Positions 1 through 64,000 of a DNA stretch of 64,000 bases are shown here, in pieces. A program made the position numbers and the translations under genes. Source of the stretch: Erwinia sp. JUb26. GTDB taxonomy: Bacteria > Pseudomonadota > Gammaproteobacteria > Enterobacterales > Enterobacteriaceae. The notes below the pieces were generated by a model, which was given only the letters and a program-made list of their open reading frames with translations, was not told the origin of the DNA and did no database searches. Numbering within the stretch: the first letter of the stretch is position 1; each line of letters starts with the position of its first letter. The stretch is taken from contig NZ_RJVB01000001.1 of the NCBI RefSeq assembly GCF_003751505.1, positions 498,027 through 562,026 of the forward strand. The letters run 5' to 3'.

Positions 1-262
1 GCAGCTTTGTGGTGCTTTTTAGCGGCCTGAGCTTTCTGAGCGACTGGTTTCTTGGCAGCTTTGTGGTGCTTTTTAGCGGCCTGAGCTTTCTGAGCTACTG
101 GTTTCTTGGCAGCTTTGTGGTGCTTTTTAGCGGCCTGAGCTTTCTGAGCGACTGGCTTCTTGGCAGCTTTGTGGTGCTTTTTAGCGGCCTGAGCTTTCTG
201 AGCGACTGGTTTCTTAGCGGCTTTGTGGTGCTTCTTGGCAGCCTGTGCTTTCTGCTCGGTCG
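1..262. repeat. 54-bp tandem repeat inside asr
   Basis: A 54-bp unit is repeated head to tail at 1-54, 55-108, 109-162 and 163-216, with a fifth partial and more diverged copy from 217. It encodes the 18-residue Lys/His/Ala unit of Asr. The first four copies differ by only one or two bases each, so the array could gain or lose copies in frame. It may continue beyond the window start. Confidence 0.95.
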
Positions 263-440
263 CTTTCTTGTGTTTTTTGTGGTGTTTAGCGGTGGCTTTA
301 GCCGGAGCTGGCGCCGCAGTCGTGGTGGTAGCAGCAACAGCTGGTGCGGCGGTAGCTGGGGCAGCTGTGGTCTCAGCGGCGAAAGCAACTGAAGACAGAC
401 CCATTGCAGCGGCTACAACCAGAGCAAATAATTTTTTCAT
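1..440 (-). CDS. asr: Acid shock protein Asr precursor (3' end outside window)
   Basis: Periplasmic acid-shock protein, known in enterobacteria for strong induction at low pH and for a basic, Lys/His-rich body. The ATG lies at 440 behind a GAGGG ribosome site. A signal peptide covers about residues 1-21 and ends in Ala-Phe-Ala. A short Ala/Thr/Pro linker follows, then a basic region built from an 18-residue unit ([18 protein letters not shown]). The reading frame stays open to the window edge, so the C terminus is missing. Signal peptide, composition and repeats together make the assignment firm. An RstA-type box lies about 105 bp upstream, and rstAB lie nearby, which fits the known RstA control of asr. 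Confidence 0.93.
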
Positions 441-544
441 TGCAAAACCCTCAAATGTTTATTCATGTGTCAGCCCACTGCGGGGCCGGTGAGTAAACTA
501 TATGAGAACGGGATGGGCGCTTCAGTGAGTGATTGGTATCGGCG

Positions 545-558
545 TGTAACCGAATGTA
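545..558 (-). promoter_or_regulatory. RstA box upstream of asr
   Basis: On the minus strand this reads TACATTCGGTTACA. The published RstA consensus is TACATNTNGTTACA, so all but one defined position match. It lies about 105 bp upstream of the asr start codon. A TATAGT stretch nearer the gene could serve as the -10. The response regulator RstA is encoded about 3 kb away. Confidence 0.75.
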
Positions 559-612
559 CAAAGGGGAATGCGGCGATCGCATCCCCCTCGTGGGAAAGTA
601 ACAGCGGCGGAT

Positions 613-2097
613 TTACTTTAGATAGCGACTCTCAAGATGCTGGCGGAACCAGATCGGGTTGAGATCTTCGCCGGTGGCGTTTTCAATCAGCTGGCGGGTG
701 GAGAAGCGGCTGCCGTGCTGCCAGATATTCTGCTGCAGCCAGTGGAAGACCGGCTGCAAATCGCCCTGAGCGATCAGTGCATCGACCTGCGGAATGGCGC
801 GCTTCAGCGCCTGGAACAGCTGGGCGGCGTACATCGCGCCCAGCGTATAGGTCGGGAAGTAGCCGAATGCGCCATCGGTCCAGTGGATATCCTGCATACA
901 GCCGTCGCGATAGTTGCCGGCGGTATTAATGCCCAGCCAGTGCTGCATTTTTTCCTGCCACAGCGTGGGGATATCCTCGACCTCAATCTCTCCGGCAATC
1001 AGCGCACGTTCAATCTCATAGCGCAGGATCACGTGGGCGGGATAGCTGACCTCATCGGCGTCCACGCGGATCAGCCCCGGTTTCACCCGCTGATTGAGCG
1101 TAATAAAGTTTGTGGTCTCCATACCTGGACGGTCGCCCAGCAGCTTGACAGCCAGCGGCTGGATCAGGCTGAGGAATTCCGGGCTGCGACCCAGCTGTTT
1201 CTCAAAGAACAGACTTTGTGATTCATGAATGGCGGTTGAACGGGCCAGCGCCACCGGCCGATCGGCCCACTGCTGCGGCAGGTTCTGCTCATAGCGCGCG
1301 TGGCCGGTCTCGTGGATCACGCCCATCATCGCGCTGATAAACTCATCGTTCTTATAGCGGGTGGTGATGCGCACATCCTGCGGTACGCCGCCGCAGAACG
1401 GATGCGCGCTGACGTCCAGGCGACCGGCGTTAAAATCGAAGCCCAGCAGCTGCATGATCGCCAGCCCCAGCTCTTTCTGCTGCTCCTGCGGGAAAGGCCC
1501 GGCAGGGACAATAACCTTCTCTTTCGCCTGCTGCTCAACGATTTTTTGCAGCAGTTCCGGCAGCCACTGTTTCAGATCGCCAAAAGTACTGTCCAGCTTG
1601 GCGCTGGTCATACCCGGTTCGAAAACGTCCAGCAGCGCGTCATAGCGTGAACAGCCGTTGGCCTGCGCGCGGATCTCCGCTTCCTCGCGGCTGAGTTTCA
1701 CCACCTCTTTCAGGTTGGCGGCGAAGCCCGTCCAGTCGTTGGCGGGACGCTGCTGACGCCACGCATGCTCGCAGCGGGAACCGGCGATGGACTTGGCCTC
1801 AACCAGCGAAGCGGGCAGCAGGGATGCCTGCTGCCAGGCGCGGTGCATCTCGTACAGATTTGCCTGCGCTACGTCGTCCAGATCTTCCTGCTGCGCCTGG
1901 TTCAGCCATTCGCCCACCTGTTTTGCCGTCAGGATTTCATGGCGCAGCACGCTCAGTTCCGCCAGTGCCTCACCGCGCGCGCGGCTGCCGCCGGCGGGCA
2001 TCATAGTTTGCATATCCCAGCCGGTAATCGCAGCAAGATGACCAAAGCGCGACAGGCGCTGGAAGGTGCGGGTCAGATTCGCGTAAGCAGATGACAT
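613..2097 (-). CDS. M32-family metallocarboxypeptidase (Taq carboxypeptidase type)
   Basis: Zinc carboxypeptidase of family M32, expected in the cytoplasm and expected to trim C-terminal residues from peptides. At 494 residues it has the usual family length. The zinc site HETGH is at residues 262-266. An HPF motif lies near residue 232 and the HES motif near 291, both typical of M32. The start codon at 2097 follows an AAGGA ribosome site. It begins 33 bp after the rstB stop on the same strand with no hairpin between, so it is probably the third gene of an rstA-rstB transcript. E. coli has tus at this position instead. Assignment to family is firm; the physiological substrate is unknown. Confidence 0.9.
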   Translation of the reverse strand: MSSAYANLTRTFQRLSRFGHLAAITGWDMQTMMPAGGSRARGEALAELSVLRHEILTAKQVGEWLNQAQQEDLDDVAQANLYEMHRAWQQASLLPASLVEAKSIAGSRCEHAWRQQRPANDWTGFAANLKEVVKLSREEAEIRAQANGCSRYDALLDVFEPGMTSAKLDSTFGDLKQWLPELLQKIVEQQAKEKVIVPAGPFPQEQQKELGLAIMQLLGFDFNAGRLDVSAHPFCGGVPQDVRITTRYKNDEFISAMMGVIHETGHARYEQNLPQQWADRPVALARSTAIHESQSLFFEKQLGRSPEFLSLIQPLAVKLLGDRPGMETTNFITLNQRVKPGLIRVDADEVSYPAHVILRYEIERALIAGEIEVEDIPTLWQEKMQHWLGINTAGNYRDGCMQDIHWTDGAFGYFPTYTLGAMYAAQLFQALKRAIPQVDALIAQGDLQPVFHWLQQNIWQHGSRFSTRQLIENATGEDLNPIWFRQHLESRYLK

Positions 2098-2130
2098 ACT
2101 ATTCCTTAATAAAAGAGAAAATCAGACGCC

Positions 2131-3423
2131 TCAGGCGTCGCGCAAAGGATGATTTATCGGCCAGCAGAAGCGCACGCTGGCACCGCCGAGCGGGCTGCTG
2201 TCGATGGTGACGTAGCCGCCAAAAGCCTGAGCGACGGAGTGGACAATCGCCAGCCCCAGGCCGCAGCCGCCGGTAGCGCGATCGCGGCTCGGATCCAGCC
2301 GCACAAAGGGTTCGAAAACCCGCTCGCGCTCTTCCTGTGGAATGCCGGGGCCGTCATCTTCCACCTGCAGGCAGGCGATATCCCCGTCAAACCACAGCCC
2401 GACGCGCAGCCGTTTGTCGGCATAGCGCAGGGCGTTATTCACCAGATTATCCAGCACGCGTTCCATCAGGCGGGTATCGGCGACGCCGTGGTTTTCGCGC
2501 TGTGGGGTATCCAGCGCGATTTCGGTATCGGGATTAACCAGGCGGATATCCTGCAGCCGTTCATGCAACCACTGTGCCAGATCCAGCGTTTGCAGATTCA
2601 GCTCCACGCGCGGACGATCGAGGCGGGCATAGGTTAGCAGCTCTTCGATTAGCGCCTCCAACTGGCCGATATCCCGATTCAGCGCCGTGGATTCGGCCTC
2701 GCTGAGGTTGTCGCTCATTTCCAGACGATAGCGCAGCCGCACCAGCGGGGTGCGCAGCTCATGGGCAATGCCGTCGATCAGCTGCTTCTTACTGGCGACC
2801 AGGGTGTTGATATTATCGGCCATCTGGTTGAAAGCGACGCCGAGCCGCAGCAGGCTTGACGTGCTGTCAAAATGAATGCGCTCGCCAAGATGGCCCTGGC
2901 CGAAGCGCTGCGCGGCATTCTCCAGCTTGAGCATGTCCTGCCAGTGCGGGCGCATCCAGATAAACACCGGCAGCGCCAGCGAAATACCGATAAACGCCAG
3001 CAGGGCGATATCCAGCAGGCGCATTTCGTGCAGGTAGAACAGATACGGGATCGGGCCTACCGCCAGCACGTAGTGGCTGCGCGGAATGTGCTGCAGGAAG
3101 GTGTATTCGTCGTCCAGCGCGACAATTTCTCCGGCGCGCAGGCGGCGCAGCGTCGGCGGGTCGAGCTGGTATTTACTCATCGGCTCGATGTGCAGCTTAA
3201 AGGAAAGATTCAGATCGAGATTGTTAATGGTGCGGTTCCAGTCGCGCGGCGGGATCTCCCGCAGTTCGCTGCGCATCAGATACAGCGAACTTTTCATTAG
3301 ATCGTCCATCGACTGGCGACCGGCGCGTTCGGCGGTAAATTTGTACACCAGCCCGACCAGCATCGCCATCACCAGGAAGCAGACAAACAGCAGCAGATAA
3401 AACTGAATAAACAGCTTTCTCAT
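2131..3423 (-). CDS. rstB: Sensor histidine kinase RstB
   Basis: Inner-membrane histidine kinase of the RstBA two-component system. A first membrane segment covers about residues 8-27 and a periplasmic sensor region follows to about 135. A second membrane segment lies at about 136-157, followed by HAMP. The phosphorylated histidine is H221 in HELRTPLVRL. The ATP-binding N box (NLVNNALRYA) and the G box (VEDDGPGIP) are intact. At 430 residues it matches E. coli RstB in length. Its ATG overlaps the rstA stop by 4 bp, so the pair is translationally coupled. RstBA is known to act downstream of PhoP in acid and virulence-related regulation. Confidence 0.95.
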   Translation of the reverse strand: MRKLFIQFYLLLFVCFLVMAMLVGLVYKFTAERAGRQSMDDLMKSSLYLMRSELREIPPRDWNRTINNLDLNLSFKLHIEPMSKYQLDPPTLRRLRAGEIVALDDEYTFLQHIPRSHYVLAVGPIPYLFYLHEMRLLDIALLAFIGISLALPVFIWMRPHWQDMLKLENAAQRFGQGHLGERIHFDSTSSLLRLGVAFNQMADNINTLVASKKQLIDGIAHELRTPLVRLRYRLEMSDNLSEAESTALNRDIGQLEALIEELLTYARLDRPRVELNLQTLDLAQWLHERLQDIRLVNPDTEIALDTPQRENHGVADTRLMERVLDNLVNNALRYADKRLRVGLWFDGDIACLQVEDDGPGIPQEERERVFEPFVRLDPSRDRATGGCGLGLAIVHSVAQAFGGYVTIDSSPLGGASVRFCWPINHPLRDA

Positions 3424-4148
3424 TGGGCATCCCAGGCGTGCGGCGCGAACAGATAGCCTTTATTACGGATGGTTTTGATGCGGTACGGCTCGGTGGCGCT
3501 ATCCAGCAGTTTTTTACGCAGGCGTGAAATCGCCACGTCGATGCTGCGATCCATGCCGTCGTAGCTGACGCCGCGCAGGGTTTTCAGCAGGGCATCGCGG
3601 TTGAGGATGGTTCCGGCATGGGTTGCCAGCTCCCACAGCAGATCGAAGTCGGCGGTGGAAAGGGCGATGATCTCACCGGAAAGAGTCACCTGGCGGTTAA
3701 CCGTATCAATGCTCAGCGTGCCGAAGCGCAGGCCTTTCTGGCTGGAAACCGCCGGGGCGATCTCTTCTCCCTGCGTTTTGCTCCCGGCCTGGCGCAGATG
3801 CAGCCGCAGGCGCGCCAGCAGCACCGCCGGTGGGGTGGTTTTCAGAATGTAGTCGTTTGCGCCCATCTCCAGTGACAGTATATGGTTCATGTCGCTGTCC
3901 AGCGAGGTGAGCAGCACAATCGGGCCGGACCAGTCGCCGGTGCTGCGAATATCGCGGCACAGCGTCATCCCGTCCTTGCCGGGCAGCATAATATCCAGCA
4001 TCACCAGGTCCGGGTTGTGGGCGATAATCGTCGCTTCCGCCTTGTCTCCCCGGCCTTCAACGATGACCTCGATGTCGTGCCTTCCCAGGTAGGCGGCAAT
4101 CAGCTCGCCTACGTCTTTGTCGTCTTCAACAAATACTATTTTATTCAT
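3420..4148 (-). CDS. rstA: Response regulator RstA (OmpR family)
   Basis: DNA-binding response regulator that pairs with RstB. The receiver domain occupies about residues 1-118, with the acidic pocket E8/D9/D10, phosphoacceptor D52 (LDIMLPGKDG) and K103. The surrounding ILKTTPPAVL is the RstA-specific variant seen in E. coli. A winged-helix domain follows at about 135-235 (AISRLRKKL and IRNKGYLFAP). The 242-residue length and overall match to E. coli RstA are clear. It is first in the rstA-rstB-carboxypeptidase cluster. A known target type, asr, lies at the other end of that cluster and carries an RstA box. Confidence 0.96.
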   Translation of the reverse strand: MNKIVFVEDDKDVGELIAAYLGRHDIEVIVEGRGDKAEATIIAHNPDLVMLDIMLPGKDGMTLCRDIRSTGDWSGPIVLLTSLDSDMNHILSLEMGANDYILKTTPPAVLLARLRLHLRQAGSKTQGEEIAPAVSSQKGLRFGTLSIDTVNRQVTLSGEIIALSTADFDLLWELATHAGTILNRDALLKTLRGVSYDGMDRSIDVAISRLRKKLLDSATEPYRIKTIRNKGYLFAPHAWDAQ

Positions 4149-4346
4149 GATGCGATTTATCGGGCCGTAGATGACAGTAGCTTATCCTTTCTCAGGGATA
4201 ACGCCTATTAACCTGTGTGAAATCGTCGGAGAAACGCCTGGGAGGATCCTTACATCTGTTAATCTTATGAATGTAGTATAATGGCCGTCGAGTATGTCAT
4301 TATAGCCGCCAGGGCTGTTCAGGCGTGTAACAAAAAGGAGGAAAGG

Positions 4347-4760
4347 GTGTCAGAAACTAAGCTGGCTGCAGTGGGAAACAGCGATCCTGTCTGTATAAAT
4401 TATATCGATTTCCTTTCCGCCTCCTGTAAGAAACGCTGGAGCTTTGTTGATGCAATTTACGGCGTTATCCCGTTTTTTGGCATCGTCACCCGGAAAACGG
4501 CTGCCGCCCCCCGCGCCGCGCCGGAACGACTGAAAGACCTTGCGCTACAGATTATCTCCACCCAGGTCAGTGATGAAATCAACATCGTTCGGCTGATCGC
4601 GCTTGCGCAGCAGCAGCAAATCTCTCGCTTTGAAATCCTTCTGCCTTATCCGCTTTCTGAATCGCAACTGACCACGGTACGCGAGGAATACGCCCGTCCG
4701 CTGGAGATCCGGCAGCAGGACGATCGACTGCATATCGTCATCCCGCCGCTGTCGCACTGA
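4347..4760 (+). CDS. Conserved hypothetical protein next to rstA
   Basis: A 137-residue protein that I do not recognise. I chose the GTG at 4347 because an AAGGAGG ribosome site ends 5 nt before it; an upstream ATG at 4281 in the same frame has no such site. The middle carries two hydrophobic stretches too weak to call as membrane segments. The C-terminal half (about 65-137) looks like an alpha/beta module with a QQQQ stretch. It is divergent from rstA across a 198-bp gap and convergent with the antiporter gene, whose stop is 3 bp away. It is probably a real gene because of its strong ribosome site and typical codon use. Confidence 0.65.
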   Translation: MSETKLAAVGNSDPVCINYIDFLSASCKKRWSFVDAIYGVIPFFGIVTRKTAAAPRAAPERLKDLALQIISTQVSDEINIVRLIALAQQQQISRFEILLPYPLSESQLTTVREEYARPLEIRQQDDRLHIVIPPLSH

Positions 4761-4763
4761 CGG

Positions 4764-6155
4764 TTACTGCATCAGCATCCAGGCTGCCGGCAGGGCGGCC
4801 ACGACCAGTATACCCATCGCGACCTTCTCCAGCGGATTCAGTGCCGCAAGCGCCCGTCCTTTACGGCGGGCGAATAAAAACAGCAGCATTCCCGGGGCGT
4901 AAAGCACTACAGACAGCAGCAGATGCAGCGGTCCGGAAGCGTACAGCAGCCATAGCCCATAAAGGCTGGCACCTGCGGCGACCGCCGTCACGGCTGGCTG
5001 CCCCTTGCGATACGCCAGCTTGAATAAATAGGCACCCACCAGAAAATACGGCACCAGAATCATCTCTGATGCGATAGTCAGCAGCGTGTTGTAGTCCGCT
5101 CCGGTCAGCCAGATCAGGATCAGGCACAGCTGGACGCAGCCGTTGGTCAGCCACAGCGAGGCGGCGGGTGCGCCCCGCGCGTTCTGACGGCTGAGGATGC
5201 GCGGAAATGCGCCGTGCTGTGCGGCAATCATCGGCACTTCGGCGGCCATAATCGTCCAGCTAAGATAGGCACCGCAGACGGAAACAATCAGCCCGCTGAC
5301 GATTATCAGGTTGCCCCAGTGGCCGATCAGCGTGGTCATCAGGCCCGCCACCGACGGGTTGCGCATTTCCGCCAGCTCGGCACGCGGCACCACGCCGAGC
5401 GAGAGCAGCGTCACCAGCAGATAAACGACCAGCGCAGCCACCACCGCCAGCAGCGTCGCGCGGCCGACATCGCGCTTGTGCCGGGCGCGGGACGACACCA
5501 CCACCGCGCCTTCCACGCCGATAAACACCCACAGGGTAATCAGCATAGTGTCCTTCACCTGCTGCCACACCGGTTTGCCCAGCGACAGCCCGCTGAAATC
5601 AATGCGGAAGCGGTCGTAGTTGAAGGCAGCAATAGCCAGCACCACGAAAAGCCCCAGCGGCAGCAGTTTGCCGAGCGTGGCAACCAGATTGATCCCGGCC
5701 GCGGTCTGCACGCCGCGCAGCACCAGCGCATGCACTCCCCATAGCAGCACCGAGGCTCCTAGCATGGCCTGCCAGGTATTGCCGTCGCCAAACACGATGC
5801 GATCCGGTGAATCGGTAAAGAAGCTCATCGCGGAAAAAACGATAACCAGATATGACACGTTGGCGATCACCGCACACAGCCAGTAGCCCCACGCGGAGCA
5901 GAAGCCAATCAGCTCACCGAAACCCGCCTGCGCATAGGTAAATATCCCGCCATCCAGCTCTGGTTTCATCCGGGTCAGCAGCAGCATGGCGGTAGCCAGC
6001 AGCAGGATCCCGACGCCGGTAATGCCCCAGCCAATCAGCAATGCCGCCGGACTGGCGACCGCTGCCATGTTTTGCGGCAGGCTGAAAACCCCGGCACCGA
6101 GCATAGAGCTGAGCACCAGCGCGGTAAGGGCAGTAAGCCCTAGTTTTTTGTCCAA
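4764..6155 (-). CDS. ydgI: Basic amino acid antiporter, APC superfamily (YdgI/ArcD-like)
   Basis: Inner-membrane transporter of the basic amino acid/polyamine antiporter family, probably exchanging arginine for ornithine. About a dozen hydrophobic segments are visible, and the N-terminal LSSMLGAGVFSLPQNMAA motif is typical of APC antiporters. The sequence follows E. coli YdgI along its whole length. I chose TTG at 6155 (protein MDKKLGLTAL...) because a GGAG lies 6 nt upstream and the protein then has 463 residues, close to E. coli. The open frame extends to an ATG at 6251 that would add an unconserved 32-residue leader. The substrate is inferred from family only. Confidence 0.85.
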   Translation of the reverse strand: MDKKLGLTALTALVLSSMLGAGVFSLPQNMAAVASPAALLIGWGITGVGILLLATAMLLLTRMKPELDGGIFTYAQAGFGELIGFCSAWGYWLCAVIANVSYLVIVFSAMSFFTDSPDRIVFGDGNTWQAMLGASVLLWGVHALVLRGVQTAAGINLVATLGKLLPLGLFVVLAIAAFNYDRFRIDFSGLSLGKPVWQQVKDTMLITLWVFIGVEGAVVVSSRARHKRDVGRATLLAVVAALVVYLLVTLLSLGVVPRAELAEMRNPSVAGLMTTLIGHWGNLIIVSGLIVSVCGAYLSWTIMAAEVPMIAAQHGAFPRILSRQNARGAPAASLWLTNGCVQLCLILIWLTGADYNTLLTIASEMILVPYFLVGAYLFKLAYRKGQPAVTAVAAGASLYGLWLLYASGPLHLLLSVVLYAPGMLLFLFARRKGRALAALNPLEKVAMGILVVAALPAAWMLMQ

Positions 6156-6329
6156 AAATGACTCCAGAAACAGAATAAAAAGCCAGTTAATTCGATGGGT
6201 GTGAATTTTACTCAGGGTAATTGTGCGATTAGGTGAACGATAGCCCTGCAAAGGGGGGCGATTTTACGGAGTGAGGAGAGGGGATGCAATGATTTACTAT
6301 GCACAAATCACCGCAGATTATTCACCAAC

Positions 6330-6354
6330 AAAAAGGGCAGCCCGAAGGCTGCCC
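6330..6354 (-). terminator. Rho-independent terminator of ydgH
   Basis: On the minus strand, GGGCAGCC and GGCTGCCC form an 8-bp stem around a TTCG tetraloop, followed by TTTTTG. It starts 21 bp after the ydgH stop codon. Confidence 0.9.
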
Positions 6355-6375
6355 GCGTTGCATACTGTTTGGTCG

Positions 6376-7332
6376 TTACTTAAACAGATCGGCACTGACG
6401 GTCAGGTTGCCGCCGCTCTGGTTAGACCACTGGCGAGTGACGTGATAGTACTTCGCACCCTTGGCAACGGCGCGCTTACCGACTTCTTCCGAGATTTCGG
6501 TTGGCGTGCTGAAGTGGCCGGTAAAGGTCACGCTGTCAAATGGCTGCATCTGTGCTGCGGTAATCGCATTCACTTCCTGCACGCTCTTGCCGTTAGGCAG
6601 TGTGACAGTGTAACGCTGGCCACTGGAGCTCTGCGTTTCAAAGAAGCGACCGACGTTTTTACTTGGAGTATCTGAAGACGCTACGCCCGGGATCTCGACG
6701 TTCTTCGCTGCGGCACCGCCGGCAGCCAGTGCTGCTTTGCCCGCTTCGGAATCGGCAGGAATCAGGTTAGACGACTGCTGCACCACACGCTTAGGCGCAT
6801 CGGCCTTATAGATGTAGGCGGTGATCATCTGGTTGCCGCCGTTGTTGGTATCGATCTGGCGAATGATAAAGAAGGACGCCGCCCCCTTATCTTTGGCTGA
6901 ACGACTGATCGCATCGTTCACATCCGGCTGGCTGCGGAAGAAGCCGCTGGCGCTGACCGTGTCGTACGGTTCCAGCGTGTAGGCTTCTGATTTAGTCAGC
7001 TCGCGCACGCCGTTGATCACCCGATCTTTATTCTTTGTTGCTTCCGGTGCATCTGCGCGGTACAGGTCGGCAGTCACGTTCCAGTTGCCGCCGTTGCCGT
7101 TGGTGTCGTTGATGCCCTGAATATAGTAGGAGGCGGCACCGAGCGCATCAGCACGTTTAGAGACGGCGCTGCTGGCTTCATTGATGGCATTAAAACGGCC
7201 ATTGATGGTGATCCGATCAAACGGTTTCAGCGCGGCGGCTTTCTCCGGCGTCAGTTCCTGTGCCGCATGAACTGCGGTTAATGATGTGAGTGACAACAGG
7301 GCTGATGCCAGGATGGTGTTCTTCAGCTTCAT
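6376..7332 (-). CDS. ydgH: YdgH family periplasmic protein
   Basis: Exported protein of 318 residues. A signal peptide of about 23 residues ends in VHA-AQE. The mature part holds three copies of the YdgH/BhsA/McbA (DUF1471) domain, at about residues 30-95, 115-185 and 250-318. Each contains a phase of the pattern LKPFDxI/VxxxG...F...A...KGAxxYxI. Between domains two and three lies a Ser/Ala-rich linker. This matches E. coli YdgH, whose exact role is unsettled but which is linked to envelope stress and secretion. As in E. coli, it is divergent from pntA. A strong terminator follows. Confidence 0.92.
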   Translation of the reverse strand: MKLKNTILASALLSLTSLTAVHAAQELTPEKAAALKPFDRITINGRFNAINEASSAVSKRADALGAASYYIQGINDTNGNGGNWNVTADLYRADAPEATKNKDRVINGVRELTKSEAYTLEPYDTVSASGFFRSQPDVNDAISRSAKDKGAASFFIIRQIDTNNGGNQMITAYIYKADAPKRVVQQSSNLIPADSEAGKAALAAGGAAAKNVEIPGVASSDTPSKNVGRFFETQSSSGQRYTVTLPNGKSVQEVNAITAAQMQPFDSVTFTGHFSTPTEISEEVGKRAVAKGAKYYHVTRQWSNQSGGNLTVSADLFK

Positions 7333-7844
7333 AAAAATAATCCTTCGCCTTACGCAAAATGAGTACGAAAACGTGCTGGAGTCTTGATGTTCAACAGATT
7401 AGCTCACGATTATTACATGTAATAATGCCCCTGTCTCAGCCATTTTTTATGGTTTTATGCGGGGGGGTATTCCGTTTTTTGGAATAGTCAGGAAAGCTGG
7501 CTGAATCGAGTCATTTGTGCATTCCATACCACTTATGCAGGTAATTATTACCACTTAACTCGTTAATGCATTGTTAATTAATGGTATTTGATAAGACTAC
7601 ACTGAGAATGTTAAATTTTTACGTAGCATAATATAGTTGGTTTAGCGGGTAATTCAGGTCCAATATAGGGTTCAACCGGGCCTGAACTGAATTTTTATAG
7701 GTAAAGTGCCCCCAGTGCTCGTGGTGGCTGGATCGAAAGACACATTTTCAGTAGGTTATAAACAGTTTGAAACAAGATGGTTTCGGTCATATGGGCCGGA
7801 GCAGTATCAACAAACCGTCATACTCTCTGATGAAAGGGAAGATT
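7333..7844. promoter_or_regulatory. Intergenic region between ydgH and pntA
   Basis: A 512-bp AT-rich gap that must hold the divergent ydgH and pntAB promoters. It contains an 18-bp perfect palindrome (7409-7426, listed separately) and a second inverted repeat at 7468-7486, TATTCC and GGAATA around a 7-base T-rich loop. I see no credible coding sequence. The open frame upstream of the pntA ATG has no ribosome site. Confidence 0.5.
7409..7426. promoter_or_regulatory. Perfect 18-bp palindrome, candidate operator
   Basis: ATTATTACATGTAATAAT is a perfect palindrome with no spacer, 76 bp upstream of the ydgH start codon. Its length and symmetry suit a dimeric regulator. I do not recognise the regulator. 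Confidence 0.4.
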
Positions 7845-9374
7845 ATGCTTATTGGTATTACCAAAGAACGGTTGGCCAACGAAGCCCGCGTGGCAGCAAC
7901 ACCGAAAACGGTGGAACAGCTGCTATCACTCGGCTTCAGCGTCACCATTGAAAGCGGTGCGGGTCAGCTCGCCAGCTTTGACGATGCAGCCTATGTTGCC
8001 GCCGGTGCCACCATCACCGATGCGGTGAACGTCTGGCAGTCGGATATCGTACTAAAGGTCAATGCGCCGGTTGATGAAGAGATCGCCCTGACGCGCGAAG
8101 GCAGCACGCTGGTCAGCTTTATCTGGCCTGCGCAGAACCCGGCGCTGCTGGAAAAACTGGCGGCGCGGAAAGTGACCGTGATGTCGATGGATGCCGTGCC
8201 GCGTATTTCTCGCGCGCAGTCGCTGGATGCGCTGAGTTCAATGGCCAACATCGCCGGTTACCGCGCGATTGTGGAGGCCGCTCACGAGTTTGGCCGCTTC
8301 TTCACCGGACAAATCACCGCCGCGGGTAAAGTACAGCCTGCCAAAGTGATGGTGATTGGTGCGGGCGTGGCCGGTCTTGCCGCAATCGGAGCCGGGCGCA
8401 GCCTGGGTGCGATCGTCCGTGCCTTCGACACCCGCCCGGAAGTGAAGGAGCAGGTGCAGAGTATGGGCGCCGAATTCCTTGAGCTGGACTTCGAGGAAGA
8501 AGCGGGCAGCGGCGACGGCTACGCGAAGGTGATGTCGGAAGCCTTTATTAAGGCCGAGATGGCGCTGTTTGCGGCTCAGGCCGCAGAAGTGGACATCATC
8601 GTTACCACCGCACTGATCCCGGGCAGGCCTGCACCGAAACTGATTACCGCCGAAATGGTGGCGTCGATGAAACCGGGCAGCGTGATCGTCGATCTGGCGG
8701 CGCAAACCGGCGGCAACTGCGAGCTGACCGTGGCGGATAAAGTCACCGTCACGCCGAACGGCGTGAAGATCATCGGCTACACCGATCTGCCTAGCCGCCT
8801 GCCGACGCAGTCTTCCCAGCTTTACGGTACCAACCTGGTTAACCTGCTGAAGCTGCTGTGCAAGGAGAAGAACGGCGAAATCGTTATCGACTTTGAGGAT
8901 GTCGTGGTGCGCGGCGTAACCGTGATCCGCGATGGCGAAATCACCTGGCCTGCGCCGCCGATTCAGGTTTCCGCCGCGCCAAAAGCGCCGAAAGTGGAAG
9001 TGAAAACCGCCGAAGAGGTGAAGAAACCGGCCTCTCCGCTGCGTAAGTACCTGCTGCTGGCGCTGGCCATCGTACTGTTTGGCTGGCTGGCCAACGTGGC
9101 GCCGCCGGAATTCCTCTCGCACTTTACCGTGTTCGCGCTCTCCTGCGTGGTGGGATACTACGTGGTCTGGAACGTCAGCCATGCGCTGCATACCCCGCTG
9201 ATGTCGGTCACCAATGCGATTTCCGGCATTATCGTGATCGGTGCGGTCCTGCAAATTGGCCACGGCGGCTGGGTCAGCTTCCTGTCGTTTATCGCGGTGC
9301 TGATCGCCAGCATCAATATCTTTGGTGGCTTCACCGTCACCCAGCGCATGCTGAAAATGTTCCGTAAAAACTGA
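7845..9374 (+). CDS. pntA: NAD(P) transhydrogenase subunit alpha
   Basis: Alpha subunit of the proton-translocating transhydrogenase, which couples hydride transfer from NADH to NADP+ to proton re-entry. The ATG at 7845 ([10 protein letters not shown]) follows AGGGAAG and gives 509 residues, against 510 in E. coli. The N-terminal part forms the NAD(H)-binding domain I, including [15 protein letters not shown] at about residues 165-180. A Pro/Lys-rich linker leads to four hydrophobic segments at the C terminus (about 400-505). Conservation with E. coli PntA is very high. pntB begins 11 bp downstream, so the two are one operon. Confidence 0.97.
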
Positions 9375-9385
9375 GGGGTTTGTCC

Positions 9386-10774
9386 ATGTCTGGCGGATTA
9401 GTGACTGCAGCATACATTGTTGCTGCGATCCTGTTTATTTGCAGCCTTGCCGGGCTGTCTAAACATGAAACCTCGAAACAGGGGAATATCTTCGGCATCA
9501 GCGGTATGGCGCTGGCGCTGGTGGCTACCATCTTTGGCCCGGACTCCGGCAACATCGCCTGGGTGCTGCTGGCGATGGTCATTGGTGGGGCGATCGGTAT
9601 TCGTCTGGCGAAGAAGGTCGAAATGACCGAAATGCCGGAACTGGTGGCGGTGCTGCACAGCTTCGTGGGTCTGGCGGCGGTGCTGGTGGGCTTTAACAGC
9701 TACCTCGACCACGCGCCTGGCCTGCTGCCGGTGATGGAAAATATCCATCTGACCGAAGTGTTTATCGGTATCTTTATCGGTGCGGTCACCTTTACCGGCT
9801 CGATTGTGGCCTTCGGCAAGCTGCGCGGGAAAATCTCCTCGCGTCCGCTGATGCTGCCGCATCGCCATAAGCTGAACCTGCTGGCGCTGGTGGTGTCTTT
9901 CCTGCTGCTGGTGCTGTTTGTGCGTTCCGAAAGCGTTGGCGCACAGGGCTTCGCGCTGCTGGTGATGACCCTGATCGCCCTGGCGTTCGGCTGGCATCTG
10001 GTGGCGTCGATCGGTGGTGCGGATATGCCGGTGGTGGTATCCATGCTGAACTCCTACTCGGGCTGGGCGGCGGCGGCGGCGGGCTTTATGCTGAGCAACG
10101 ACCTGCTGATCGTTACCGGTGCGCTGGTGGGTTCAAGCGGTGCGATCCTCTCCTACATTATGTGTAAGGCGATGAACCGTTCGTTTATCAGTGTTATCGC
10201 GGGTGGCTTCGGGACCGACAGCAGCTCAACCGGCGAAGACGAAGAGATGGGCGAGTACCGCGAGATCGACGCGGCGGGCACAGCAGAACTGCTGAAAGGC
10301 TCCAACTCGGTAATCATCACCCCGGGCTACGGCATGGCGGTGGCGCAGGCGCAGTACCCGGTGGCGGAAATTGCCGAGAAACTGCGTGCGCGCGGCATCT
10401 CCGTGCGGTTCGGTATCCATCCGGTTGCCGGTCGTCTGCCTGGCCACATGAACGTGCTGCTGGCCGAAGCCAAAGTGCCTTACGACATCGTGCTGGAAAT
10501 GGACGAGATCAACGATGACTTCGCCGGTACCGATACCGTGCTGGTTATCGGTGCTAACGACACCGTGAACCCGGCGGCGCAGGAAGATCCGCGCAGCCCA
10601 ATCGCCGGCATGCCGGTGCTGGAAGTGTGGAAGGCGCAAAACGTGGTGGTGTTCAAACGTTCGATGAATACCGGCTACGCAGGCGTGCAGAATCCGCTGT
10701 TCTTTAAAGAGAACACCCAGATGCTGTTCGGTGACGCGAAAGCCACCGTGGATGCCATTCTGAAAGCGCTGTAA
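9386..10774 (+). CDS. pntB: NAD(P) transhydrogenase subunit beta
   Basis: Beta subunit of the membrane transhydrogenase. I chose ATG at 9386 ([10 protein letters not shown]), which gives the E. coli length of 462 residues; the TTG six bases earlier adds only two. The first 260 residues are membrane helices of the proton channel. The C-terminal third is the NADP(H)-binding domain III, with [10 protein letters not shown] and [18 protein letters not shown]. It is the last gene of pntAB, and a terminator lies just after it. Confidence 0.97.
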
Positions 10775-10790
10775 GCCGCGAAAAACAAAA

Positions 10791-10821
10791 GGGGCGACCG
10801 TTAACCGGTTGCCCCTTTTTT
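10791..10821 (+). terminator. Rho-independent terminator of pntAB
   Basis: GGGGCGACCG and CCGGTTGCCCC pair around TTAA and are followed by six T. It begins 16 bp after the pntB stop. Confidence 0.92.
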
Positions 10822-10898
10822 CATTGCCAGCGTAAACCCACTCCCCTGAGGGATGGTTTCCCACAGCGCGCTCAATCAGGTACGCAGTACGACATGCG

Positions 10899-11165
10899 CT
10901 ACTTTTTCTGCTCCGGATCCTGGGTACCAATAAAGAAGTACCACAGCGGGATGGAGAACAGCAGGGTGAATACGCTGCTGTAAATCACGATCATGAAGAA
11001 TTCAGAGATATACAGCCCTACCGGCCAGGTAGACAGCGGCATGTTGTATTCCTGAATGGCTCCGCCAATGATTGCGCGGGTCATGATAATGGCTACGACA
11101 ATGAAAACGCAGGCCTGGGCGGTCAGAAAATTCCTTCTCTTTTTGCCCGGTGGTAAAAACGCCAT
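10899..11165 (-). CDS. Small inner-membrane protein, DUF2534-like
   Basis: An 88-residue protein with a basic N terminus (PPGKKRR) and two clear hydrophobic segments at about residues 16-36 and 52-78. These are joined by a short polar loop containing MTRAIIGGAIQEYNMP. The pattern resembles DUF2534 proteins of enterobacteria; the family name is from memory and less sure than the gene itself. An AGGAG ribosome site precedes the ATG. It starts 20 bp after the TonB-receptor gene on the same strand, so it may be cotranscribed with it. Function unknown. Confidence 0.75.
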   Translation of the reverse strand: MAFLPPGKKRRNFLTAQACVFIVVAIIMTRAIIGGAIQEYNMPLSTWPVGLYISEFFMIVIYSSVFTLLFSIPLWYFFIGTQDPEQKK

Positions 11166-11185
11166 AAATTACTCCTGTATGCTCT

Positions 11186-13207
11186 TCAGAACTTCACGTT
11201 AACTTTTGCCCACCAGGTACGACCTGGCTCATTAACCGGGGTATTGGACGAGTAGCCAAAGCTGCTGTTACCCGCCAGATTAAGATGTTCGCTATACGCC
11301 TGATTGAAAATATTATCAACGCCGGCGCTCAGCTTAAGATGCGGATTGAACTTCCAGGCCGCATTGGCGGAGAAAATGCTGAAGCCGGGGCTGCGGCTAA
11401 AATCTTTGCCGACCACATTTCCCTGATTCAGCGCGATGCGATCCTGATGGCTGACCATCCGCAGCAGGGCGCTGGTGCTGAACGGTCCGTTCTCCCAGCC
11501 CAGTCCGAGCCGTGCATCAAGCGGCGGCATCTGCGGCAGGGCCGCGTTATCGCTGCGGTTTTTGCCCCATGCCCACGCCAGGCTGGCATCCGTTGACCAG
11601 TGCTCGGTCAGCCTGTAGCTGTAACCGGCCTCGGCACCCATGATGGTCGCATCAACGTTGCTGGCACGGCTGAGACTGCTGTCGGCCGCATCGTAGTTAA
11701 ACAAAATAAAATCGTTCACCCGGCCAACGTAGGCCGACAGCCAGCCGTTAAGGCGATCGCCGGAATACTTGGCGCCGAAGTCCAGCTGGGTAGTCTTCTC
11801 TGGCCTGACCGTATCAAACGCCGCTGAACGGCCATCTGCGCCGGTCGTGGGCGAGAACAGCTCCCAGTAATCCGGGAAACGTTCGGTATACCCGACGCCA
11901 GCATACAGCATCAGCGGCACGTCGTTGAGCGTATGCTCCAGACGGATGAACCCGGCGGGCAGGGTATCGCTGCGCTCGCCTTCACCACTCATACTGAAAT
12001 TATCCACCCACGTGCGATCCAGCCGCGCACCGCCAACGATGTTATCCTGCTCGCTCGCCGACCAGCTTAGTTCACTGAATACGCCGATATCGTGGAAGCG
12101 GGCATCTTTACGCCACTCATCGTCGCTGCGCTGACGGTGGGTACTGGTCTGCATATCCATGCCGCTTTCCAGCTTCACGTCACCCAGCATGAGCGTGGCC
12201 ATCGCCCGTCCGCCAACTGTACGGCGATCGAGCCGACCCGACATGCCGCTGCTCATATCCATCCCGCCCATCGCCATGCCATCCATGCTGCCCATTCCGG
12301 CAGTCGGTGAACGCAGGGTGATATTATCCATAATATGGTCGGCATAGTTGTAATAAATTTGTGCCTCAACCTTATCCAGCACCTCACCGATATTGGATTT
12401 TTCGAAGCGCAGACCCAGCCTTTCGCGCTTAAACTGCGAACCGTCCATGCTGCGCCCGGCGTAGCGGGCTTCACCGTTGCCGCGCCCGGCGCTCAGTTCC
12501 AGCAGCGTATCGGCGTCCGGCGTCCAGCCCAGCGCGATGTCGGCGTTCCATTTATCCCAGCGGGAAGCAACGCGATCGCCGTTACCGTCCCTGTAGTCAT
12601 CCGAGCGGGATTTGTTGCCCAGCAGACGCAGATAGCCCTGTTCACTGCCGAGGCTGAGGTCCGCATTCTCATCGTAGCGATGGTTTGATGCGGCCAGCAG
12701 GCTGGCATCGCCTTTGATCCCCGGCTCGGTAAACTGCGGCGGCTGGCGCTCAAAGCGAATGGTGCCCGCCGAATTTCCCGGCCCCCAGAGTACGGTCTGC
12801 GGGCCTTTGGTGATGCTTAGCAAATCGTAGCTTTCCGGCGAAATATATGAGGTTGGGGCATCCATTCGCGCCGGGCAGGCACCCGGCATCTCTCCGCCGT
12901 CGGTGAGAATGCGCAGTCGTGAGCCAAACATACCGCGAAAGACCGGATCGCCGTTGGTGCCGCCGTTGCGCACCTGCGCAAAGCCGGGGATGGTTTTCAG
13001 ATAGTCAGAGCCGTCACTGGCGGGAACCGGCTGTCGTGGTGTTTTAGGCGATGTAACCACGTTAAGCGGATTCGACAGCGGCGCGGTCACGGTGATCACG
13101 GCATCATCGTTAATGACGGGATGATGAGGATCGGAGGCCGCCTGGCTTTGCCACGCGATGGAAAGGGCCGCACTCAGCAGTGAGCCGCGCAGGGGAAATG
13201 CCTTCAT
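11186..13207 (-). CDS. TonB-dependent outer-membrane receptor, copper-receptor (OprC/NosA) type
   Basis: A 673-residue TonB-dependent receptor for energised uptake across the outer membrane. A signal peptide spans about residues 1-23. A plug domain follows at about 60-165 (RNGGTNGDPVFRGM, ITKGPQTVLWGPGNSAGTI), then a 22-strand type barrel ending in WWAKVNVKF with a C-terminal Phe. The plug motif GGEMPGACPARMDAPTSYI is typical of the copper-receptor subfamily. A loop near residues 300-320 is Met-rich (GMAMGGMDMSSGMSG), suited to binding Cu(I). A Met/His-rich DUF2946-like gene lies upstream on the same strand. The metal is inferred from family and neighbours. Confidence 0.87.
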   Translation of the reverse strand: MKAFPLRGSLLSAALSIAWQSQAASDPHHPVINDDAVITVTAPLSNPLNVVTSPKTPRQPVPASDGSDYLKTIPGFAQVRNGGTNGDPVFRGMFGSRLRILTDGGEMPGACPARMDAPTSYISPESYDLLSITKGPQTVLWGPGNSAGTIRFERQPPQFTEPGIKGDASLLAASNHRYDENADLSLGSEQGYLRLLGNKSRSDDYRDGNGDRVASRWDKWNADIALGWTPDADTLLELSAGRGNGEARYAGRSMDGSQFKRERLGLRFEKSNIGEVLDKVEAQIYYNYADHIMDNITLRSPTAGMGSMDGMAMGGMDMSSGMSGRLDRRTVGGRAMATLMLGDVKLESGMDMQTSTHRQRSDDEWRKDARFHDIGVFSELSWSASEQDNIVGGARLDRTWVDNFSMSGEGERSDTLPAGFIRLEHTLNDVPLMLYAGVGYTERFPDYWELFSPTTGADGRSAAFDTVRPEKTTQLDFGAKYSGDRLNGWLSAYVGRVNDFILFNYDAADSSLSRASNVDATIMGAEAGYSYRLTEHWSTDASLAWAWGKNRSDNAALPQMPPLDARLGLGWENGPFSTSALLRMVSHQDRIALNQGNVVGKDFSRSPGFSIFSANAAWKFNPHLKLSAGVDNIFNQAYSEHLNLAGNSSFGYSSNTPVNEPGRTWWAKVNVKF

Positions 13208-13406
13208 TTATTATTCCTGTTTTAACAATCAACGCCCGCCCGTTAATTACTTCTCTCCTGCCAATCTGTGCTGTTATTAACTCACTTCAGATTGAATGGG
13301 GTAAATAATTCAGACGTGCGCAGTCCTGTGAAAATCACATTATTATTTTTGTCACGGCGATATATTCATCGTACGCGAATGATGGATTTGAATAAAATCT
13401 CAGGAA

Positions 13407-14093
<687 letters not shown>

Positions 14094-14141
14094 AGTAAAA
14101 AGACCGGCTGAGTGTAACGGCTTTTATTTATAATGTTAAAG

Positions 14142-14160
14142 GATAATTCTTATCATTAAG
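14142..14160. promoter_or_regulatory. Fur-box-like sequence
   Basis: GATAATTCTTATCATTAAG matches the 19-bp Fur consensus GATAATGATAATCATTATC at 14 positions by my count. It lies about 50 bp upstream of the proposed start of the DUF2946-like gene, where a repressor site would be expected. Not tested by any search. Confidence 0.45.
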
Positions 14161-14353
14161 CTGTTTTTTAACGTGATTGCGACAGGGAATAAATTATCGC
14201 CGATTCTGGATGGATGAATTAAACAAATATTTAACATCGAGGCGAAATTTAAACTTGCCGCCTTCTCAAAAGCAGGAATATATTCCTCCAGAGAGCAGCC
14301 AATTAGCAGGGTAAGTGCAGATGATAGCGGGAAGACCGTGGCAAGGAAGATTC

Positions 14354-14385
14354 GGGCGCAGAGGCTAACGATGGCTTCTGCGCCC
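14354..14385. terminator. Hairpin after uspE
   Basis: GGGCGCAGA and TCTGCGCCC form a perfect 9-bp stem with a 14-nt loop, just after the uspE stop. There is no clear T run, so termination is uncertain. The rest of 14094-14392 shows only the Fur-like site and no supported gene. Confidence 0.45.
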
Positions 14386-14392
14386 ACGACGA

Positions 14393-15343
14393 TTAATCGT
14401 CTTCGTCGTCGTCCAGTTCGACCGGTGAAGCAAAACCGTCAGGCTTAATGGCTAACAGGTCGCAGCGCAGATGATCGATGACCTGCTCGGCGGTATTGCC
14501 GAGGAACGCGGCGGAAAGGCCGGTACGTCCGATAGTGCCCAGCACCACCACACCGACCGACAGATGATCGGCCAGCTCCGGGATCACTTCTTCCGGCAGA
14601 CCTTTCTCCACGTGGGTGAATTTCTCATCAATGCCGAACGACTGGCGCAGTGCCTTCATCGCCACCAGATGCTGCCCACGAATCGCATCGTTATAGACGC
14701 TGGGGTCAAAATCGGGCAGTTCGATGGCGATATTGATTGGCGTCACCGGATAGGCCCCCACCAGATGCACTTCGGTGTGGTTCACGCGTTCGGCCAGATC
14801 CAGCGTCTCTTTCACCAGCTTGGTATTTAGCGGATCGTGATGCGGCTCTTCGCTGGCGAGGTTAACGGCGACCAGCGCTTTAGCCCCTTCCGGCCAGACC
14901 TGATCTTTCACCATCCACACCGGGCAAGGGCACTTGCGCAGCAGATGCCAGTCGGTAGGGGTGAAAACCACCGCCTGCAGGCGGTCGTGCTGATGCGTCA
15001 TTTTAATCACCAGGTCATGCCGGTTATTCAGCACTTCCTGAATAATCGCTTCGAACGGCCGGTTGTGCCACACCACTTTAATATCAATTTGCACCCCGGC
15101 GGCCAGATAGGCCTGCGCCTGCTGGCGAATCCACTCAGTGCGCTGGCTGATGACGCCTTTGCGCATCGTTAAGCGCTCGTCAGGCGACAGCAGGGTGGTC
15201 ATCTCGTAGGAGAAATCATAGATCGGAAGAAAACAGGTAATCTTACCGCCAAGGCGCTGATTGAGATACACCGCGCGCCGCAGGGCCGGCTGGTCGTCCT
15301 GCTGCGGGTCGATAGCCACAAGGATGTTTTGATAGTTAGCCAT
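14393..15343 (-). CDS. uspE: Universal stress protein E
   Basis: Cytoplasmic tandem-domain universal stress protein of 316 residues, the same length as E. coli UspE. Two Usp domains lie at about 5-150 and 160-305. The second carries the GxxG-type nucleotide loop ([21 protein letters not shown]). The C terminus is acidic (VELDDDEDD) as in E. coli. I chose ATG at 15343 (MANYQNILV), which has GGAG 8 nt upstream, over the ATG 18 bases earlier. It follows fnr on the same strand with a hairpin between, as in E. coli. Known roles are in stress survival, motility and adhesion. Confidence 0.95.
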
Positions 15344-15417
15344 AATGGGTTCTCCGTACACTGAGCGTGTCAGTTAAAGATAGCCCAATCGGACGAAAGG
15401 AAAAAGGGGAAAAGATA

Positions 15418-15455
15418 TTGCCGGATCAATAAAATAACAAATATTGACCCGGCAA
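15418..15455 (-). terminator. Hairpin between fnr and uspE
   Basis: Two 14-nt arms (TTGCCGGATCAATA and TATTGACCCGGCAA) pair at 13 of 14 positions plus a wobble, around a 10-nt AT-rich loop. It starts just past the fnr stop. The T run after it on the minus strand is interrupted, so it may be a leaky terminator between fnr and uspE. Confidence 0.6.
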
Positions 15456-15459
15456 AACG

Positions 15460-16215
15460 TCAGGCGATAGCTCTGCTTTGGCCAGCAAGCTGGGAGAGGA
15501 TTTCATGATTTTCAATCGTGATATATTTGCCCTTCACCGCCAGCATTCCGTTTTTCTGAAAGCGGCCAAGCAGGCGGCTAATCGTTTCTACCGTCAGTCC
15601 CAGGTAGTTACCAATATCGCCCCGCGTCATGGTCAGACGGAACTCGCGCTGCGAAAATCCGCGCTGGCCGAAACGGCGAGAAAGACCGTAGATAAACGCG
15701 GCAAGGCGCTCTTCAGCATTTTTCTTCGACAGCAGCAGAATCATCTCCTGGTCACCCTTAATTTCCCCGCTCATCAGACGCATCATCTGCTGGCGAAGGC
15801 TGGGCATTTTACCGGAGAGGTCGTCCAGCGTTTCAAAAGGAATCTCGCAGACCATTGCGGTTTCCAGCGCCTGGGCAAAGCTGGGATGCTGACTGCCGCT
15901 GATGGCGTCGAAGCCAACCAGATCGCCCGCCAGATGGAAGCCGGTAATCTGCTCATCGCCCTGTTCGGTAATGGTATAGCTTTTGATGGTGCCGGAGCGG
16001 ATAGCGTACAGCGACTTCAGTTCGTCACCCGCTTTAAACAGCGTCTGGCCTTTTTGAATGGGCTTTTTGCGCTCGATGATATTATCAAGCTGGTCGAGTT
16101 CATGTTCGTTTAGCGTGAAGGGGATGCAGAGTTGACTGATGCTGCAATCCTGGCAGTGAATGGCGCAACCACCTGATTGTATGCGTCGACTGATAATTCT
16201 CTTTTCTGGAATCAT
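15460..16215 (-). CDS. fnr: Fumarate and nitrate reduction regulator FNR
   Basis: Global oxygen-responsive regulator of the CRP/FNR family. At 251 residues it is nearly identical to E. coli FNR. The oxygen-sensing [4Fe-4S] ligands are present at C21, C24 and C30, plus the internal Cys in [10 protein letters not shown] near residue 123. The C-terminal helix-turn-helix holds [21 protein letters not shown], whose E-xx-SR residues contact the FNR box. I chose ATG at 16215 (MIPEKRII), as in E. coli, over an upstream in-frame ATG. An FNR-type site sits 20 bp upstream, which suggests autoregulation. Confidence 0.98.
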
Positions 16216-16614
16216 AATGTACGCTCTGTGATAATTGACTGATATCAATTTTACCGTTTTGACTTACAAAATGAAACTCATCAGAGCAGTTTTAGCCACA
16301 TAAAAACTGTGGATGTCATTAACAAATGCTATCTCCGTGAATTGTATGGTAAAAAACATCCCATTAACAAACTTAAATCTGCTCAATGGTTATTTATTCG
16401 CTATTTATCGCCTTAAAATCCAATTTACTCAGCGTGTTATTCTGCTCTCTGCCATCATAATTTACATTTAACCGGAAAATTGTTGCACTCGCCAAAACCG
16501 AATTTAGCGCAAGATTTCGCGTTTCCATCCCTCCGCTTGCTAAACTCATCGTCACGCGCTAAAACGTTTCGGGCTGACTTATCGCGCCGCAGGTGCCAGT
16601 AAAAGGAGTGAGTG
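16216..16614. promoter_or_regulatory. Intergenic region between fnr and smrA
   Basis: A 399-bp AT-rich gap with the divergent fnr and smrA promoters. Apart from the FNR-type site near fnr I see no gene or strong structure. E. coli has ogt and the abg genes between fnr and smrA; these are absent here. Confidence 0.6.
16235..16248. promoter_or_regulatory. FNR box upstream of fnr
   Basis: TTGACTGATATCAA matches the FNR consensus TTGATNNNNATCAA at 9 of 10 defined bases. It lies 20 bp upstream of the fnr start codon, consistent with the autorepression known in E. coli. Confidence 0.7.
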
Positions 16615-17187
16615 ATGACCTTCAACCCTGATGAAAGCGATATCTTCCGCCATGCGATGGAAGATGTGACGCCGATGAAAGACTGCAGCAGTATTATGTG
16701 GCAAAAATCGCCCTCGGCTAAACCGCCCAGAGACAGGCAGTGGGAAGCGCAGCTGGATAATCCCCTGACCACCGGACTGTTGGAGGTGGTGCCCGGAACG
16801 CAGCCGTTGGAGTATCTTGCAGATGGCATACAGCCCGGCGTGCTCGACAAGCTTCGCCAGGGCAAATATCCGCCGCAGGCCAATCTGAATCTGATCAAGC
16901 AATCGGCAGAAAGCAGCAGGCAGAAGCTGTACCTGTTTATGCGCCAGGCGCAGCGGGACGATATGCGTAATGTGCTGATTATTCACGGCAAGGCGCGCCA
17001 CGATACCTCCCACGCCAATATTATTCGCAGCTATCTGATGCGCTGGCTGCGGCAGTTTGACGATGTCCAGGCTTTTTGCAGCGCGCAGCCTCACCACGGC
17101 GGCAGCGGTGCCTGCTACGTTGCCCTGCGAAAAAGCGAGCGCGCGCGGCTGGAAAACCGCGAGCAAAACGCCAGACGCAGCCGCTGA
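16615..17187 (+). CDS. smrA: Smr-domain protein SmrA (YdaL)
   Basis: A 190-residue protein carrying a C-terminal Smr domain at about residues 90-180. The signature IIHGKARHDTSHANIIRSYL matches E. coli SmrA almost exactly, and PHHGGSGACYVALRK closes the domain. Smr domains are nucleases or nucleic-acid nickases in studied cases. GGAG lies 6 nt before the ATG at 16615; the GTG three bases earlier is too close to it. It sits downstream of fnr and convergent with the following LysR gene, 4 bp apart. Confidence 0.93.
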   Translation: MTFNPDESDIFRHAMEDVTPMKDCSSIMWQKSPSAKPPRDRQWEAQLDNPLTTGLLEVVPGTQPLEYLADGIQPGVLDKLRQGKYPPQANLNLIKQSAESSRQKLYLFMRQAQRDDMRNVLIIHGKARHDTSHANIIRSYLMRWLRQFDDVQAFCSAQPHHGGSGACYVALRKSERARLENREQNARRSR

Positions 17188-17191
17188 GAAA

Positions 17192-18115
17192 CTAGCCGGA
17201 GTGGGATTTGCGGATGGTGGCCAGCAGGATCTCCGCGCTCAGGCTGAGCGGAACGCCCGAAGGCGTCAGGATCCCGACCGGCTCGCCTGGTCCGTGTGAC
17301 GCAATCGGCAGCGCGGCCAGGGAATTGTGCAGCAGATCTTCTTTTATCGCACCCGACGGCACGAACCAGACATAGTTGTAGCGCAGCGCCAGCTGGCGGG
17401 CCAGCGAGGTGGCAGAGGTCTCCACCAGCGTAGGCGGCAGGCTGCATCCCTGTTCTTTCAGCATCGCTTCGGCCAGTCGGCGCGGCGCGGTGCCCTCCGG
17501 TGAGATAACCACCGGCCACGACAGGGCGCGGGATAGCGTGACGTTGTCACTCATCAGTGGATGATCCGGACGAACCACCAGCCGCAGCGACTCAAGGAAC
17601 AGCAGTTCATACGTCAGCCCGGTCATCAGCTCCGCGTCGGCCATTCGGCCAATACCTACATCAAACTCTCCGGCCTTTAGACCGGCTATCAGCACGTTAT
17701 TGTGCAGCGTGGCGACCTGCACAATGGTTTGCGGCCGCTGCTGATGGAAGCGATCGAGGATAGAAGGCAGCATGCCGAGCGCGACGGTGGTTAACACGCA
17801 TACCCTCAGCACTTCCGGCTCCTGTGGCAGCGGCGTATTAAACGACTGTCCTGCGTGATTTAGCGCATCGAGCACTCTCACCGCGTGTGTGAGGAACTGC
17901 TCGCCCATCATCGTCAGCTGCGCGCCGAGGCGTCCGCGCTCAAACAGCCTTGCACCAGCCAGTTCTTCCAGCTCATTCAGCGTCTTGGAAAGGGCGGGCT
18001 GGCTCAGCGAAAGGGTTTCCGCAGCGCGGCCGAGGGTGCCCTGCTGCGCGACGGCAACAAAGGTATGCAGGTGGCGCAGTCGAATGCGCTGATTAAATTG
18101 ATAATTTTTATTCAT
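17192..18115 (-). CDS. LysR-family regulator, PcaQ-like
   Basis: A 307-residue LysR regulator. A winged helix-turn-helix occupies residues 10-70 (GRAAETLSLSQPALSKTLNELEE), and the effector-binding domain begins near 98. The sequence resembles PcaQ, which activates protocatechuate genes. It is divergent from an aromatic-acid-type transporter gene across a 319-bp gap containing an inverted repeat, so it most likely controls that transporter. No ring-cleavage gene is in the window, so the inducer is unknown. Confidence 0.82.
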   Translation of the reverse strand: MNKNYQFNQRIRLRHLHTFVAVAQQGTLGRAAETLSLSQPALSKTLNELEELAGARLFERGRLGAQLTMMGEQFLTHAVRVLDALNHAGQSFNTPLPQEPEVLRVCVLTTVALGMLPSILDRFHQQRPQTIVQVATLHNNVLIAGLKAGEFDVGIGRMADAELMTGLTYELLFLESLRLVVRPDHPLMSDNVTLSRALSWPVVISPEGTAPRRLAEAMLKEQGCSLPPTLVETSATSLARQLALRYNYVWFVPSGAIKEDLLHNSLAALPIASHGPGEPVGILTPSGVPLSLSAEILLATIRKSHSG

Positions 18116-18434
18116 AGCCCAGATTAGTTATCTGGCGGTATGACTGGCAAGCTCGCCTTATGGTTTTTGTTAACCTTATTGCAAAATTTAGTTAACATTT
18201 CCCGCGTGTGGACGCGTATCCATTACTTTTCAGGACGTTAATTTCCCCAGCCTTAATGTGTGCTTATGCAATGGCCGGGTGAAAATTGCCCGTAATTAAG
18301 CAGGAGAACGCCATAACAATCCGTTATGATAACGGGCTATTTTTCCTGTTCATCCCGCCGCAGCGCCTTCGGGCCCGGCAGGGCTCTTGTCCGATAAGAG
18401 CAGGGGTGTTCATCAGCCAGCCAGGGAGTACGCA
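18116..18434. promoter_or_regulatory. Divergent promoter region of the PcaQ-like regulator and transporter
   Basis: A 319-bp gap. The inverted repeat TGTTAAC / GTTAACA at 18168-18197, with 16 bp between the arms, is the best candidate for LysR binding. Nothing else stands out. Confidence 0.5.
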
Positions 18435-19754
18435 GTGGACAGTAACGCGGCCATTGATATTCATGCATTAATTAACCGTAATGCATTAAGCCGTTACCAG
18501 AAGTGCATCATTGCGCTTTGTTTTGCCGTTGTAGCCATGGACGGGATGGATATCGCGCTGATGGGCTTTATCGCTCCGGCGCTGAAAACGGCGTGGGGCG
18601 TCAGCAATCATCAGCTGGGTGCGGTGATCAGCGCTGCACTTATCGGCCTGGCGCTGGGCGCGATGTTTGCCGGACCGCTGGCCGACCGGTTCGGGCGGCG
18701 GGTGATTATTATCAGCAGCGTATTTTTCTTTGGACTGTGGACGCTGGCTACCGCCTTCTCGCAGAACCTTGACCAGCTGATGCTGTTCCGCTTTCTCACC
18801 GGCTTAGGGCTGGGGGCGGCGATGCCCAATGTCGGCACGCTGGTGGCGGAATATTCCCCTGAGCGAAAACGCGCTTTTTTGATCACCGTGGTGTTCTGCG
18901 GCTTCACCTTCGGTGCCGCCAGCGGCGGTTTTGCCGCTTCCTGGCTGATCCCCCACTATGGCTGGCATTCGGTGCTGGTCCTGGGCGGCGTTCTGCCGCT
19001 AATGATTGTGCCATTACTGCTGCGCTGGCTGCCGGAATCGGTGCGCTTTATGATGACGCGCAACGCACCCGCCTGGAAAATTCGGCAGATTGTTGAAAAA
19101 ATGCATCCTGGCATGACCACCGACCAGTGTCGCTTTGCCCTCAGTGAAATCACCACCACAGGCGGCGCGGTGCGGCTGGTGCTGTCCCGGCACTACCTGT
19201 TTGGCAGCGTGATGCTGTGGGGCAGCTACTTTATGGGGCTGTTCCTGGTGTATCTGATCGGCAGTTGGCTGCCGTCGCTGGTAAAAGACATCGGCATGAC
19301 GGTCACCCAGGCGGCACTGGTTACCGCCATGTATCAGGCGGGTGGCACGATCGGGTCGCTGTTCGCGGGCTGGGTGATGGACCGCTTTAATGCCAACCTG
19401 GCGCTGGCGGCGATCTACTTTACCGGCGCGATTGCGACGGTGTGCATTGGCTACGCACCGGCTGACGTGATGGTGCTCAGCGCCGTCGCCTTCTGCAGCG
19501 GTTTTTGTCTTAACGGGGCCAATACCGGGATGAATGCGCTCTCCGCCAGTTATTATCCCACGCGCGCTCGCGCCACCGGTTCCAGCTGGATGCACGGCGT
19601 CGGTCGGGTCGGCGCGATCCTCAGCGCCTTTGCCGGGGCGCAGATGCTGTCGATGGGCTGGAATATCACCGATGTCTTTTCCTTCCTGGCGATCCCGGCG
19701 GTGTTAACCACACTGATGCTTGTGGCCAAATCCCGCTACGGCTATCGGGCGTAG
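18435..19754 (+). CDS. MFS transporter, aromatic acid:H+ symporter (AAHS) family
   Basis: Inner-membrane proton symporter of about 439 residues with 12 predicted membrane segments. The AAHS signatures are present: DGMDIALMGFIAPAL in segment 1, the A motif GPLADRFGRR in loop 2-3 and a PESVRFM element at the end of segment 6. PcaK and related benzoate or hydroxybenzoate carriers are the studied members. I chose GTG at 18435, which follows AGGGAG; a TTG 48 bases earlier is also open. With the divergent PcaQ-like regulator it forms a two-gene uptake module. The exact aromatic substrate cannot be read from sequence. Confidence 0.83.
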   Translation: MDSNAAIDIHALINRNALSRYQKCIIALCFAVVAMDGMDIALMGFIAPALKTAWGVSNHQLGAVISAALIGLALGAMFAGPLADRFGRRVIIISSVFFFGLWTLATAFSQNLDQLMLFRFLTGLGLGAAMPNVGTLVAEYSPERKRAFLITVVFCGFTFGAASGGFAASWLIPHYGWHSVLVLGGVLPLMIVPLLLRWLPESVRFMMTRNAPAWKIRQIVEKMHPGMTTDQCRFALSEITTTGGAVRLVLSRHYLFGSVMLWGSYFMGLFLVYLIGSWLPSLVKDIGMTVTQAALVTAMYQAGGTIGSLFAGWVMDRFNANLALAAIYFTGAIATVCIGYAPADVMVLSAVAFCSGFCLNGANTGMNALSASYYPTRARATGSSWMHGVGRVGAILSAFAGAQMLSMGWNITDVFSFLAIPAVLTTLMLVAKSRYGYRA

Positions 19755-19792
19755 CCGGGCAGAACAGCGGCTTTGCGGGTAAAATCCGTTCT

Positions 19793-19822
19793 GAGCTCGG
19801 AGGCGATACCGCCTCCGAGCTC
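19793..19822. terminator. 13-bp perfect hairpin after the AAHS transporter
   Basis: GAGCTCGGAGGCG and its exact complement surround a four-base loop. It lies 39 bp after the transporter stop and 27 bp before the end of the convergent small gene. There is no T run, but the stem is strong enough to act in both directions. Confidence 0.6.
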
Positions 19823-19848
19823 TACTTATGCAGCAGCAGGATCCATCC

Positions 19849-20043
19849 TTATCTTAACTTTTCGCATTTGTTCAAATGGCATTCGTAGTCGCGATAGGTC
19901 GGCTTTGCTGTGACCTTGCCGGTGGCAATCTCAATAGCGACGCTTTCGCTGTCCGCTTCCACCGTTTCAGAGGTATTCGCCGTGCTCCTGCTTCCCCCTG
20001 CTGAATATTTAATCATGCTGAATGAAACTCGATATCGGGCCAT
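19849..20043 (-). CDS. Small hypothetical protein with C-terminal cysteines
   Basis: A 64-residue protein I do not recognise. The N terminus is MARYRVSFSMIKYSAGGSRS; the C terminus has two cysteines in YECHLNKCEKLR. An AAGGA ribosome site sits 6 nt before the ATG. It has no signal peptide or membrane segment. It is monocistronic, flanked by a strong hairpin on one side and a 418-bp gap on the other. Confidence 0.5.
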   Translation of the reverse strand: MARYRVSFSMIKYSAGGSRSTANTSETVEADSESVAIEIATGKVTAKPTYRDYECHLNKCEKLR

Positions 20044-20461
20044 GTTTTATCCTTAATTTATGGTTGTGCTGAATGCACCACTATTGCACCCGGGAAGAGG
20101 GGGGTTCAATTGCTCGAACGTCCAATAATAATCCCTGCTTAACGGCAAGCCCTGGCATCTGTTTCCGCGGTGGGCGTCTGGCTCTGACCGCCGTCGTAGC
20201 GATCTCTGACTTTCAAAATGAAAAAAAATGCGCCGCATTATTATGGTGCCTGCGCACCGTTCTGGTTCATTCATTCGTTAACTCATTATAAATACGTGAC
20301 TTTATTAAATCGCCCTCTGATTGAAATTAGTTAATTTTCCCCGTTGTGGTGCAGTCGTTAATTTGCCGAGTTCCCTGAGAAAAAAGAGATTGAACGAGTG
20401 TTCAACGCTGTGTAAGTTAATAATCAAGCGCAGGGTTTTATTAATTCAACAGGCTTATCAG
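20044..20461. promoter_or_regulatory. Intergenic region upstream of the TetR operon
   Basis: A 418-bp gap, AT-rich towards the right. It holds the TetR-type inverted repeat at 20390-20405. An open frame runs into the TetR gene from 20321 but has only a TTG start without a ribosome site. I see no other gene. Confidence 0.5.
20390..20405. promoter_or_regulatory. Candidate operator for the TetR regulator
   Basis: TTGAACGAGTGTTCAA consists of perfect 6-bp arms around four bases, 56 bp upstream of the TetR start codon. TTGAAC half-sites are typical for this regulator group. Autoregulation of the whole downstream operon is the natural reading. Confidence 0.5.
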
Positions 20462-21058
20462 ATGACGGTGATACAAAGACAATCGGAACTTATTTCCGCA
20501 GCATTAACCTGCCTGAAAAAGGAAGGATACAAAGGATTGTCGGTGAGAAAAATAGCCGACGAGGCGAAGGTTTCCGTTGGGCTGATCAATCACCATTTTG
20601 GCAGTCTGGAAAAGTTAATATCTGCATCCTATGAATCGATGGCGGGTGATATTCTGCTTTCGTTAAAGGAAACCTGCGAAGGGGAAATAATCGATCCCGC
20701 TAAGAGAATTGACGTGTTTATCCGGGAAAGTTTCAATTCGTCTATTCTTGACCCGGACCTGCTAAATGCGTGGATCGTTTTCTGGGGCATGACCCGATAC
20801 AGCCCGGAAATCGATAAATCACACTCACAAACCTACGCCAGTTATCTTGAGTTTCTTTCTCAGTTACTGAGTGATTTATGGCGGCAGGAAAACAGTACCG
20901 AATGTAATATCCGACTGGCCAGTATTTCATTTTCATCAATGCTCGATGGTTTATGGGTGGAAAGTTGCCTTAACTCCCACGTATTTAAACCAGACGATGC
21001 CATATCGATCTGTCAGGCCTGGATCAAAGGATTCCGTGCCGGAATGTTTGCATCATAA
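20462..21058 (+). CDS. TetR-family regulator, BetI-like
   Basis: A 198-residue regulator. The helix-turn-helix spans about residues 25-48 (LSVRKIADEAKVSVGLINHHFG). The C-terminal ligand domain resembles BetI, with LLNAWIVFWGM and SMLDGLWVE motifs. I chose ATG at 20462, which gives a normal TetR length; the ribosome site is weak. The aminotransferase gene starts 21 bp later, so the regulator is probably first in its own operon. The ligand is presumably a substrate or product of the operon and is unknown. Confidence 0.82.
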   Translation: MTVIQRQSELISAALTCLKKEGYKGLSVRKIADEAKVSVGLINHHFGSLEKLISASYESMAGDILLSLKETCEGEIIDPAKRIDVFIRESFNSSILDPDLLNAWIVFWGMTRYSPEIDKSHSQTYASYLEFLSQLLSDLWRQENSTECNIRLASISFSSMLDGLWVESCLNSHVFKPDDAISICQAWIKGFRAGMFAS

Positions 21059-21079
21059 TTAAAATTTTCAGGGGTTACT

Positions 21080-22189
21080 ATGATTAAGGAAATAAGAAAG
21101 GAAGTATACAACTGCGTGCCTTATGCAGCGGGTAAAAGCATGGAAGATGTGATGGAAGAATATGGCTTATCCAGCGCGGTTAAATTGGGATCTAATGAAA
21201 ATCCCTATGCGCCGTTTCACCTCTCTACGAAGAGAATGATGGATGAGGTGCTGAAGATTAACAGCTATCCGGAAAAAAACTTTATCCGCCTGAAATCTAT
21301 TCTGGCAGAAAGAAATAATCTGACTGCGGAAAATATTGGTTTAGGTCATGGAGCCGGGGGCGTACTCGATACGTTGGCAAAAACCTTTATCAGCCAGGGT
21401 GATGAGGTGATTGTTCCGCAAGAAACTTACGGCCTGTATAAAGAAATATCAAAAGGCATGGGCGCCGAGGTAAGACAAATCCCACTGGACGGCGAATACC
21501 GTCTGGATTTAACGGCGATGGCTGCGGCGGTGAGTGAAAAGACCAAACTGATTTGGGTGTGCAATCCCAATAACCCGACCGGCACCACCGTTGACAGCAG
21601 TAAATTCTACGACTTTATCGATGCGTTGCCGAATCACGTCTGGGTGGTATTAGATGAAGCCTATATTGAATTTGCCAGAAACGATCGCCTTATCGACGTG
21701 ACCCGACTGATTAATGCTGGTAAGAAAATCATTAAGGTCGGCACGCTGTCGAAATATTTTGGCCTGGCGGGCGGGCGAATTGGCTACTGTATCGCCCAGC
21801 CTGAAGTGATTAGCGCCTATGACACGATTAGTGAGCCGTTTAACGCCAACCGCATCGGTCTGGCCGGCGCGGTCAGCGTACTGACCGAAGACCTGGCGAC
21901 CTGCGTCGGCTTCGGCAACCGACTTATTGCTTCCCGCGAAAGCCTGATCGCGGAACTGCGCGAGGCGGGCTGCGCGTGCAGCGAGTCCGACACCAACTTT
22001 GTCTTTTTCTCAACGCCGTTTGCGGCGAGTGAGATTGCCAATCGACTGCTGCAGGAAGGGGTGATTGTGCGCCCGTGCGGTGGCTGGGGCTACCATCACC
22101 ATCTGCGGGTGACGATCGGTACGGAAGAACAAAATACAGTCTTTATCGAAAAATTTAAAAGCGTGTTGCAAACATTACAGGGTGCTTAA
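21080..22189 (+). CDS. PLP-dependent aminotransferase, HisC-like
   Basis: Fold-type I aminotransferase of 369 residues, similar to histidinol-phosphate aminotransferases. The PLP lysine is K225 in GTLSKYFGLAGGRIGY. CNPNNPTGT (about 161-169), LDEAYIEF (about 191-198) and a GSNENPY substrate loop near 37-43 are present. A stray HisC copy in a TetR-MFS-dehydrogenase operon points to catabolism or a special metabolite rather than histidine synthesis. The likely reaction is removal of the amino group from an amino acid to give a 2-oxo acid. Base composition is visibly more AT-rich than in the flanking genes. Confidence 0.85.
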   Translation: MIKEIRKEVYNCVPYAAGKSMEDVMEEYGLSSAVKLGSNENPYAPFHLSTKRMMDEVLKINSYPEKNFIRLKSILAERNNLTAENIGLGHGAGGVLDTLAKTFISQGDEVIVPQETYGLYKEISKGMGAEVRQIPLDGEYRLDLTAMAAAVSEKTKLIWVCNPNNPTGTTVDSSKFYDFIDALPNHVWVVLDEAYIEFARNDRLIDVTRLINAGKKIIKVGTLSKYFGLAGGRIGYCIAQPEVISAYDTISEPFNANRIGLAGAVSVLTEDLATCVGFGNRLIASRESLIAELREAGCACSESDTNFVFFSTPFAASEIANRLLQEGVIVRPCGGWGYHHHLRVTIGTEEQNTVFIEKFKSVLQTLQGA

Positions 22190-22191
22190 TT

Positions 22192-23451
22192 ATGCCAAAG
22201 TATAAGAAGTATATAACCCTTCTTCTGTTGGGTTTTTCCGGTGGTGCGATATTTGTCTTTCCCTATCTTAAATATATTTTTTACGATGACGTATTAACCT
22301 CACTGGGCATCGGCAATGCCGATTCCGGTTTACTGTTAACGGCGTATTCTCTCGGCTGTGTGGCCCTGTATATTCCGGGGGGGATTCTGGCGGATAAACT
22401 GTCACCGCGCATTTCCGTGGTCGCCTCGCTGTTTGCTGCTACTGCACTAACGCTGATGTTTGCTTTCTTCTTTAACTTCGCCTCGGCGCTGGTGGTCTGG
22501 TTCCTGATGGCTTTTGCCTCCGGCTTTGTCTTCTGGTCGGCCGTACTGAAGGCGGTGAGGATCATCAGTGAAGAGCAGGACCAGGGATTAATGTATGGTA
22601 TCTATTACAGCGCCAATGGTGCCGCTACGGCGATAATTAATTACCTGTGCCTGAAAGTATTCGGCTATTCCGGCGGTGGCAGTCACGGATTGTTTATGGC
22701 CGTGCTGCTGATGGCCTGTTTTACCGGCGTGTCGGCCATCGCGCTGATGTTCTTCCTGAAAGGTTTTGAAAAGTCTCAAACGAAAGAAGACGATAAATTC
22801 AAATTCGCCGATCTTTCACTGGTGGTGAAAAATCCCTCTGTGTGGATGGTCTCCATCATCTTCTTCTGTATCTATGCGGTCTATACCTGTAGTTCCTATT
22901 ACACGCCGTATCTGACCTGGTTGGGTATGTCATCGGATAATTCCGCCGAGCTCAGTATACTGCGCATTAATATGGCAATGATGATTGCCTCGCCGATTGG
23001 CGGCTACCTGGCGGATAAGGTTTTTAAATCGACGCTAAAATGGATTATGTATGGTTCGATACTGCTGGCTGTGTCTATTGTCGCCACGGTGATGGTCGGC
23101 GGTGATAATCTACAGTTGACCAGTATTCTGTCGATTATTCCGGGCTGGCTGGTGATGTCGATGTACGGCATTATGTTCTCCTCGTTTAAAGAGATTAACG
23201 TACCGGTCAAGGTATCGGGTACGGCGATCGGCTTTGCTTCGATTATCAGCTACTCACCGGACCTGTTTATGAATACCGTTTATGGTTCGGTTCTGGATAA
23301 ATATCAGGGTGCGGAAACGATGACGGCATATAAAATCATCTTCCTGAGCCTTGCCTGCCTAGCGGTATTGTCGGTGATTTTATCTCTGTGGGTCTTGTCG
23401 AGAAATGCGGTAAAGAAAAATCGACTTGCCGAGTATCTGGTCAATAATTAA
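22192..23451 (+). CDS. MFS transporter
   Basis: A 419-residue major facilitator with 12 hydrophobic segments and a short polar central loop at about residues 188-205 (KSQTKEDDKFKF). The A-type motif is GGILADKLSPR after segment 2, and a second one, GGYLADKVFK, appears in the C-terminal half. It starts 2 bp after the aminotransferase stop, so the two are tightly coupled. It probably moves the amino acid, oxo acid or hydroxy acid handled by the neighbouring enzymes; direction is unknown. Confidence 0.82.
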   Translation: MPKYKKYITLLLLGFSGGAIFVFPYLKYIFYDDVLTSLGIGNADSGLLLTAYSLGCVALYIPGGILADKLSPRISVVASLFAATALTLMFAFFFNFASALVVWFLMAFASGFVFWSAVLKAVRIISEEQDQGLMYGIYYSANGAATAIINYLCLKVFGYSGGGSHGLFMAVLLMACFTGVSAIALMFFLKGFEKSQTKEDDKFKFADLSLVVKNPSVWMVSIIFFCIYAVYTCSSYYTPYLTWLGMSSDNSAELSILRINMAMMIASPIGGYLADKVFKSTLKWIMYGSILLAVSIVATVMVGGDNLQLTSILSIIPGWLVMSMYGIMFSSFKEINVPVKVSGTAIGFASIISYSPDLFMNTVYGSVLDKYQGAETMTAYKIIFLSLACLAVLSVILSLWVLSRNAVKKNRLAEYLVNN

Positions 23452-23477
23452 CAGCAGTCATTTAAAGAGTTCCCCTT

Positions 23478-24464
23478 ATGAAAATAGTCATTTGCGATCA
23501 TAAAGAATCGCTCGACAGAGACGTCGCGGCTGAAATTAATCTGTTTAAACAACAGTTGGGCCAGGAGACCGAAGTTATTATCCATGAATACAACGGAGAT
23601 AATCAGGCACTGAACGCAGTTGTTGACGATGCCGATGGCATTATGACCTCCTACGTGGCGTTTACGGACGAAATGATTTCCGCCTGCCGCAGGCTGAAAG
23701 GCATATCGATCAACGCCACCGGCTATAACTTTATCGACCTGCACGCCGCCAGCCGAAATGACGTTCAGGTGGCGGTGATTGCGGAATACTGCACGCAGGA
23801 GGTCAGCGAGCATGCGATGACGCTGGGCCTGGCCGTGGCAAGGAATATCAAGGCCTACGGCCGCAGCATTGAACAGAAGCGGAAATACGCCTTTAACTGC
23901 GTCAGCGGCATGTTTCGCCTGGAGGGAAGCACCTTCGGCATTATGGGGCTGGGGAAAATAGGCCAGGCCGTCGCCAGAAAAGCGCAGGGCTTCGGCATGA
24001 AGGTGGTGGCGTTTTCCCCGTCCTGTCCGGCCTCGGTAGCTGAGGGCTTGGGTATTACGCTGGTGGATAAAGAGCGACTACTGAAAGAGAGTCACTTTAT
24101 TTGCTTAACCATGTCGCTTAACGCCGGAAATATGAATATCCTGGACCGTGAAGCGTTTGCCAAAATGGAACAGCGGCCGATTGTTATCAATGTGTCGCGC
24201 GGTCAGATGATCGATGAGCAGGCGCTGGTTGAGGCCCTTGATAACAATCTGATATTCGGTGCCGGGCTTGACGTACTGGTTGAAGAGAGCGATGCATATA
24301 TTGCCAACTCGCCGCTGGTCGGGCGCGATAACGTCATCATCACGCCGCACGCGGCGTTTTACTCTGACTTCTCGATGCAGGAAAACCAGCGGATTGGCGT
24401 ATCGAACCTGGTGAATATCCTTAACGGCAACCTTAATGACGTGACGCGCATCGTTTCGTCCTGA
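23478..24464 (+). CDS. D-isomer-specific 2-hydroxyacid dehydrogenase
   Basis: NAD(P)-dependent dehydrogenase of 328 residues in the phosphoglycerate/D-lactate dehydrogenase superfamily. The Rossmann motif GIMGLGKIGQAVA lies at about 154-166. The catalytic triad is visible as R241 (NVSRGQ), E270 (DVLVEES) and H291 (ITPHAAF). It should interconvert a 2-oxo acid and a D-2-hydroxy acid, which fits directly behind an aminotransferase. It is the last gene of the TetR operon; a strong terminator follows. The physiological substrate is not deducible. Confidence 0.86.
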   Translation: MKIVICDHKESLDRDVAAEINLFKQQLGQETEVIIHEYNGDNQALNAVVDDADGIMTSYVAFTDEMISACRRLKGISINATGYNFIDLHAASRNDVQVAVIAEYCTQEVSEHAMTLGLAVARNIKAYGRSIEQKRKYAFNCVSGMFRLEGSTFGIMGLGKIGQAVARKAQGFGMKVVAFSPSCPASVAEGLGITLVDKERLLKESHFICLTMSLNAGNMNILDREAFAKMEQRPIVINVSRGQMIDEQALVEALDNNLIFGAGLDVLVEESDAYIANSPLVGRDNVIITPHAAFYSDFSMQENQRIGVSNLVNILNGNLNDVTRIVSS

Positions 24465-24473
24465 AGAGCCTTA

Positions 24474-24500
24474 AACCACCTCCTGTCGGAGGTGGTTTTT
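24474..24500. terminator. Terminator between the 2-hydroxyacid dehydrogenase and doxX genes
   Basis: AACCACCTCC and GGAGGTGGTT form a perfect 10-bp stem around TGTC, followed by a T run. It stands between convergent genes and can serve both. Confidence 0.9.
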
Positions 24501-24505
24501 CTTTT

Positions 24506-24940
24506 CTACTGCAGGCGACTGTCCTGCACTATCGTAAAGCGCCCCGGACCCAGCAGCATCACCGCCAGCGCGCCAAACAGATACAGCGCTTCACCCTCCA
24601 GCGCCCAGGCACCGACCGAGGTGCGATCCCAGAATGCGCCGGTTTTCACCAGCAGCGTGGCCACCACCAGGTTAATCACCACAACAAACGCCGCAGGGCG
24701 GGTCATCAGCCCGATAATCATCATCGCCGGGGCCAGAACCTCACCAATATAGGCACCGTAAGCCACCAGCCCGGGAACGTTATGGGCCTGTAACAGCCCG
24801 GCAATCCAGCCAACTCCGTGCTGTAGCTTGAATACGCCGTGAAACAGCAGCAGTGCGCCCAGCGAAACGCGCAGCACCAGCCTGCCCAGATCGGGGTGAT
24901 CGCTGAGCCGGGTAAAACCGTTATTTAGCGAGGAGAACAT
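24506..24940 (-). CDS. DoxX family membrane protein
   Basis: A 144-residue inner-membrane protein with four hydrophobic segments. The DoxX pattern is visible in GRLVLRVSLGALLLFHGVFKL and YIGEVLAPAMMIIGL. I chose ATG at 24940 (MFSSLNNGF), which has AAGGA 8 nt upstream; an upstream ATG adds 16 residues without a better site. DoxX proteins are loosely linked to thiol and quinone redox systems. Here it is a single gene, so the role cannot be refined. Confidence 0.85.
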   Translation of the reverse strand: MFSSLNNGFTRLSDHPDLGRLVLRVSLGALLLFHGVFKLQHGVGWIAGLLQAHNVPGLVAYGAYIGEVLAPAMMIIGLMTRPAAFVVVINLVVATLLVKTGAFWDRTSVGAWALEGEALYLFGALAVMLLGPGRFTIVQDSRLQ

Positions 24941-25087
24941 TAGTGAAGTCCTTAACGTTATGGGGAAGTGCTCGGCGGCAAAACGCATGTGCCGCAGGCT
25001 GGCGATGGTGACATACGTCAGGATCGGCCTCCTATCAGCATAATCTGCAAATCAATTTTCACCAGCCGGGCTCCGGGCCTCTCTGGC

Positions 25088-25957
25088 TCATGACTCTGGT
25101 CTGAGATCCGTTTCCTGATGGGATGAAAGCCACGCCACCAGCTCATCGAGCAGCGGAGGGGCCTCTTCTGCCGGACGGCGGATCAGGCTGTAAACCGCGC
25201 CGGTCTTCACTCTGCCACTAAACGGGGCCACCAGACGCTTCATCGCCAGATCTTCCGTAATCAGCGTTACGTCCGCCACCGTCACACCGTAGCCCTGAAT
25301 GGCCGCGCTGATCGCCAGATCCATGGTGGCGAAGTGCTGATTACGCTGCATGGCAAGGGGCATCTGCTGGGATTTCAGCCACAGCTGCCAGTCGCGGCTG
25401 TCGGCGGTAGGATGCAAAAAAGTCATGGCGGTGAGCGTACCGGCATCCGCAGAAGGTGAGGTCAGCAGGCCAGCGGCCATCACCGGCGTCAGTTCCTCCT
25501 CAAACAGCGGCAGGCCGCGACCGCTGTTGCCGTAAAGAATGGCGGCATCATAGTGCTCAAGCTGGATGCTGTGATCGACGGTGGTGGTCAGCGACACGTG
25601 CAGTTCGGGCCGCAGTTTCTCCAGCGCCACCAGCTTCGGCAGCAGCCAGCGCATGGCGCAGGTCGGCGCCTTAAGCCGGATAACCGCCTGCTGTCTGCTG
25701 GCCTGCGCGGCGTCGAAAATCTGTTGGTAGCCCGCCTGTAGCGACGGGAGCAGGGCGGAACCCTGCGGCGTCAGGCGCAGTCCGCGTGCGTGGCGATCGA
25801 ACAGGCTGAAGCCCAGCCAGGCTTCCAGCGAGGCGATCTTACGGCTGACGGCACCCTGAGTGATGCACAGTTCCCCGGCGGCGTGGGTCAGATTGAGATG
25901 GCGCGCGGTGACAATAAAAGCGTGAATGGCGTTCAGCGGCAGCGGACGCTGGGACAT
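25088..25957 (-). CDS. LysR-family regulator, GcvA-like
   Basis: A 289-residue LysR regulator. The helix-turn-helix is at about 8-65 (LNLTHAAGELCITQGAVSRKIASLE), and the effector domain starts with VIRLKAPTCAMRWLLPKL near 92. The latter is typical of the GcvA branch. It is divergent from the methionine aminotransferase gene, with an inverted repeat between them, and so probably controls that gene and the following binding protein. Confidence 0.83.
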   Translation of the reverse strand: MSQRPLPLNAIHAFIVTARHLNLTHAAGELCITQGAVSRKIASLEAWLGFSLFDRHARGLRLTPQGSALLPSLQAGYQQIFDAAQASRQQAVIRLKAPTCAMRWLLPKLVALEKLRPELHVSLTTTVDHSIQLEHYDAAILYGNSGRGLPLFEEELTPVMAAGLLTSPSADAGTLTAMTFLHPTADSRDWQLWLKSQQMPLAMQRNQHFATMDLAISAAIQGYGVTVADVTLITEDLAMKRLVAPFSGRVKTGAVYSLIRRPAEEAPPLLDELVAWLSSHQETDLRPES

Positions 25958-25984
25958 AGGTACACCCTGAGCTATGTTTAAAAG

Positions 25985-26001
25985 TCATAGCTATTATGAC
26001 A
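25985..26001. promoter_or_regulatory. Candidate LysR operator
   Basis: GTCATA and TATGAC flank a 5-bp centre, 28 bp upstream of the LysR start codon and 86 bp upstream of the aminotransferase start. Position and symmetry suit a LysR binding site. Confidence 0.45.
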
Positions 26002-26086
26002 ACAATTCGCTTGTCGCCTCAAGCCGCGCCACGTTGAATAGCATAAGCAAATTCACCCGACGGTTTACCCTCTGACTGGAGCTTCC

Positions 26087-27256
26087 ATGACTATCACCTC
26101 TGCGGTGCAGCAGCGCTCAAAATTACCCGACGTTGGCACCACCATTTTTACGGTGATCGGCCAGCTTTCCGCGCAGCATAAGGCGATTAACCTTTCACAG
26201 GGCGCGCCGAACTTTCCCTGCGATCCGGCTCTGGTAGCGGGCGTCAGCCGGGCGATGCAGCAGGGCCATAACCAGTATGCGCCGATGACCGGCGTGACGG
26301 CGCTGAAGCAGATTCTGGCGGAGAAAGTCGAAACGCTCTACGGCCAAAAGTATGATGTCGCCAGCGAAGTGCTGATTACCGCCAGCGCCAGCGAAGGCCT
26401 TTACTCGGCGATTGCCGGGCTGGTGCATCCGGGCGATGAAGTGATCTTCTTCGAACCCGCTTTCGACAGCTATGCGCCGATCGTTCGCCTGCAGGGCGCC
26501 ACCCCGATCGGCCTGAAGCTTCAGGTACCTGATTTCGCCATTAACTGGGATGAAGTCAGCGCGGCGATCACCCCGCGTACGCGGATGATTATCATCAATA
26601 CCCCGCACAACCCGAGTTCACAGGTGCTGAGCCGCGAGGATCTGGACCGCCTTGCGGCGCTGACCCGCAATACCGATATCGTGGTGCTCTCCGACGAAGT
26701 TTACGAACATATTCTGTTTGATGGCCGCAAGCATAACGGCATGGCAACGCATCCCGAACTGGCGCAGCGCAGCGTAATCGTCTCCTCCTTCGGCAAAACC
26801 TTCCATGTCACCGGCTGGCGTGTGGGTTATCTGCTGGCTCCGGCCGAGCTGATGGAGGAAGTGGTGAAGGTGCATCAGTTTATGATGTTCTCCGCCGATA
26901 CGCCGATGCAGGTGGCCTTTGCCGACTACCTGCAACAGCCGGAAAACTACCTCGGGTTAGGGGCGTTTTATCAGCAAAAGCGCGATCTGATGGCTTCTCT
27001 GCTGAAGGATTCGCCGTTTACCCTGCTGCCGTCCGCCGGATCCTTCTTTATGCTGGCCAGCTATGCGGATTTCAGTGACGAAACGGACAGTGAAATGGTA
27101 CAACGTCTCATCGTTGATTACGGTGTGGCAACTATCCCGCTGTCGGCGTTTTATACCGATGGAACCGACAATAATTTGATCCGTCTCTCTTTCGCAAAAG
27201 ACGAAGCCACCTTGCAGGCTGGCGCGCGCGCGCTCTGCCAGGTCAAGCCTCGCTAA
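26087..27256 (+). CDS. Methionine aminotransferase, YbdL/MtnE-like
   Basis: PLP-dependent aminotransferase of 389 residues, close to E. coli YbdL, which transaminates methionine and related amino acids to 2-oxo acids. The PLP lysine is K237 in SSFGKTFHVTGWRVGY. The cofactor-phosphate region and the NTPHNPSS motif (about 171-178) and SDEVYEHI (about 202-209) are intact. An amino-acid binding protein gene follows after 23 bp, so uptake and transamination are linked. Confidence 0.88.
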   Translation: MTITSAVQQRSKLPDVGTTIFTVIGQLSAQHKAINLSQGAPNFPCDPALVAGVSRAMQQGHNQYAPMTGVTALKQILAEKVETLYGQKYDVASEVLITASASEGLYSAIAGLVHPGDEVIFFEPAFDSYAPIVRLQGATPIGLKLQVPDFAINWDEVSAAITPRTRMIIINTPHNPSSQVLSREDLDRLAALTRNTDIVVLSDEVYEHILFDGRKHNGMATHPELAQRSVIVSSFGKTFHVTGWRVGYLLAPAELMEEVVKVHQFMMFSADTPMQVAFADYLQQPENYLGLGAFYQQKRDLMASLLKDSPFTLLPSAGSFFMLASYADFSDETDSEMVQRLIVDYGVATIPLSAFYTDGTDNNLIRLSFAKDEATLQAGARALCQVKPR

Positions 27257-27279
27257 TCAAAAATCATAAGGGGAAGTGA

Positions 27280-28059
27280 ATGAAGAAGTTGAATGCGCTA
27301 TTTGTGGCAATTGGCCTGCTGACGTCCGTCTCTGCGCTGGCGCAGGAAACGCTGCGTTACGGTCTGGAATCGCAGTATCCACCGTTTGAAAGCCGCAACG
27401 CCTCCGGTGAGCTGGAAGGTTTTGATATTGAGCTGGGCAACGCGATTTGCCAGGCCGGTAACTTCAAGTGCAGCTGGGTGGAGAGCAGTTTTGACGCGCT
27501 GATCCCGGCGCTGTCGGCGAAGAAGTTTGATGCCATCAATTCGGCGATGAACATTACCGAAGCGCGCGCGAAGAGCATTGGCTTTACCAAGCCTATCTAC
27601 CGCATTCCAAGCATGCTGGTCGGTAAAACCGACGCGGGCCTGAAGGATGCCACCCCGGAAGCGCTGAAGGGTAAGAGCATTGGCGTTCTGCAGGGCTCGA
27701 TTCAGGAAACCTACGCCAAGCAGCACTGGGAGCCGAAGGGTGTGACCGTAACGTCCTATCAGGATCAGAACCAGGTGTATAACGACATGGTTGCGGGTCG
27801 TCTGGACGGAACGCTGGTGATGTCTGCTGCGGGTCAGTCTGGCTTCCTGGATAAGCCGCAGGGCAAGGGCTACGGTTTTATCGGCAAGGCGGTTGAAGAC
27901 GATACCATTCTTGGCACCGGTATTGGTTTCGGTCTGCGTAAGGACGATACCAAGCTGAAGGGCGAGCTGGATGCGGCGATTACCAAGGTCCAGACCGACG
28001 GCACGCTGACTAAGCTGGCGGCGAAGTTCTTCCCGGGAATTGATGTTTCGGTGAAGTAA
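27280..28059 (+). CDS. Amino-acid ABC transporter substrate-binding protein (orphan)
   Basis: Periplasmic binding protein of the polar amino acid family, 259 residues. A signal peptide covers about residues 1-21 (ends ALA-QET). The two lobes show the family pattern GFDIELGNAIC, MNITEARAKSIGFTKPIY and GKSIGVLQGSIQETYAK. No permease or ATPase gene is adjacent, so it must borrow one encoded elsewhere. The neighbour suggests methionine or a similar amino acid as ligand. A strong terminator follows. Confidence 0.87.
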   Translation: MKKLNALFVAIGLLTSVSALAQETLRYGLESQYPPFESRNASGELEGFDIELGNAICQAGNFKCSWVESSFDALIPALSAKKFDAINSAMNITEARAKSIGFTKPIYRIPSMLVGKTDAGLKDATPEALKGKSIGVLQGSIQETYAKQHWEPKGVTVTSYQDQNQVYNDMVAGRLDGTLVMSAAGQSGFLDKPQGKGYGFIGKAVEDDTILGTGIGFGLRKDDTKLKGELDAAITKVQTDGTLTKLAAKFFPGIDVSVK

Positions 28060-28119
28060 GCCGATCAAAACCTCGGGCAGGCCGTGATGCGGGTTGCCTG
28101 AGAGTGAGCATTTATCTGG

Positions 28120-28150
28120 CCGTTATCCTTCGGGATGGCGGTTTTTTTTT
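28120..28150 (+). terminator. Terminator after the amino-acid binding protein gene
   Basis: CCGTTATCC and GGATGGCGG pair with two wobbles around TTCG and run into nine T. It lies about 60 bp after the stop codon. Confidence 0.9.
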
Positions 28151-28209
28151 GCGTTTTTAAGAATGAGAAATTGCTGCGAAGTGCGGGGTTGGATTTAGTC
28201 TCTGCTGCT
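28151..28209 (+). repeat. 59-bp direct repeat, copy 1
   Basis: Matches 28417-28475 at about 49 of 59 positions by eye. It begins immediately after the terminator T run. Its last 10 bases enter the left arm of structured element C. Confidence 0.8.
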
Positions 28210-28387
28210 GCTCCGGGCGGTCCTCGCGCCGCGTTGCGGTTCCCTCGGTTACGTCATTGTGCCGGTCGGACCGGCCATGATTGAACGTCCCTGTTCAAGC
28301 CCGGCCTGACGCCAACATCCCTTGTTGTCATCTCGTGGCGCAATAGCTCCACCTCAGCGCTGCGGATGCCCTTGCGCAGCAGCAGAG
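28200..28387 (-). repeat. Structured repeat element C
   Basis: One of three related elements, in inverted orientation. A 12-bp perfect terminal stem pairs 28200-28211 with 28376-28387. Inside, read on the minus strand, hairpin 1 (28313-28327) is CAACA-AGGGA-TGTTG and hairpin 2 (28281-28298) is TTGAAC-AGGGAC-GTTCAA. The conserved segments ATCCGCAGCGCTGA, GGTCCGACCGGC and GCGAGGACCG are shared with element A, and in part with B. No protein-coding signal is seen. Confidence 0.85.
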
Positions 28388-28416
28388 GCTGTCCCTTTCA
28401 AAATTTCATCGTTTCT

Positions 28417-28475
28417 GCGTTTTAAAGAATAAGAAATTGCTGTGAAGTGTGGGGCTGAGTTCAGCCTCTACTGCT
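28417..28475 (+). repeat. 59-bp direct repeat, copy 2
   Basis: Second copy of the sequence at 28151. It is followed by a CTAC/GTAG stem and a stretch that could be the remnant of another element, but no complete core follows until element A. Confidence 0.8.
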
Positions 28476-28525
28476 TCAGGGTAGTCCTGGCTTTTGATTT
28501 TTCGGGCAATACAAAAGTCAGAGAG

Positions 28526-28723
28526 CGGGCTGGCAGTGCCCCCGTTCAGGCAATCCACAGCGCTGAACGCAGAGAGGAAGCCAGGATTCGGCCGCATGGA
28601 CGCGGCCGAAAGTCACAGCCGGGCCAGGACGGTCCGTCTGTGACGGTCCGACCGGCTGACGAGCGAAGTGAGGGTACCGCGAAGCGGCGCGAGGACCGCC
28701 CGAACGGGGGCACTGCCAGCCCG
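28526..28723 (+). repeat. Structured repeat element A
   Basis: A 198-bp element closed by a 22-bp perfect inverted repeat (28526-28547 with 28702-28723). Hairpin 1 is TTCGGCCGC-ATGGAC-GCGGCCGAA (28587-28610). Hairpin 2 (28612-28644) has outer arms GTCACAG/CTGTGAC and inner arms GGGCC/GGTCC around AGGAC. GGTCC after hairpin 2 can pair with GGACC near the end, enclosing a CCGC-GAA-GCGG mini-hairpin. Core sequence and order match element B, 294 bp downstream in the same orientation. Confidence 0.9.
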
Positions 28724-28829
28724 TGCCCACTGCTAGCCTGTAAACAACACAGCAAAATATTCTTTTGCGGAGTTCCGGCAACCATTCGCCGTGAAAGCAG
28801 ACGCTTATGGAGAAAAGCAGGCGGGCAGG

Positions 28830-29006
28830 TGTCTTCCTGAAGGGACATCCGCAGCGCTGAACGTAGAGAGGAAGCCCGGATTTGCCCACAAGGACGTGGG
28901 CAAAAGACGCAGCCGCGCAGGACGCGCGTCTGCGGCGGTCCGTGAGGCTGACGAACGAAGAGAAGGCACAGCGCAGCTGCGCGAGGACCGGCCCGGCAGG
29001 AAGATA
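28830..29006 (+). repeat. Structured repeat element B
   Basis: Same architecture as element A with different stem sequences. The terminal stem pairs 28830-28839 with 28997-29006 and extends outward imperfectly. Hairpin 1 is TTTGCCCAC-AAGGAC-GTGGGCAAA (28881-28904). Hairpin 2 (28908-28934) has outer CGCAG/CTGCG and inner CGCGC/GCGCG around AGGAC. The mini-hairpin is CAGC-GCA-GCTG. Shared words include ATCCGCAGCGCTGAACG, GAGAGGAAGCC and GCGCGAGGACCG. Long open frames crossing this block look accidental. Confidence 0.88.
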
Positions 29007-29135
29007 CCCGCCCACCAGCGACAGCACCCAACCCGCAGGCAACACACCCAACTCATCCCTACTGACAAAAACTGTCACCCCCCAACGCTATCCTTCCCAA
29101 CATCAAACCCACCCACGAAATGAAAGGAAATCACC

Positions 29136-29501
29136 ATGAACGCGCTCAACTACACCATCCTCTACGTCGAAAACCCGAAAAAAAGCGCCGAATTCTACCA
29201 GCGCCTGTTGCAGGCCGAACCGGTGGTCACGCAGGACATTTATTACATGTTCGTCCTGCCAACCGGCCGCCTGGGGCTGTGGGCGATTAACGACACCCAA
29301 CCACCGGCAACAAAAGGTCCCAGCCAGTCGGAGCTGGTCTTCACATTAGGGAGCCGGGCAGAAGTGGATGCCTGCTGCCATCAGTGGCAGCAGTTCGGTG
29401 CGGAAATCCTCCAGCAGCCGAGCGAAATGGACTTCGGCTACACCTTTACCTGCAGCGACCCGGACGGTCACCGCCTGCGCGTATACGTTTACGAGGAATA
29501 A
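29136..29501 (+). CDS. VOC superfamily (glyoxalase/dioxygenase-fold) protein
   Basis: A 121-residue protein made of two beta-alpha-beta-beta-beta modules of the vicinal oxygen chelate fold. It opens with NYTILYVENPKKSAEFYQRLL and ends with YTFTCSDPDGHRLRVYVYEE, where a metal ligand would be expected. A GAAAGGA ribosome site precedes the ATG. Members include glyoxalases, dioxygenases and drug-binding proteins, so the reaction is not predictable. It stands alone between the repeat block and pepT. Confidence 0.82.
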   Translation: MNALNYTILYVENPKKSAEFYQRLLQAEPVVTQDIYYMFVLPTGRLGLWAINDTQPPATKGPSQSELVFTLGSRAEVDACCHQWQQFGAEILQQPSEMDFGYTFTCSDPDGHRLRVYVYEE

Positions 29502-29658
29502 CTGTGCAAATCTGCGGTCGACATAGGGGGAGAGGTAGCCAGTGAGTGCAATTCAGCATATTTGCGCGACGATCTGAGTGACGCTCAGTCCGGTCATCAA
29601 GCAAAAATGCCGTCGCCACGGCCAGTAACGATTTGACCCGGACACCTTCAGTAAAATG

Positions 29659-29677
29659 GCGGGCAGAGTCTGCCCGC
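29659..29677 (-). terminator. Hairpin after pepT
   Basis: GCGGGC and GCCCGC enclose a seven-base loop that can itself pair, followed by ATTTTAC on the minus strand. It lies 9 bp after the pepT stop. The remaining bases between the VOC gene and pepT (29502-29658) show nothing notable. Confidence 0.7.
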
Positions 29678-29685
29678 TTTCCTGC

Positions 29686-30930
29686 TTACTTAACGAAAGG
29701 ACGCGCCGCCAGCAGGCAGATCTTCTCCGCCAGTTCGTAAGACTTCACAAACGACGGCACCGGCAGGAACTCAAACTTCGAATGGAAATTGTGCGCGCCG
29801 GTAAAGAAGTTAGGCGTCAGCAGACCTTTGGCCGACAGCGCCGCACCGTCGGTTCCGCCGCGCATCGGGATCACCTTCGGCTCCACGCCAATCTCCTTCA
29901 GCGCCGCAAAAATCAGATCGATCGGCAGACGATCGTCGCCGATGGCATTGCTGATATTACTGTAGGTATCGCTGATGCTCACCTCAACGCGCCCGGTCGG
30001 GTAGCGTTTACGGATAACTTCCGCCACGTCCTGGATCTGCTGCTTGCGCTGCGCAAAGCCTGTGAGATCGAAATCGCGAATCGATGCCTTGAGCACCGCC
30101 TCGCTGGCGTTGGCATGCATATCGTTAAACCAGGTGTAGCCTTCGCGTCCCTCGGTATGCTCCGGCGTCTGCTGGCGATCGAAGTGGCCGATAAAATCCC
30201 ACGCCATCAGTAGCGGATTGACCAGCACGCCCTTACCTGACATCGGGTGCGCGGTCACGCCGGTCAGGCGGATTTCCACCGCCGCGGCGTTAAAGTTCTC
30301 ATACACCACCTCGCCCAGCTCGCAGCAGTCAATCGTATAGGCAAAATCCACGTTGAAGCGGGATTCCAGATCCAGCGCCTTCGCACCGCGCAGGCCGATC
30401 TCTTCATCCGGCACAAAAGCCATTACGATATCGCCAACCGGGGCATCGGCAGGTAGTTGTTCCAGCAGCGTCATCGCCACGGTCACGGCGGCTTTATTAT
30501 CCGCGCCCAGCACCGAGGTGCCGTCGCTGAAGATAATATCCTGCCCGACATAGGCGTTGATTTCCGGGTGCTCGGCGGTGCGCAGCCAGATGTCCTGCTC
30601 GGCGTTTAAGCACAGATCCTGACCCTCAAAACGCAGCGTCTGCGGATGAATATGCGGCGACAGGCCGACGTCAACGGTATCGATATGGGTAATAAAGCCG
30701 ATTTTCGGCGCATCCGGCGTATTGCCCGGCCTGATGGCGGTCACGGTAGCGAATTCATCGATTACCACATTCTGCAAACCCAGCTGGGTCAGCTCTTCCG
30801 CCAGCAGGCGAGCCATATCATGCTGTTCGGGCGTACTGGGCAGGATGGTAGCGGCGGCATCGCTCTGGCTGGTGACCGCCAGATAGCGGTAAAAACGGTC
30901 GGTCAGCTTCTGCGCGAGGGAGTCAGTCAT
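29686..30930 (-). CDS. pepT: Peptidase T-like tripeptide aminopeptidase
   Basis: Cytoplasmic M20-family zinc aminopeptidase of 414 residues that should release N-terminal residues from tripeptides. The metal-binding landmarks are THIDTVD (about 82-88), LGADNKAA (about 147-154), PDEEIGLRG and the HNFHSKFEF near the C terminus. Similarity to E. coli PepT is clear but only moderate, so it could be a PepT paralogue. It is divergent from a DppA-like binding protein gene, a sensible pairing of peptide uptake and cleavage. Confidence 0.85.
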   Translation of the reverse strand: MTDSLAQKLTDRFYRYLAVTSQSDAAATILPSTPEQHDMARLLAEELTQLGLQNVVIDEFATVTAIRPGNTPDAPKIGFITHIDTVDVGLSPHIHPQTLRFEGQDLCLNAEQDIWLRTAEHPEINAYVGQDIIFSDGTSVLGADNKAAVTVAMTLLEQLPADAPVGDIVMAFVPDEEIGLRGAKALDLESRFNVDFAYTIDCCELGEVVYENFNAAAVEIRLTGVTAHPMSGKGVLVNPLLMAWDFIGHFDRQQTPEHTEGREGYTWFNDMHANASEAVLKASIRDFDLTGFAQRKQQIQDVAEVIRKRYPTGRVEVSISDTYSNISNAIGDDRLPIDLIFAALKEIGVEPKVIPMRGGTDGAALSAKGLLTPNFFTGAHNFHSKFEFLPVPSFVKSYELAEKICLLAARPFVK

Positions 30931-31048
30931 CAGAGTTCCTTAATCGTTGCTCAGCATATCGCTGTATTTATGTCATATTTATCACTCAGATACTCTCTGG
31001 TTTTACGCACCACCCCCTGACAATGTCAAATAAAAAGCGAGGATGGAG

Positions 31049-32641
31049 ATGAAGAAAGCGGTACTGAGCACGCTATTAACGGCGCTGGCAATCTCAATGG
31101 CCTCCGGCGCAGCGGCAAAAACACTGGTGTATTGTTCTGAAGGATCGCCGGAAAACTTTAACCCGCAGCTTTATACTTCCGGCACCAGCGTCGATGCCAG
31201 CGCGGTGCCGATCTACAACCGGCTGGTGGACTTTACCCCGGGCACCACCGACCTGATCCCAAGCCTGGCGGAAAGCTGGGATATCTCGCAAGACGGTACG
31301 GTGTACACCTTCCATCTGCGTAAGAACGTCAAATTCCAGAGCAACAAAGCGTTTAAGCCCACGCGCGATTTTAACGCCGACGATGTGATCTTCTCGTTTA
31401 TGCGCCAGAAAGATCCGGCCAACCCGTATCACAACGTCTCTAACGGCACCTATGCCAACTTCGAGAGCCTGGAGTTTGGCACGCTGCTGAAAAATATCGA
31501 GAAAGTGGACGACCACACCGTGCGTTTTACGCTCGCCCATGCGGAAGCGCCGTTCCTTGCCGACCTGGCCTGGTACTTCGCCTCGATTCTCTCTGCGGAA
31601 TATGCCGACGCGATGCTGAAAGCCGGTACCCCAGAAAAAGTGGACAGCGTGCCGATCGGCACCGGGCCGTTCGAGCTGGTGCAGTATCAGAAGGACTCGC
31701 GCATTCTCTACCGCGCCTTCCCGGAATACTGGCAGGGCAAATCGAAGCTTGACCGGCTGGTATTCAGCATCGTGCCGGATGCCTCGGTGCGCGCCGCCAA
31801 GCTGGAGAAGAACGAATGTCAGGTGATGCCGTTCCCGAATCCCGCCGATCTGAAGCGCCTGGGTGAGAATAAAAATATCACCCTGGCGCAGAAGGCCGGG
31901 CTGAATACCGGTTTCCTTGCTTTCAACACCCAGAAAGCGCCGATGGATAATGTCAAAGTGCGCCAGGCGTTAACGATGGCGATCAACAAACCGGCGATCA
32001 TCGATGCGGTCTTCCAGGGCACCGGCACCGCCGCGAAAAACCTGCTGCCGCCGGGCGTCTGGAGCGCGGCGAGCGATATGCAGGATTATGCTTACGATCC
32101 GGAAAAGGCGAAAGCGCTGTTGAAAGAGGCGGGCATCGCGCCGGGTACCCAGGTTGATCTGTGGGCGATGCCGGTACAGCGCCCCTATAACCCCAACGCC
32201 AAACGCATGGCGGAGATGATCCAGGCAGATTGGGATAAAGTGGGCATTAAAGCCAATGTCGTTACCTTTGAGTGGGGCGAATACCTCAAGCGGGTGAAAA
32301 ACGGCGAGCATCAGGCTGCGCTAATGGGCTGGACCACCGCCACCGGCGACCCGGATAACTTCTTCGGCCCGCTGTTCAGCTGCACCTCTGCCAACGGCGG
32401 CTCTAACTCATCGAAATGGTGCTATAAGCCGTTTGACCAGCTGATCACCAAAGCCCGCGCCGAGCAGGATCACGAGAAACGGGTGGTGATGTATCGCGAG
32501 GCGCAGCAGATCATGCACGATCAGGCCCCGGCGGTGATGATTGCCCACTCAACGATCTTCGAACCGGTGCGCAAAGAGGTTAGCGGCTATGAGGTCGATC
32601 CGTTCGGCAAACATATTTTCTATCCGGTGGATATTAAGTAA
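31049..32641 (+). CDS. Dipeptide ABC transporter substrate-binding protein, DppA-like (orphan)
   Basis: Periplasmic peptide-binding protein of 530 residues, colinear with E. coli DppA. A signal peptide ends near AAAKTLVYCSEGSPE. Family landmarks include ADDVIFSFMRQKDPANPYH, VRAAKLEKNECQVMPFPNPAD and WAMPVQRPYNPNAKRMAEMIQ. I chose ATG at 31049, which is better spaced from GAGG than the ATG 6 bases earlier. No dppBCDF genes follow; the next gene is a convergent LysR regulator. It probably shares a permease encoded elsewhere. Confidence 0.88.
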   Translation: MKKAVLSTLLTALAISMASGAAAKTLVYCSEGSPENFNPQLYTSGTSVDASAVPIYNRLVDFTPGTTDLIPSLAESWDISQDGTVYTFHLRKNVKFQSNKAFKPTRDFNADDVIFSFMRQKDPANPYHNVSNGTYANFESLEFGTLLKNIEKVDDHTVRFTLAHAEAPFLADLAWYFASILSAEYADAMLKAGTPEKVDSVPIGTGPFELVQYQKDSRILYRAFPEYWQGKSKLDRLVFSIVPDASVRAAKLEKNECQVMPFPNPADLKRLGENKNITLAQKAGLNTGFLAFNTQKAPMDNVKVRQALTMAINKPAIIDAVFQGTGTAAKNLLPPGVWSAASDMQDYAYDPEKAKALLKEAGIAPGTQVDLWAMPVQRPYNPNAKRMAEMIQADWDKVGIKANVVTFEWGEYLKRVKNGEHQAALMGWTTATGDPDNFFGPLFSCTSANGGSNSSKWCYKPFDQLITKARAEQDHEKRVVMYREAQQIMHDQAPAVMIAHSTIFEPVRKEVSGYEVDPFGKHIFYPVDIK

Positions 32642-32644
32642 TCG

Positions 32645-33568
32645 CTAAAAGTCGTAGCGCGCTCTGATGCGCGCATCCTGCTGCTTCAGCTCTGACTGAG
32701 CGAATGCCAGGAACAGTGCCAGCGCAGCGGAAGGCGGGCGTCCAATCGCGGTTTGTACCTGTAACGATCGCTGGCTGAGCTGCTCGCTGCCCAGCGACTT
32801 CAGTACCAGGCCCTGTTCCTCGGCCTGGTACATCACCGTAAACTGGCTGCAAATAGTGATGGCCTGCGGCGTGTTCAGCAGGAAGGAATAGAGCGTGCTG
32901 AAGTTGTTACAGGTCAGCGTCGGTTCCACGAACGTGCCGTTCATCCGGCAGGAGAGGTCGAACAGCTGCCGCACCGTGGTTCCCGCATCCGGCAGCGCCA
33001 GCGGCCAGGCCAGCAGGTCGGAGAGCTGGATCTGCTGAAGTGCCAGCGGGTGATTTTGCTGCATCACCAGCAGCACCGGCGCAGGCCACGCGGCCACTAC
33101 CTCCACGCCGCGCTCCGGGTGAAGGCTGAACTGAAAGGCAACGTCACATTCGCCGCGCCGCATAATTTCCGCCACCTCCAGCGCGCTGCCCACCGTCAGA
33201 TGAAAACTCACCCCCGGATGTAACACGCGAAACTCCGTAAACAGCACCGGCAGCAGGCTGAACGCCATCCCATCGGTGCAGGCCACGCGCAGCGCGATGC
33301 GTCGCACGGCCTTTAATCCTTTAATCTCCGCGATGGCGTGTTCCATATCCATCATGCTTTTCCGCACGTGGTTCTCAAAAATCTGCCCGGCGTCGTTCAG
33401 CACCATGCCGCGCGCGTGGCGTTCGAACAGTGGCGCGCCGACCTTGGCCTCCAGCCGCTGGATCTGGCGGCTGATGGCGGAAACGGCCACGAACAGCTGC
33501 TGGCTGGCGGCGCTCAGCGAGCCGCTGCTGGCCACGGCTAAAAAATAGCGAATTTCAGTGCTTTGCAT
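32645..33568 (-). CDS. LysR-family regulator
   Basis: A 307-residue LysR regulator. The helix-turn-helix spans about 5-60 (GSLSAASQQLFVAVSAISRQIQRLE) and the effector domain begins near 90. It is divergent from the M20 peptidase-transporter pair and probably controls it. Its stop is 3 bp from the DppA-like gene on the opposite strand. An AAGCT/AGCTT inverted repeat at 33661-33677 in the shared promoter region is a possible site. Confidence 0.82.
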   Translation of the reverse strand: MQSTEIRYFLAVASSGSLSAASQQLFVAVSAISRQIQRLEAKVGAPLFERHARGMVLNDAGQIFENHVRKSMMDMEHAIAEIKGLKAVRRIALRVACTDGMAFSLLPVLFTEFRVLHPGVSFHLTVGSALEVAEIMRRGECDVAFQFSLHPERGVEVVAAWPAPVLLVMQQNHPLALQQIQLSDLLAWPLALPDAGTTVRQLFDLSCRMNGTFVEPTLTCNNFSTLYSFLLNTPQAITICSQFTVMYQAEEQGLVLKSLGSEQLSQRSLQVQTAIGRPPSAALALFLAFAQSELKQQDARIRARYDF

Positions 33569-33754
33569 AGGGTTGCTCTTTAACGGTGCGCGATCGGTGA
33601 TGGTGCAGGCGAGCGTTGCTTTTGAGGTAAGGCTCGTTTGTTATTTTGATAATTGTGGCAAAGCTGAATATTAGCTTAGATGGAGTGATAACAACATCGA
33701 TCCGCCAAAGAGATCGTTAAAACGCAAACCAACACATAACTACGGAAAAAGTCT

Positions 33755-35176
33755 ATGACAGCTGAACAGGCAGTAGCCCGCGCGACGGCGTATTTTGACA
33801 GCGGGGAGTTTAAGCGCGTGCTGGCGAAGCGCGTGGCCATACGCAGCGAAAGCCAGCGCGACGATCGCGATGAGATTATCCAGCGCTACTATGACGAAGA
33901 GATGATCCCGGCGATGCGGGGACTGGGATTTACCTGCCGGCAGCTGCCGAATCCGCAGGCACCGGCGCGGCCGTTCCTGCTGGCGACGCGTATGGAAGAC
34001 CCCGCGTTGCCGACCGTGCTGTGCTACGGCCACGGCGACGTGGTGTTCGGCGACGATGAAAACTGGCGCAGCGGCCTGACGCCCTGGCAGCTGGTGGAAG
34101 AGGGCGACCGCTGGTACGGGCGCGGCAGCGCCGATAATAAGGGCCAGCACTCGGTGAATATCGCCGCGCTGGAGCAGGTAATTGCCGCGCGCGGGTCGCT
34201 GGGCTTTAACTGCAAGTTCCTGTTTGAAATGGGTGAAGAGGTCAGTTCGCCCGGTCTGGCGCAGCTGTGCCGCGACCGGCAGGCGGAGCTGGCCGCCGAT
34301 ATTTTCATCGCCTCCGACGGCCCGCGCCTGAACGCCGAGCGCCCGACGCTGTTCCTCGGCTCGCGCGGGGCGGTGAACTTCCGCCTGAGCATTCACGCCC
34401 GCGACCGCGACTACCATTCCGGCAACTGGGGCGGCCTGCTGACCAACCCCGGCACCCAACTGGCAAATGCGCTGGCCTGCCTCGTCAATCAGCACGGTCA
34501 GCTGCAGGTTAGCGCGCTGAAACCCCCGGCCATCAGCGCGGCGGTGAAGGCTATTCTCGATGATATCAGCGTCGGTGACGGTGACGGCCTGGCCATCGAT
34601 CCCACGTGGGGAGAAACGGGCCTGACGCCGACTGAGCGGCTGTACGGCTGGAATACGCTGGAGGTGCTGAGCTTCCTGACCGGCAACCCGGCACGGCCAA
34701 TGAATGCCATTCCCGGCAGCGCCACGGCGGTCTGCCAGCTGCGCTTTGTGGTGGAGACCGACTGGCAGCATATCGGCGAGCACCTGCGCGAACATCTGGA
34801 TCGCCACGGTTTCCCGCAGGTTGAAGTCGAGGTGCTGCGCGGCTCTCCGGCCACCCGGCTCGATCCCACCGACCCGCTGGTGGGCTGGGCGCTGGGGCTG
34901 ATGGCGGAAACCAGCGGCAAAAAACCGGCCCTGCTGCCAAACCTGGGCGGTTCGCTGCCGAATGATGTCTTTGCCGATATTCTCGGCCTGCCCACGCTGT
35001 GGGTGCCGCACTCCTATCCGGCCTGCGGCCAGCACGCGGTGGATGAGCACATGCTGAAGTCCATCGCGCGGGAAGGATTGCAGATGATGACCCGGCTGTT
35101 CTGGGATCTCGGTGAGCAGGGATCCGCACTGCTTGCTCGCCATCAGGCCCACCGCACGCAGGGAGGTGCAAAATGA
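33755..35176 (+). CDS. M20-family dipeptidase/amidohydrolase
   Basis: Zinc-dependent M20 hydrolase of 473 residues. H93 and D95 in YGHGDVV, the GRGSADNKGQH metal-bridging motif (about 123-133), EMGEEVSSPG and a late PHSYPACGQHAVDEH provide the two-metal site. A dimerisation insert lies at about 200-330. The closest groups are dipeptidases and acylamino-acid hydrolases. It overlaps the transporter gene by 4 bp, so substrate import and hydrolysis are coupled. Confidence 0.85.
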   Translation: MTAEQAVARATAYFDSGEFKRVLAKRVAIRSESQRDDRDEIIQRYYDEEMIPAMRGLGFTCRQLPNPQAPARPFLLATRMEDPALPTVLCYGHGDVVFGDDENWRSGLTPWQLVEEGDRWYGRGSADNKGQHSVNIAALEQVIAARGSLGFNCKFLFEMGEEVSSPGLAQLCRDRQAELAADIFIASDGPRLNAERPTLFLGSRGAVNFRLSIHARDRDYHSGNWGGLLTNPGTQLANALACLVNQHGQLQVSALKPPAISAAVKAILDDISVGDGDGLAIDPTWGETGLTPTERLYGWNTLEVLSFLTGNPARPMNAIPGSATAVCQLRFVVETDWQHIGEHLREHLDRHGFPQVEVEVLRGSPATRLDPTDPLVGWALGLMAETSGKKPALLPNLGGSLPNDVFADILGLPTLWVPHSYPACGQHAVDEHMLKSIAREGLQMMTRLFWDLGEQGSALLARHQAHRTQGGAK

Positions 35177-36444
35177 GCACGACTATTCAGACCCCAGCAG
35201 CGGTGAAGCCGAATCTGTATAAAACGCTGTTTGCCACCTGCGTCGGTAACGCACTGGAGTGGTTCGATATCGCGGTTTACGGTTTCTTCGCCAGCTATAT
35301 CGCCCATGCGTTTTTCCCGACCGAAGATCCGTCGGTATCGCTGCTGCTGACCTTCGGCAGCTTCGGCGTGTCGTTCCTGATCCGTCCGCTCGGCGCGATT
35401 GTGCTGGGAGACTACGCCGACCGCGTCGGGCGTAAAAAAGCGCTGCTGCTGTCGATTACCCTGATGATGGTCGGCGGGCTGATGATTACCGTGATGCCGA
35501 CCTACAGCAGCATCGGGGTGATAGCGCCAATCATGATCCTGCTGGCAAGGCTGATTCAGGGCTTCTCCGCCGGCGGTGAGTTCGGCAGTTCCACTGCGTT
35601 TCTGGTTGAGCACTTCCCGGAGCGCCGTGCCTTCATCGCCAGCTGGCAGTTCGCTACCCAGGGGGCCAGCACGCTGATGGCGTCGGCCTTTGGCCTGGGG
35701 CTGACGGCCTGGCTGACCGAAGCGCAGATCCAGGAATGGGGCTGGCGTATTCCCTTCGCCTTTGGCCTGCTGATCGGTCCGGTGGGGCTGTATATCCGCC
35801 GCCACGTGCATGAACCGGCCAGCTTTGTCAGCCAGGAGAAATCCGTCGCGCCGGTGAAAACCCTGATGGGACAGCAGAAAAACCTGCTGCTGCTGGCGAT
35901 GGGGCTGATGGTGATCTCCACCGGCGTCAACTACATGCTGAACTACGTGCCAACCTACGCCACCAAAAATCTGCATCTGCCGGGCTCGACGGCGTTTACC
36001 GCCACGCTGGTGGCCGGGATTATTCTGACCGTGGTCACGCCGCTAATGGGGCTGTGGGCGGAGAAAGTGGGGCGGCTGCCGCTGCTGTGGGGCTCGCTGA
36101 TTATGCTGGCCGTGACCATCTATCCGGCGTTCCTGCTGGTCGTGAATCACACCAGCCCGACCACACTGATCCTGCTGGTGGGCTGGATGGCGCTGCTGAA
36201 ATCGGTCTACTTCTCGACGGTGCCGTCGATGATGGCCGATCTGTTCCCGATGACCACCCGCGCCAGCGGTATGGCCATCAGTTACAACGTGGCGGTGACG
36301 GTGTTTGGCGGCTTTGCCCCGCTGATCTGTACGCTGCTGATTAGCCTGACGGGAACGCCACTGGCACCGAGTTACTACCTGGTGATTCTGGCGCTGATCA
36401 GCGCCGTGGCGTTGCTGAATAGCCAGCGGCGTACCGGCCGCTAA
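35173..36444 (+). CDS. MFS transporter, metabolite:H+ symporter (MHS) family
   Basis: A 423-residue proton symporter with 12 membrane segments. The MHS signatures are GNALEWFDIAVYGFFASY in segment 1, LGDYADRVGRKKAL between segments 2 and 3, and LIQGFSAGGEFGSS before segment 5. Relatives carry citrate, shikimate or proline betaine. It is translationally coupled to the M20 hydrolase, which suggests an amide or peptide-like compound as substrate. A hairpin follows. Confidence 0.85.
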   Translation: MSTTIQTPAAVKPNLYKTLFATCVGNALEWFDIAVYGFFASYIAHAFFPTEDPSVSLLLTFGSFGVSFLIRPLGAIVLGDYADRVGRKKALLLSITLMMVGGLMITVMPTYSSIGVIAPIMILLARLIQGFSAGGEFGSSTAFLVEHFPERRAFIASWQFATQGASTLMASAFGLGLTAWLTEAQIQEWGWRIPFAFGLLIGPVGLYIRRHVHEPASFVSQEKSVAPVKTLMGQQKNLLLLAMGLMVISTGVNYMLNYVPTYATKNLHLPGSTAFTATLVAGIILTVVTPLMGLWAEKVGRLPLLWGSLIMLAVTIYPAFLLVVNHTSPTTLILLVGWMALLKSVYFSTVPSMMADLFPMTTRASGMAISYNVAVTVFGGFAPLICTLLISLTGTPLAPSYYLVILALISAVALLNSQRRTGR

Positions 36445-36455
36445 TCCAGGCCTAA

Positions 36456-36482
36456 CGGTATCCGGTTTCAGACCGGATACCG
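36456..36482 (+). terminator. Hairpin after the MHS transporter gene
   Basis: CGGTATCCGGT and ACCGGATACCG form a perfect 11-bp stem around TTCAG, 11 bp after the stop codon. A T run is missing, so termination may be factor-assisted. Confidence 0.6.
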
Positions 36483-36569
36483 TGCGGAAAGTAATCGTAT
36501 TGATGCCAGTAATAACCTTATTAATCGTCAGGTTGTTACTTCGATCACAGTTTAATCACTCCAGAAAAT

Positions 36570-36586
36570 TTCTGTTTGGAACAGAA
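36570..36586. promoter_or_regulatory. 17-bp inverted repeat, candidate operator
   Basis: TTCTGTT and AACAGAA flank TGG. It lies 60 bp before the terminator-like structure, where a promoter for the porin leader or a small RNA might sit. The regulator is unknown. Confidence 0.4.
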
Positions 36587-36645
36587 GATTGGCAATGATA
36601 TCGTAACCCTGGTGATTATTTAGGGTTGTTACTGAATAGCAGGCA

Positions 36646-36700
36646 AAACCTAAATCCCGCGTATGAAGAGTTTTCATGCCCGGGGTTTAGGTTTTTTTTT
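36646..36700 (+). terminator. Strong intrinsic terminator upstream of the porin gene
   Basis: AAACCTAAATCCC pairs with GGGGTTTAGGTTT, with TATGAA/TTTCATG forming an inner stem, followed by nine T in the same run. No gene ends close upstream, since the MFS stop is 200 bp earlier. It therefore closes either a short transcript or an attenuated porin leader. Confidence 0.75.
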
Positions 36701-36770
36701 GCCTGCAAAGTGGGGGCAGCATGATGCGGCTCCCTTAGCAATGCGGGACAGGCCAGACAGGGAGCAGGGA

Positions 36771-38090
36771 ATGAACGTTAAGCAACTTAATTGGGCGATG
36801 GTACTGCTAATTAGCGGTTTTGCCCTCAGCGGTATTCAGGCGAACGCGTCTGATGAAGAAGGATTTTTCCAACAAAGCCACCTGGATTTAACCTTAAAAA
36901 ATATCTGGATGGTCAACACCAATAATGCTTTCGCGGAGGATGATATCGGCCCACAGAATGTCTGGGCTCAGGCGCTGCTGGTCGATTACCGCAGCGGCTG
37001 GTTTCAGGAATGGCTGGGGCTGGATGCCTCCTGGTATGGTGTCAGTAAACTGCACGCCAACCGCTCATTTGCCGGGCGTGACCTCGTGCGGGATCATCAT
37101 GGTCATGCTGAAGGTTTCCAAAAGCTGGGGCAGCTCTACCTGCGTACGCAGTGGGGAGATAAACAGCACTTCCTCAAAATGAAAGGTGGCTGGCAGCAGC
37201 TTAATAAATTTGCCGTACTGAACGTGACCCACAGCCGTGCTGCGCCCAGCAGCTGGCAGGGTATCAGCGGTGAGGCGCGTTACCAGCAGTTTTACCTCCG
37301 CGGTGCGGTCGTCAATCAATTTTCCGAGCGCGATGAGCCCGAAAAACGTCATATCAGGACCTTGAAAAGCAATAAACGTATCGACTACATCGCCACCGGC
37401 GATCTGACCTGGCAGCCACAGAAAGGGCGGGCGGTGACGCTGGTGGCGGGCGAAAGTAAGGACTATTTGCGTCGGGAAGGTATCGAAACCGCCTGGACAC
37501 AGCCGCTGACGGCCGAGTTGAACCTACTGTTGCGCGGGGTGTGGTATCGCAATAGCGGCCTGAGTGAGTGGGAGGGCGCGCGCGGTTTCGACCATCATGC
37601 CGAACACCTTTATGGCCTTGCCGGGCTGCAGAACGACCGGGTTGAAGGCGGTTTCGGTTGGTCGAAAACCCGCGCGCACCTCAGCAATAATCTCGGGCGC
37701 TTCTACTGGCATATGGGGAAAAATACCCGCGGGGCATTTAACAGCAAGGCCGATGGGCCGGGCAACGATTACGTTAATGACGGCGAACAGATGTTTTACC
37801 TTTACGGGCAATACCAGCTGTCGCCCGAGTGGCTGACCGGGATCTACGGCTATTACGGCAACGGCATGCGCTATCAGGGCGTTTCGCTGCATGAATATGA
37901 GTTTGGCGGTTTTGTCTCATGGGCACCGGAGTCGCTACACGGCCTGACGCTGCTGGCCGCGCTTGGCCCGAGCACCAGCTGGAAATATACCCATGGCAAA
38001 CCGACGCTGACCGTCGATGGAGAAGGCTATCATCACTCCCGCAGCGTTGGCAGCGTGGTCAGTATTGAATATAAGTTTGGGCTGTTCTGA
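36771..38090 (+). CDS. OprD/ChiP-type outer-membrane porin
   Basis: A 439-residue outer-membrane porin of the OprD family. I chose ATG at 36771 because GGGAGCAGGGA precedes it and a signal peptide of about 26 residues follows (ending QANA-SDE). The open frame extends further up through the terminator, which makes the longer start unlikely. Aromatic-rich beta strands alternate through the protein, and it ends in SIEYKFGLF with a C-terminal Phe. OprD-family porins pass amino acids, peptides or sugars. The SurE-like gene follows after 35 bp. Confidence 0.82.
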   Translation: MNVKQLNWAMVLLISGFALSGIQANASDEEGFFQQSHLDLTLKNIWMVNTNNAFAEDDIGPQNVWAQALLVDYRSGWFQEWLGLDASWYGVSKLHANRSFAGRDLVRDHHGHAEGFQKLGQLYLRTQWGDKQHFLKMKGGWQQLNKFAVLNVTHSRAAPSSWQGISGEARYQQFYLRGAVVNQFSERDEPEKRHIRTLKSNKRIDYIATGDLTWQPQKGRAVTLVAGESKDYLRREGIETAWTQPLTAELNLLLRGVWYRNSGLSEWEGARGFDHHAEHLYGLAGLQNDRVEGGFGWSKTRAHLSNNLGRFYWHMGKNTRGAFNSKADGPGNDYVNDGEQMFYLYGQYQLSPEWLTGIYGYYGNGMRYQGVSLHEYEFGGFVSWAPESLHGLTLLAALGPSTSWKYTHGKPTLTVDGEGYHHSRSVGSVVSIEYKFGLF

Positions 38091-38125
38091 ACGGCTTAAC
38101 GAGCAATCACAACAAGGAGAGTAAG

Positions 38126-39019
38126 ATGAAAAAGGTAGTCACGATAGCTCTGACCGGTGCCGCGCTGGCGGTGGCGAGTATGGTTCACGCCGCGCCACTG
38201 CGGATCCTGCTGGTGAATGACGATGGCTGTCATTCTCCGGGCATCACCCGTCTGCAATCGAAGCTGGCAGCACAAGGCTATGATGTCTGGCTGGTCGCTC
38301 CGGCCACCAATCAAAGTGCGATCGGGTCAGCGATCACCTTCAAACCGGGCAAGGAATTTGAGGTCCAGAAAATCACGGACCGGCAGTATTGTTTCCCCGG
38401 TACACCGTCCGATTCCGTCGATTTTGGCCTGCACGGCCTGCTGCGAGATACGCCACCGGATCTGGTGATCTCCGGGGTTAATGACGGGCCGAATACCGGC
38501 GCGGCGCAGCTAAATTCTGGCACGCTGGCCGCAGCGGTCCGCGCCCTGCGCTTTGGCTATCCGGCGATTGCCGCCAGCGTCGGCAATATCATGACCCGGG
38601 AAGAGATGAAGGCCGGCTGGCCGCAGACTAAAAAATACTGGCCGGAATCGGTGGACTACGTGGTGCGGGTGGTGGACACGCTGGCTAAACAGCAGCAACC
38701 CGGTCAGCCTCTGCTGCCCGCAGGCAGCGGATTGAGCATCAACTATCCGCCGCTGGCAAAGAGCGAGATTAAAGGCGTGAAATACGTGGCTAACGAACTG
38801 CACCCCACGCCGCAGTTCTATTATGACCTTCTGCCCGACGGTAAAGCGCGGCAGAGTTTAAACCAGCAGCTTTTTGCGGCGGATAACAGTGACACCGATG
38901 GCGGATGGCTGAGCCGGGGCTGGGTGACGTACACCCTGTTTGACGGACAGTGGAATGCGCCACAGGCGCAGCCGGCCTACCAGCGGTTGTTAAACGATCC
39001 GGCGCTGCTCCAGCCGTAG
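38126..39019 (+). CDS. Exported SurE-like phosphatase/nucleotidase
   Basis: A 297-residue protein with the SurE catalytic core plus an N-terminal signal peptide (about residues 1-22, ending VHA-APL). The metal-binding VNDDG is at 30-34 followed by SPGI, and the SGVNDGPNTG and NSGTLAAA motifs are present. Classical SurE is a cytoplasmic 5'/3'-nucleotidase, so this is a periplasmic or secreted relative. An AAGGAG ribosome site precedes the ATG. It is probably cotranscribed with the porin, so the pair could harvest phosphorylated compounds. Confidence 0.85.
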   Translation: MKKVVTIALTGAALAVASMVHAAPLRILLVNDDGCHSPGITRLQSKLAAQGYDVWLVAPATNQSAIGSAITFKPGKEFEVQKITDRQYCFPGTPSDSVDFGLHGLLRDTPPDLVISGVNDGPNTGAAQLNSGTLAAAVRALRFGYPAIAASVGNIMTREEMKAGWPQTKKYWPESVDYVVRVVDTLAKQQQPGQPLLPAGSGLSINYPPLAKSEIKGVKYVANELHPTPQFYYDLLPDGKARQSLNQQLFAADNSDTDGGWLSRGWVTYTLFDGQWNAPQAQPAYQRLLNDPALLQP

Positions 39020-39030
39020 GCCCGTAGCGC

Positions 39031-40947
39031 TTAATCATAAGCAGGCGATATGGCGGAATGATCCTGCCATATCGCTTCACGCACTCTGACCGCACGGGGT
39101 AGCAGCCCCAGCGCGAAGAAGCGATCGGCGATGACCTGCTGCTGACGGATCACTGTCAGATCCATCCGTTTCGTCTGATGGCTGCGGCGCACCAACGCGT
39201 CCGACAGCGCCTGTGGTGCCAGCCCCAGCTCCGTTGCCAGCAGTGCACTGGCCTCCCGGCGATTGCCGTCAATATAACGCCCGGTTTGCTCCAGCGCCGC
39301 CAGCAGCGTATGCAGCAGGTCGGCGGAATGCGCGGCGAAGTCACGGTGGGTCAGATAAAACTGATGATTGTTCACCCGGCCCCGCCCGTCGCCCACCACC
39401 CGCAGCTGTCCGTCATATTCCGCCGCGCTGAGCAGCGGATCCCACATCATCCAGGCATCCACCGCGTGATGATCGCTCGGCGTCAGCGGATATTTCGGCG
39501 GCGCATAAACCACCCGCACATCGGCCAGGCTCATATTCGCCTCATCCAGCATCTGCACCAGCAGATAGTGCACGTTGGAGCCTTTATTGACCGCAATCCG
39601 CTTACCGCGCAGATCGGCAATGGTGCGAATTGGGCTGTCGTTGGCAACCATCAGCGCCACGCTCTGCGGCGCGGCCGGTTCCCACGCCACGTAAAGCAGG
39701 GGGCTGCCGCTGGCCTGGGCAAACACCGGCGGCACCTCGCCGGTGGTGCCGAAATCGATCTCGTGGTGAGTCAGCGCGTGCAGCAGCTGCGGCCCGGCGG
39801 GAAATTCGCTCCACAGCACGCTGATGCCCCGGGTGGCAAACTCGGCTTCCAGGCTCTGCCGCGCCTTGAGAATGCCGAGATTGCCGAACTTCTGATAGCC
39901 GATGCGCAGCTCACGCTCCTGCGGCGCGGCCGGAGCCACATCAAAGCGCTGACCGCGTGCTGTGCTGCGCCGCGCCTTGATCAACCCCAGATGGCCGAGG
40001 TGGGTGCGCAGCGTGTTGCGGCTGACGCCGAGCATCGCGGCGGTTTGCAGCTGGTTGCCGTCGCTGAGTTCAAACGCATTGCGCACCAGCGAGTCCAGCA
40101 CCCGCTGATAAATCTGCCCGCTGTCGACGCTCAGCTGCTGGCGCAGAAAGCGGTCCAGCGCCAGTTCGCTGGCGGGCTGCGGATCCAGCGCCACCGGGTT
40201 GAGCCGCAGCTGCTGTGGCGTGATAACCGCCTCGCGGCTCAGCAGCACCGCGTTGTGCAGGGTATTTTCCAGCTCGCGGATATTGCCGGGCCACGGATAG
40301 TCCATCAGCGTGGCGACGCTATCTTCCGCCAGCCGCAGCTGCGGCCGCCCGAGCCGTGTGGCATACACCTTAAGGAAATGGTCCGCCAGCAGCGGAATAT
40401 CCTCGCGGCGCTGGCGCAGCGGCGGCAGGGTCACCGCAGCCACGTTCAGGCGATAATACAGGTCTTCCCTGAAGCGGCGTTCGCGGATCGCCTGCGCCAG
40501 ATCGACGTGGGTGGCGGCAATTACCCGCACGTTAACCTTCACCGGGCGGCGCGATCCCACACGGGTGACCTCACGCTCCTGCAGTACCCTCAGCAGCTTC
40601 ACCTGCAGCGGCAGGCTCAGCTCACCGATTTCATCCAGCAGCAGGGTGCCGCCTTCCGCCGCCTCAAACCAGCCCTGATGGCGTTCGGCCGCGCCGGTAA
40701 ACGCGCCTTTTTCGTGACCAAACAGCTCCGATTCCGCCAGCGATTCGGTCAGCGCCCCGCAGTTCACCGCCAGAAACGGCTGGCCGCGCCGCGCGCTGTG
40801 ATGATGCAGATAGCGCGCCACCACCTCTTTACCGGTGCCGGTTTCGCCGACGATCAGCACCGTGGCGTCGGTCGGGGCCAGCCGGTCCAGCACGCTTTGA
40901 AAGGCGATGGAGGCCGGGTCGATCAGTATGGGGGCGGGATTCTGCAT
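39031..40947 (-). CDS. Sigma-54 activator fused to an SsuA-like sulfonate-binding domain
   Basis: A 638-residue enhancer-binding protein with no N-terminal sensor domain. The AAA+ domain starts at the N terminus, with Walker A GETGTGKE at 34-41, the sigma-54 contact GAFTGA at 81-86, and Walker B LLLDEIGE at about 102-109. A Fis-type helix-turn-helix lies at about 298-320. From about residue 345 to the end it is colinear with SsuA-like binding proteins ([43 protein letters not shown]). No signal peptide is present, so the binding domain acts in the cytoplasm, probably as the sulfonate or sulfone sensor. It is divergent from the ssuD-like/sfnG operon, which has a sigma-54 promoter and paired upstream sites. 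Confidence 0.88.
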
Positions 40948-41025
40948 GGTTCACTCCTGCGGGATAGCGTCTGCGGCCAGAGTAGCCTGGCGCGGAGGCG
41001 GCGACGAGAGGGGTAAAGGGCCCGG

Positions 41026-41043
41026 CTGCTGCAATTGCAGCAG
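41026..41043. promoter_or_regulatory. Activator site 1 upstream of the ssuD-like operon
   Basis: CTGCTGCAATTGCAGCAG is a perfect 18-bp palindrome in the divergent promoter region of the sigma-54 activator and its presumed operon. A near copy lies 32 bp downstream. Confidence 0.72.
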
Positions 41044-41057
41044 GCCAACATCATTTG

Positions 41058-41075
41058 CTGCTGCATTTGCAGCAA
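41058..41075. promoter_or_regulatory. Activator site 2 upstream of the ssuD-like operon
   Basis: CTGCTGCATTTGCAGCAA matches site 1 at 16 of 18 bases. The centres are 32 bp apart, about three helical turns, as expected for cooperative binding of activator dimers on one face of the DNA. Confidence 0.7.
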
Positions 41076-41137
41076 AAAATGTCGATGGAAATAATTTTAA
41101 AATACTGATTGTTAACGATAAAAATCAAATTGAGAAC

Positions 41138-41153
41138 TGGCATGCTTCCTGCT
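41138..41153 (+). promoter_or_regulatory. Sigma-54 (-24/-12) promoter
   Basis: TGGCATGCTTCCTGCT has the invariant GG and GC exactly 10 bp apart and matches the TGGCAYR-N4-TTGCW consensus with one mismatch. It lies 69 bp before the ssuD-like ATG and 63-95 bp downstream of the paired palindromes. Confidence 0.78.
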
Positions 41154-41222
41154 TAGTGTTTTATAACCAAAGCGGTATTTTCTAATGAATAAATTCAGAT
41201 GTAGTTATATAGGAAATGGCAA

Positions 41223-42395
41223 ATGAGCGAGTCGGTACAGGACAACATCAACGTATTCTGGTTTCTGCCTACCCACGGCGACGGGCGCTACCTGGGGACC
41301 GCCGAAGGCGGGCGGGCGGTCGATCTGCCTTATTTACAGCAGGTTGCGTTAGCGGCGGACAATCTTGGTTACTACGGCGTACTGATCCCCACGGGAAAAA
41401 GCTGTGAGGATTCGTGGCTGGTCGCCTCGGCGCTGGCCCCGATGACCCGTCGCCTGCGCTATCTGGTGGCGGTGCGCCCGGGCTTACAGCCGCCAAGCCT
41501 CGCCGCGCGCATGGCCGCCACCCTCGATCGTTTGTCGGAGGGGCGGCTTTTAATCAACGTGGTCACCGGCGGCGATCCGGTAGAGAACCGCGGTGACGGC
41601 ATCTTCCTCAGCCACGCCGATCGCTATCAGGTCACCCGCGAATTTCTCGATGTCTATACCCGCCTGCTGAAAGGCGAAAAGGTGGATTACGACGGCGCGC
41701 ATATCCGCGTGGAAGGCGCTGAAATCCTCTTCCCGCCGGTGCAGGAAAATGGCCCGCCGCTCTATTTCGGCGGCTCGTCGGATGAGGCGATCGACGTGGC
41801 AGCCAATCAGGTGGATACCTACCTGACGTGGGGCGAACCGCTGGAGCAGTTGGCTGAAAAGCTGGCGGTGGTGCGTCAGCGCGCCGAACAGCGCGGTCGT
41901 CAACTCGACTACGGCATCCGCCTGCACGTTATCGTGCGGGAAACCGAAGAAGAGGCCTGGGCCGCTGCCGATAAGCTGATTGCCCATCTGGATGACGAAA
42001 CCATCGCCAGCGCGCAGAAAATCTTTGCCCGCATGGACTCTACTGGCCAGGCGCGAATGAGCGCGCTGCACAGCGGATCGCGCGACGATCTGCGCATTGC
42101 GCCAAACCTGTGGGCGGGGGTCGGCCTGGTTCGCGGCGGGGCGGGCACCGCACTGGTGGGGAACCCGCAGCAGGTTGCAGCACGTATCCGCGAATATCAG
42201 GCACTGGGGATCACCAACTTTATCTTCTCCGGCTATCCGCATCTTGAAGAAGCACACCGCTTTGCCGAGCTGGTCATGCCGCTGCTGCCGCTGGCGACAA
42301 ACGGTGAAAAACGTCAGGGAACGGTCAATACCGGACCATTTGGTGAAACGATTGGCGGCGACCGCCGGCCACAAAAACAGACCAGCGTGAGCTGA
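41223..42395 (+). CDS. FMNH2-dependent alkanesulfonate monooxygenase, SsuD/MsuD-like
   Basis: Luciferase-like flavin monooxygenase of 390 residues, which should cleave the C-S bond of alkanesulfonates to an aldehyde and sulfite using FMNH2 and oxygen. Family features are [16 protein letters not shown] at the N terminus, [44 protein letters not shown] and [14 protein letters not shown]. It is the first gene after the sigma-54 promoter, with AGGA upstream of the ATG. Whether it prefers methanesulfonate (MsuD) or longer chains (SsuD) cannot be decided by eye. The flavin reductase partner is not encoded here. Confidence 0.88.
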
Positions 42396-42406
42396 GGAGA
42401 ACAACA

Positions 42407-43498
42407 ATGAGCCAACAACCTATTCAATTCGCCTACTGGGTGCCGAACGTGTCCGGCGGCCTGGTGATCAGCAATATTCCGCAGCGCACCAGCTGGGATT
42501 TTGACTATAACCGCAAGCTGGCGCAGATTGCCGAGCGCGCCGGGTTTGACTATGCGCTAACCCAGATCCGCTTTACCGCCGGATACGGCGCGGATAACCA
42601 GCACGAATCGGTCAGCTTTTCGCAGGGCCTGCTGGGCGCGACGGAAAAACTCAAAGTGATTGCCGCGCTGCTGCCCGGTCCGTGGAACCCGACGCTGGCC
42701 GCCAAGCAGATCGCCACCATCAGCCATTTGAGCAACGCGCGCATCGCGGTCAACGTCGTCAGCGGCTGGTTCCGTGGCGAATTCAAAGCCATCGGTGAAC
42801 CGTGGCTGGATCACGAAGAGCGCTACCTGCGCTCGGAAGAGTTTATCCGCTGCCTGAAGGGCATCTGGCAGGAGGAGAGCTTTACCTTCGCCGGTGATTT
42901 CTACCGCTATCGCGACTATTCGCTGAAGCCCAAACCGCTGTCGCCGCGCCCGGAAATTTTCCAGGGCGGCAGCTCCCGCGCCGCCCGCGATATGGCCTCA
43001 CGCGTATCGGACTGGTACTTCACCAACGGCAACACCGTGGACGGCATCCGTCAGCAGGTGGAGGATATCCAGCGCAAGGCGGCCTATAATCAGCACCAGG
43101 TCAAAGTCGGCGTTAACGGCTTTGTTATCGCCCGCGATAGCGAGGAAGAAGCGCAGCAGGTGCTGCAGGAGATCCTCGACCACGCCAACCCGGACGCGGT
43201 CAAAGGCTTCCAGCACGAGGTGAAAAATGCCGGCAGCGCCTCACCGGAGGGCGAAGGCAACTGGGCAAAATCGACCCTGGAGGATTTGGTGCAGTACAAC
43301 GACGGCTTCAAAACCAACCTGATCGGCACGCCGCAGCAGATCGCCGAACGCATTATCGCGCTGAAGGAGGCGGGCGTGAGCCTGATGCTGCTGGGCTTCC
43401 TGCATTTCCAGGAAGAGGTGGAGTTCTTCGGTCGCGAGGTGATCCCGCTGGTACGCGAACTGGAGCGGCAGAAAGAGCGGGAACTGGCGCATGGCTGA
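42407..43498 (+). CDS. sfnG: Dimethyl sulfone monooxygenase SfnG
   Basis: FMNH2-dependent monooxygenase of 363 residues, strongly resembling Pseudomonas SfnG, which oxidises dimethyl sulfone to methanesulfinate. Matching segments include FAYWVPNVSGGLV, ALTQIRFTAGYGA, QHESVSFSQGLL, VNVVSGWFRGEFKAIGE and DLVQYNDGFKTNLIGTPQQ. It starts 11 bp after the SsuD-like gene. The two enzymes would act in sequence on dimethyl sulfone with methanesulfonate as intermediate. In Pseudomonas sfnG is also sigma-54 controlled, through SfnR. Confidence 0.9.
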   Translation: MSQQPIQFAYWVPNVSGGLVISNIPQRTSWDFDYNRKLAQIAERAGFDYALTQIRFTAGYGADNQHESVSFSQGLLGATEKLKVIAALLPGPWNPTLAAKQIATISHLSNARIAVNVVSGWFRGEFKAIGEPWLDHEERYLRSEEFIRCLKGIWQEESFTFAGDFYRYRDYSLKPKPLSPRPEIFQGGSSRAARDMASRVSDWYFTNGNTVDGIRQQVEDIQRKAAYNQHQVKVGVNGFVIARDSEEEAQQVLQEILDHANPDAVKGFQHEVKNAGSASPEGEGNWAKSTLEDLVQYNDGFKTNLIGTPQQIAERIIALKEAGVSLMLLGFLHFQEEVEFFGREVIPLVRELERQKERELAHG

Positions 43499-44888
43499 TC
43501 GCCATATCGTGATCGTCGGCGGCGGCTTCAGCGGCACCGCGCTGGCTATCCATCTGGCGCGCGGCGGTCGTGCCGGGCTGAAGGTCACGGTGATCGAACC
43601 GCGCGAAGGCGTGGCGCAGGGCGTGGCCTACGGCAGTCGCGATCCGGCGCACCGCATTAACGTGCCCGCCGATCGCATGCAGTTGACCGCTGCGGAACAG
43701 GGCGACTTCGACCGCTGGTTCCGCGCCTCGGCGGCTTATGCCGAGGATCCGGCGGCGCGCTGGCAGGACGGGCGGGTTTATCCGCAGCGCGGCCAGTTTG
43801 CCGCCTGGATCGCCGGGCTGTTTGCCGAGGTGCAAAGGGAATCAGCGGTGGATTTGCGCCATCTGCGCGACCGCGCCGTGGCGCTGGAAAACGGTGAAGT
43901 CGTTACCGCAGGCGGTGAACGACTGCGGGCAGATGAGCTGGTGCTGGCGATCAGTCATCCGCCGCCCGCGCTGCCGCGTGCAATCGCGCTGGCGCTGGAA
44001 GGGCATCCGAGGCTGATTGCCGATCCGTGGCGTCACAACGCGCTGGCGGATATCGCGCCGGATGAATCCATCGCGATTATCGGCAGCGGTCTGACCATGG
44101 CCGACACCGTCGCGACGTTACACCGTCACGGGCATCGCGGGTCGATCGTCGCTTTCTCCCGGCGCGGGCTGCTGCCGCGTTCCAATCTCAGCGGCAGCTT
44201 TGAGCCGAGAGCGCTGGATTATGCGTCGCCTCAGCCGGACACCGCGCTCGGCTGGCTGCGACGTATTCGCCGCGAGGTGAACGCGGCCGCCGAAGAACGG
44301 CTGCCGTGGCAGCTGGTGCTGGATGATGTTCGCGTAAACGGCCAGGCGATCTGGCAGCGGCTTTCGCTGTCCGAACAGCGGCGTTTTCTGCGCCATCTGC
44401 GACCATGGTGGGACGTTCACCGCTACCGCATCGCTCCGCAGGTCAATGCGGTGCTGGAGCAGTGGCAGACCAGCGGTCAGCTGGCGGTACTGGCCGCACG
44501 CCTGAAAACCGTGACGGCGGAAGGACGCGCCATCCGGCTGGCGTTGCAGCCCCGGCGCGGCGCGCCTCGCACCCTGAAGGTTGATCGGCTGATCGTCACC
44601 ACCGGTCCGGCGCACGGCGGGCTGCTGCAAAGCGATGCGCTGCTGCACCAGCTGGCGCTGGACGGCGTAATCCAACCGGACGAGCTGGCGCTGGGTATTA
44701 AGGTGAATGGCCGTTCGCAGGCCGTTAACCGCTTTGGCGCACCGAATCTGCATCTCTGGGTGGCCGGCCCCGCCGCGCGCGGCCGCTTCGGCGAACTGAT
44801 GGGGCTGCCGCAGGTGGCCGAGCATGCCGAAAGCGTTGCCAACCAGCTACTGGCTGGCTCCAACGCCGCTGACGGTTCCGGGTGTTAA
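43491..44888 (+). CDS. FAD/NAD(P)-binding oxidoreductase
   Basis: A 465-residue flavoprotein overlapping sfnG by 8 bp, so surely in the operon. The N-terminal dinucleotide motif is IVIVGGGFSGTALAIHLA. A second GxGxxM-type motif, IAIIGSGLTMADTVATL, lies at about residues 195-211. The pattern VAYGSRDPAHRINVPADRM is typical of the NAD_binding_9 type of uncharacterised flavoproteins. It might support the two monooxygenases by supplying reduced flavin or by handling a later intermediate; that is inference. The reaction is unknown. Confidence 0.8.
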   Translation: MADRHIVIVGGGFSGTALAIHLARGGRAGLKVTVIEPREGVAQGVAYGSRDPAHRINVPADRMQLTAAEQGDFDRWFRASAAYAEDPAARWQDGRVYPQRGQFAAWIAGLFAEVQRESAVDLRHLRDRAVALENGEVVTAGGERLRADELVLAISHPPPALPRAIALALEGHPRLIADPWRHNALADIAPDESIAIIGSGLTMADTVATLHRHGHRGSIVAFSRRGLLPRSNLSGSFEPRALDYASPQPDTALGWLRRIRREVNAAAEERLPWQLVLDDVRVNGQAIWQRLSLSEQRRFLRHLRPWWDVHRYRIAPQVNAVLEQWQTSGQLAVLAARLKTVTAEGRAIRLALQPRRGAPRTLKVDRLIVTTGPAHGGLLQSDALLHQLALDGVIQPDELALGIKVNGRSQAVNRFGAPNLHLWVAGPAARGRFGELMGLPQVAEHAESVANQLLAGSNAADGSGC

Positions 44889-44909
44889 GCCTGCTTTTTG
44901 CGTATTATT

Positions 44910-44973
44910 AAAGCGCGGTATTCCGCGCCGTGTGCCGAAAAAACGGCCCGACGGCCGCGGAATGCCGCGCTTT
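44910..44973. terminator. Large hairpin in the rluF leader
   Basis: Two 18-nt arms (44910-44927 and 44956-44973) pair throughout with a single G-T wobble. The 28-nt loop holds an inner GCCG-AAAAAA-CGGC hairpin. It begins 21 bp after the flavoprotein stop. There is no long T run after it, so it may be a transcription barrier, an mRNA-stabilising element or part of the rluF leader. Confidence 0.55.
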
Positions 44974-45047
44974 CGACAAAATCTGCATTTTTTACTCCAG
45001 GCTTGCCCGGCGGTAAGGTATAGTCCGCTTTTTTGCACGGGGGTAAC

Positions 45048-45929
45048 ATGCTGACCAACTCATCCACACGTCTTAATAAATACATCAGCGAAAGCGGTAT
45101 CTGCTCTCGCCGCGATGCCGACCGCTATATCGAACAGGGAAATGTTTTCATCAACGGCAAGCGCGCCACGGTGGGCGATCGGGTGTCGGACGGTGACGTA
45201 GTTAAAGTGAACGGTCAACTGATTGAACCCCGTGATGCCGAAGATCTGGTGCTGATTGCACTGAACAAACCGGTGGGTATCGTCAGTACCACCGAAGACG
45301 GCGAGAAAGACAACATTGTCGATTTCGTTAACCACAGCAAGCGCATATTCCCGATCGGGCGACTGGATAAAGACTCGCAGGGGCTGATCTTCCTGACTAA
45401 CCACGGCGACCTGGTGAATAAGATCCTGCGCGCCGGGAACAACCACGAGAAAGAATACCTGGTCACCGTCAACAAGCCGGTTACCGAAGAGTTTATTCGC
45501 GGGCTGGGTGCCGGAGTGCCGATGCTGGGCACGGTGACCAAAAAATGTAAGGTGAAGAAAGAGTCGACCTTCGTTTTCCGCATCATTCTGGTTCAGGGGC
45601 TTAACCGCCAGATCCGCCGAATGGCCGAGCACTTCGGCTATGAAGTCACCAAGCTGGAACGTACGCGCATCATGAACGTCAGCCTGAAGGGCGTGCCGCC
45701 GGGCGAATGGCGCGATCTGACCGATGATGAGCTGATCGACCTGTTTAAGCTGATCGAAGACTCCAGCTCGGAAGACGCTACGGCCAAAAAATCTCCGCCG
45801 AAATCCTCACCGCAGAAAAAGCCGGCGGCCAAACCGGCATCTAAACCCGGCGAGAAAAGCGCGGGTGCAGCTGCTGCTGCCGGGCGTAAGCGCTTTGCTC
45901 AGCCGGGACGTAAGAAGAAAGGTCGCTAG
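45048..45929 (+). CDS. rluF: 23S rRNA pseudouridine(2604) synthase RluF
   Basis: Pseudouridine synthase of the RsuA family, 293 residues, which modifies U2604 of 23S rRNA in E. coli. An S4 RNA-binding domain occupies about residues 7-65. The catalytic aspartate is D107 in [10 protein letters not shown], the same position as in E. coli. The C-terminal tail is Lys/Pro/Ala-rich and ends in GRKKKGR. I chose ATG at 45048 ([10 protein letters not shown]) to match E. coli. Its stop overlaps the convergent lacI-type gene by 4 bp. Confidence 0.95.
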
Positions 45930-46960
45930 GCTGATTGTTGGATTACCAACTGGCCGGAAAGGGTGATGCGCTGGGTTTGCAGCTCCGGCTCTTTCAGCCT
46001 GCGCATCATCAGTCCCGCGGCCTGGCGACCGGTCTCCTCACTGGCTGAGGAAACATAGGTAAACGACGGCGAGGTGAGATTAACGTGCAGCATATCCTCA
46101 AAGCCAATCAACGCCACCTGCTGGGTGAGGAACACGTCCTTACCGACGGTGCGCCCCACCTGATGAATGCCGCCGATCGCGCCAATGATCGCCGTCGGCG
46201 AATGGCACAGCAGCGCGGTAATGGTGTTGTTCTTTTCCAATAGCTGGCGGGTAGCCAGGCTGACCGAATGGGTGCTTTCCTGGCAGGCGGGCGTGAACTC
46301 ATCGCGCAGCGCCAGCCCGTTCTGCTTTAGCGCGCCGTGCATGCCCAGCAGACGCTGGTGGCGCACCCGATCGTTTTCCATCCCGCCGATATAGGCGATG
46401 TTGCGGTGCCCGCGATCGATAAGATAGCGAATTGCCATGCTGGCCGCCTGGCGGTTATCGCGCATCACCAGGTTGCAGGGCTGTTCCGGCAGTGCCTGCG
46501 AGACCACCACCAGCGGCAGCGGACACTGGCAAATTTTTTCCGGCAGGCGGTCGGTGGTCGCATCACTGGCCAGATAGATCACGCCCGCCACGCCCTGCTG
46601 TTTGAAGGAGAGCAGGCAGCGCTCGAGGTGCTGCTGGTCATCCTGCGGCTGGCCGAGAAACGCCATAAAGCCCTCACGCTCCAGTTCCTTGACGATGCTG
46701 GCCATCACCTTAATAGAAAAGCTGTCGCTGAAATCCCGCAGGATCAGCCCAATCAGGTTTGAGGTACTGGAGCGCAGGTTTGCCGCGGCGACATTATGCA
46801 CGTAGCCCAGCTCATTTATCGCCGAGTGGACGCGTTCGATGGTCGCTTCGGAAATTTTTCCCTTCTGGCGCAGCACCAGAGACACGGTTGAGACGGAAAC
46901 GCCCGCCAGTTTAGCGACATCAATAATGCTGACCTTTTTCAAACGCGCTCCCTGAAACAC
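45926..46960 (-). CDS. LacI-family repressor, MalI-like
   Basis: A 344-residue LacI-type regulator. The helix-turn-helix ([26 protein letters not shown]) is at about 12-37 and a hinge helix follows with [17 protein letters not shown]. The periplasmic-binding-like core covers about 65-340. It resembles MalI in sequence and setting, since it sits directly behind a glucose-family PTS transporter gene. It probably represses that gene through the tandem palindromes at 48592-48618. The inducer is an unknown sugar or sugar phosphate. Confidence 0.83.
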
Positions 46961-46985
46961 CAGAATAATCAGACAGAAACAGTAA

Positions 46986-47013
46986 AGCCCCCCGTAAAGA
47001 TACGGGAGGCTTA
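46986..47013 (-). terminator. Terminator after the PTS gene
   Basis: A 12-bp stem with one G-T pair and a four-base loop lies between the PTS gene and the repressor gene. The T run is short (TTTAC), so some read-through into the repressor gene is plausible. Confidence 0.7.
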
Positions 47014-47033
47014 GCTACCTTAACAGCACCGGG

Positions 47034-48533
47034 CTATTTGCCAAGCGTTGTTGACATCGCCTGGGCAATAAACTGCGCGCGTGCGCCGAAAATCACCTGT
47101 ACGCCCTTGTCGCCAACGAACACCACGCCGCGTGCGCCCACGCCGTTCAGCCCCTCTTTATCCACGCGATCGCCGTTGAGCACTTCGATACGCAGGCGGG
47201 TGATACAGGAACCGACGGAATCGATATTTTTCGCTCCGCCCAGCAGGCCAATAATCTCGCTGACCAGTTCGTCATCGGTTTTATCGCTGGCATTGACCGA
47301 GATTTCCGTGCGGCCCGGCGTTTTCACGTCAAAGCGGCGGATCACAAAGCGGAAGGTGAAGTAGTAAATCAGCGCCATCGGCACGCCAATCATCACCGCG
47401 CTGAGGAAGTTGGTCTGATATCCGTTAAACGACGGCAGGATGCCGAAGGAGATGTAGTCGATCAGCCCGGCGGAGAAGGACTTGGCAATATGCGCATGCA
47501 GCAGATACATACACATGTAGGCCAGACCGGCCATGATGGCGTTGAAAACGTACAGAATCGGTGCGACGAAGATAAAGGTGAACTCAACCGGTTCGGTAAT
47601 CCCGGTCAGGAAACAGGTCAGCGCGGCGGAGAACAGGATACCGGCGGCAATCTTTTTGTTTTTGGTATGCGCCTCGTGGTACATCGCCAGGCAGGCGGCG
47701 GGCAGCGCGAACAGCATCAGCGGAAACTCACCCTGCATAAACTTACCGGCGTTCTGATAGGTGCTGCTGCTGAAGGATTTGGTGCCTTCTTCCAGCATTT
47801 TGAACCAGATGGTCTGGTCGCCGTGGATCACCTGACCGGCCTGCGTGGTGTAGTCGCCGAAAGAGTACCAGAACGACGGATACCAGATATGGTGCAGGCC
47901 GAGCGGGATCAGCGCGCGCTCCACCAGACCAAAGATAAAGGTCGACGCGGCCTGGTTATCACCGTTGACGATCACCGACAGGGCATCGATCCCCGCCTGA
48001 ATATGCTGCCAGACATAGGGCAGCAGCAGGCCGAGGATAAACGACATAAACGCCGTCGCTATCGCCACAAAGCGCTTACCGGAAAAGAAGCCGAGGAATT
48101 CCGGCAGCTGCAGCGTATGGAAGCGGTTATAGCACCAGGCGGCGAGAATACCGCAGATCAGCCCACCGAAAACGCCCATTTGCAGGGTCGGGATGCCGAC
48201 CACCATGGCATATTTTCCGCCCTGCGCCGCCATTTCTGGCGTAATTGACAGCACGGTGCCGATGGTGATGTTGGTAATAAACACCGAAACGGCGGCGGAA
48301 AGGGCAGCGATACCCGATTCCGACGCCAGGCCCACCGCCGAACCGATGGCGAACAGCAGCGGCAGGTTGTCGAAGATCACCCCGCCCGCGTTCATCATCA
48401 GCGGCAGGTGGAACTTATCACCGAATGCCAGCAGCAGACCGGCGGCAGGCAGCAGTGAAATTGGCAGCATAAGCGCGCGGCCAATCATCGACAGCTTTGA
48501 TAGCGATTTAATAAACCCTGATAACAGTCCCAT
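47034..48533 (-). CDS. PTS glucose/maltose-type EIICB component
   Basis: Inner-membrane phosphotransferase sugar transporter of 499 residues. The EIIC channel covers about 1-400, with the sugar-site motif GITEPVEF at 311-318 and the GLHHIWYP segment. A C-terminal EIIB domain follows, with phosphorylated C443 in SCITRLRIEV. There is no EIIA domain, so it must use a separate EIIA such as Crr. It belongs to the PtsG/MalX/GlvC group, and the adjacent MalI-like repressor favours an alpha-glucoside or glucose-type substrate. No sugar hydrolase gene is nearby. Confidence 0.87.
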   Translation of the reverse strand: MGLLSGFIKSLSKLSMIGRALMLPISLLPAAGLLLAFGDKFHLPLMMNAGGVIFDNLPLLFAIGSAVGLASESGIAALSAAVSVFITNITIGTVLSITPEMAAQGGKYAMVVGIPTLQMGVFGGLICGILAAWCYNRFHTLQLPEFLGFFSGKRFVAIATAFMSFILGLLLPYVWQHIQAGIDALSVIVNGDNQAASTFIFGLVERALIPLGLHHIWYPSFWYSFGDYTTQAGQVIHGDQTIWFKMLEEGTKSFSSSTYQNAGKFMQGEFPLMLFALPAACLAMYHEAHTKNKKIAAGILFSAALTCFLTGITEPVEFTFIFVAPILYVFNAIMAGLAYMCMYLLHAHIAKSFSAGLIDYISFGILPSFNGYQTNFLSAVMIGVPMALIYYFTFRFVIRRFDVKTPGRTEISVNASDKTDDELVSEIIGLLGGAKNIDSVGSCITRLRIEVLNGDRVDKEGLNGVGARGVVFVGDKGVQVIFGARAQFIAQAMSTTLGK

Positions 48534-48841
48534 CCCGATTTCCCCCGATTACCGACCATTATTCTGCGCAGATGATGCGCTATTGTTGTGAGTAGAACGT
48601 TTTAGTAGAACGTTCTACCTATCGTGAGAGAAGGTGCCCTGTTGTGCAACAGAATTCAGAATTTCGGGCATACGAATTTGTGATTGTTTGAAGGGGATCC
48701 TGTTTCACGCCAGTTAAATGATGCTCAGGCCGTTCACGTCACTCTGAGATGCTGAATGAGAAACGGCTGGACGAGTTGTGCGGCATAGAGCAAAATTTTA
48801 GCTTAATTGTATTACCGTCAACCCCCACTCTGGTCTGAAGC
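48534..48841. promoter_or_regulatory. Intergenic region upstream of the PTS gene
   Basis: A 308-bp gap between the PTS gene and the divergent membrane/coiled-coil gene. The tandem repressor sites at 48592-48618 lie about 60-85 bp from the PTS start. Nothing else is recognisable. Confidence 0.5.
48592..48618. promoter_or_regulatory. Tandem LacI-type operators
   Basis: GTAGAACGTTTTAG (48592-48605) and the perfect palindrome GTAGAACGTTCTAC (48605-48618) follow each other with a shared base. The central AACGTT is typical of LacI-family sites. They lie 59-85 bp upstream of the PTS start codon, so the MalI-like repressor is the likely ligand. Confidence 0.68.
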
Positions 48842-49351
48842 ATGCACGCATTCTCAAAATACGTTTTTTATTCCACATTGATTCTTTACGTCCTGACGTT
48901 ACTGACCGTGACCTATGTTGGTGTTTATTTAACCTACGTGGCCGTGCCGGTTATTGTCATTTCCGGTTTGTTGATGAAGTTATCTGCTAAAAAACAGCAG
49001 GAGCCCGGCCCGGTTTCCAGCACGGTGTCCAGCGTGTTATCCAGTACCAACGCCGGTCTGGCGCAGGTCAATGAAAGTCTGCACTGGTACAACGAGAAAA
49101 ACAGAATCATCGGTGAAAAGACGGAGTCGCATAATCAGCGCATCCACCAAATAAAAATGGAGATGATCGAGCCGGAGGTGCAATTAAAATATGAACGCAA
49201 TCCTGAGAACATAAAAGCACTGGAGGCGCGGCTGGAAAGTATGGAAAAGCAAATCGACGCGATCGCGTTACAGAAGGAGGCCATCAGAATGGCGGTAGAA
49301 ATCGACATTGCGCGCCAGAGACGCATGGGAAAAGGGGTGAGTGCGCCATAA
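48842..49351 (+). CDS. Hypothetical membrane protein with cytoplasmic coiled coil
   Basis: A 169-residue protein I do not recognise. A long hydrophobic stretch at about residues 6-46 could hold two membrane segments. A Ser/Pro linker (GPVSSTVSSVLSST) follows, then a charged helical region at about 80-160 that looks like a coiled coil (IHQIKMEMIEPEVQLKYERN, ALEARLESMEKQIDAIALQK). It resembles small phage-shock-like or envelope helper proteins only in architecture. The ribosome site is weak. It is a single gene followed by a hairpin. Confidence 0.62.
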   Translation: MHAFSKYVFYSTLILYVLTLLTVTYVGVYLTYVAVPVIVISGLLMKLSAKKQQEPGPVSSTVSSVLSSTNAGLAQVNESLHWYNEKNRIIGEKTESHNQRIHQIKMEMIEPEVQLKYERNPENIKALEARLESMEKQIDAIALQKEAIRMAVEIDIARQRRMGKGVSAP

Positions 49352-49358
49352 CCGCCTT

Positions 49359-49380
49359 TGCCGGGCATCGCTGCCCGGCA
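49359..49380. terminator. Hairpin between the coiled-coil gene and the SsuA-like gene
   Basis: TGCCGGGCA and TGCCCGGCA form a perfect 9-bp stem around TCGC, between two convergent genes. Short T-containing tails occur on both sides. Confidence 0.75.
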
Positions 49381-49403
49381 TCTCTAACCATCGGCAATAA
49401 AAA

Positions 49404-50351
49404 TTACTTATCCAGCGACCAGGTTGCGCTGCTGACGTCCACTTTCACCGGCAGCAGACCGATCTGGGTAAATTTATCCGCCAGCGCCTGCTGTTCGGCA
49501 AAGACCTTCGGGGTCATGCGCTCTGCGCCGTACGGCATTCTCGCCAGCGCCCGCTGCCAGATCGGTTCCGGCAGGCCGGTCGAGGTGGAAAGGATCTTCG
49601 CCGCCTCCTGCGGATGGCCGTTCGCCCACTGGCTGAGCGTGCCTAACTCATCCACCACCTGCTTCGCGGTTTGCGGCCAGGTATCGGCAAATTTACGGCT
49701 GGCAAGATAGAAGGTGTAGTGCGGTACCAGCCCTTCGGCGTTCTTCACCAGTCGGGCTTTGGCATTGGTTTCCACCTCAGACAGGAACGGGTCCCAGATC
49801 ACCCAGGCATCCACCGCACCGCGCTGAAATGCGGCGCGGGCATCCGCCGGAGGCAGATAAACCGGGGTGATATCTTTGTAGCTCAGTCCGGCATCTTCCA
49901 GCGCGCGAACCAGCAGATAGTTAACGTCCGAGCCTTTATTCAGCGCCACGCGCTTGCCTTTCAGATCGGCAACCGATTTCACCGGCGAATTTTCAGGAAC
50001 GACAATCGCTTCCGTTTTTGGGTTCGCCGGAGAGTGGCCGAGGTACACCAGATCGGCTTTCGCCGCCTGGGCAAAGGTTGGCGGGGCATCGCCCGTGGCG
50101 GCCAGATCGATGCTGCCGACGTTCAGCCCTTCCAGCATCTGCGGACCGGCGGGGAATTCCACCCACTTCACCGCGATCCCCTGTTTTTTAAACTGTTCAT
50201 CCAGCGTGCCGCGATATTTCAGCAGGGCAAAGATGTTGGCTTTCTGATAGCCGATATTCACCGTTTCCGGCAGTTTTTCCGCTGCGGTAGCCGAAACGCT
50301 GGTGGCAATTACCAGGCCGCTAATCAGGCCGCTAAGAAGTGCTTTGTTCAT
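49404..50351 (-). CDS. Sulfonate ABC transporter substrate-binding protein, SsuA-like (orphan)
   Basis: Periplasmic binding protein of 315 residues in the SsuA/TauA family. A signal peptide covers about residues 1-24 (ending ATA-AEK). Landmarks are NIGYQKANIFALLKY, WVEFPAGPQMLEGLNVGSID, VNYLLVRALEDAGL and GAVDAWVIWDP. These are shared in order with the C-terminal domain of the sigma-54 activator at 39031-40947. No ssuB or ssuC gene accompanies it in the window. It is preceded by aldA on the same strand, 184 bp away. Confidence 0.87.
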   Translation of the reverse strand: MNKALLSGLISGLVIATSVSATAAEKLPETVNIGYQKANIFALLKYRGTLDEQFKKQGIAVKWVEFPAGPQMLEGLNVGSIDLAATGDAPPTFAQAAKADLVYLGHSPANPKTEAIVVPENSPVKSVADLKGKRVALNKGSDVNYLLVRALEDAGLSYKDITPVYLPPADARAAFQRGAVDAWVIWDPFLSEVETNAKARLVKNAEGLVPHYTFYLASRKFADTWPQTAKQVVDELGTLSQWANGHPQEAAKILSTSTGLPEPIWQRALARMPYGAERMTPKVFAEQQALADKFTQIGLLPVKVDVSSATWSLDK

Positions 50352-50500
50352 GTTATTTCCCGAAGTGATAAGCGCTGTCAGAAAAACATATCAAAATGCA
50401 TGAAGGCGGCTTAGCGAGTTGATCTGATAACGATATGCGGCAGGAACATAACGCTGCAGAAATACAACAGCGGCATGAGGGCATAAAGCGTGGAGCGGCA

Positions 50501-50521
50501 GCGTCTCGTCGGTGGAGACGC
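50501..50521 (-). terminator. Hairpin after aldA
   Basis: GCGTCTC and GAGACGC flank a 7-base loop, 14 bp after the aldA stop. There is no T run, so its role as a terminator is uncertain. Confidence 0.4.
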
Positions 50522-50535
50522 CGCGCGGCAGTGAA

Positions 50536-51975
50536 TTACTGATATTGCAGATAGGCAACGTGGGTTTGCAGATACTCTTCCAGGCCGTGACGCCCGTCGG
50601 CACCGCCGATGCCGGATTTACGCCATCCGGCATGGAAGCCCTGCATCGCCTCGAAGTTTTCGCGGTTGATATAGGTTTCGCCAAACTTCAGCTGCTTCAG
50701 CGCCTGCATGGCAGTATTCAGGTTCTGCGTAAAGATTGATGAGGTCAGGCCGTACTCGCTGTCGTTGGCCAGCGCGATCGCTTCCTCGAAGGTGCTGAAC
50801 TTCATCACCGGCAGCACCGGGCCAAACGTCTCTTCCTGCATGATGTTCATCTTCTGGCTGACGTTGGTCAGCAGCGTGGGTTCGAAGAAGAACCCGGTGC
50901 TGCCCGCACGTTTGCCGCCGGTGACCACCGTCGCGCCTGCCGCTACCGCATCGGTGACCTTCTGCTCCACGCGCTGCAGGGCAGCGGCGGTGATCAGCGG
51001 ACCCATATCCAGCCCTTTTTGCTTGGCAGGATCGCCAAAGGTAACCTGCTCAAACGCGGCGGTCAGGCGCTTCACCACCTCATCGTAAACGCCCTCCTGC
51101 ACGTAGAGCCGTTCGGCGCAGTTGCACACCTGCCCGGTGTTGATCATGCGTGAGGCAACGATGGCCTTCACGGCCAGGTCTAAATCGGCATCGTTCATCA
51201 CGATAGCCGGGGCTTTGCCGCCCAGCTCTAACGATACCCTGGTGACGTTCTGCGCCGCCGCCTTCATGGTGGCGATCCCGGCGTTCACGCTGCCGGTCAG
51301 GCTGACCAGCCCGACTTTCGGGTTGGCCGCCAGCTCCTGGCCAATGACCGGGCCGTAGCCGGTCACGAGGTTAAACACCCCGGCGGGCAGGCCGATCTCA
51401 TTGACGATTTCAGCGAAGATAATCGCGTTGTTGGGCGTCAGCTCGCTCGGTTTGATCACAATGGTATTGCCGGTCAGCAGCGCCGGGGCCGCCTTGCGGG
51501 CGATCAGGAAGAACGGAAAGTTCCACGGCAGGATCCCGGTGGTGACGCCAATTGCCTTTTTGAACACCAGGATGTTTTCCTGCGGGCGGTCGCTTTGCAC
51601 GATCTCACCCTCGTAGCGGCGCGCCCACTCGGCCATATAGTCGAGGTAGTCGGCGGTAAAAAACACCTCGGTTTCGGCCAGTTCCTGCGTTTTACCGCCT
51701 TCGGCAACGATCGTCGCGGTCAGTTCCGCCGCACGCTGGCGCACGCCCGCGGCGATTTTACGCAGCCAGTTGCCGCGCTCGATGGCCGGCAGCGCCTCCC
51801 AGCCCGGCTGTGCATCAGCTGCGGTGTCAATGGCGCGCTGCGCATCCTCAACGCTGCCTTCCGGGATGCGCGACAGCAGCGCCTCGGTGGCCGGGTTGAT
51901 CACCTCTATCCAGCGGTCGGAACGATTCTCGACAAACTGACCGTTGATATACATTTGTTGCTGAACTGGGTTCAT
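50536..51975 (-). CDS. aldA: Lactaldehyde dehydrogenase AldA
   Basis: NAD-dependent aldehyde dehydrogenase of 479 residues, the same length as E. coli AldA, which oxidises L-lactaldehyde to lactate. The catalytic Cys lies in GQVCNCAERLYV and the general base Glu in LELGGKAPAI. I chose ATG at 51975 (MNPVQQQMYI), with GGAG 8 nt upstream. In E. coli the gene is not in the rha locus. Here it is divergent from rhaT, so lactaldehyde made by RhaD can be oxidised within the same gene cluster. Confidence 0.93.
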   Translation of the reverse strand: MNPVQQQMYINGQFVENRSDRWIEVINPATEALLSRIPEGSVEDAQRAIDTAADAQPGWEALPAIERGNWLRKIAAGVRQRAAELTATIVAEGGKTQELAETEVFFTADYLDYMAEWARRYEGEIVQSDRPQENILVFKKAIGVTTGILPWNFPFFLIARKAAPALLTGNTIVIKPSELTPNNAIIFAEIVNEIGLPAGVFNLVTGYGPVIGQELAANPKVGLVSLTGSVNAGIATMKAAAQNVTRVSLELGGKAPAIVMNDADLDLAVKAIVASRMINTGQVCNCAERLYVQEGVYDEVVKRLTAAFEQVTFGDPAKQKGLDMGPLITAAALQRVEQKVTDAVAAGATVVTGGKRAGSTGFFFEPTLLTNVSQKMNIMQEETFGPVLPVMKFSTFEEAIALANDSEYGLTSSIFTQNLNTAMQALKQLKFGETYINRENFEAMQGFHAGWRKSGIGGADGRHGLEEYLQTHVAYLQYQ

Positions 51976-52356
51976 GGCTGGTTCTCCGTGACGCATTTTT
52001 TATCGGTGTGTTAATTAACAGCAGAATAACTGTTACAGGTCTTAGAAAGTGCTACAGCCGAGGAGTAATCACCTTGATCTGGCTGCCAGCAATGAGAGAC
52101 GGGTGGCAAAAACGAAAAGAAGCAGATGCCCGATCTGGCATTTTTACTATTTAGTGATAATTATGAGCAACTTAACGAAAATCCGGGTGGATGTGGCCGC
52201 CGGACATCAGATGAGCGAATTGTGATCGAAGTCGGCTGAAGGCGCTGAATTTTGCCAGATCTGCCGCCGGTGGGGCAGCCAGCGTAAGGTTGCCCGGTGG
52301 CGCTTATCCGTAGACTCCTTCGTCATACAGGGCAAACAACAACGAAGGTAAACAAA
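51976..52356. promoter_or_regulatory. Divergent promoter region of aldA and rhaT
   Basis: A 381-bp gap with both promoters. A possible RhaS-like pair lies around 52250-52295 (TTTTGCCAGATCTGCC, then CAGCGTAAGG), but it matches the rhaB site only loosely. A half CRP site, TTGTGATCG, lies at about 52220. No gene is visible. Confidence 0.4.
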
Positions 52357-53391
52357 ATGAGTGAAGCCATTCTCTCGGGTATTCTGTGGCATCTGGTCGG
52401 TGCAGCCAGCGCCGCCTGCTTTTATGCTCCATTAAAGAAGGTCCGCAACTGGTCGTGGGAAACCATGTGGTCGGTGGGCGGTGTGATGTCGTGGATCATC
52501 CTGCCGTGGGCAATCAGCGCCATGCTGCTGCCCAGCTTCTGGGGCTACTACAGTTCGTTCTCTCTCTCCCAGTTGATGCCGGTGTTTCTGTTTGGCGCGA
52601 TGTGGGGCATTGGTAACATTAACTACGGTTTAACCATGCGCTACCTCGGCATGTCGATGGGCATCGGCATTGCCATCGGCATTACGCTGGTAGTCGGCAC
52701 GCTGATGACGCCGCTCTTACAGGGGCGCTTCGTTGAGCTGTTCAGCTCTACCGGCGGTCGGCTGACGCTGCTCGGCGTGCTGGTGGCGCTGGTTGGCGTG
52801 GCGATTGTTTCCCGCGCCGGGCTGCTGAAAGAGCGGGCGATGGGCATTGCGGCGGAAGACTTTAATCTCAAGAAAGGTCTTGTGCTGGCGGTGCTGTGCG
52901 GTATTTTCTCCGCCGGTATGTCATTCGCGATGGACGCGGCGAAACCGATGCACGAAGCCGCCGCCGCCGCGGGTATTGACCCGCTGTACGTGGCGCTGCC
53001 GAGCTACGTGGTGATTATGGGCGGCGGGGCGCTGATTAACCTCGGCTACTGCTTCATTCGCCTGGCCACCAAATCGAACCTGTCGGTCAAAGCCGACTTC
53101 TCGGTGGCAAAACCGCTGCTGTTCGCTAACATCGGCCTGTCGCTGCTCGGCGGCACGATGTGGTATCTGCAGTTCTTCTTCTATGCCTGGGGCCACGCCC
53201 GCATACCGGCGCAGTATGATTTCGTCAGCTGGATGCTGCATATGAGCTTCTACGTACTGTGCGGTGGCCTGGTGGGCCTGCTGCTGAAAGAGTGGAGCAA
53301 CGTCGGGCGCAGGCCGGTACGCGTGCTGAGCGTGGGCTGCGTGGTGATTATCCTTGCGGCTAACATCGTGGGGATGGGAATGGTGTCATAG
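52357..53391 (+). CDS. rhaT: L-rhamnose:H+ symporter RhaT
   Basis: Inner-membrane rhamnose-proton symporter, 344 residues as in E. coli, with about ten membrane segments. Conserved blocks include [20 protein letters not shown] at the start, [20 protein letters not shown], and [20 protein letters not shown] near the end. I chose ATG at 52357, with GAAGG upstream. It is convergent with rhaR, with a hairpin at the junction, the same arrangement as in E. coli. Confidence 0.96.
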
Positions 53392-53412
53392 CGTTATCGT
53401 GACGTTGTCACA

Positions 53413-53440
53413 AAAAGGCTGGCCTCCGGGTCAGCCTTTT
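53413..53440. terminator. Bidirectional terminator between rhaT and rhaR
   Basis: AAAAGGCTG and CAGCCTTTT form a 9-bp stem around a GC-rich loop, with A and T runs on either side. It overlaps the end of rhaR. Confidence 0.8.
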
Positions 53441-54300
53441 GCATTATGCAGGCGCTGCGCCTCGCCGCTGCTGATAAAGCGCTGACGCCAGGCGCTGGGC
53501 GTGAAGCCGGTTTCACGGGTGAATACCACCGAGAAGTAATTACTGTCATCAAACCCGCAGCGCGAGGCGACTTCGCCAATCAGCAGATCGCCGCTGCGCA
53601 GCAGGTATTTCGCCTGGCACAGCTGCAGCTGGCGCAGATAGTGACCAATAGTCATGCCGGTTTGCTGGCGGAACAGCTGCTTGAGCGCCCGCTCTGACAG
53701 GCGATGCTGCTGGCAAAACGTGGCGAGATCGAACGGGCTGGCGATATGGCCCTGAAGCGCCGCCATCAGCAGATCCAGCTGTTCGCCCTCCGGCAACTGC
53801 CACGGCAGATCGGAGGCGTAGCGATGGCGCTGTAAAATGAGCGCCAGCTGCAGGAACAGCGCTTCGGTCAGCTGTCTTGAAAGCAGGTCGCTTTTGCGGC
53901 TTTCCACTTCCAGCTGCTTAATCACCCCGCGCGCCAGCGCCATCCCGCGGGTGGTCAACCGCCAGCATCCTTCGTGGCGGGCGGGCAACAGCTGCTGCCA
54001 GTCCAGCGCCAGCTGGAAGCGTTCCGGGCAGTAGATAATATTATCCAGCACCAGATCCTGCACCGATTCGTAGCTGTGGCAGTCGTCGGCGTGCAGATAA
54101 AAGATATCCCCGCAGGTCACCGGCCAGGGACGATCGTTCATCACGTGAAGGCCGTTACCGCGCCAGACCAGCACGATCTCATTAAACTCGTGAACGTGGG
54201 GCGGAAAGGAGGGCTGCGGCGTGCGTTCGGCCACCGCAACCGGCATCTGTTCGGCGGGAATATAGTCGGCTTTGGCCAGCCGCAGAGGGGCAGTCACCAT
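53431..54300 (-). CDS. rhaR: L-rhamnose regulator RhaR (AraC family)
   Basis: AraC-type activator of 289 residues that in E. coli responds to L-rhamnose and activates rhaSR. An N-terminal cupin-type sugar-binding domain covers about 10-170 ([20 protein letters not shown]). Two helix-turn-helix motifs occupy about 190-285 ([25 protein letters not shown]). Sequence and position behind rhaS match E. coli. The gap to rhaS is 11 bp, so they form one transcript. Confidence 0.94.
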
Positions 54301-54311
54301 GCATGTCCTTT

Positions 54312-55136
54312 TCAGTCATTTTGCCGCAGTGTACGCGGTGAGCAGCCAAACTCGCGTTTAAACAGCGTAGAAAAGTGATTGCTGTCACCAAAACCGCAGT
54401 GGAAGGCAATATCCGTCACCCGCATCTCACTGTGGCGCAGCAGGTGGCGCGCCTCCAGCAGACGCAAACGATTGAGGTAGCGCTGCGGGGTACTGCCGGT
54501 CTGCTGCTTCAGCTGGCGATGCAGCGTGCGCAGGGACAGCGAGAAGCTGTCCGCCAGATTTTCCCAGTCAATCTCTTCGCTGTAGTGCTCGGCCAGCCAG
54601 TCGAGCAGCGCGCGCAGGCGGCCATCCTGATCGTCGCCCTGCGCGGCGCTGCAGCCCTGTTGCAGCAGCACCAGCAGCTGCATAAAGCGCATTTCCTGCT
54701 CCGCCTGTCCAGCGATGCCCGCACGGTGCGGGGAATTAACCAGCCCCTCGATCAACTGTCTGGCCTGGGCCAGCACTTTATTACCGATGCGCCAGTGCGA
54801 GGGGTAAACCCCATCGTGCTCGGCGGGCAGCAGGTGCTGTAGCCCAGTAAGAAAACGGAACGACTCCGGCCCGCGAAACAGCACGTTGGTCAGCGTCAGA
54901 TTCTCCGTTTGCTCATACATATGGCGGTCATGATTACGCACGAAGCACACGCAGCCGCTGCACAGCGGCTGCGACTGGCCGTTGAAGACGTGGATCCCGG
55001 AACCCTGTTCGACGATGACAATTTCGTGAAAATCATCGTGATGATGCTCCGGGAACGCCCCCTGCGGCGCGCGGGGTTCGATAGCCACCGGGCTGTGCCC
55101 GGAGGGGAAAAAATCGGCGCTGTGTAACACGGTCAT
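54312..55136 (-). CDS. rhaS: L-rhamnose operon activator RhaS (AraC family)
   Basis: AraC-type activator of 274 residues that turns on rhaBAD and rhaT in the presence of L-rhamnose. The cupin domain ([20 protein letters not shown]) precedes two helix-turn-helix motifs ([19 protein letters not shown] and [17 protein letters not shown]). I chose ATG at 55136 (MTVLHSADF), with GAGGAAA upstream, matching E. coli. It is divergent from rhaB across a 300-bp region with a RhaS site and a CRP site. Confidence 0.95.
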
Positions 55137-55311
55137 GATGGTTTCCTCGTAACATGCCTGCAACAGAGTGTACGAAGCCGTGAGCGCTGCCACCTTGAAT
55201 TTTTGACGTTAAATCCCCGCCATGGCGCTAATTTTTAAAGAAACGACGGGAAAGATTGAGAATTGCGGCAGGCATCACATCCCGCCCTGCCAAGGGGACA
55301 GGATGCGAAAA

Positions 55312-55327
55312 TGTGAACTGCTTCACG
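55312..55327. promoter_or_regulatory. CRP site in the rhaS-rhaB region
   Basis: TGTGAACTGCTTCACG matches TGTGA-N6-TCACA at 9 of 10 defined bases. It lies just upstream of the RhaS site, where CRP acts on rhaBAD in E. coli. Confidence 0.78.
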
Positions 55328-55330
55328 TTC

Positions 55331-55380
55331 ATCTTTGCCATCCTGCCAGCAGGGGAAATCCGCTGGCAGTAACAAGAAGG
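55331..55380 (+). promoter_or_regulatory. RhaS binding site (two 17-bp half-sites) of rhaBADM
   Basis: Half-site ATCTTTGCCATCCTGCC (55331-55347) and half-site TGGCAGTAACAAGAAGG (55364-55380) are separated by 16 bp, exactly the E. coli rhaBAD architecture. Both halves resemble the E. coli sequence, especially CAGTAAC-AGAAGG. Confidence 0.8.
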
Positions 55381-55399
55381 TGGCGAAACTACGCTGTTT

Positions 55400-55405
55400 T
55401 ACACT
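55400..55405 (+). promoter_or_regulatory. -10 element of the rhaBADM promoter
   Basis: TACACT lies at the same distance from the RhaS site as the E. coli rhaBAD -10 (TAGACT). The following bases CTGGT are also shared. Confidence 0.6.
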
Positions 55406-55436
55406 GGTGACATTGAATCATCAGGAAGTAAATCAA

Positions 55437-56909
55437 ATGACTGTTCGTCACCTTGTGGCTATTGACCTTGGCGCATCCAGTGGTCGCGTGATCCTGGCCC
55501 GCCACGATCTACACAGCCAGAGCATCACCCTCGAAGAGGTGAGCCGCTGTGTGAATCAGCTGGTCACCGTCGATAATCATCAGTGCTGGGATCTGGATGC
55601 GCTGGAAGCGTTTATCGTTGCCGCGCTGGAGAAGCTCGATCGCCGGGGGATCCGGGTTGACAGCATCGGTATTGATACCTGGGGCGTGGACTATGTGCTG
55701 CTGGACGAGCAGGGCGAACGTGTGGGGCTGCCGATCGCCTATCGCGATGAACGCACCCACGGCGTGATGACCGAGGCGGCCCGGGAGCTGGGCCACGACG
55801 CTATCTATCAGCGCACCGGCATTCAGTTTCTGCCGTTTAATACCCTTTATCAGCTGCGCGCGCTGTGCCGCGATAACCCGCCGGAACTGACCCGCGTGGC
55901 ACATGCGCTGCTGATCCCCGACTATCTGCACTTCCGTCTGACCGGAAAGCTGAACTGGGAATACACCAACGCCACCACCACCCAGCTGCTGAACATCCGC
56001 AGCGGCGAGTGGGACCGCGATCTGCTGAACTGGACCGGGGCAAATCCGGCGTGGTTCGGTCTGCCGTCGCAGCCGGGGCGCGAGGTGGGGCACTGGCACA
56101 GCCCGTCAGGAAAGGCGATTCCGGTGATTGCGGTCGCCACGCATGATACCGCCAGTGCGGTACTGGCGGCTCCGCTGGCCGATGCGCAGGCCGCGTATCT
56201 CAGCTCGGGCACCTGGTCACTGATGGGCTTTGAGAGCCGAGAGCCGTTTACCTCGAAGGCGGCGCTGGCCGCCAATATCACCAACGAAGGCGGGGCCGAA
56301 GGCCGCTATCGGGTGCTGAAAAATATCATGGGGCTGTGGCTGCTGCAGCGTGTTTGCGACGAGCTGGCGATTGACGATCTCTGCCAGCTGATTGCCGATG
56401 CCGAACGGCAGCCGGTTTGCCAGTGGCTGATCAATCCCAATGACGATCGCTTCCTGAATCCGGCCAGCATGGTGCGTGAAATTCAGGACGCCTGCGCCGA
56501 ACAGGCGATGCTGGTACCGGCCACGCCCGCCGAGCTGGCCCGCTGTATTTTCGACAGCCTGGCGCTGTACTACCGGGAAGTCCTGCAGCAGCTGGAACGC
56601 CTGCGCGGCAGGGCGTTCAGCCAGCTGCATATCGTCGGCGGGGGCTGTCAGAACCAGTTTCTTAACCAGCTATGCGCCAATGCCTGCGGCATTCCGGTGT
56701 ATGCCGGGCCGGTTGAAGCCTCCACGCTCGGTAATATCGGCTGCCAGCTGATTGCCGCGGGCGATGTGGCGGACGTCAGCGCCTTCCGCCAGCTGATTAC
56801 CCATAATTTCCCCCTCATTCGTTTTGATTCCCAGGGCAGTGAGGCGTTTCGCCGCAGTCAGGCACGCTTTCAGTCACTGACCCACTCAGATAAGGAGCTA
56901 TGTATATGA
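55437..56909 (+). CDS. rhaB: L-rhamnulokinase
   Basis: FGGY-type sugar kinase of 490 residues that phosphorylates L-rhamnulose at C1 with ATP. The N-terminal phosphate loop is [30 protein letters not shown] and [13 protein letters not shown] belong to the ATP-binding half, and [15 protein letters not shown] lies near the end. I chose ATG at 55437, with AGGAAG upstream; the longer frame has no ribosome site. It is the first gene of rhaBADM, and its stop overlaps the rhaA start by 4 bp. Confidence 0.96.
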
Positions 56910-58162
56910 CCCAGGCTATTGAACAGGCCTACGCGCTGGCGAAGCAGCGCTTTGCCGATATCGGTATTGATGTGGAAGCCGCGCTGGCGCAGCTCGATCG
57001 CTTACCGGTTTCCATGCACTGCTGGCAGGGTGATGACGTGCGCGGTTTTGAAAACCCGCAGGGCGCGCTGACCGGCGGCATTCAGGCCACCGGTAATTAC
57101 CCGGGACGCGCCCGCAGCGCGGACGAACTGCGTGCCGACCTGGAACAGGCCATGGCGCTGATCCCCGGCCCGAAACGCCTCAATCTGCACGCCATCTATC
57201 TGGAAAGCGAGCAGGCGGTGGATCGCCATGAAATCAAACCCGAGCATTTTGCCGGCTGGGTGGCGTGGGCGAAGCAGCAGAAGATCGGGCTGGATTTTAA
57301 CCCGACCTGCTTCTCGCACGCATTAAGCGCCGATGGTTTTACCCTGGCCCATGCCAACGCTGAAATTCGCCAGTTCTGGATCGAACACTGCAAGGCCAGC
57401 CGCAAAATCTCTGCCTGGTTTGGCGAGCAGCTGGGTACGCCGTCGGTGATGAATATCTGGGTGCCGGACGGCATGAAGGATCTGACGGTGGATCGTCTGG
57501 CACCGCGCCAGCGCCTGATGAATTCGCTGGACGAGATCATCAGCGAAAAACTGAACCCGGCGCACCATATCGACGCCGTGGAAAGCAAGCTGTTCGGCAT
57601 CGGTGCCGAGAGCTACACCGTCGGCTCCAACGAATTCTGCCTCGGCTACGCCGCCAGCCGCCAGACCGCGCTGACGCTGGACGCCGGGCATTTCCATCCG
57701 ACCGAAGTGATTTCCGACAAGATCTCTACCGCCATGCTTTACGTACCGCGCCTGCTGCTGCACGTCAGCCGCCCGGTGCGCTGGGACAGCGATCACGTGG
57801 TGCTGCTGGATGATGAAACCCAGGCGATCGCCAGCGAAATTGTCCGCCAGAAGCTGTTTGACAAGGTGCACATCGGCCTGGACTTCTTCGATGCCTCCAT
57901 CAACCGCATCGCCGCCTGGGTCATCGGCACGCGCAATGCGAAAAAAGCGCTGCTGCGCGCGCTGCTGGAGCCGGTCGATCGGCTGAAAAAACTGGAAGTC
58001 GAGGGCGACTACACCGCCCGCTTGGCGCTGCTGGAAGAGCAGAAATCCCTGCCGTGGCAGGCGGTCTGGGAAGCCTGGTGCCTGCGCCATGACGTCCCGG
58101 CGGGAGCCGGCTGGTTAGGCGACGTCCGTCATTATGAACAACAGATTCTCAGCCAACGTTAA
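56906..58162 (+). CDS. rhaA: L-rhamnose isomerase
   Basis: Metal-dependent isomerase of 418 residues that converts L-rhamnose to L-rhamnulose. It follows E. coli RhaA throughout ([66 protein letters not shown]), with the His and Asp metal ligands in place. I chose ATG at 56906, 8 nt after AAGGAG and overlapping the rhaB stop; the ATG at 56900 is too close to that site. Confidence 0.97.
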
Positions 58163-58172
58163 GGGTAAACAC

Positions 58173-59015
58173 ATGCATCATATTCTAAATTCCTGGTTCA
58201 TCCGGGACATGGTCAAAGCAACCAGCGATATGTGGCTGAAGGGCTGGGACGAGCGCAATGGCGGCAACGTCTCGCTGCGCCTGCTGGACGAAGAAGTGCA
58301 GCCGTTCGCCGCTGATTTTTACGCCGAACCGCGCACGCTGGAGCTCAGCCAGCCCGCGCCGGAGCTGGCAAACTGCTGGTTCCTGGTCACCGGATCCGGC
58401 AAGTTTTTCCGCAACGTGCAGCTCGATCCGGCCGACAGCCTGGTGCTGCTGCGCGTCAGCGCCGACGGCCAGGCCTACACCATTCACTGGGGGCTGAGCA
58501 ACGGCGGCGTGCCGACCTCCGAACTGGCCTCGCACTTCCAGTCGCACAGCGTGCGAAAAAAAGTCTCCAACGGGGTGGACCGGGTGATTATGCACTGCCA
58601 CGCCACGCACTTTATGGCGTTGAGCTACGTGGCCGAGCTTAACGCCGCCAGCTTTACCCGCCTGCTGTGGGAAGGCAGTACCGAATGCCTGGTGGTGTTC
58701 CCGGACGGCGTGGGTATCGTGCCGTGGATGGTGCCGGGCACCGACGGCATCGGCACCAAAACCGCCGAGCAGATGGCCTCACACACGCTGGTGATGTGGC
58801 CATTCCACGGCATTTTCGGTACCGGCCCGACGCTGGATGAAACCTTTGGTCTGATCGACACTGCCGAAAAATCGTCTGAGGTGGTGGTTAAAGTGCTGTC
58901 GATGGGCGGGATGAGGCAGAGCATTACCACCGAGGAGCTGGTCGCGCTGGGTGAGCGTTTCGGGGTTAAACCGTGGGCGGCAGCGCTGGAAGCGAAGCAT
59001 TCTCATGTTGCGTAA
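58173..59015 (+). CDS. rhaD: Rhamnulose-1-phosphate aldolase
   Basis: Class II zinc aldolase of 280 residues that splits L-rhamnulose-1-phosphate into dihydroxyacetone phosphate and L-lactaldehyde. [24 protein letters not shown], the zinc-ligand pair in MHCHATHF and [19 protein letters not shown] match the E. coli enzyme. I chose ATG at 58173 ([10 protein letters not shown]) after a GGG-containing site. The product lactaldehyde is the substrate of AldA, encoded at the other end of the cluster. Confidence 0.96.
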
Positions 59016-59319
59016 GGCGTTTGTCATGCAGGTCCATCCCGATAAGCATCGGGAGTATCAGCAGCGGCACAGCCCAATCTGGCCGGAGCTGGCGCAAACG
59101 CTGAAGGATCACGGGGCGCAGAATTACAGCATTTTCCTTGATGCGTCGCGCAATCTGCTGTTTGCGTATGTGGAGATCGAATCCGAGGCGCGCTGGAATG
59201 CGGTGGCAGAAACGGAAGTGTGCCAGCGCTGGTGGCGGTCGATGAGCGAACTGATGCCGTCGAATGCGGACCACAGCCCGGTCAGCAGCGAGCTGACGTC
59301 GGTGTTTCACCTGCCGTAA
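59005..59319 (+). CDS. rhaM: L-rhamnose mutarotase
   Basis: A 104-residue enzyme that interconverts the anomers of L-rhamnose. It follows E. coli RhaM closely ([51 protein letters not shown]). The start overlaps the rhaD stop by 11 bp, so it is translated from the rhaBADM transcript. A terminator follows. Confidence 0.95.
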
Positions 59320-59347
59320 GGTACGTTTCTCAACATCATAAAGAGCA

Positions 59348-59378
59348 AAAGCCCCTGAATCAGGGGCTTTCTCGTTTT
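59348..59378 (+). terminator. Terminator of rhaBADM
   Basis: AAAGCCCCTGA and TCAGGGGCTTT form an 11-bp perfect stem, followed by CTCG and a run of T. A very similar stem terminates the LysR gene at 61046. Confidence 0.9.
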
Positions 59379-59452
59379 TTTCGCTAACGCGGGATGTTGA
59401 TTTCGCCGTTAATTCTTCGCGAGGTTAACGTCTTATACACTGGCAGCTGCTT

Positions 59453-60010
59453 TTAACTCAGCGCCTTGATAGCCGCAACCAGCCGCGCGGCATGTTCCCT
59501 GGCGGCCTCCTTCTGTTGATGAATCTGGCTTTGCTCAATACGCGATAAATAACCCACACCGCAGGTGTAAATCGGCGGCAGCAGGTCCAGATTGCACAGC
59601 TGCGCGGTGGTCCTGAAAGGCAAAAGATACGCGTCTAAGGGATGTCCAAACCATCCTTCCGGGGCGAAGTCCGCTTCCTGCGCGCCGGTGGTAAACGACA
59701 GCAGCAGCTTTTTCCCGTTCAGCTGGCTGGTGGAACCGTGCGAGAAGCCATACAAAAACACCTCATCGATCCACAGTTTCATCAGCCCGGGAAGGGCATA
59801 CCACGATAACGGAAACTGCCAGACAATCACATCCGCCTTCAGTAAGGCCTGCTGTTCTGCCGCAATATCAAACCGGTAATCGGGATACAGCGCGTCGAGA
59901 TAGCGGATTTCCGCTTCCGGCAGCGCGGTGGCGACCGCATCAAGAATGGTGGCGTTGGCGATGGATTCGTTCAGGTTCGGATGCCCTGAGATAATTAAAG
60001 CCCTGGTCAT
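59453..60010 (-). CDS. NAD(P)H-dependent flavodoxin-fold oxidoreductase (quinone reductase type)
   Basis: A 185-residue flavoprotein of the flavodoxin-like NAD(P)H dehydrogenase family. The N-terminal FMN/FAD loop is IISGHPNLNESIANATIL, and VWQFPLSWYALPGLMKLWID is a typical family signature for the active-site region. Members reduce quinones, azo dyes or modulate Kef channels. It is divergent from a LysR regulator with a palindrome between them. That is a common arrangement for quinone- or electrophile-inducible reductases. Confidence 0.85.
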   Translation of the reverse strand: MTRALIISGHPNLNESIANATILDAVATALPEAEIRYLDALYPDYRFDIAAEQQALLKADVIVWQFPLSWYALPGLMKLWIDEVFLYGFSHGSTSQLNGKKLLLSFTTGAQEADFAPEGWFGHPLDAYLLPFRTTAQLCNLDLLPPIYTCGVGYLSRIEQSQIHQQKEAAREHAARLVAAIKALS

Positions 60011-60118
60011 AGTGCCTCTGTTTTCAATGAGTGACGGATAATTCCCTTGCCCTGTCGGCTGGCGGTAATTTAGGACAATCGTCGAAGGCGGAGTAGACTA
60101 CTTTCATCACCTGAACTG

Positions 60119-60133
60119 TTAACTCAAAGTTAA
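60119..60133. promoter_or_regulatory. Candidate LysR operator
   Basis: TTAACT and AGTTAA flank CAA, two bases before the LysR start codon. This position suits autorepression and shared control of the divergent oxidoreductase gene. Confidence 0.5.
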
Positions 60134-60135
60134 TA

Positions 60136-61044
60136 ATGGACACGACAACCTACGGTCAGCTGGCGGTATTTCATACCATTGCGCGTGAGCAAAGCATTTC
60201 GGCGGCGGCGCGCAAGCTCGGCGTCACCGTGCCTTCGGTGAGTAAATCTCTCCGTCTGCTGGAACAGAAAACCGGCGTGCCGCTGTTTGCCCGCACGACA
60301 CGAAAAATCAGCCTGACCGAGACCGGGCTGGCGCTGCTTAGCGGAACGGAAAGTGCAATGGCCGAGCTGGATCTGGCGCTGGAAGAGGTGCTGAACAGCG
60401 GCGGTGCGCCGTCCGGCCCCGTGCGAATTACGCTCCCCCGATTTGCCTGGCAGCTGATCCTGCAACCGCTGCTGGCCGAGTTCTATGGCACCTATCCGGA
60501 CATTCAGCTGGAGGTGTCGGTCAATGACGGCAGCGTCAGTCTGGTGGAAGAGGGATTCGATCTGGGTATTCGCTTCGGCAACGCGGTGAGCGAAGGGATG
60601 GTGGCCCGGGAAATTTTTCCGCCGTTCAGGCTGGGGCTTTATGCGTCAGAGGAGTACCTTGCGCGCAACGGCATGCCAGCCGCACCGGACGAGCTGGTGA
60701 AACACCGGTTAATCACCTATCGCTTCGGCACCTCGAAACGCATCTCTAAGCTGTTCCTGCAGGATAACGGCGTGACGATATCACCCGATATGGATAACGC
60801 GATGATTTGCAATGATATTGATGTCATTCGCGATGCCGTATCGGAGGGCATCGGCATTGGCCGACTGTTCGAACCGCTGCGCGATAAAATGTCCGGCTAT
60901 GAACATCTGAAGCCGGTGCTGAAAAACTTCTGGCCGACTTTTCCAGCCGTGTATCTGTACTATTTGCCAAGAAGCCAGCGCGCGAAGAGAGTCCGGGCGA
61001 CCATTGATTTTATTGTTGAGCGGCTAAACGCGAAAAAGGGATAG
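60136..61044 (+). CDS. LysR-family regulator
   Basis: A 302-residue LysR regulator. The helix-turn-helix is at about 14-64 (QSISAAARKLGVTVPSVSKSLRLLE). The effector domain starts near 92 and resembles the branch with DLGIRFGNAVSEGMVAREI. The ATG has little visible ribosome site because the palindrome occupies that space. It is the probable regulator of the divergent flavodoxin-fold oxidoreductase. A terminator follows at once. Confidence 0.82.
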   Translation: MDTTTYGQLAVFHTIAREQSISAAARKLGVTVPSVSKSLRLLEQKTGVPLFARTTRKISLTETGLALLSGTESAMAELDLALEEVLNSGGAPSGPVRITLPRFAWQLILQPLLAEFYGTYPDIQLEVSVNDGSVSLVEEGFDLGIRFGNAVSEGMVAREIFPPFRLGLYASEEYLARNGMPAAPDELVKHRLITYRFGTSKRISKLFLQDNGVTISPDMDNAMICNDIDVIRDAVSEGIGIGRLFEPLRDKMSGYEHLKPVLKNFWPTFPAVYLYYLPRSQRAKRVRATIDFIVERLNAKKG

Positions 61045-61045
61045 A

Positions 61046-61092
61046 AAAAGCCCCTGATGGTGTATTGCCAGTCAGGGGCTTTTCGTTTTTTA
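61046..61092 (+). terminator. Terminator between the LysR gene and sotB
   Basis: AAAAGCCCCTGA and TCAGGGGCTTTT pair around a 14-nt loop, followed by CG and six T. It stands between convergent genes. The stem and following bases resemble the rhaM terminator region. Confidence 0.88.
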
Positions 61093-61113
61093 TCGTTAAC
61101 AGGGTGTACTGAG

Positions 61114-62298
61114 TTAGCCGTTAATTCGCAGCTGCGGGTAACGCTTCATGCTCCACGCGCACCAGCACAGCGACAGCACGCCGATAGCGCCACCGACATA
61201 GCCAATGCTGGCCATATTCAGATGCACGCTGACCTGGCTGCCCAGCAGCGCGCCACCGCCGATACCGATATTATAAATACCCGACAGCAGCGACATTGCC
61301 ACATCGGTGGCGTCCGGGGCCAGCGCCAGCACACGTACCTGTACCGCCAGGCCAATAACCATCATCGCCATGCCCCAGATGATGCACAGGGTGGAGATCG
61401 CCAGATCGTGCGTGGCGGCCAGATACAGCGACAGCATACACACGCTGATTAACAGTATCGCGCCGAGTAAAAAGCTGGCCGGATATTTATTACCGAACAG
61501 GCTGAACAGAACACTGCCAACGATGCCGGCGGCACCGAAAATTAACAGCAGGAAGGTGGTAAAGCCTCCGCTTAATCCGGCGACGCTCTGAATAAATGGC
61601 TCAATATAGCTGTAGGCCGTGTAATGCGCGGTAACGGTTATCGCAATCAGTAAATAGAGCGATACCAGCGCCGGGCGACGGAACAGCATCGGCACGCTCT
61701 TTAACGATCCGGTATGCTCACTCGGCAGTTTTGGCAGCAGCTTGAACAGCAGGGCCATGGTGATCATCGCCGCGACGCCAATCACCGCAAAGGTCATACG
61801 CCAGCCCAGCAGCTGGCCGATCATGCGGCCGAGCGGCAGGCCCAGCACCATCGCCAGCGCCGTGCCGGTCGCCAGCATACTCAACGCCTGCGTTTTTTTA
61901 CCGGACGGTGCCACGCGGATGGCCAGCGAGGCGGTAATCGACCAGAAGATGGCGTGCGAGAAGGCGATACCAATGCGGGAGGCCACCAGCGTGGTGAAAT
62001 CCCACGCCACGGACGACAGCGCATGGCTGACAATAAACAGGGTAAAAATCACCATCAGCAGGAAACGACGCTCAACGTTGCGCGTTAAAAGCATCATCGG
62101 CAGTGACATCAGTGCCACTACCCAGGCATAGATGGTCAGCATCAGGCCAACCTGCGATGTCTGCATTGAGAAGCTTTCGCCAATATCAGACAGCAGGCCG
62201 ACAGGGACAAATTCGGTGGTGTTAAAAATAAACGCAGCAATAGCCAGCATAACCACGCGTAGCCATGCGGTCTTACGAGAAACAGTGTTTGGATGCAT
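61114..62298 (-). CDS. sotB: Sugar/arabinose efflux MFS transporter SotB
   Basis: A 394-residue MFS exporter, colinear with E. coli SotB (YdeA), which exports arabinose and IPTG-like sugars. Twelve membrane segments are visible. Matching stretches include [55 protein letters not shown] and [23 protein letters not shown]. It is divergent from the glutaminase gene across an AT-rich 275-bp gap. Confidence 0.92.
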
Positions 62299-62573
62299 TA
62301 TTGAAGTTAACGATGTGTTGATGAAGTGTTAATCCAAATTATGGATCATAAATTTAGTAGGGATATTGTCTTTTATTTATGTGACAGATGAAACAGAAAA
62401 TTCAATAAATTTGTAAATCGGAATTTATATATAACTTAAGCGAATCAATTGTTACTTTACTATTACTCTCAGTCATCGCAGTTTTGCATTAGTAGGTTTG
62501 ACCTTTTAACGATCGAGCGGCAGAATCGCCAGGAAAATCAGGCCGTAAAGGCACCCGTCGAGGAAGAGATATC

Positions 62574-63497
62574 GTGAGCATTCTGAATAATGCCCTGCTG
62601 GAGGAGATCCTGCAGCAGGTACGGCCGCTAATTGGTCAAGGTAAAGTGGCCAGCTATATTCCTGCGCTGGCCGGCGTGCCTGCCGATCGGCTGGGCATTG
62701 CGGTCTGCATGCTGGATGGCACCCTGTATCAGGCAGGCGATGCCGAAGAGCGTTTTTCGATTCAGTCAATATCCAAGGTGCTTTCCCTGACCCTGGCGCT
62801 TACACGCTATCAGGACAGCGAAATCTGGCGGCGGGTGGGGAAAGAGCCGTCCGGTCAGCCGTTCAATTCCCTGCTGCAGCTGGAACTGGAGCAGGGGAAA
62901 CCGCGCAATCCGTTTATTAACGCCGGTGCGCTGGTGGTGTGCGATATGCTGGAAACCCGCCTGACCGCGCCGCGTCAGCGGATGCTGGAGCTGGTGCGCG
63001 TGCTGACGCAGCAGCCGGATATTCACTACGATCGTCACGTTGCCCGCTCGGAATTCGATCATTCCGCGCGTAACGCCGCCATTGCCTGGTTGATGAAGTC
63101 GTTTGGTAACTTTGCTAACGATGTTCAGACGGTACTGCAAACCTACTTTCACTACTGCGCGATGACTATGAGCTGCGGCGAACTGGCGCGCTGTTTTTTA
63201 TATCTGGCCAATCAGGGGCGGGGCCTGGGGCAGGGCGAACCGCTGCTGACGCCGAAGCAGGCGCGGCAGATCAATGCGCTGATGGTGACCAGCGGAATGT
63301 ATGACGGTGCCGGGGAATTTGCGTGGCGGGTCGGTATGCCGGGCAAATCGGGCGTGGGCGGCGGGATTATTGCCATCGTTCCGGGTGAAATGAGCATCGC
63401 GGTCTGGTCGCCGGAGCTGGACGCTTCCGGCAATTCTCTGGCGGGAACCGCCGCGCTGGAGCTGCTGGCCGAGCGCATCGGCCGTTCGATTTTCTGA
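62574..63497 (+). CDS. glsB: Glutaminase (GlsB/YneH type)
   Basis: Serine-dependent beta-lactamase-fold glutaminase of 307 residues that hydrolyses glutamine to glutamate and ammonia. The catalytic SxxK is S65-I-S-K68. Other conserved blocks are [36 protein letters not shown] and [16 protein letters not shown]. The start is GTG at 62574, with AGGAAGAG upstream. It matches E. coli YneH along its length. Confidence 0.94.
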
Positions 63498-63649
63498 CCC
63501 GATAAGGAGGAGGGTATGGATTTTTTGCTAAAAAAATGAGTGGGTTAACTCGGGTTATCAATTGTTGATCCAGCTCAAAGCCTTTTGCAGCACAATTTGC
63601 TAATATTTCGCAATGTGAATTAACCTTTCCATTACGAGGCTTGGGCAAC

Positions 63650-63838
63650 GTGAACAATGATATGAGCATTCCTGCGCGACAGCTGACGTTGAACCATCAG
63701 CTGCGGCAGTATGGCAATCTGGTTAAGCTGGCGATGATCCGCACCACGCCGCAGATTATTGAAGTATGGACCATGAGCGGCAGTCGGTTGCGCTTCCATC
63801 CCACACAGCAGGTCGAGGCGAAGTGGGTGGTTCAGTGA
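63650..63838 (+). CDS. Small hypothetical protein
   Basis: A protein of about 62 residues that I do not recognise. GTG at 63650 has GAGG 10 nt upstream; TTG at 63641 and ATG at 63662 are alternatives in the same frame. The sequence (QLTLNHQLRQYGNLVKLAMI, then EVWTMSGSRLRFHPTQQ) looks like a small folded domain without membrane segments. It lies between the glutaminase gene and a convergent membrane-protein gene. Confidence 0.5.
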   Translation: MNNDMSIPARQLTLNHQLRQYGNLVKLAMIRTTPQIIEVWTMSGSRLRFHPTQQVEAKWVVQ

Positions 63839-63858
63839 ACGTTCACTTCGCATCAATA

Positions 63859-64000
63859 TTACTCTGCTTTATCCCTGACGGCGCAAACGGCAGGCTTTAG
63901 CGCCGGTGCATTTCCCTGAACGTTAGCGTTTTCCTGGGTTGTACCGCGTCGCAAAATAACCGCGCTGATAACCAGTGCCAGCATGATTGCCCACTCCGCG
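63859..64000 (-). CDS. C-terminal end of a membrane protein (5' part outside window)
   Basis: An open frame enters from the right edge and stops at TAA (63859-63861). It encodes AEWAIMLALVISAVILRRG, a final membrane helix with arginines on the inner side, then a polar tail ending in DKAE. This is the last 46 codons of an inner-membrane protein, possibly a transporter. The family cannot be named from this piece. Confidence 0.6.
   Translation of the reverse strand, partial: AEWAIMLALVISAVILRRGTTQENANVQGNAPALKPAVCAVRDKAE

Follow-up and report, generated by a model that had tools for sequence, protein, structure and literature searches.

What would a regulator, an aminotransferase, a transporter and a dehydrogenase do together in Erwinia sp. 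JUb26, a plant-associated enteric bacterium, and do they form a unit at all? The genes lie within a 64,000-nucleotide stretch of DNA, here called the window. The leading hypothesis, to which we give a probability of about one half, is that of a horizontally acquired, locally autoregulated operon that would link an amino acid, a 2-oxo acid and a D-2-hydroxy acid. Four uninterrupted ORFs are arranged in tandem on the + strand at 20462-24464. The initial annotation had described four tightly spaced genes, and the intergenic gaps of 21, 2 and 26 bp were confirmed with all ORFs intact. The features of the locus are as follows.

20390-20405, no strand: inverted repeat TTGAAC-GAGT-GTTCAA, a conserved motif and candidate TetR operator
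20462-21058, + strand: TetR-family regulator, 198 aa (Pfam TetR_N and TetR_C_6)
21080-22189, + strand: HisC-like subfamily I-beta aminotransferase, 369 aa (Aminotran_1_2, TIGR01141 hisC)
22192-23451, + strand: MFS transporter, 419 aa (MFS_1)
23478-24464, + strand: D-2-hydroxyacid dehydrogenase, 328 aa (2-Hacid_dh and 2-Hacid_dh_C)
24473-24498, + strand: intrinsic terminator, stem-loop with T-rich tail, probably native to the site and not part of the cassette
19749-24474, no strand: segment missing from the same-genus genome G013 (29 bp there), from the alignment ends

Recurrence of the gene block

All four genes, in the same order and with the repeat, were found in Pantoea coffeiphila strain 1480 at the same site and in Klebsiella sp. 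BIGb0407 at a different site. The TetR, aminotransferase, transporter and dehydrogenase proteins are 94, 91, 98 and 94% identical to those of P. coffeiphila and 72, 74, 81 and 76% identical to those of Klebsiella. The P. coffeiphila locus has the upstream MFS and LysR genes as in the window, and the Klebsiella operon sits after an apparent beta-glucoside operon (names by reading). In Lentilactobacillus kisonensis DSM 19906 the aminotransferase, transporter and dehydrogenase genes follow one another in the same order (43, 42 and 47% identity; gaps of 13 and -4 bp). The 14-kb locus gave no match to TetR, a point that we counted against the leading hypothesis. Co-occurrence in other genomes, set beforehand as the test of a single operon, was thus found for four genes in two enterics and for three in L. 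kisonensis, as expected of one co-inherited operon. A Creatinase_N-domain gene about 200 bp beyond the Klebsiella operon was considered as a further member and rejected; it gave no match in the Erwinia genome in a search run without a positive control.

The three carriers appeared in a scan of named genomes with a 105-residue piece of the aminotransferase, in which the best 80 of 381 relatives were kept; such a scan would miss carriers ranked below the best 80 or without the two peptide patterns of the query. Transporter and dehydrogenase genes followed the aminotransferase in 3 of these 80 loci, namely P. coffeiphila, Klebsiella and L. kisonensis. No transporter match was present in the remaining 77 loci, two of which (L119 and L132) had a non-adjacent dehydrogenase match at E ≤ 1e-4. 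Three other Lentilactobacillus loci (L117, L119 and L151) had the aminotransferase alone of the block. An earlier scan of the same collection with a transporter alignment gave no relative although two carriers were included, and it is not evidence of absence.

The block is rare among sampled genomes. The aminotransferase had matches at E ≤ 1e-60 in 110 of 394 genomes of the order, none above 39% identity besides that of its own genome. At E ≤ 1e-45 the transporter was matched in one of 369 genomes of the class, in 9 of 392 of the family (above 33% only in its own genome and in Klebsiella, at 81%), in 2 of 37 of the same GTDB genus (its own and P. coffeiphila) and in one of 4 in the genus of the Klebsiella carrier. 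The dehydrogenase was found in its own genome only, both among 249 genomes of the phylum (1e-55) and among 227 of the family (1e-60). All of these searches used samples of genomes, from several of which the P. coffeiphila and Klebsiella carriers were absent, presumably because they were not drawn; in the order, class, family and phylum samples, a genome with many candidates had only its best few scored.

Other carriers were sought and rejected. Megablast gave no match in E. coli. Plasmid records matched the aminotransferase in 142 cases, all below 60% identity (34-35% among the 30 matches listed), the transporter in 4 (27-32%) and the dehydrogenase in 4 (32-35%); with the L. kisonensis proteins as queries, one search gave no plasmid records and another gave 2, at 29-33%. 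No viral carrier was found, and one record of a phage collection, unannotated, held a transporter relative of 32% identity.

The genes of the operon are under purifying selection. Compared with P. coffeiphila, dN/dS was 0.036, 0.083, 0.017 and 0.047 for the four genes, so that nonsynonymous change is strongly reduced; compared with Klebsiella, three genes had saturated synonymous sites and the fourth was close to saturation. Since the aminotransferase, transporter and dehydrogenase genes recur in order and with reduced nonsynonymous change, they are a real unit and very probably work together. The TetR gene is, as far as seen, part of the unit in the enteric carriers only. That four unrelated genes are neighbours by chance would fit the rarity of the block, but is scarcely credible when two phyla conserve the gene order, at three distinct places in their genomes.

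Acquisition by transfer and the age of the terminator

The initial annotation had called the operon more AT-rich than both flanks and had suggested acquisition by transfer. The operon has a G+C content of 0.486, which is below that of all 207 overlapping 4-kb segments taken at steps of 250 and lying clear of the operon (minimum 0.519, mean 0.581, sd 0.024). No tRNA gene was found across the window. In genome G013, of the same genus, the stretch from the upstream MFS gene to the downstream DoxX gene holds 29 bp between the alignment ends, against 4726 bp (19749-24474) in the window, and in G022 the same MFS and DoxX genes are adjacent, with 38 bp between the matched ends. In a third genome, G001, DoxX is missing and the upstream MFS gene adjoins the downstream LysR gene. 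This LysR gene was found in 24 of 37 same-genus genomes (24 loci), comprising the two carriers, G013, G022, G001 and 19 others, and in these last neither the MFS gene nor DoxX was present within the examined stretch.

The empty site in a relative, together with the low G+C content of the operon, supports the suggested transfer. The Klebsiella copy, at 36-43% G+C against 45-47% in two upstream genes, looks foreign there too because of this difference. Loss of the operon from the relatives is the alternative to gain; both the composition of the operon and its presence at two unrelated sites favour gain.

A terminator had also been placed at the end of the operon, and a strong one is present, with 11 pairs, a 4-nt loop and a T-rich tail. 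The 51-nt stretch containing it folds at -23.7 kcal/mol (z -6.0), and none of 200 shuffles was as good. Terminator-like sites numbered 9 in 4.6 kb against 4.1 expected, and the one at 24473-24498 has the longest stem by far. However, the empty site of G013 already carries a hairpin of CCACCTCC/GGAGGTGG, with a T run and the same core sequence, so this terminator probably belongs to the site itself and is older than the insertion of the operon.

The TetR regulator and its candidate operator

The TetR ORF is open back to a TTG at 20321, and the ATG at 20462 aligns with the ATG at which each of the two enteric orthologues begins. The first reading of the protein as a BetI-like repressor holds for its C-terminal domain only. 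As with BetI (TIGR03384, PRK00767), there is a BetI-type C-terminal domain and an operator-like inverted repeat, but the full protein falls below the cut-offs of both BetI models (94 against 118 bits, and 93 against 201.3) and the neighbouring genes are not betaine genes.

The repeat TTGAACGAGTGTTCAA, at 20390-20405, has inverted arms of 6 bp and a centre of 4 bp. When TTGAACGANTGTTCAA was searched in the window with up to 2 mismatches, this was the sole match, and 8 of 100 shuffles contained one match or more; judged from the window alone, the repeat is only suggestive. The exact motif occurs once per genome in all three enteric carriers, each time upstream of the operon, and being single and operon-associated in three genomes it is more than chance. 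The TTGAAC/GTTCAA operator proposed upstream of the genes is therefore present and conserved as a candidate. It lies 56 bp before the TetR ATG in both the window and P. coffeiphila; in Klebsiella the distance is 64 bp, one base of the centre is changed and the remaining upstream sequence is largely divergent.

From the single exact copy per enteric genome, always before the operon, the TetR protein is probably a local autoregulator. It would bind the candidate operator at 20390-20405, before its own gene, and a small ligand would release it. No sites with 1 mismatch to the repeat pattern were found in the three enteric genomes, and further sites with 2 mismatches numbered 23, against 14 for a reversed control pattern; as they are commoner than in the control, a wider regulon or weak secondary sites are possible. 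One conserved 2-mismatch site (L108), the single one inspected of the 23, lies inside an ORF reading as a permease and was set aside. TTGAAC could also serve as a -35 box. A simple scan listed no promoter-like site 5' of the first gene, which we counted against the leading hypothesis.

Enzymes, transporter and the predicted pathway

The aminotransferase scored 304.2 bits with TIGR01141 hisC (cut-off 276.55), in agreement with its first description as HisC-like, and Lys225 is the expected PLP lysine. It lies outside any his cluster. Elsewhere in the genome, hisD, hisC (401.7 bits), hisB, hisF and hisIE stand together (L066), all above their cut-offs; hisG, hisH and hisA were named there by reading only, and the place of hisG gave no match at a strict 1e-60. 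The operon enzyme is therefore not needed for histidine, and automatic annotation would mislabel an aminotransferase that passes the HisC cut-off in a context other than histidine. In a tree of 44 rows (38 loci from the relatives and the order searches, L065, two paralogues of the same genome and the three operon copies, with L001-L003 omitted as duplicates) the operon copies form a clade of their own with full support; their deeper placement is unsure because some branches are very long.

The best solved relative was the M. tuberculosis aromatic aminotransferase Rv3772 (mArAT; PDB 4r2n), with 184 bits, or 253.7 bits with a 7-member profile. Compared with the excerpted account of that enzyme (PMC4703992), both substrate Arg residues are kept (Arg331 and Arg343), and its hydrophobic pocket of Val86, Phe110, Leu112 and Phe246 maps by eye to Gly93, Tyr117, Leu119 and Phe254. 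Position 93 is Val in mArAT and Asn in mHspAT, as it is Asn in 37 order-level rows; Tyr117 is HspAT-like and Phe254 is ArAT-like. The eight pocket residues mapped by eye, which also include Tyr15 and Tyr63, are invariant across the three enteric copies and four Lentilactobacillus relatives. The predicted pocket is thus, relative to the features in that excerpt, a mixture of HspAT-like and ArAT-like ones, which we counted against the leading hypothesis. Because of this mixture, a bulky or aromatic amino acid as the substrate is a guess. Judging from its family, the enzyme would interconvert an L-amino acid, possibly of this kind, with its 2-oxo acid.

The dehydrogenase has all the membership features of the 2HADH family, namely the Pfam domains, the nucleotide motif GXXGXGXXG (154-162) and the catalytic Arg241, Glu270 and His291, the motif and triad being invariant in four members. 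The mark of the NAD-specific SERA, LDHD and CTBP types, an Asp ending the second Rossmann strand, which the excerpted 2HADH survey (PMC6303947) ties to NADH preference, is absent in all four dehydrogenases. All four have Ser180 instead, which aligns with Ser in the glyoxylate reductase 5aov and with Asp in the PGDH 9jcn. The oxidative members are, according to the same excerpt, almost all users of NAD+. Replacement of the NAD-marking Asp by Ser180 therefore favours NADP(H) and hence the reductive direction, in which the dehydrogenase would convert the 2-oxo acid to a D-2-hydroxy acid, more likely with NADPH.

The same residues weigh on the opposite direction, in which the cell would take up a D-2-hydroxy acid from its environment, oxidise it and aminate the product to an L-amino acid. 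Both enzyme families are reversible, and the transporter has relatives next to metabolic enzymes (such as those like methionine gamma-lyase), as expected of uptake systems; against this direction stand the missing Asp in 4 of 4 dehydrogenases and the NAD+ use of oxidative members, and we consider it possible but doubtful.

The transporter scored 93.7 with PF07690 (MFS; gathering score 33.4). At E 0.001 it had no solved relative, the best being the fucose symporter 3o7p at 0.0018. In C. difficile and in genome G962, relatives of about 30% identity adjoin PLP enzymes that resemble methionine gamma-lyase (both below equivalog cut-offs), another in Peptoclostridium adjoins 2-oxoisovalerate ferredoxin oxidoreductase genes, one on a Salmonella plasmid adjoins sugar-phosphate isomerase and RidA genes, and others adjoin further genes, read by eye. 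This variety of enzymes was counted against the leading hypothesis, and the neighbours, as predicted from their genes, give no support for export. In an alignment of 11 rows a basic residue was found at positions 27, 123 and 258 in 10 rows each and at 120 in all 11, which weakly suggests an anionic substrate. Across the membrane the transporter would carry the starting material or the product or both; if it exchanged one for the other, the cofactor loop, which favours reduction, could be reconciled with the company of the transporter's relatives, which does not favour export.

Detoxification systems often combine control by a TetR protein with an MFS gene. A toxic amino-acid analogue or 2-oxo acid might induce the operon and be transaminated, reduced and exported, and the patchy, transferred distribution would suit such a role; the neighbours of the transporter relatives are unlike those of drug efflux, however, and we regard it as unlikely. 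Conversion of a phospho-hydroxy acid to a phospho-amino acid is suggested by the best NCBIfam matches, PgtP (TIGR00881) for the transporter, PGDH for the dehydrogenase and HisC for the aminotransferase. The first two fall far short of their cut-offs (52.3 against 407.75 and 173.8 against 454 bits), the dehydrogenase reaching no NCBIfam equivalog cut-off, and the Asp conserved in SerA, as given in the 2HADH excerpt, is missing, which makes phosphorylated substrates very improbable.

The leading hypothesis, with its chemistry from amino acid to 2-oxo acid to D-2-hydroxy acid as the initial annotation had proposed it, is plausible from the enzyme families. A more specific and far more speculative version, which we hold unlikely as a whole, pictures the operon as an inducible, portable cassette. 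In it an aminotransferase derived from HisC, a dedicated transporter (perhaps a precursor/product exchanger) and an NADPH-dependent dehydrogenase would turn one particular amino acid, perhaps an aromatic or non-proteinogenic one, into a D-2-hydroxy acid, e.g. an aryl-lactate acting as antifungal or signal; the three metabolic genes would have passed between enterics and lactic acid bacteria, with the TetR switch as an addition made in the enterics. According to the excerpted report on lactic acid bacteria (PMC9618312), D-phenyllactate is formed there by D-lactate dehydrogenases. The proposed last step is alike, and the block occurs in a lactic acid bacterium; the difference is that the step proposed here would belong to a dedicated operon that includes a transporter.

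No description of this gene combination was found in the open-licence PubMed Central literature (titles and abstract openings). Each protein belongs to a known superfamily, and it is the arrangement that is new. Conserved in two phyla and equipped in enterics with a switch of its own, the three-gene block would make a small, testable metabolite system.

Surroundings of the operon in Klebsiella

In L051, the locus of the orthologous four-gene operon in Klebsiella sp. BIGb0407, one further gene was recorded past the operon, beyond a terminator-like hairpin:

L051:9203-10591, gene with a Creatinase_N domain

The domain scored 24.7 bits against a gathering score of 22. A search without a positive control gave no match to this gene in the Erwinia sp. 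JUb26 genome.

Related aminotransferases

The operon-type aminotransferase also occurs in other Lentilactobacillus species (loci L117, L119 and L151), where it is accompanied at those loci by neither the transporter nor an adjacent dehydrogenase. Next to it in these species lies a gene that, judged by reading alone, is peptidyl-prolyl isomerase-like. Plasmids of Klebsiella, Enterobacter and E. coli (for example H8, NZ_AP026397.1) carry a hisC-annotated aminotransferase gene, whose product is 34% identical to the window aminotransferase.

Hairpin and repeats in the window

A second G+C-rich hairpin (GAGCTCGGAGGC...GCCTCCGAGCTC, window 19793-19822) lies directly past the upstream MFS gene, close to the inserted segment's left edge. 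The intergenic region at window 28146-28993 contains diverged direct repeats of 64-72 bp each, spaced about 270-290 bp, as well as long inverted repeats. Inside it, positions 28582-28650 matched the Rfam family TwoAYGGAY at 56.4 bits (gathering score 43).
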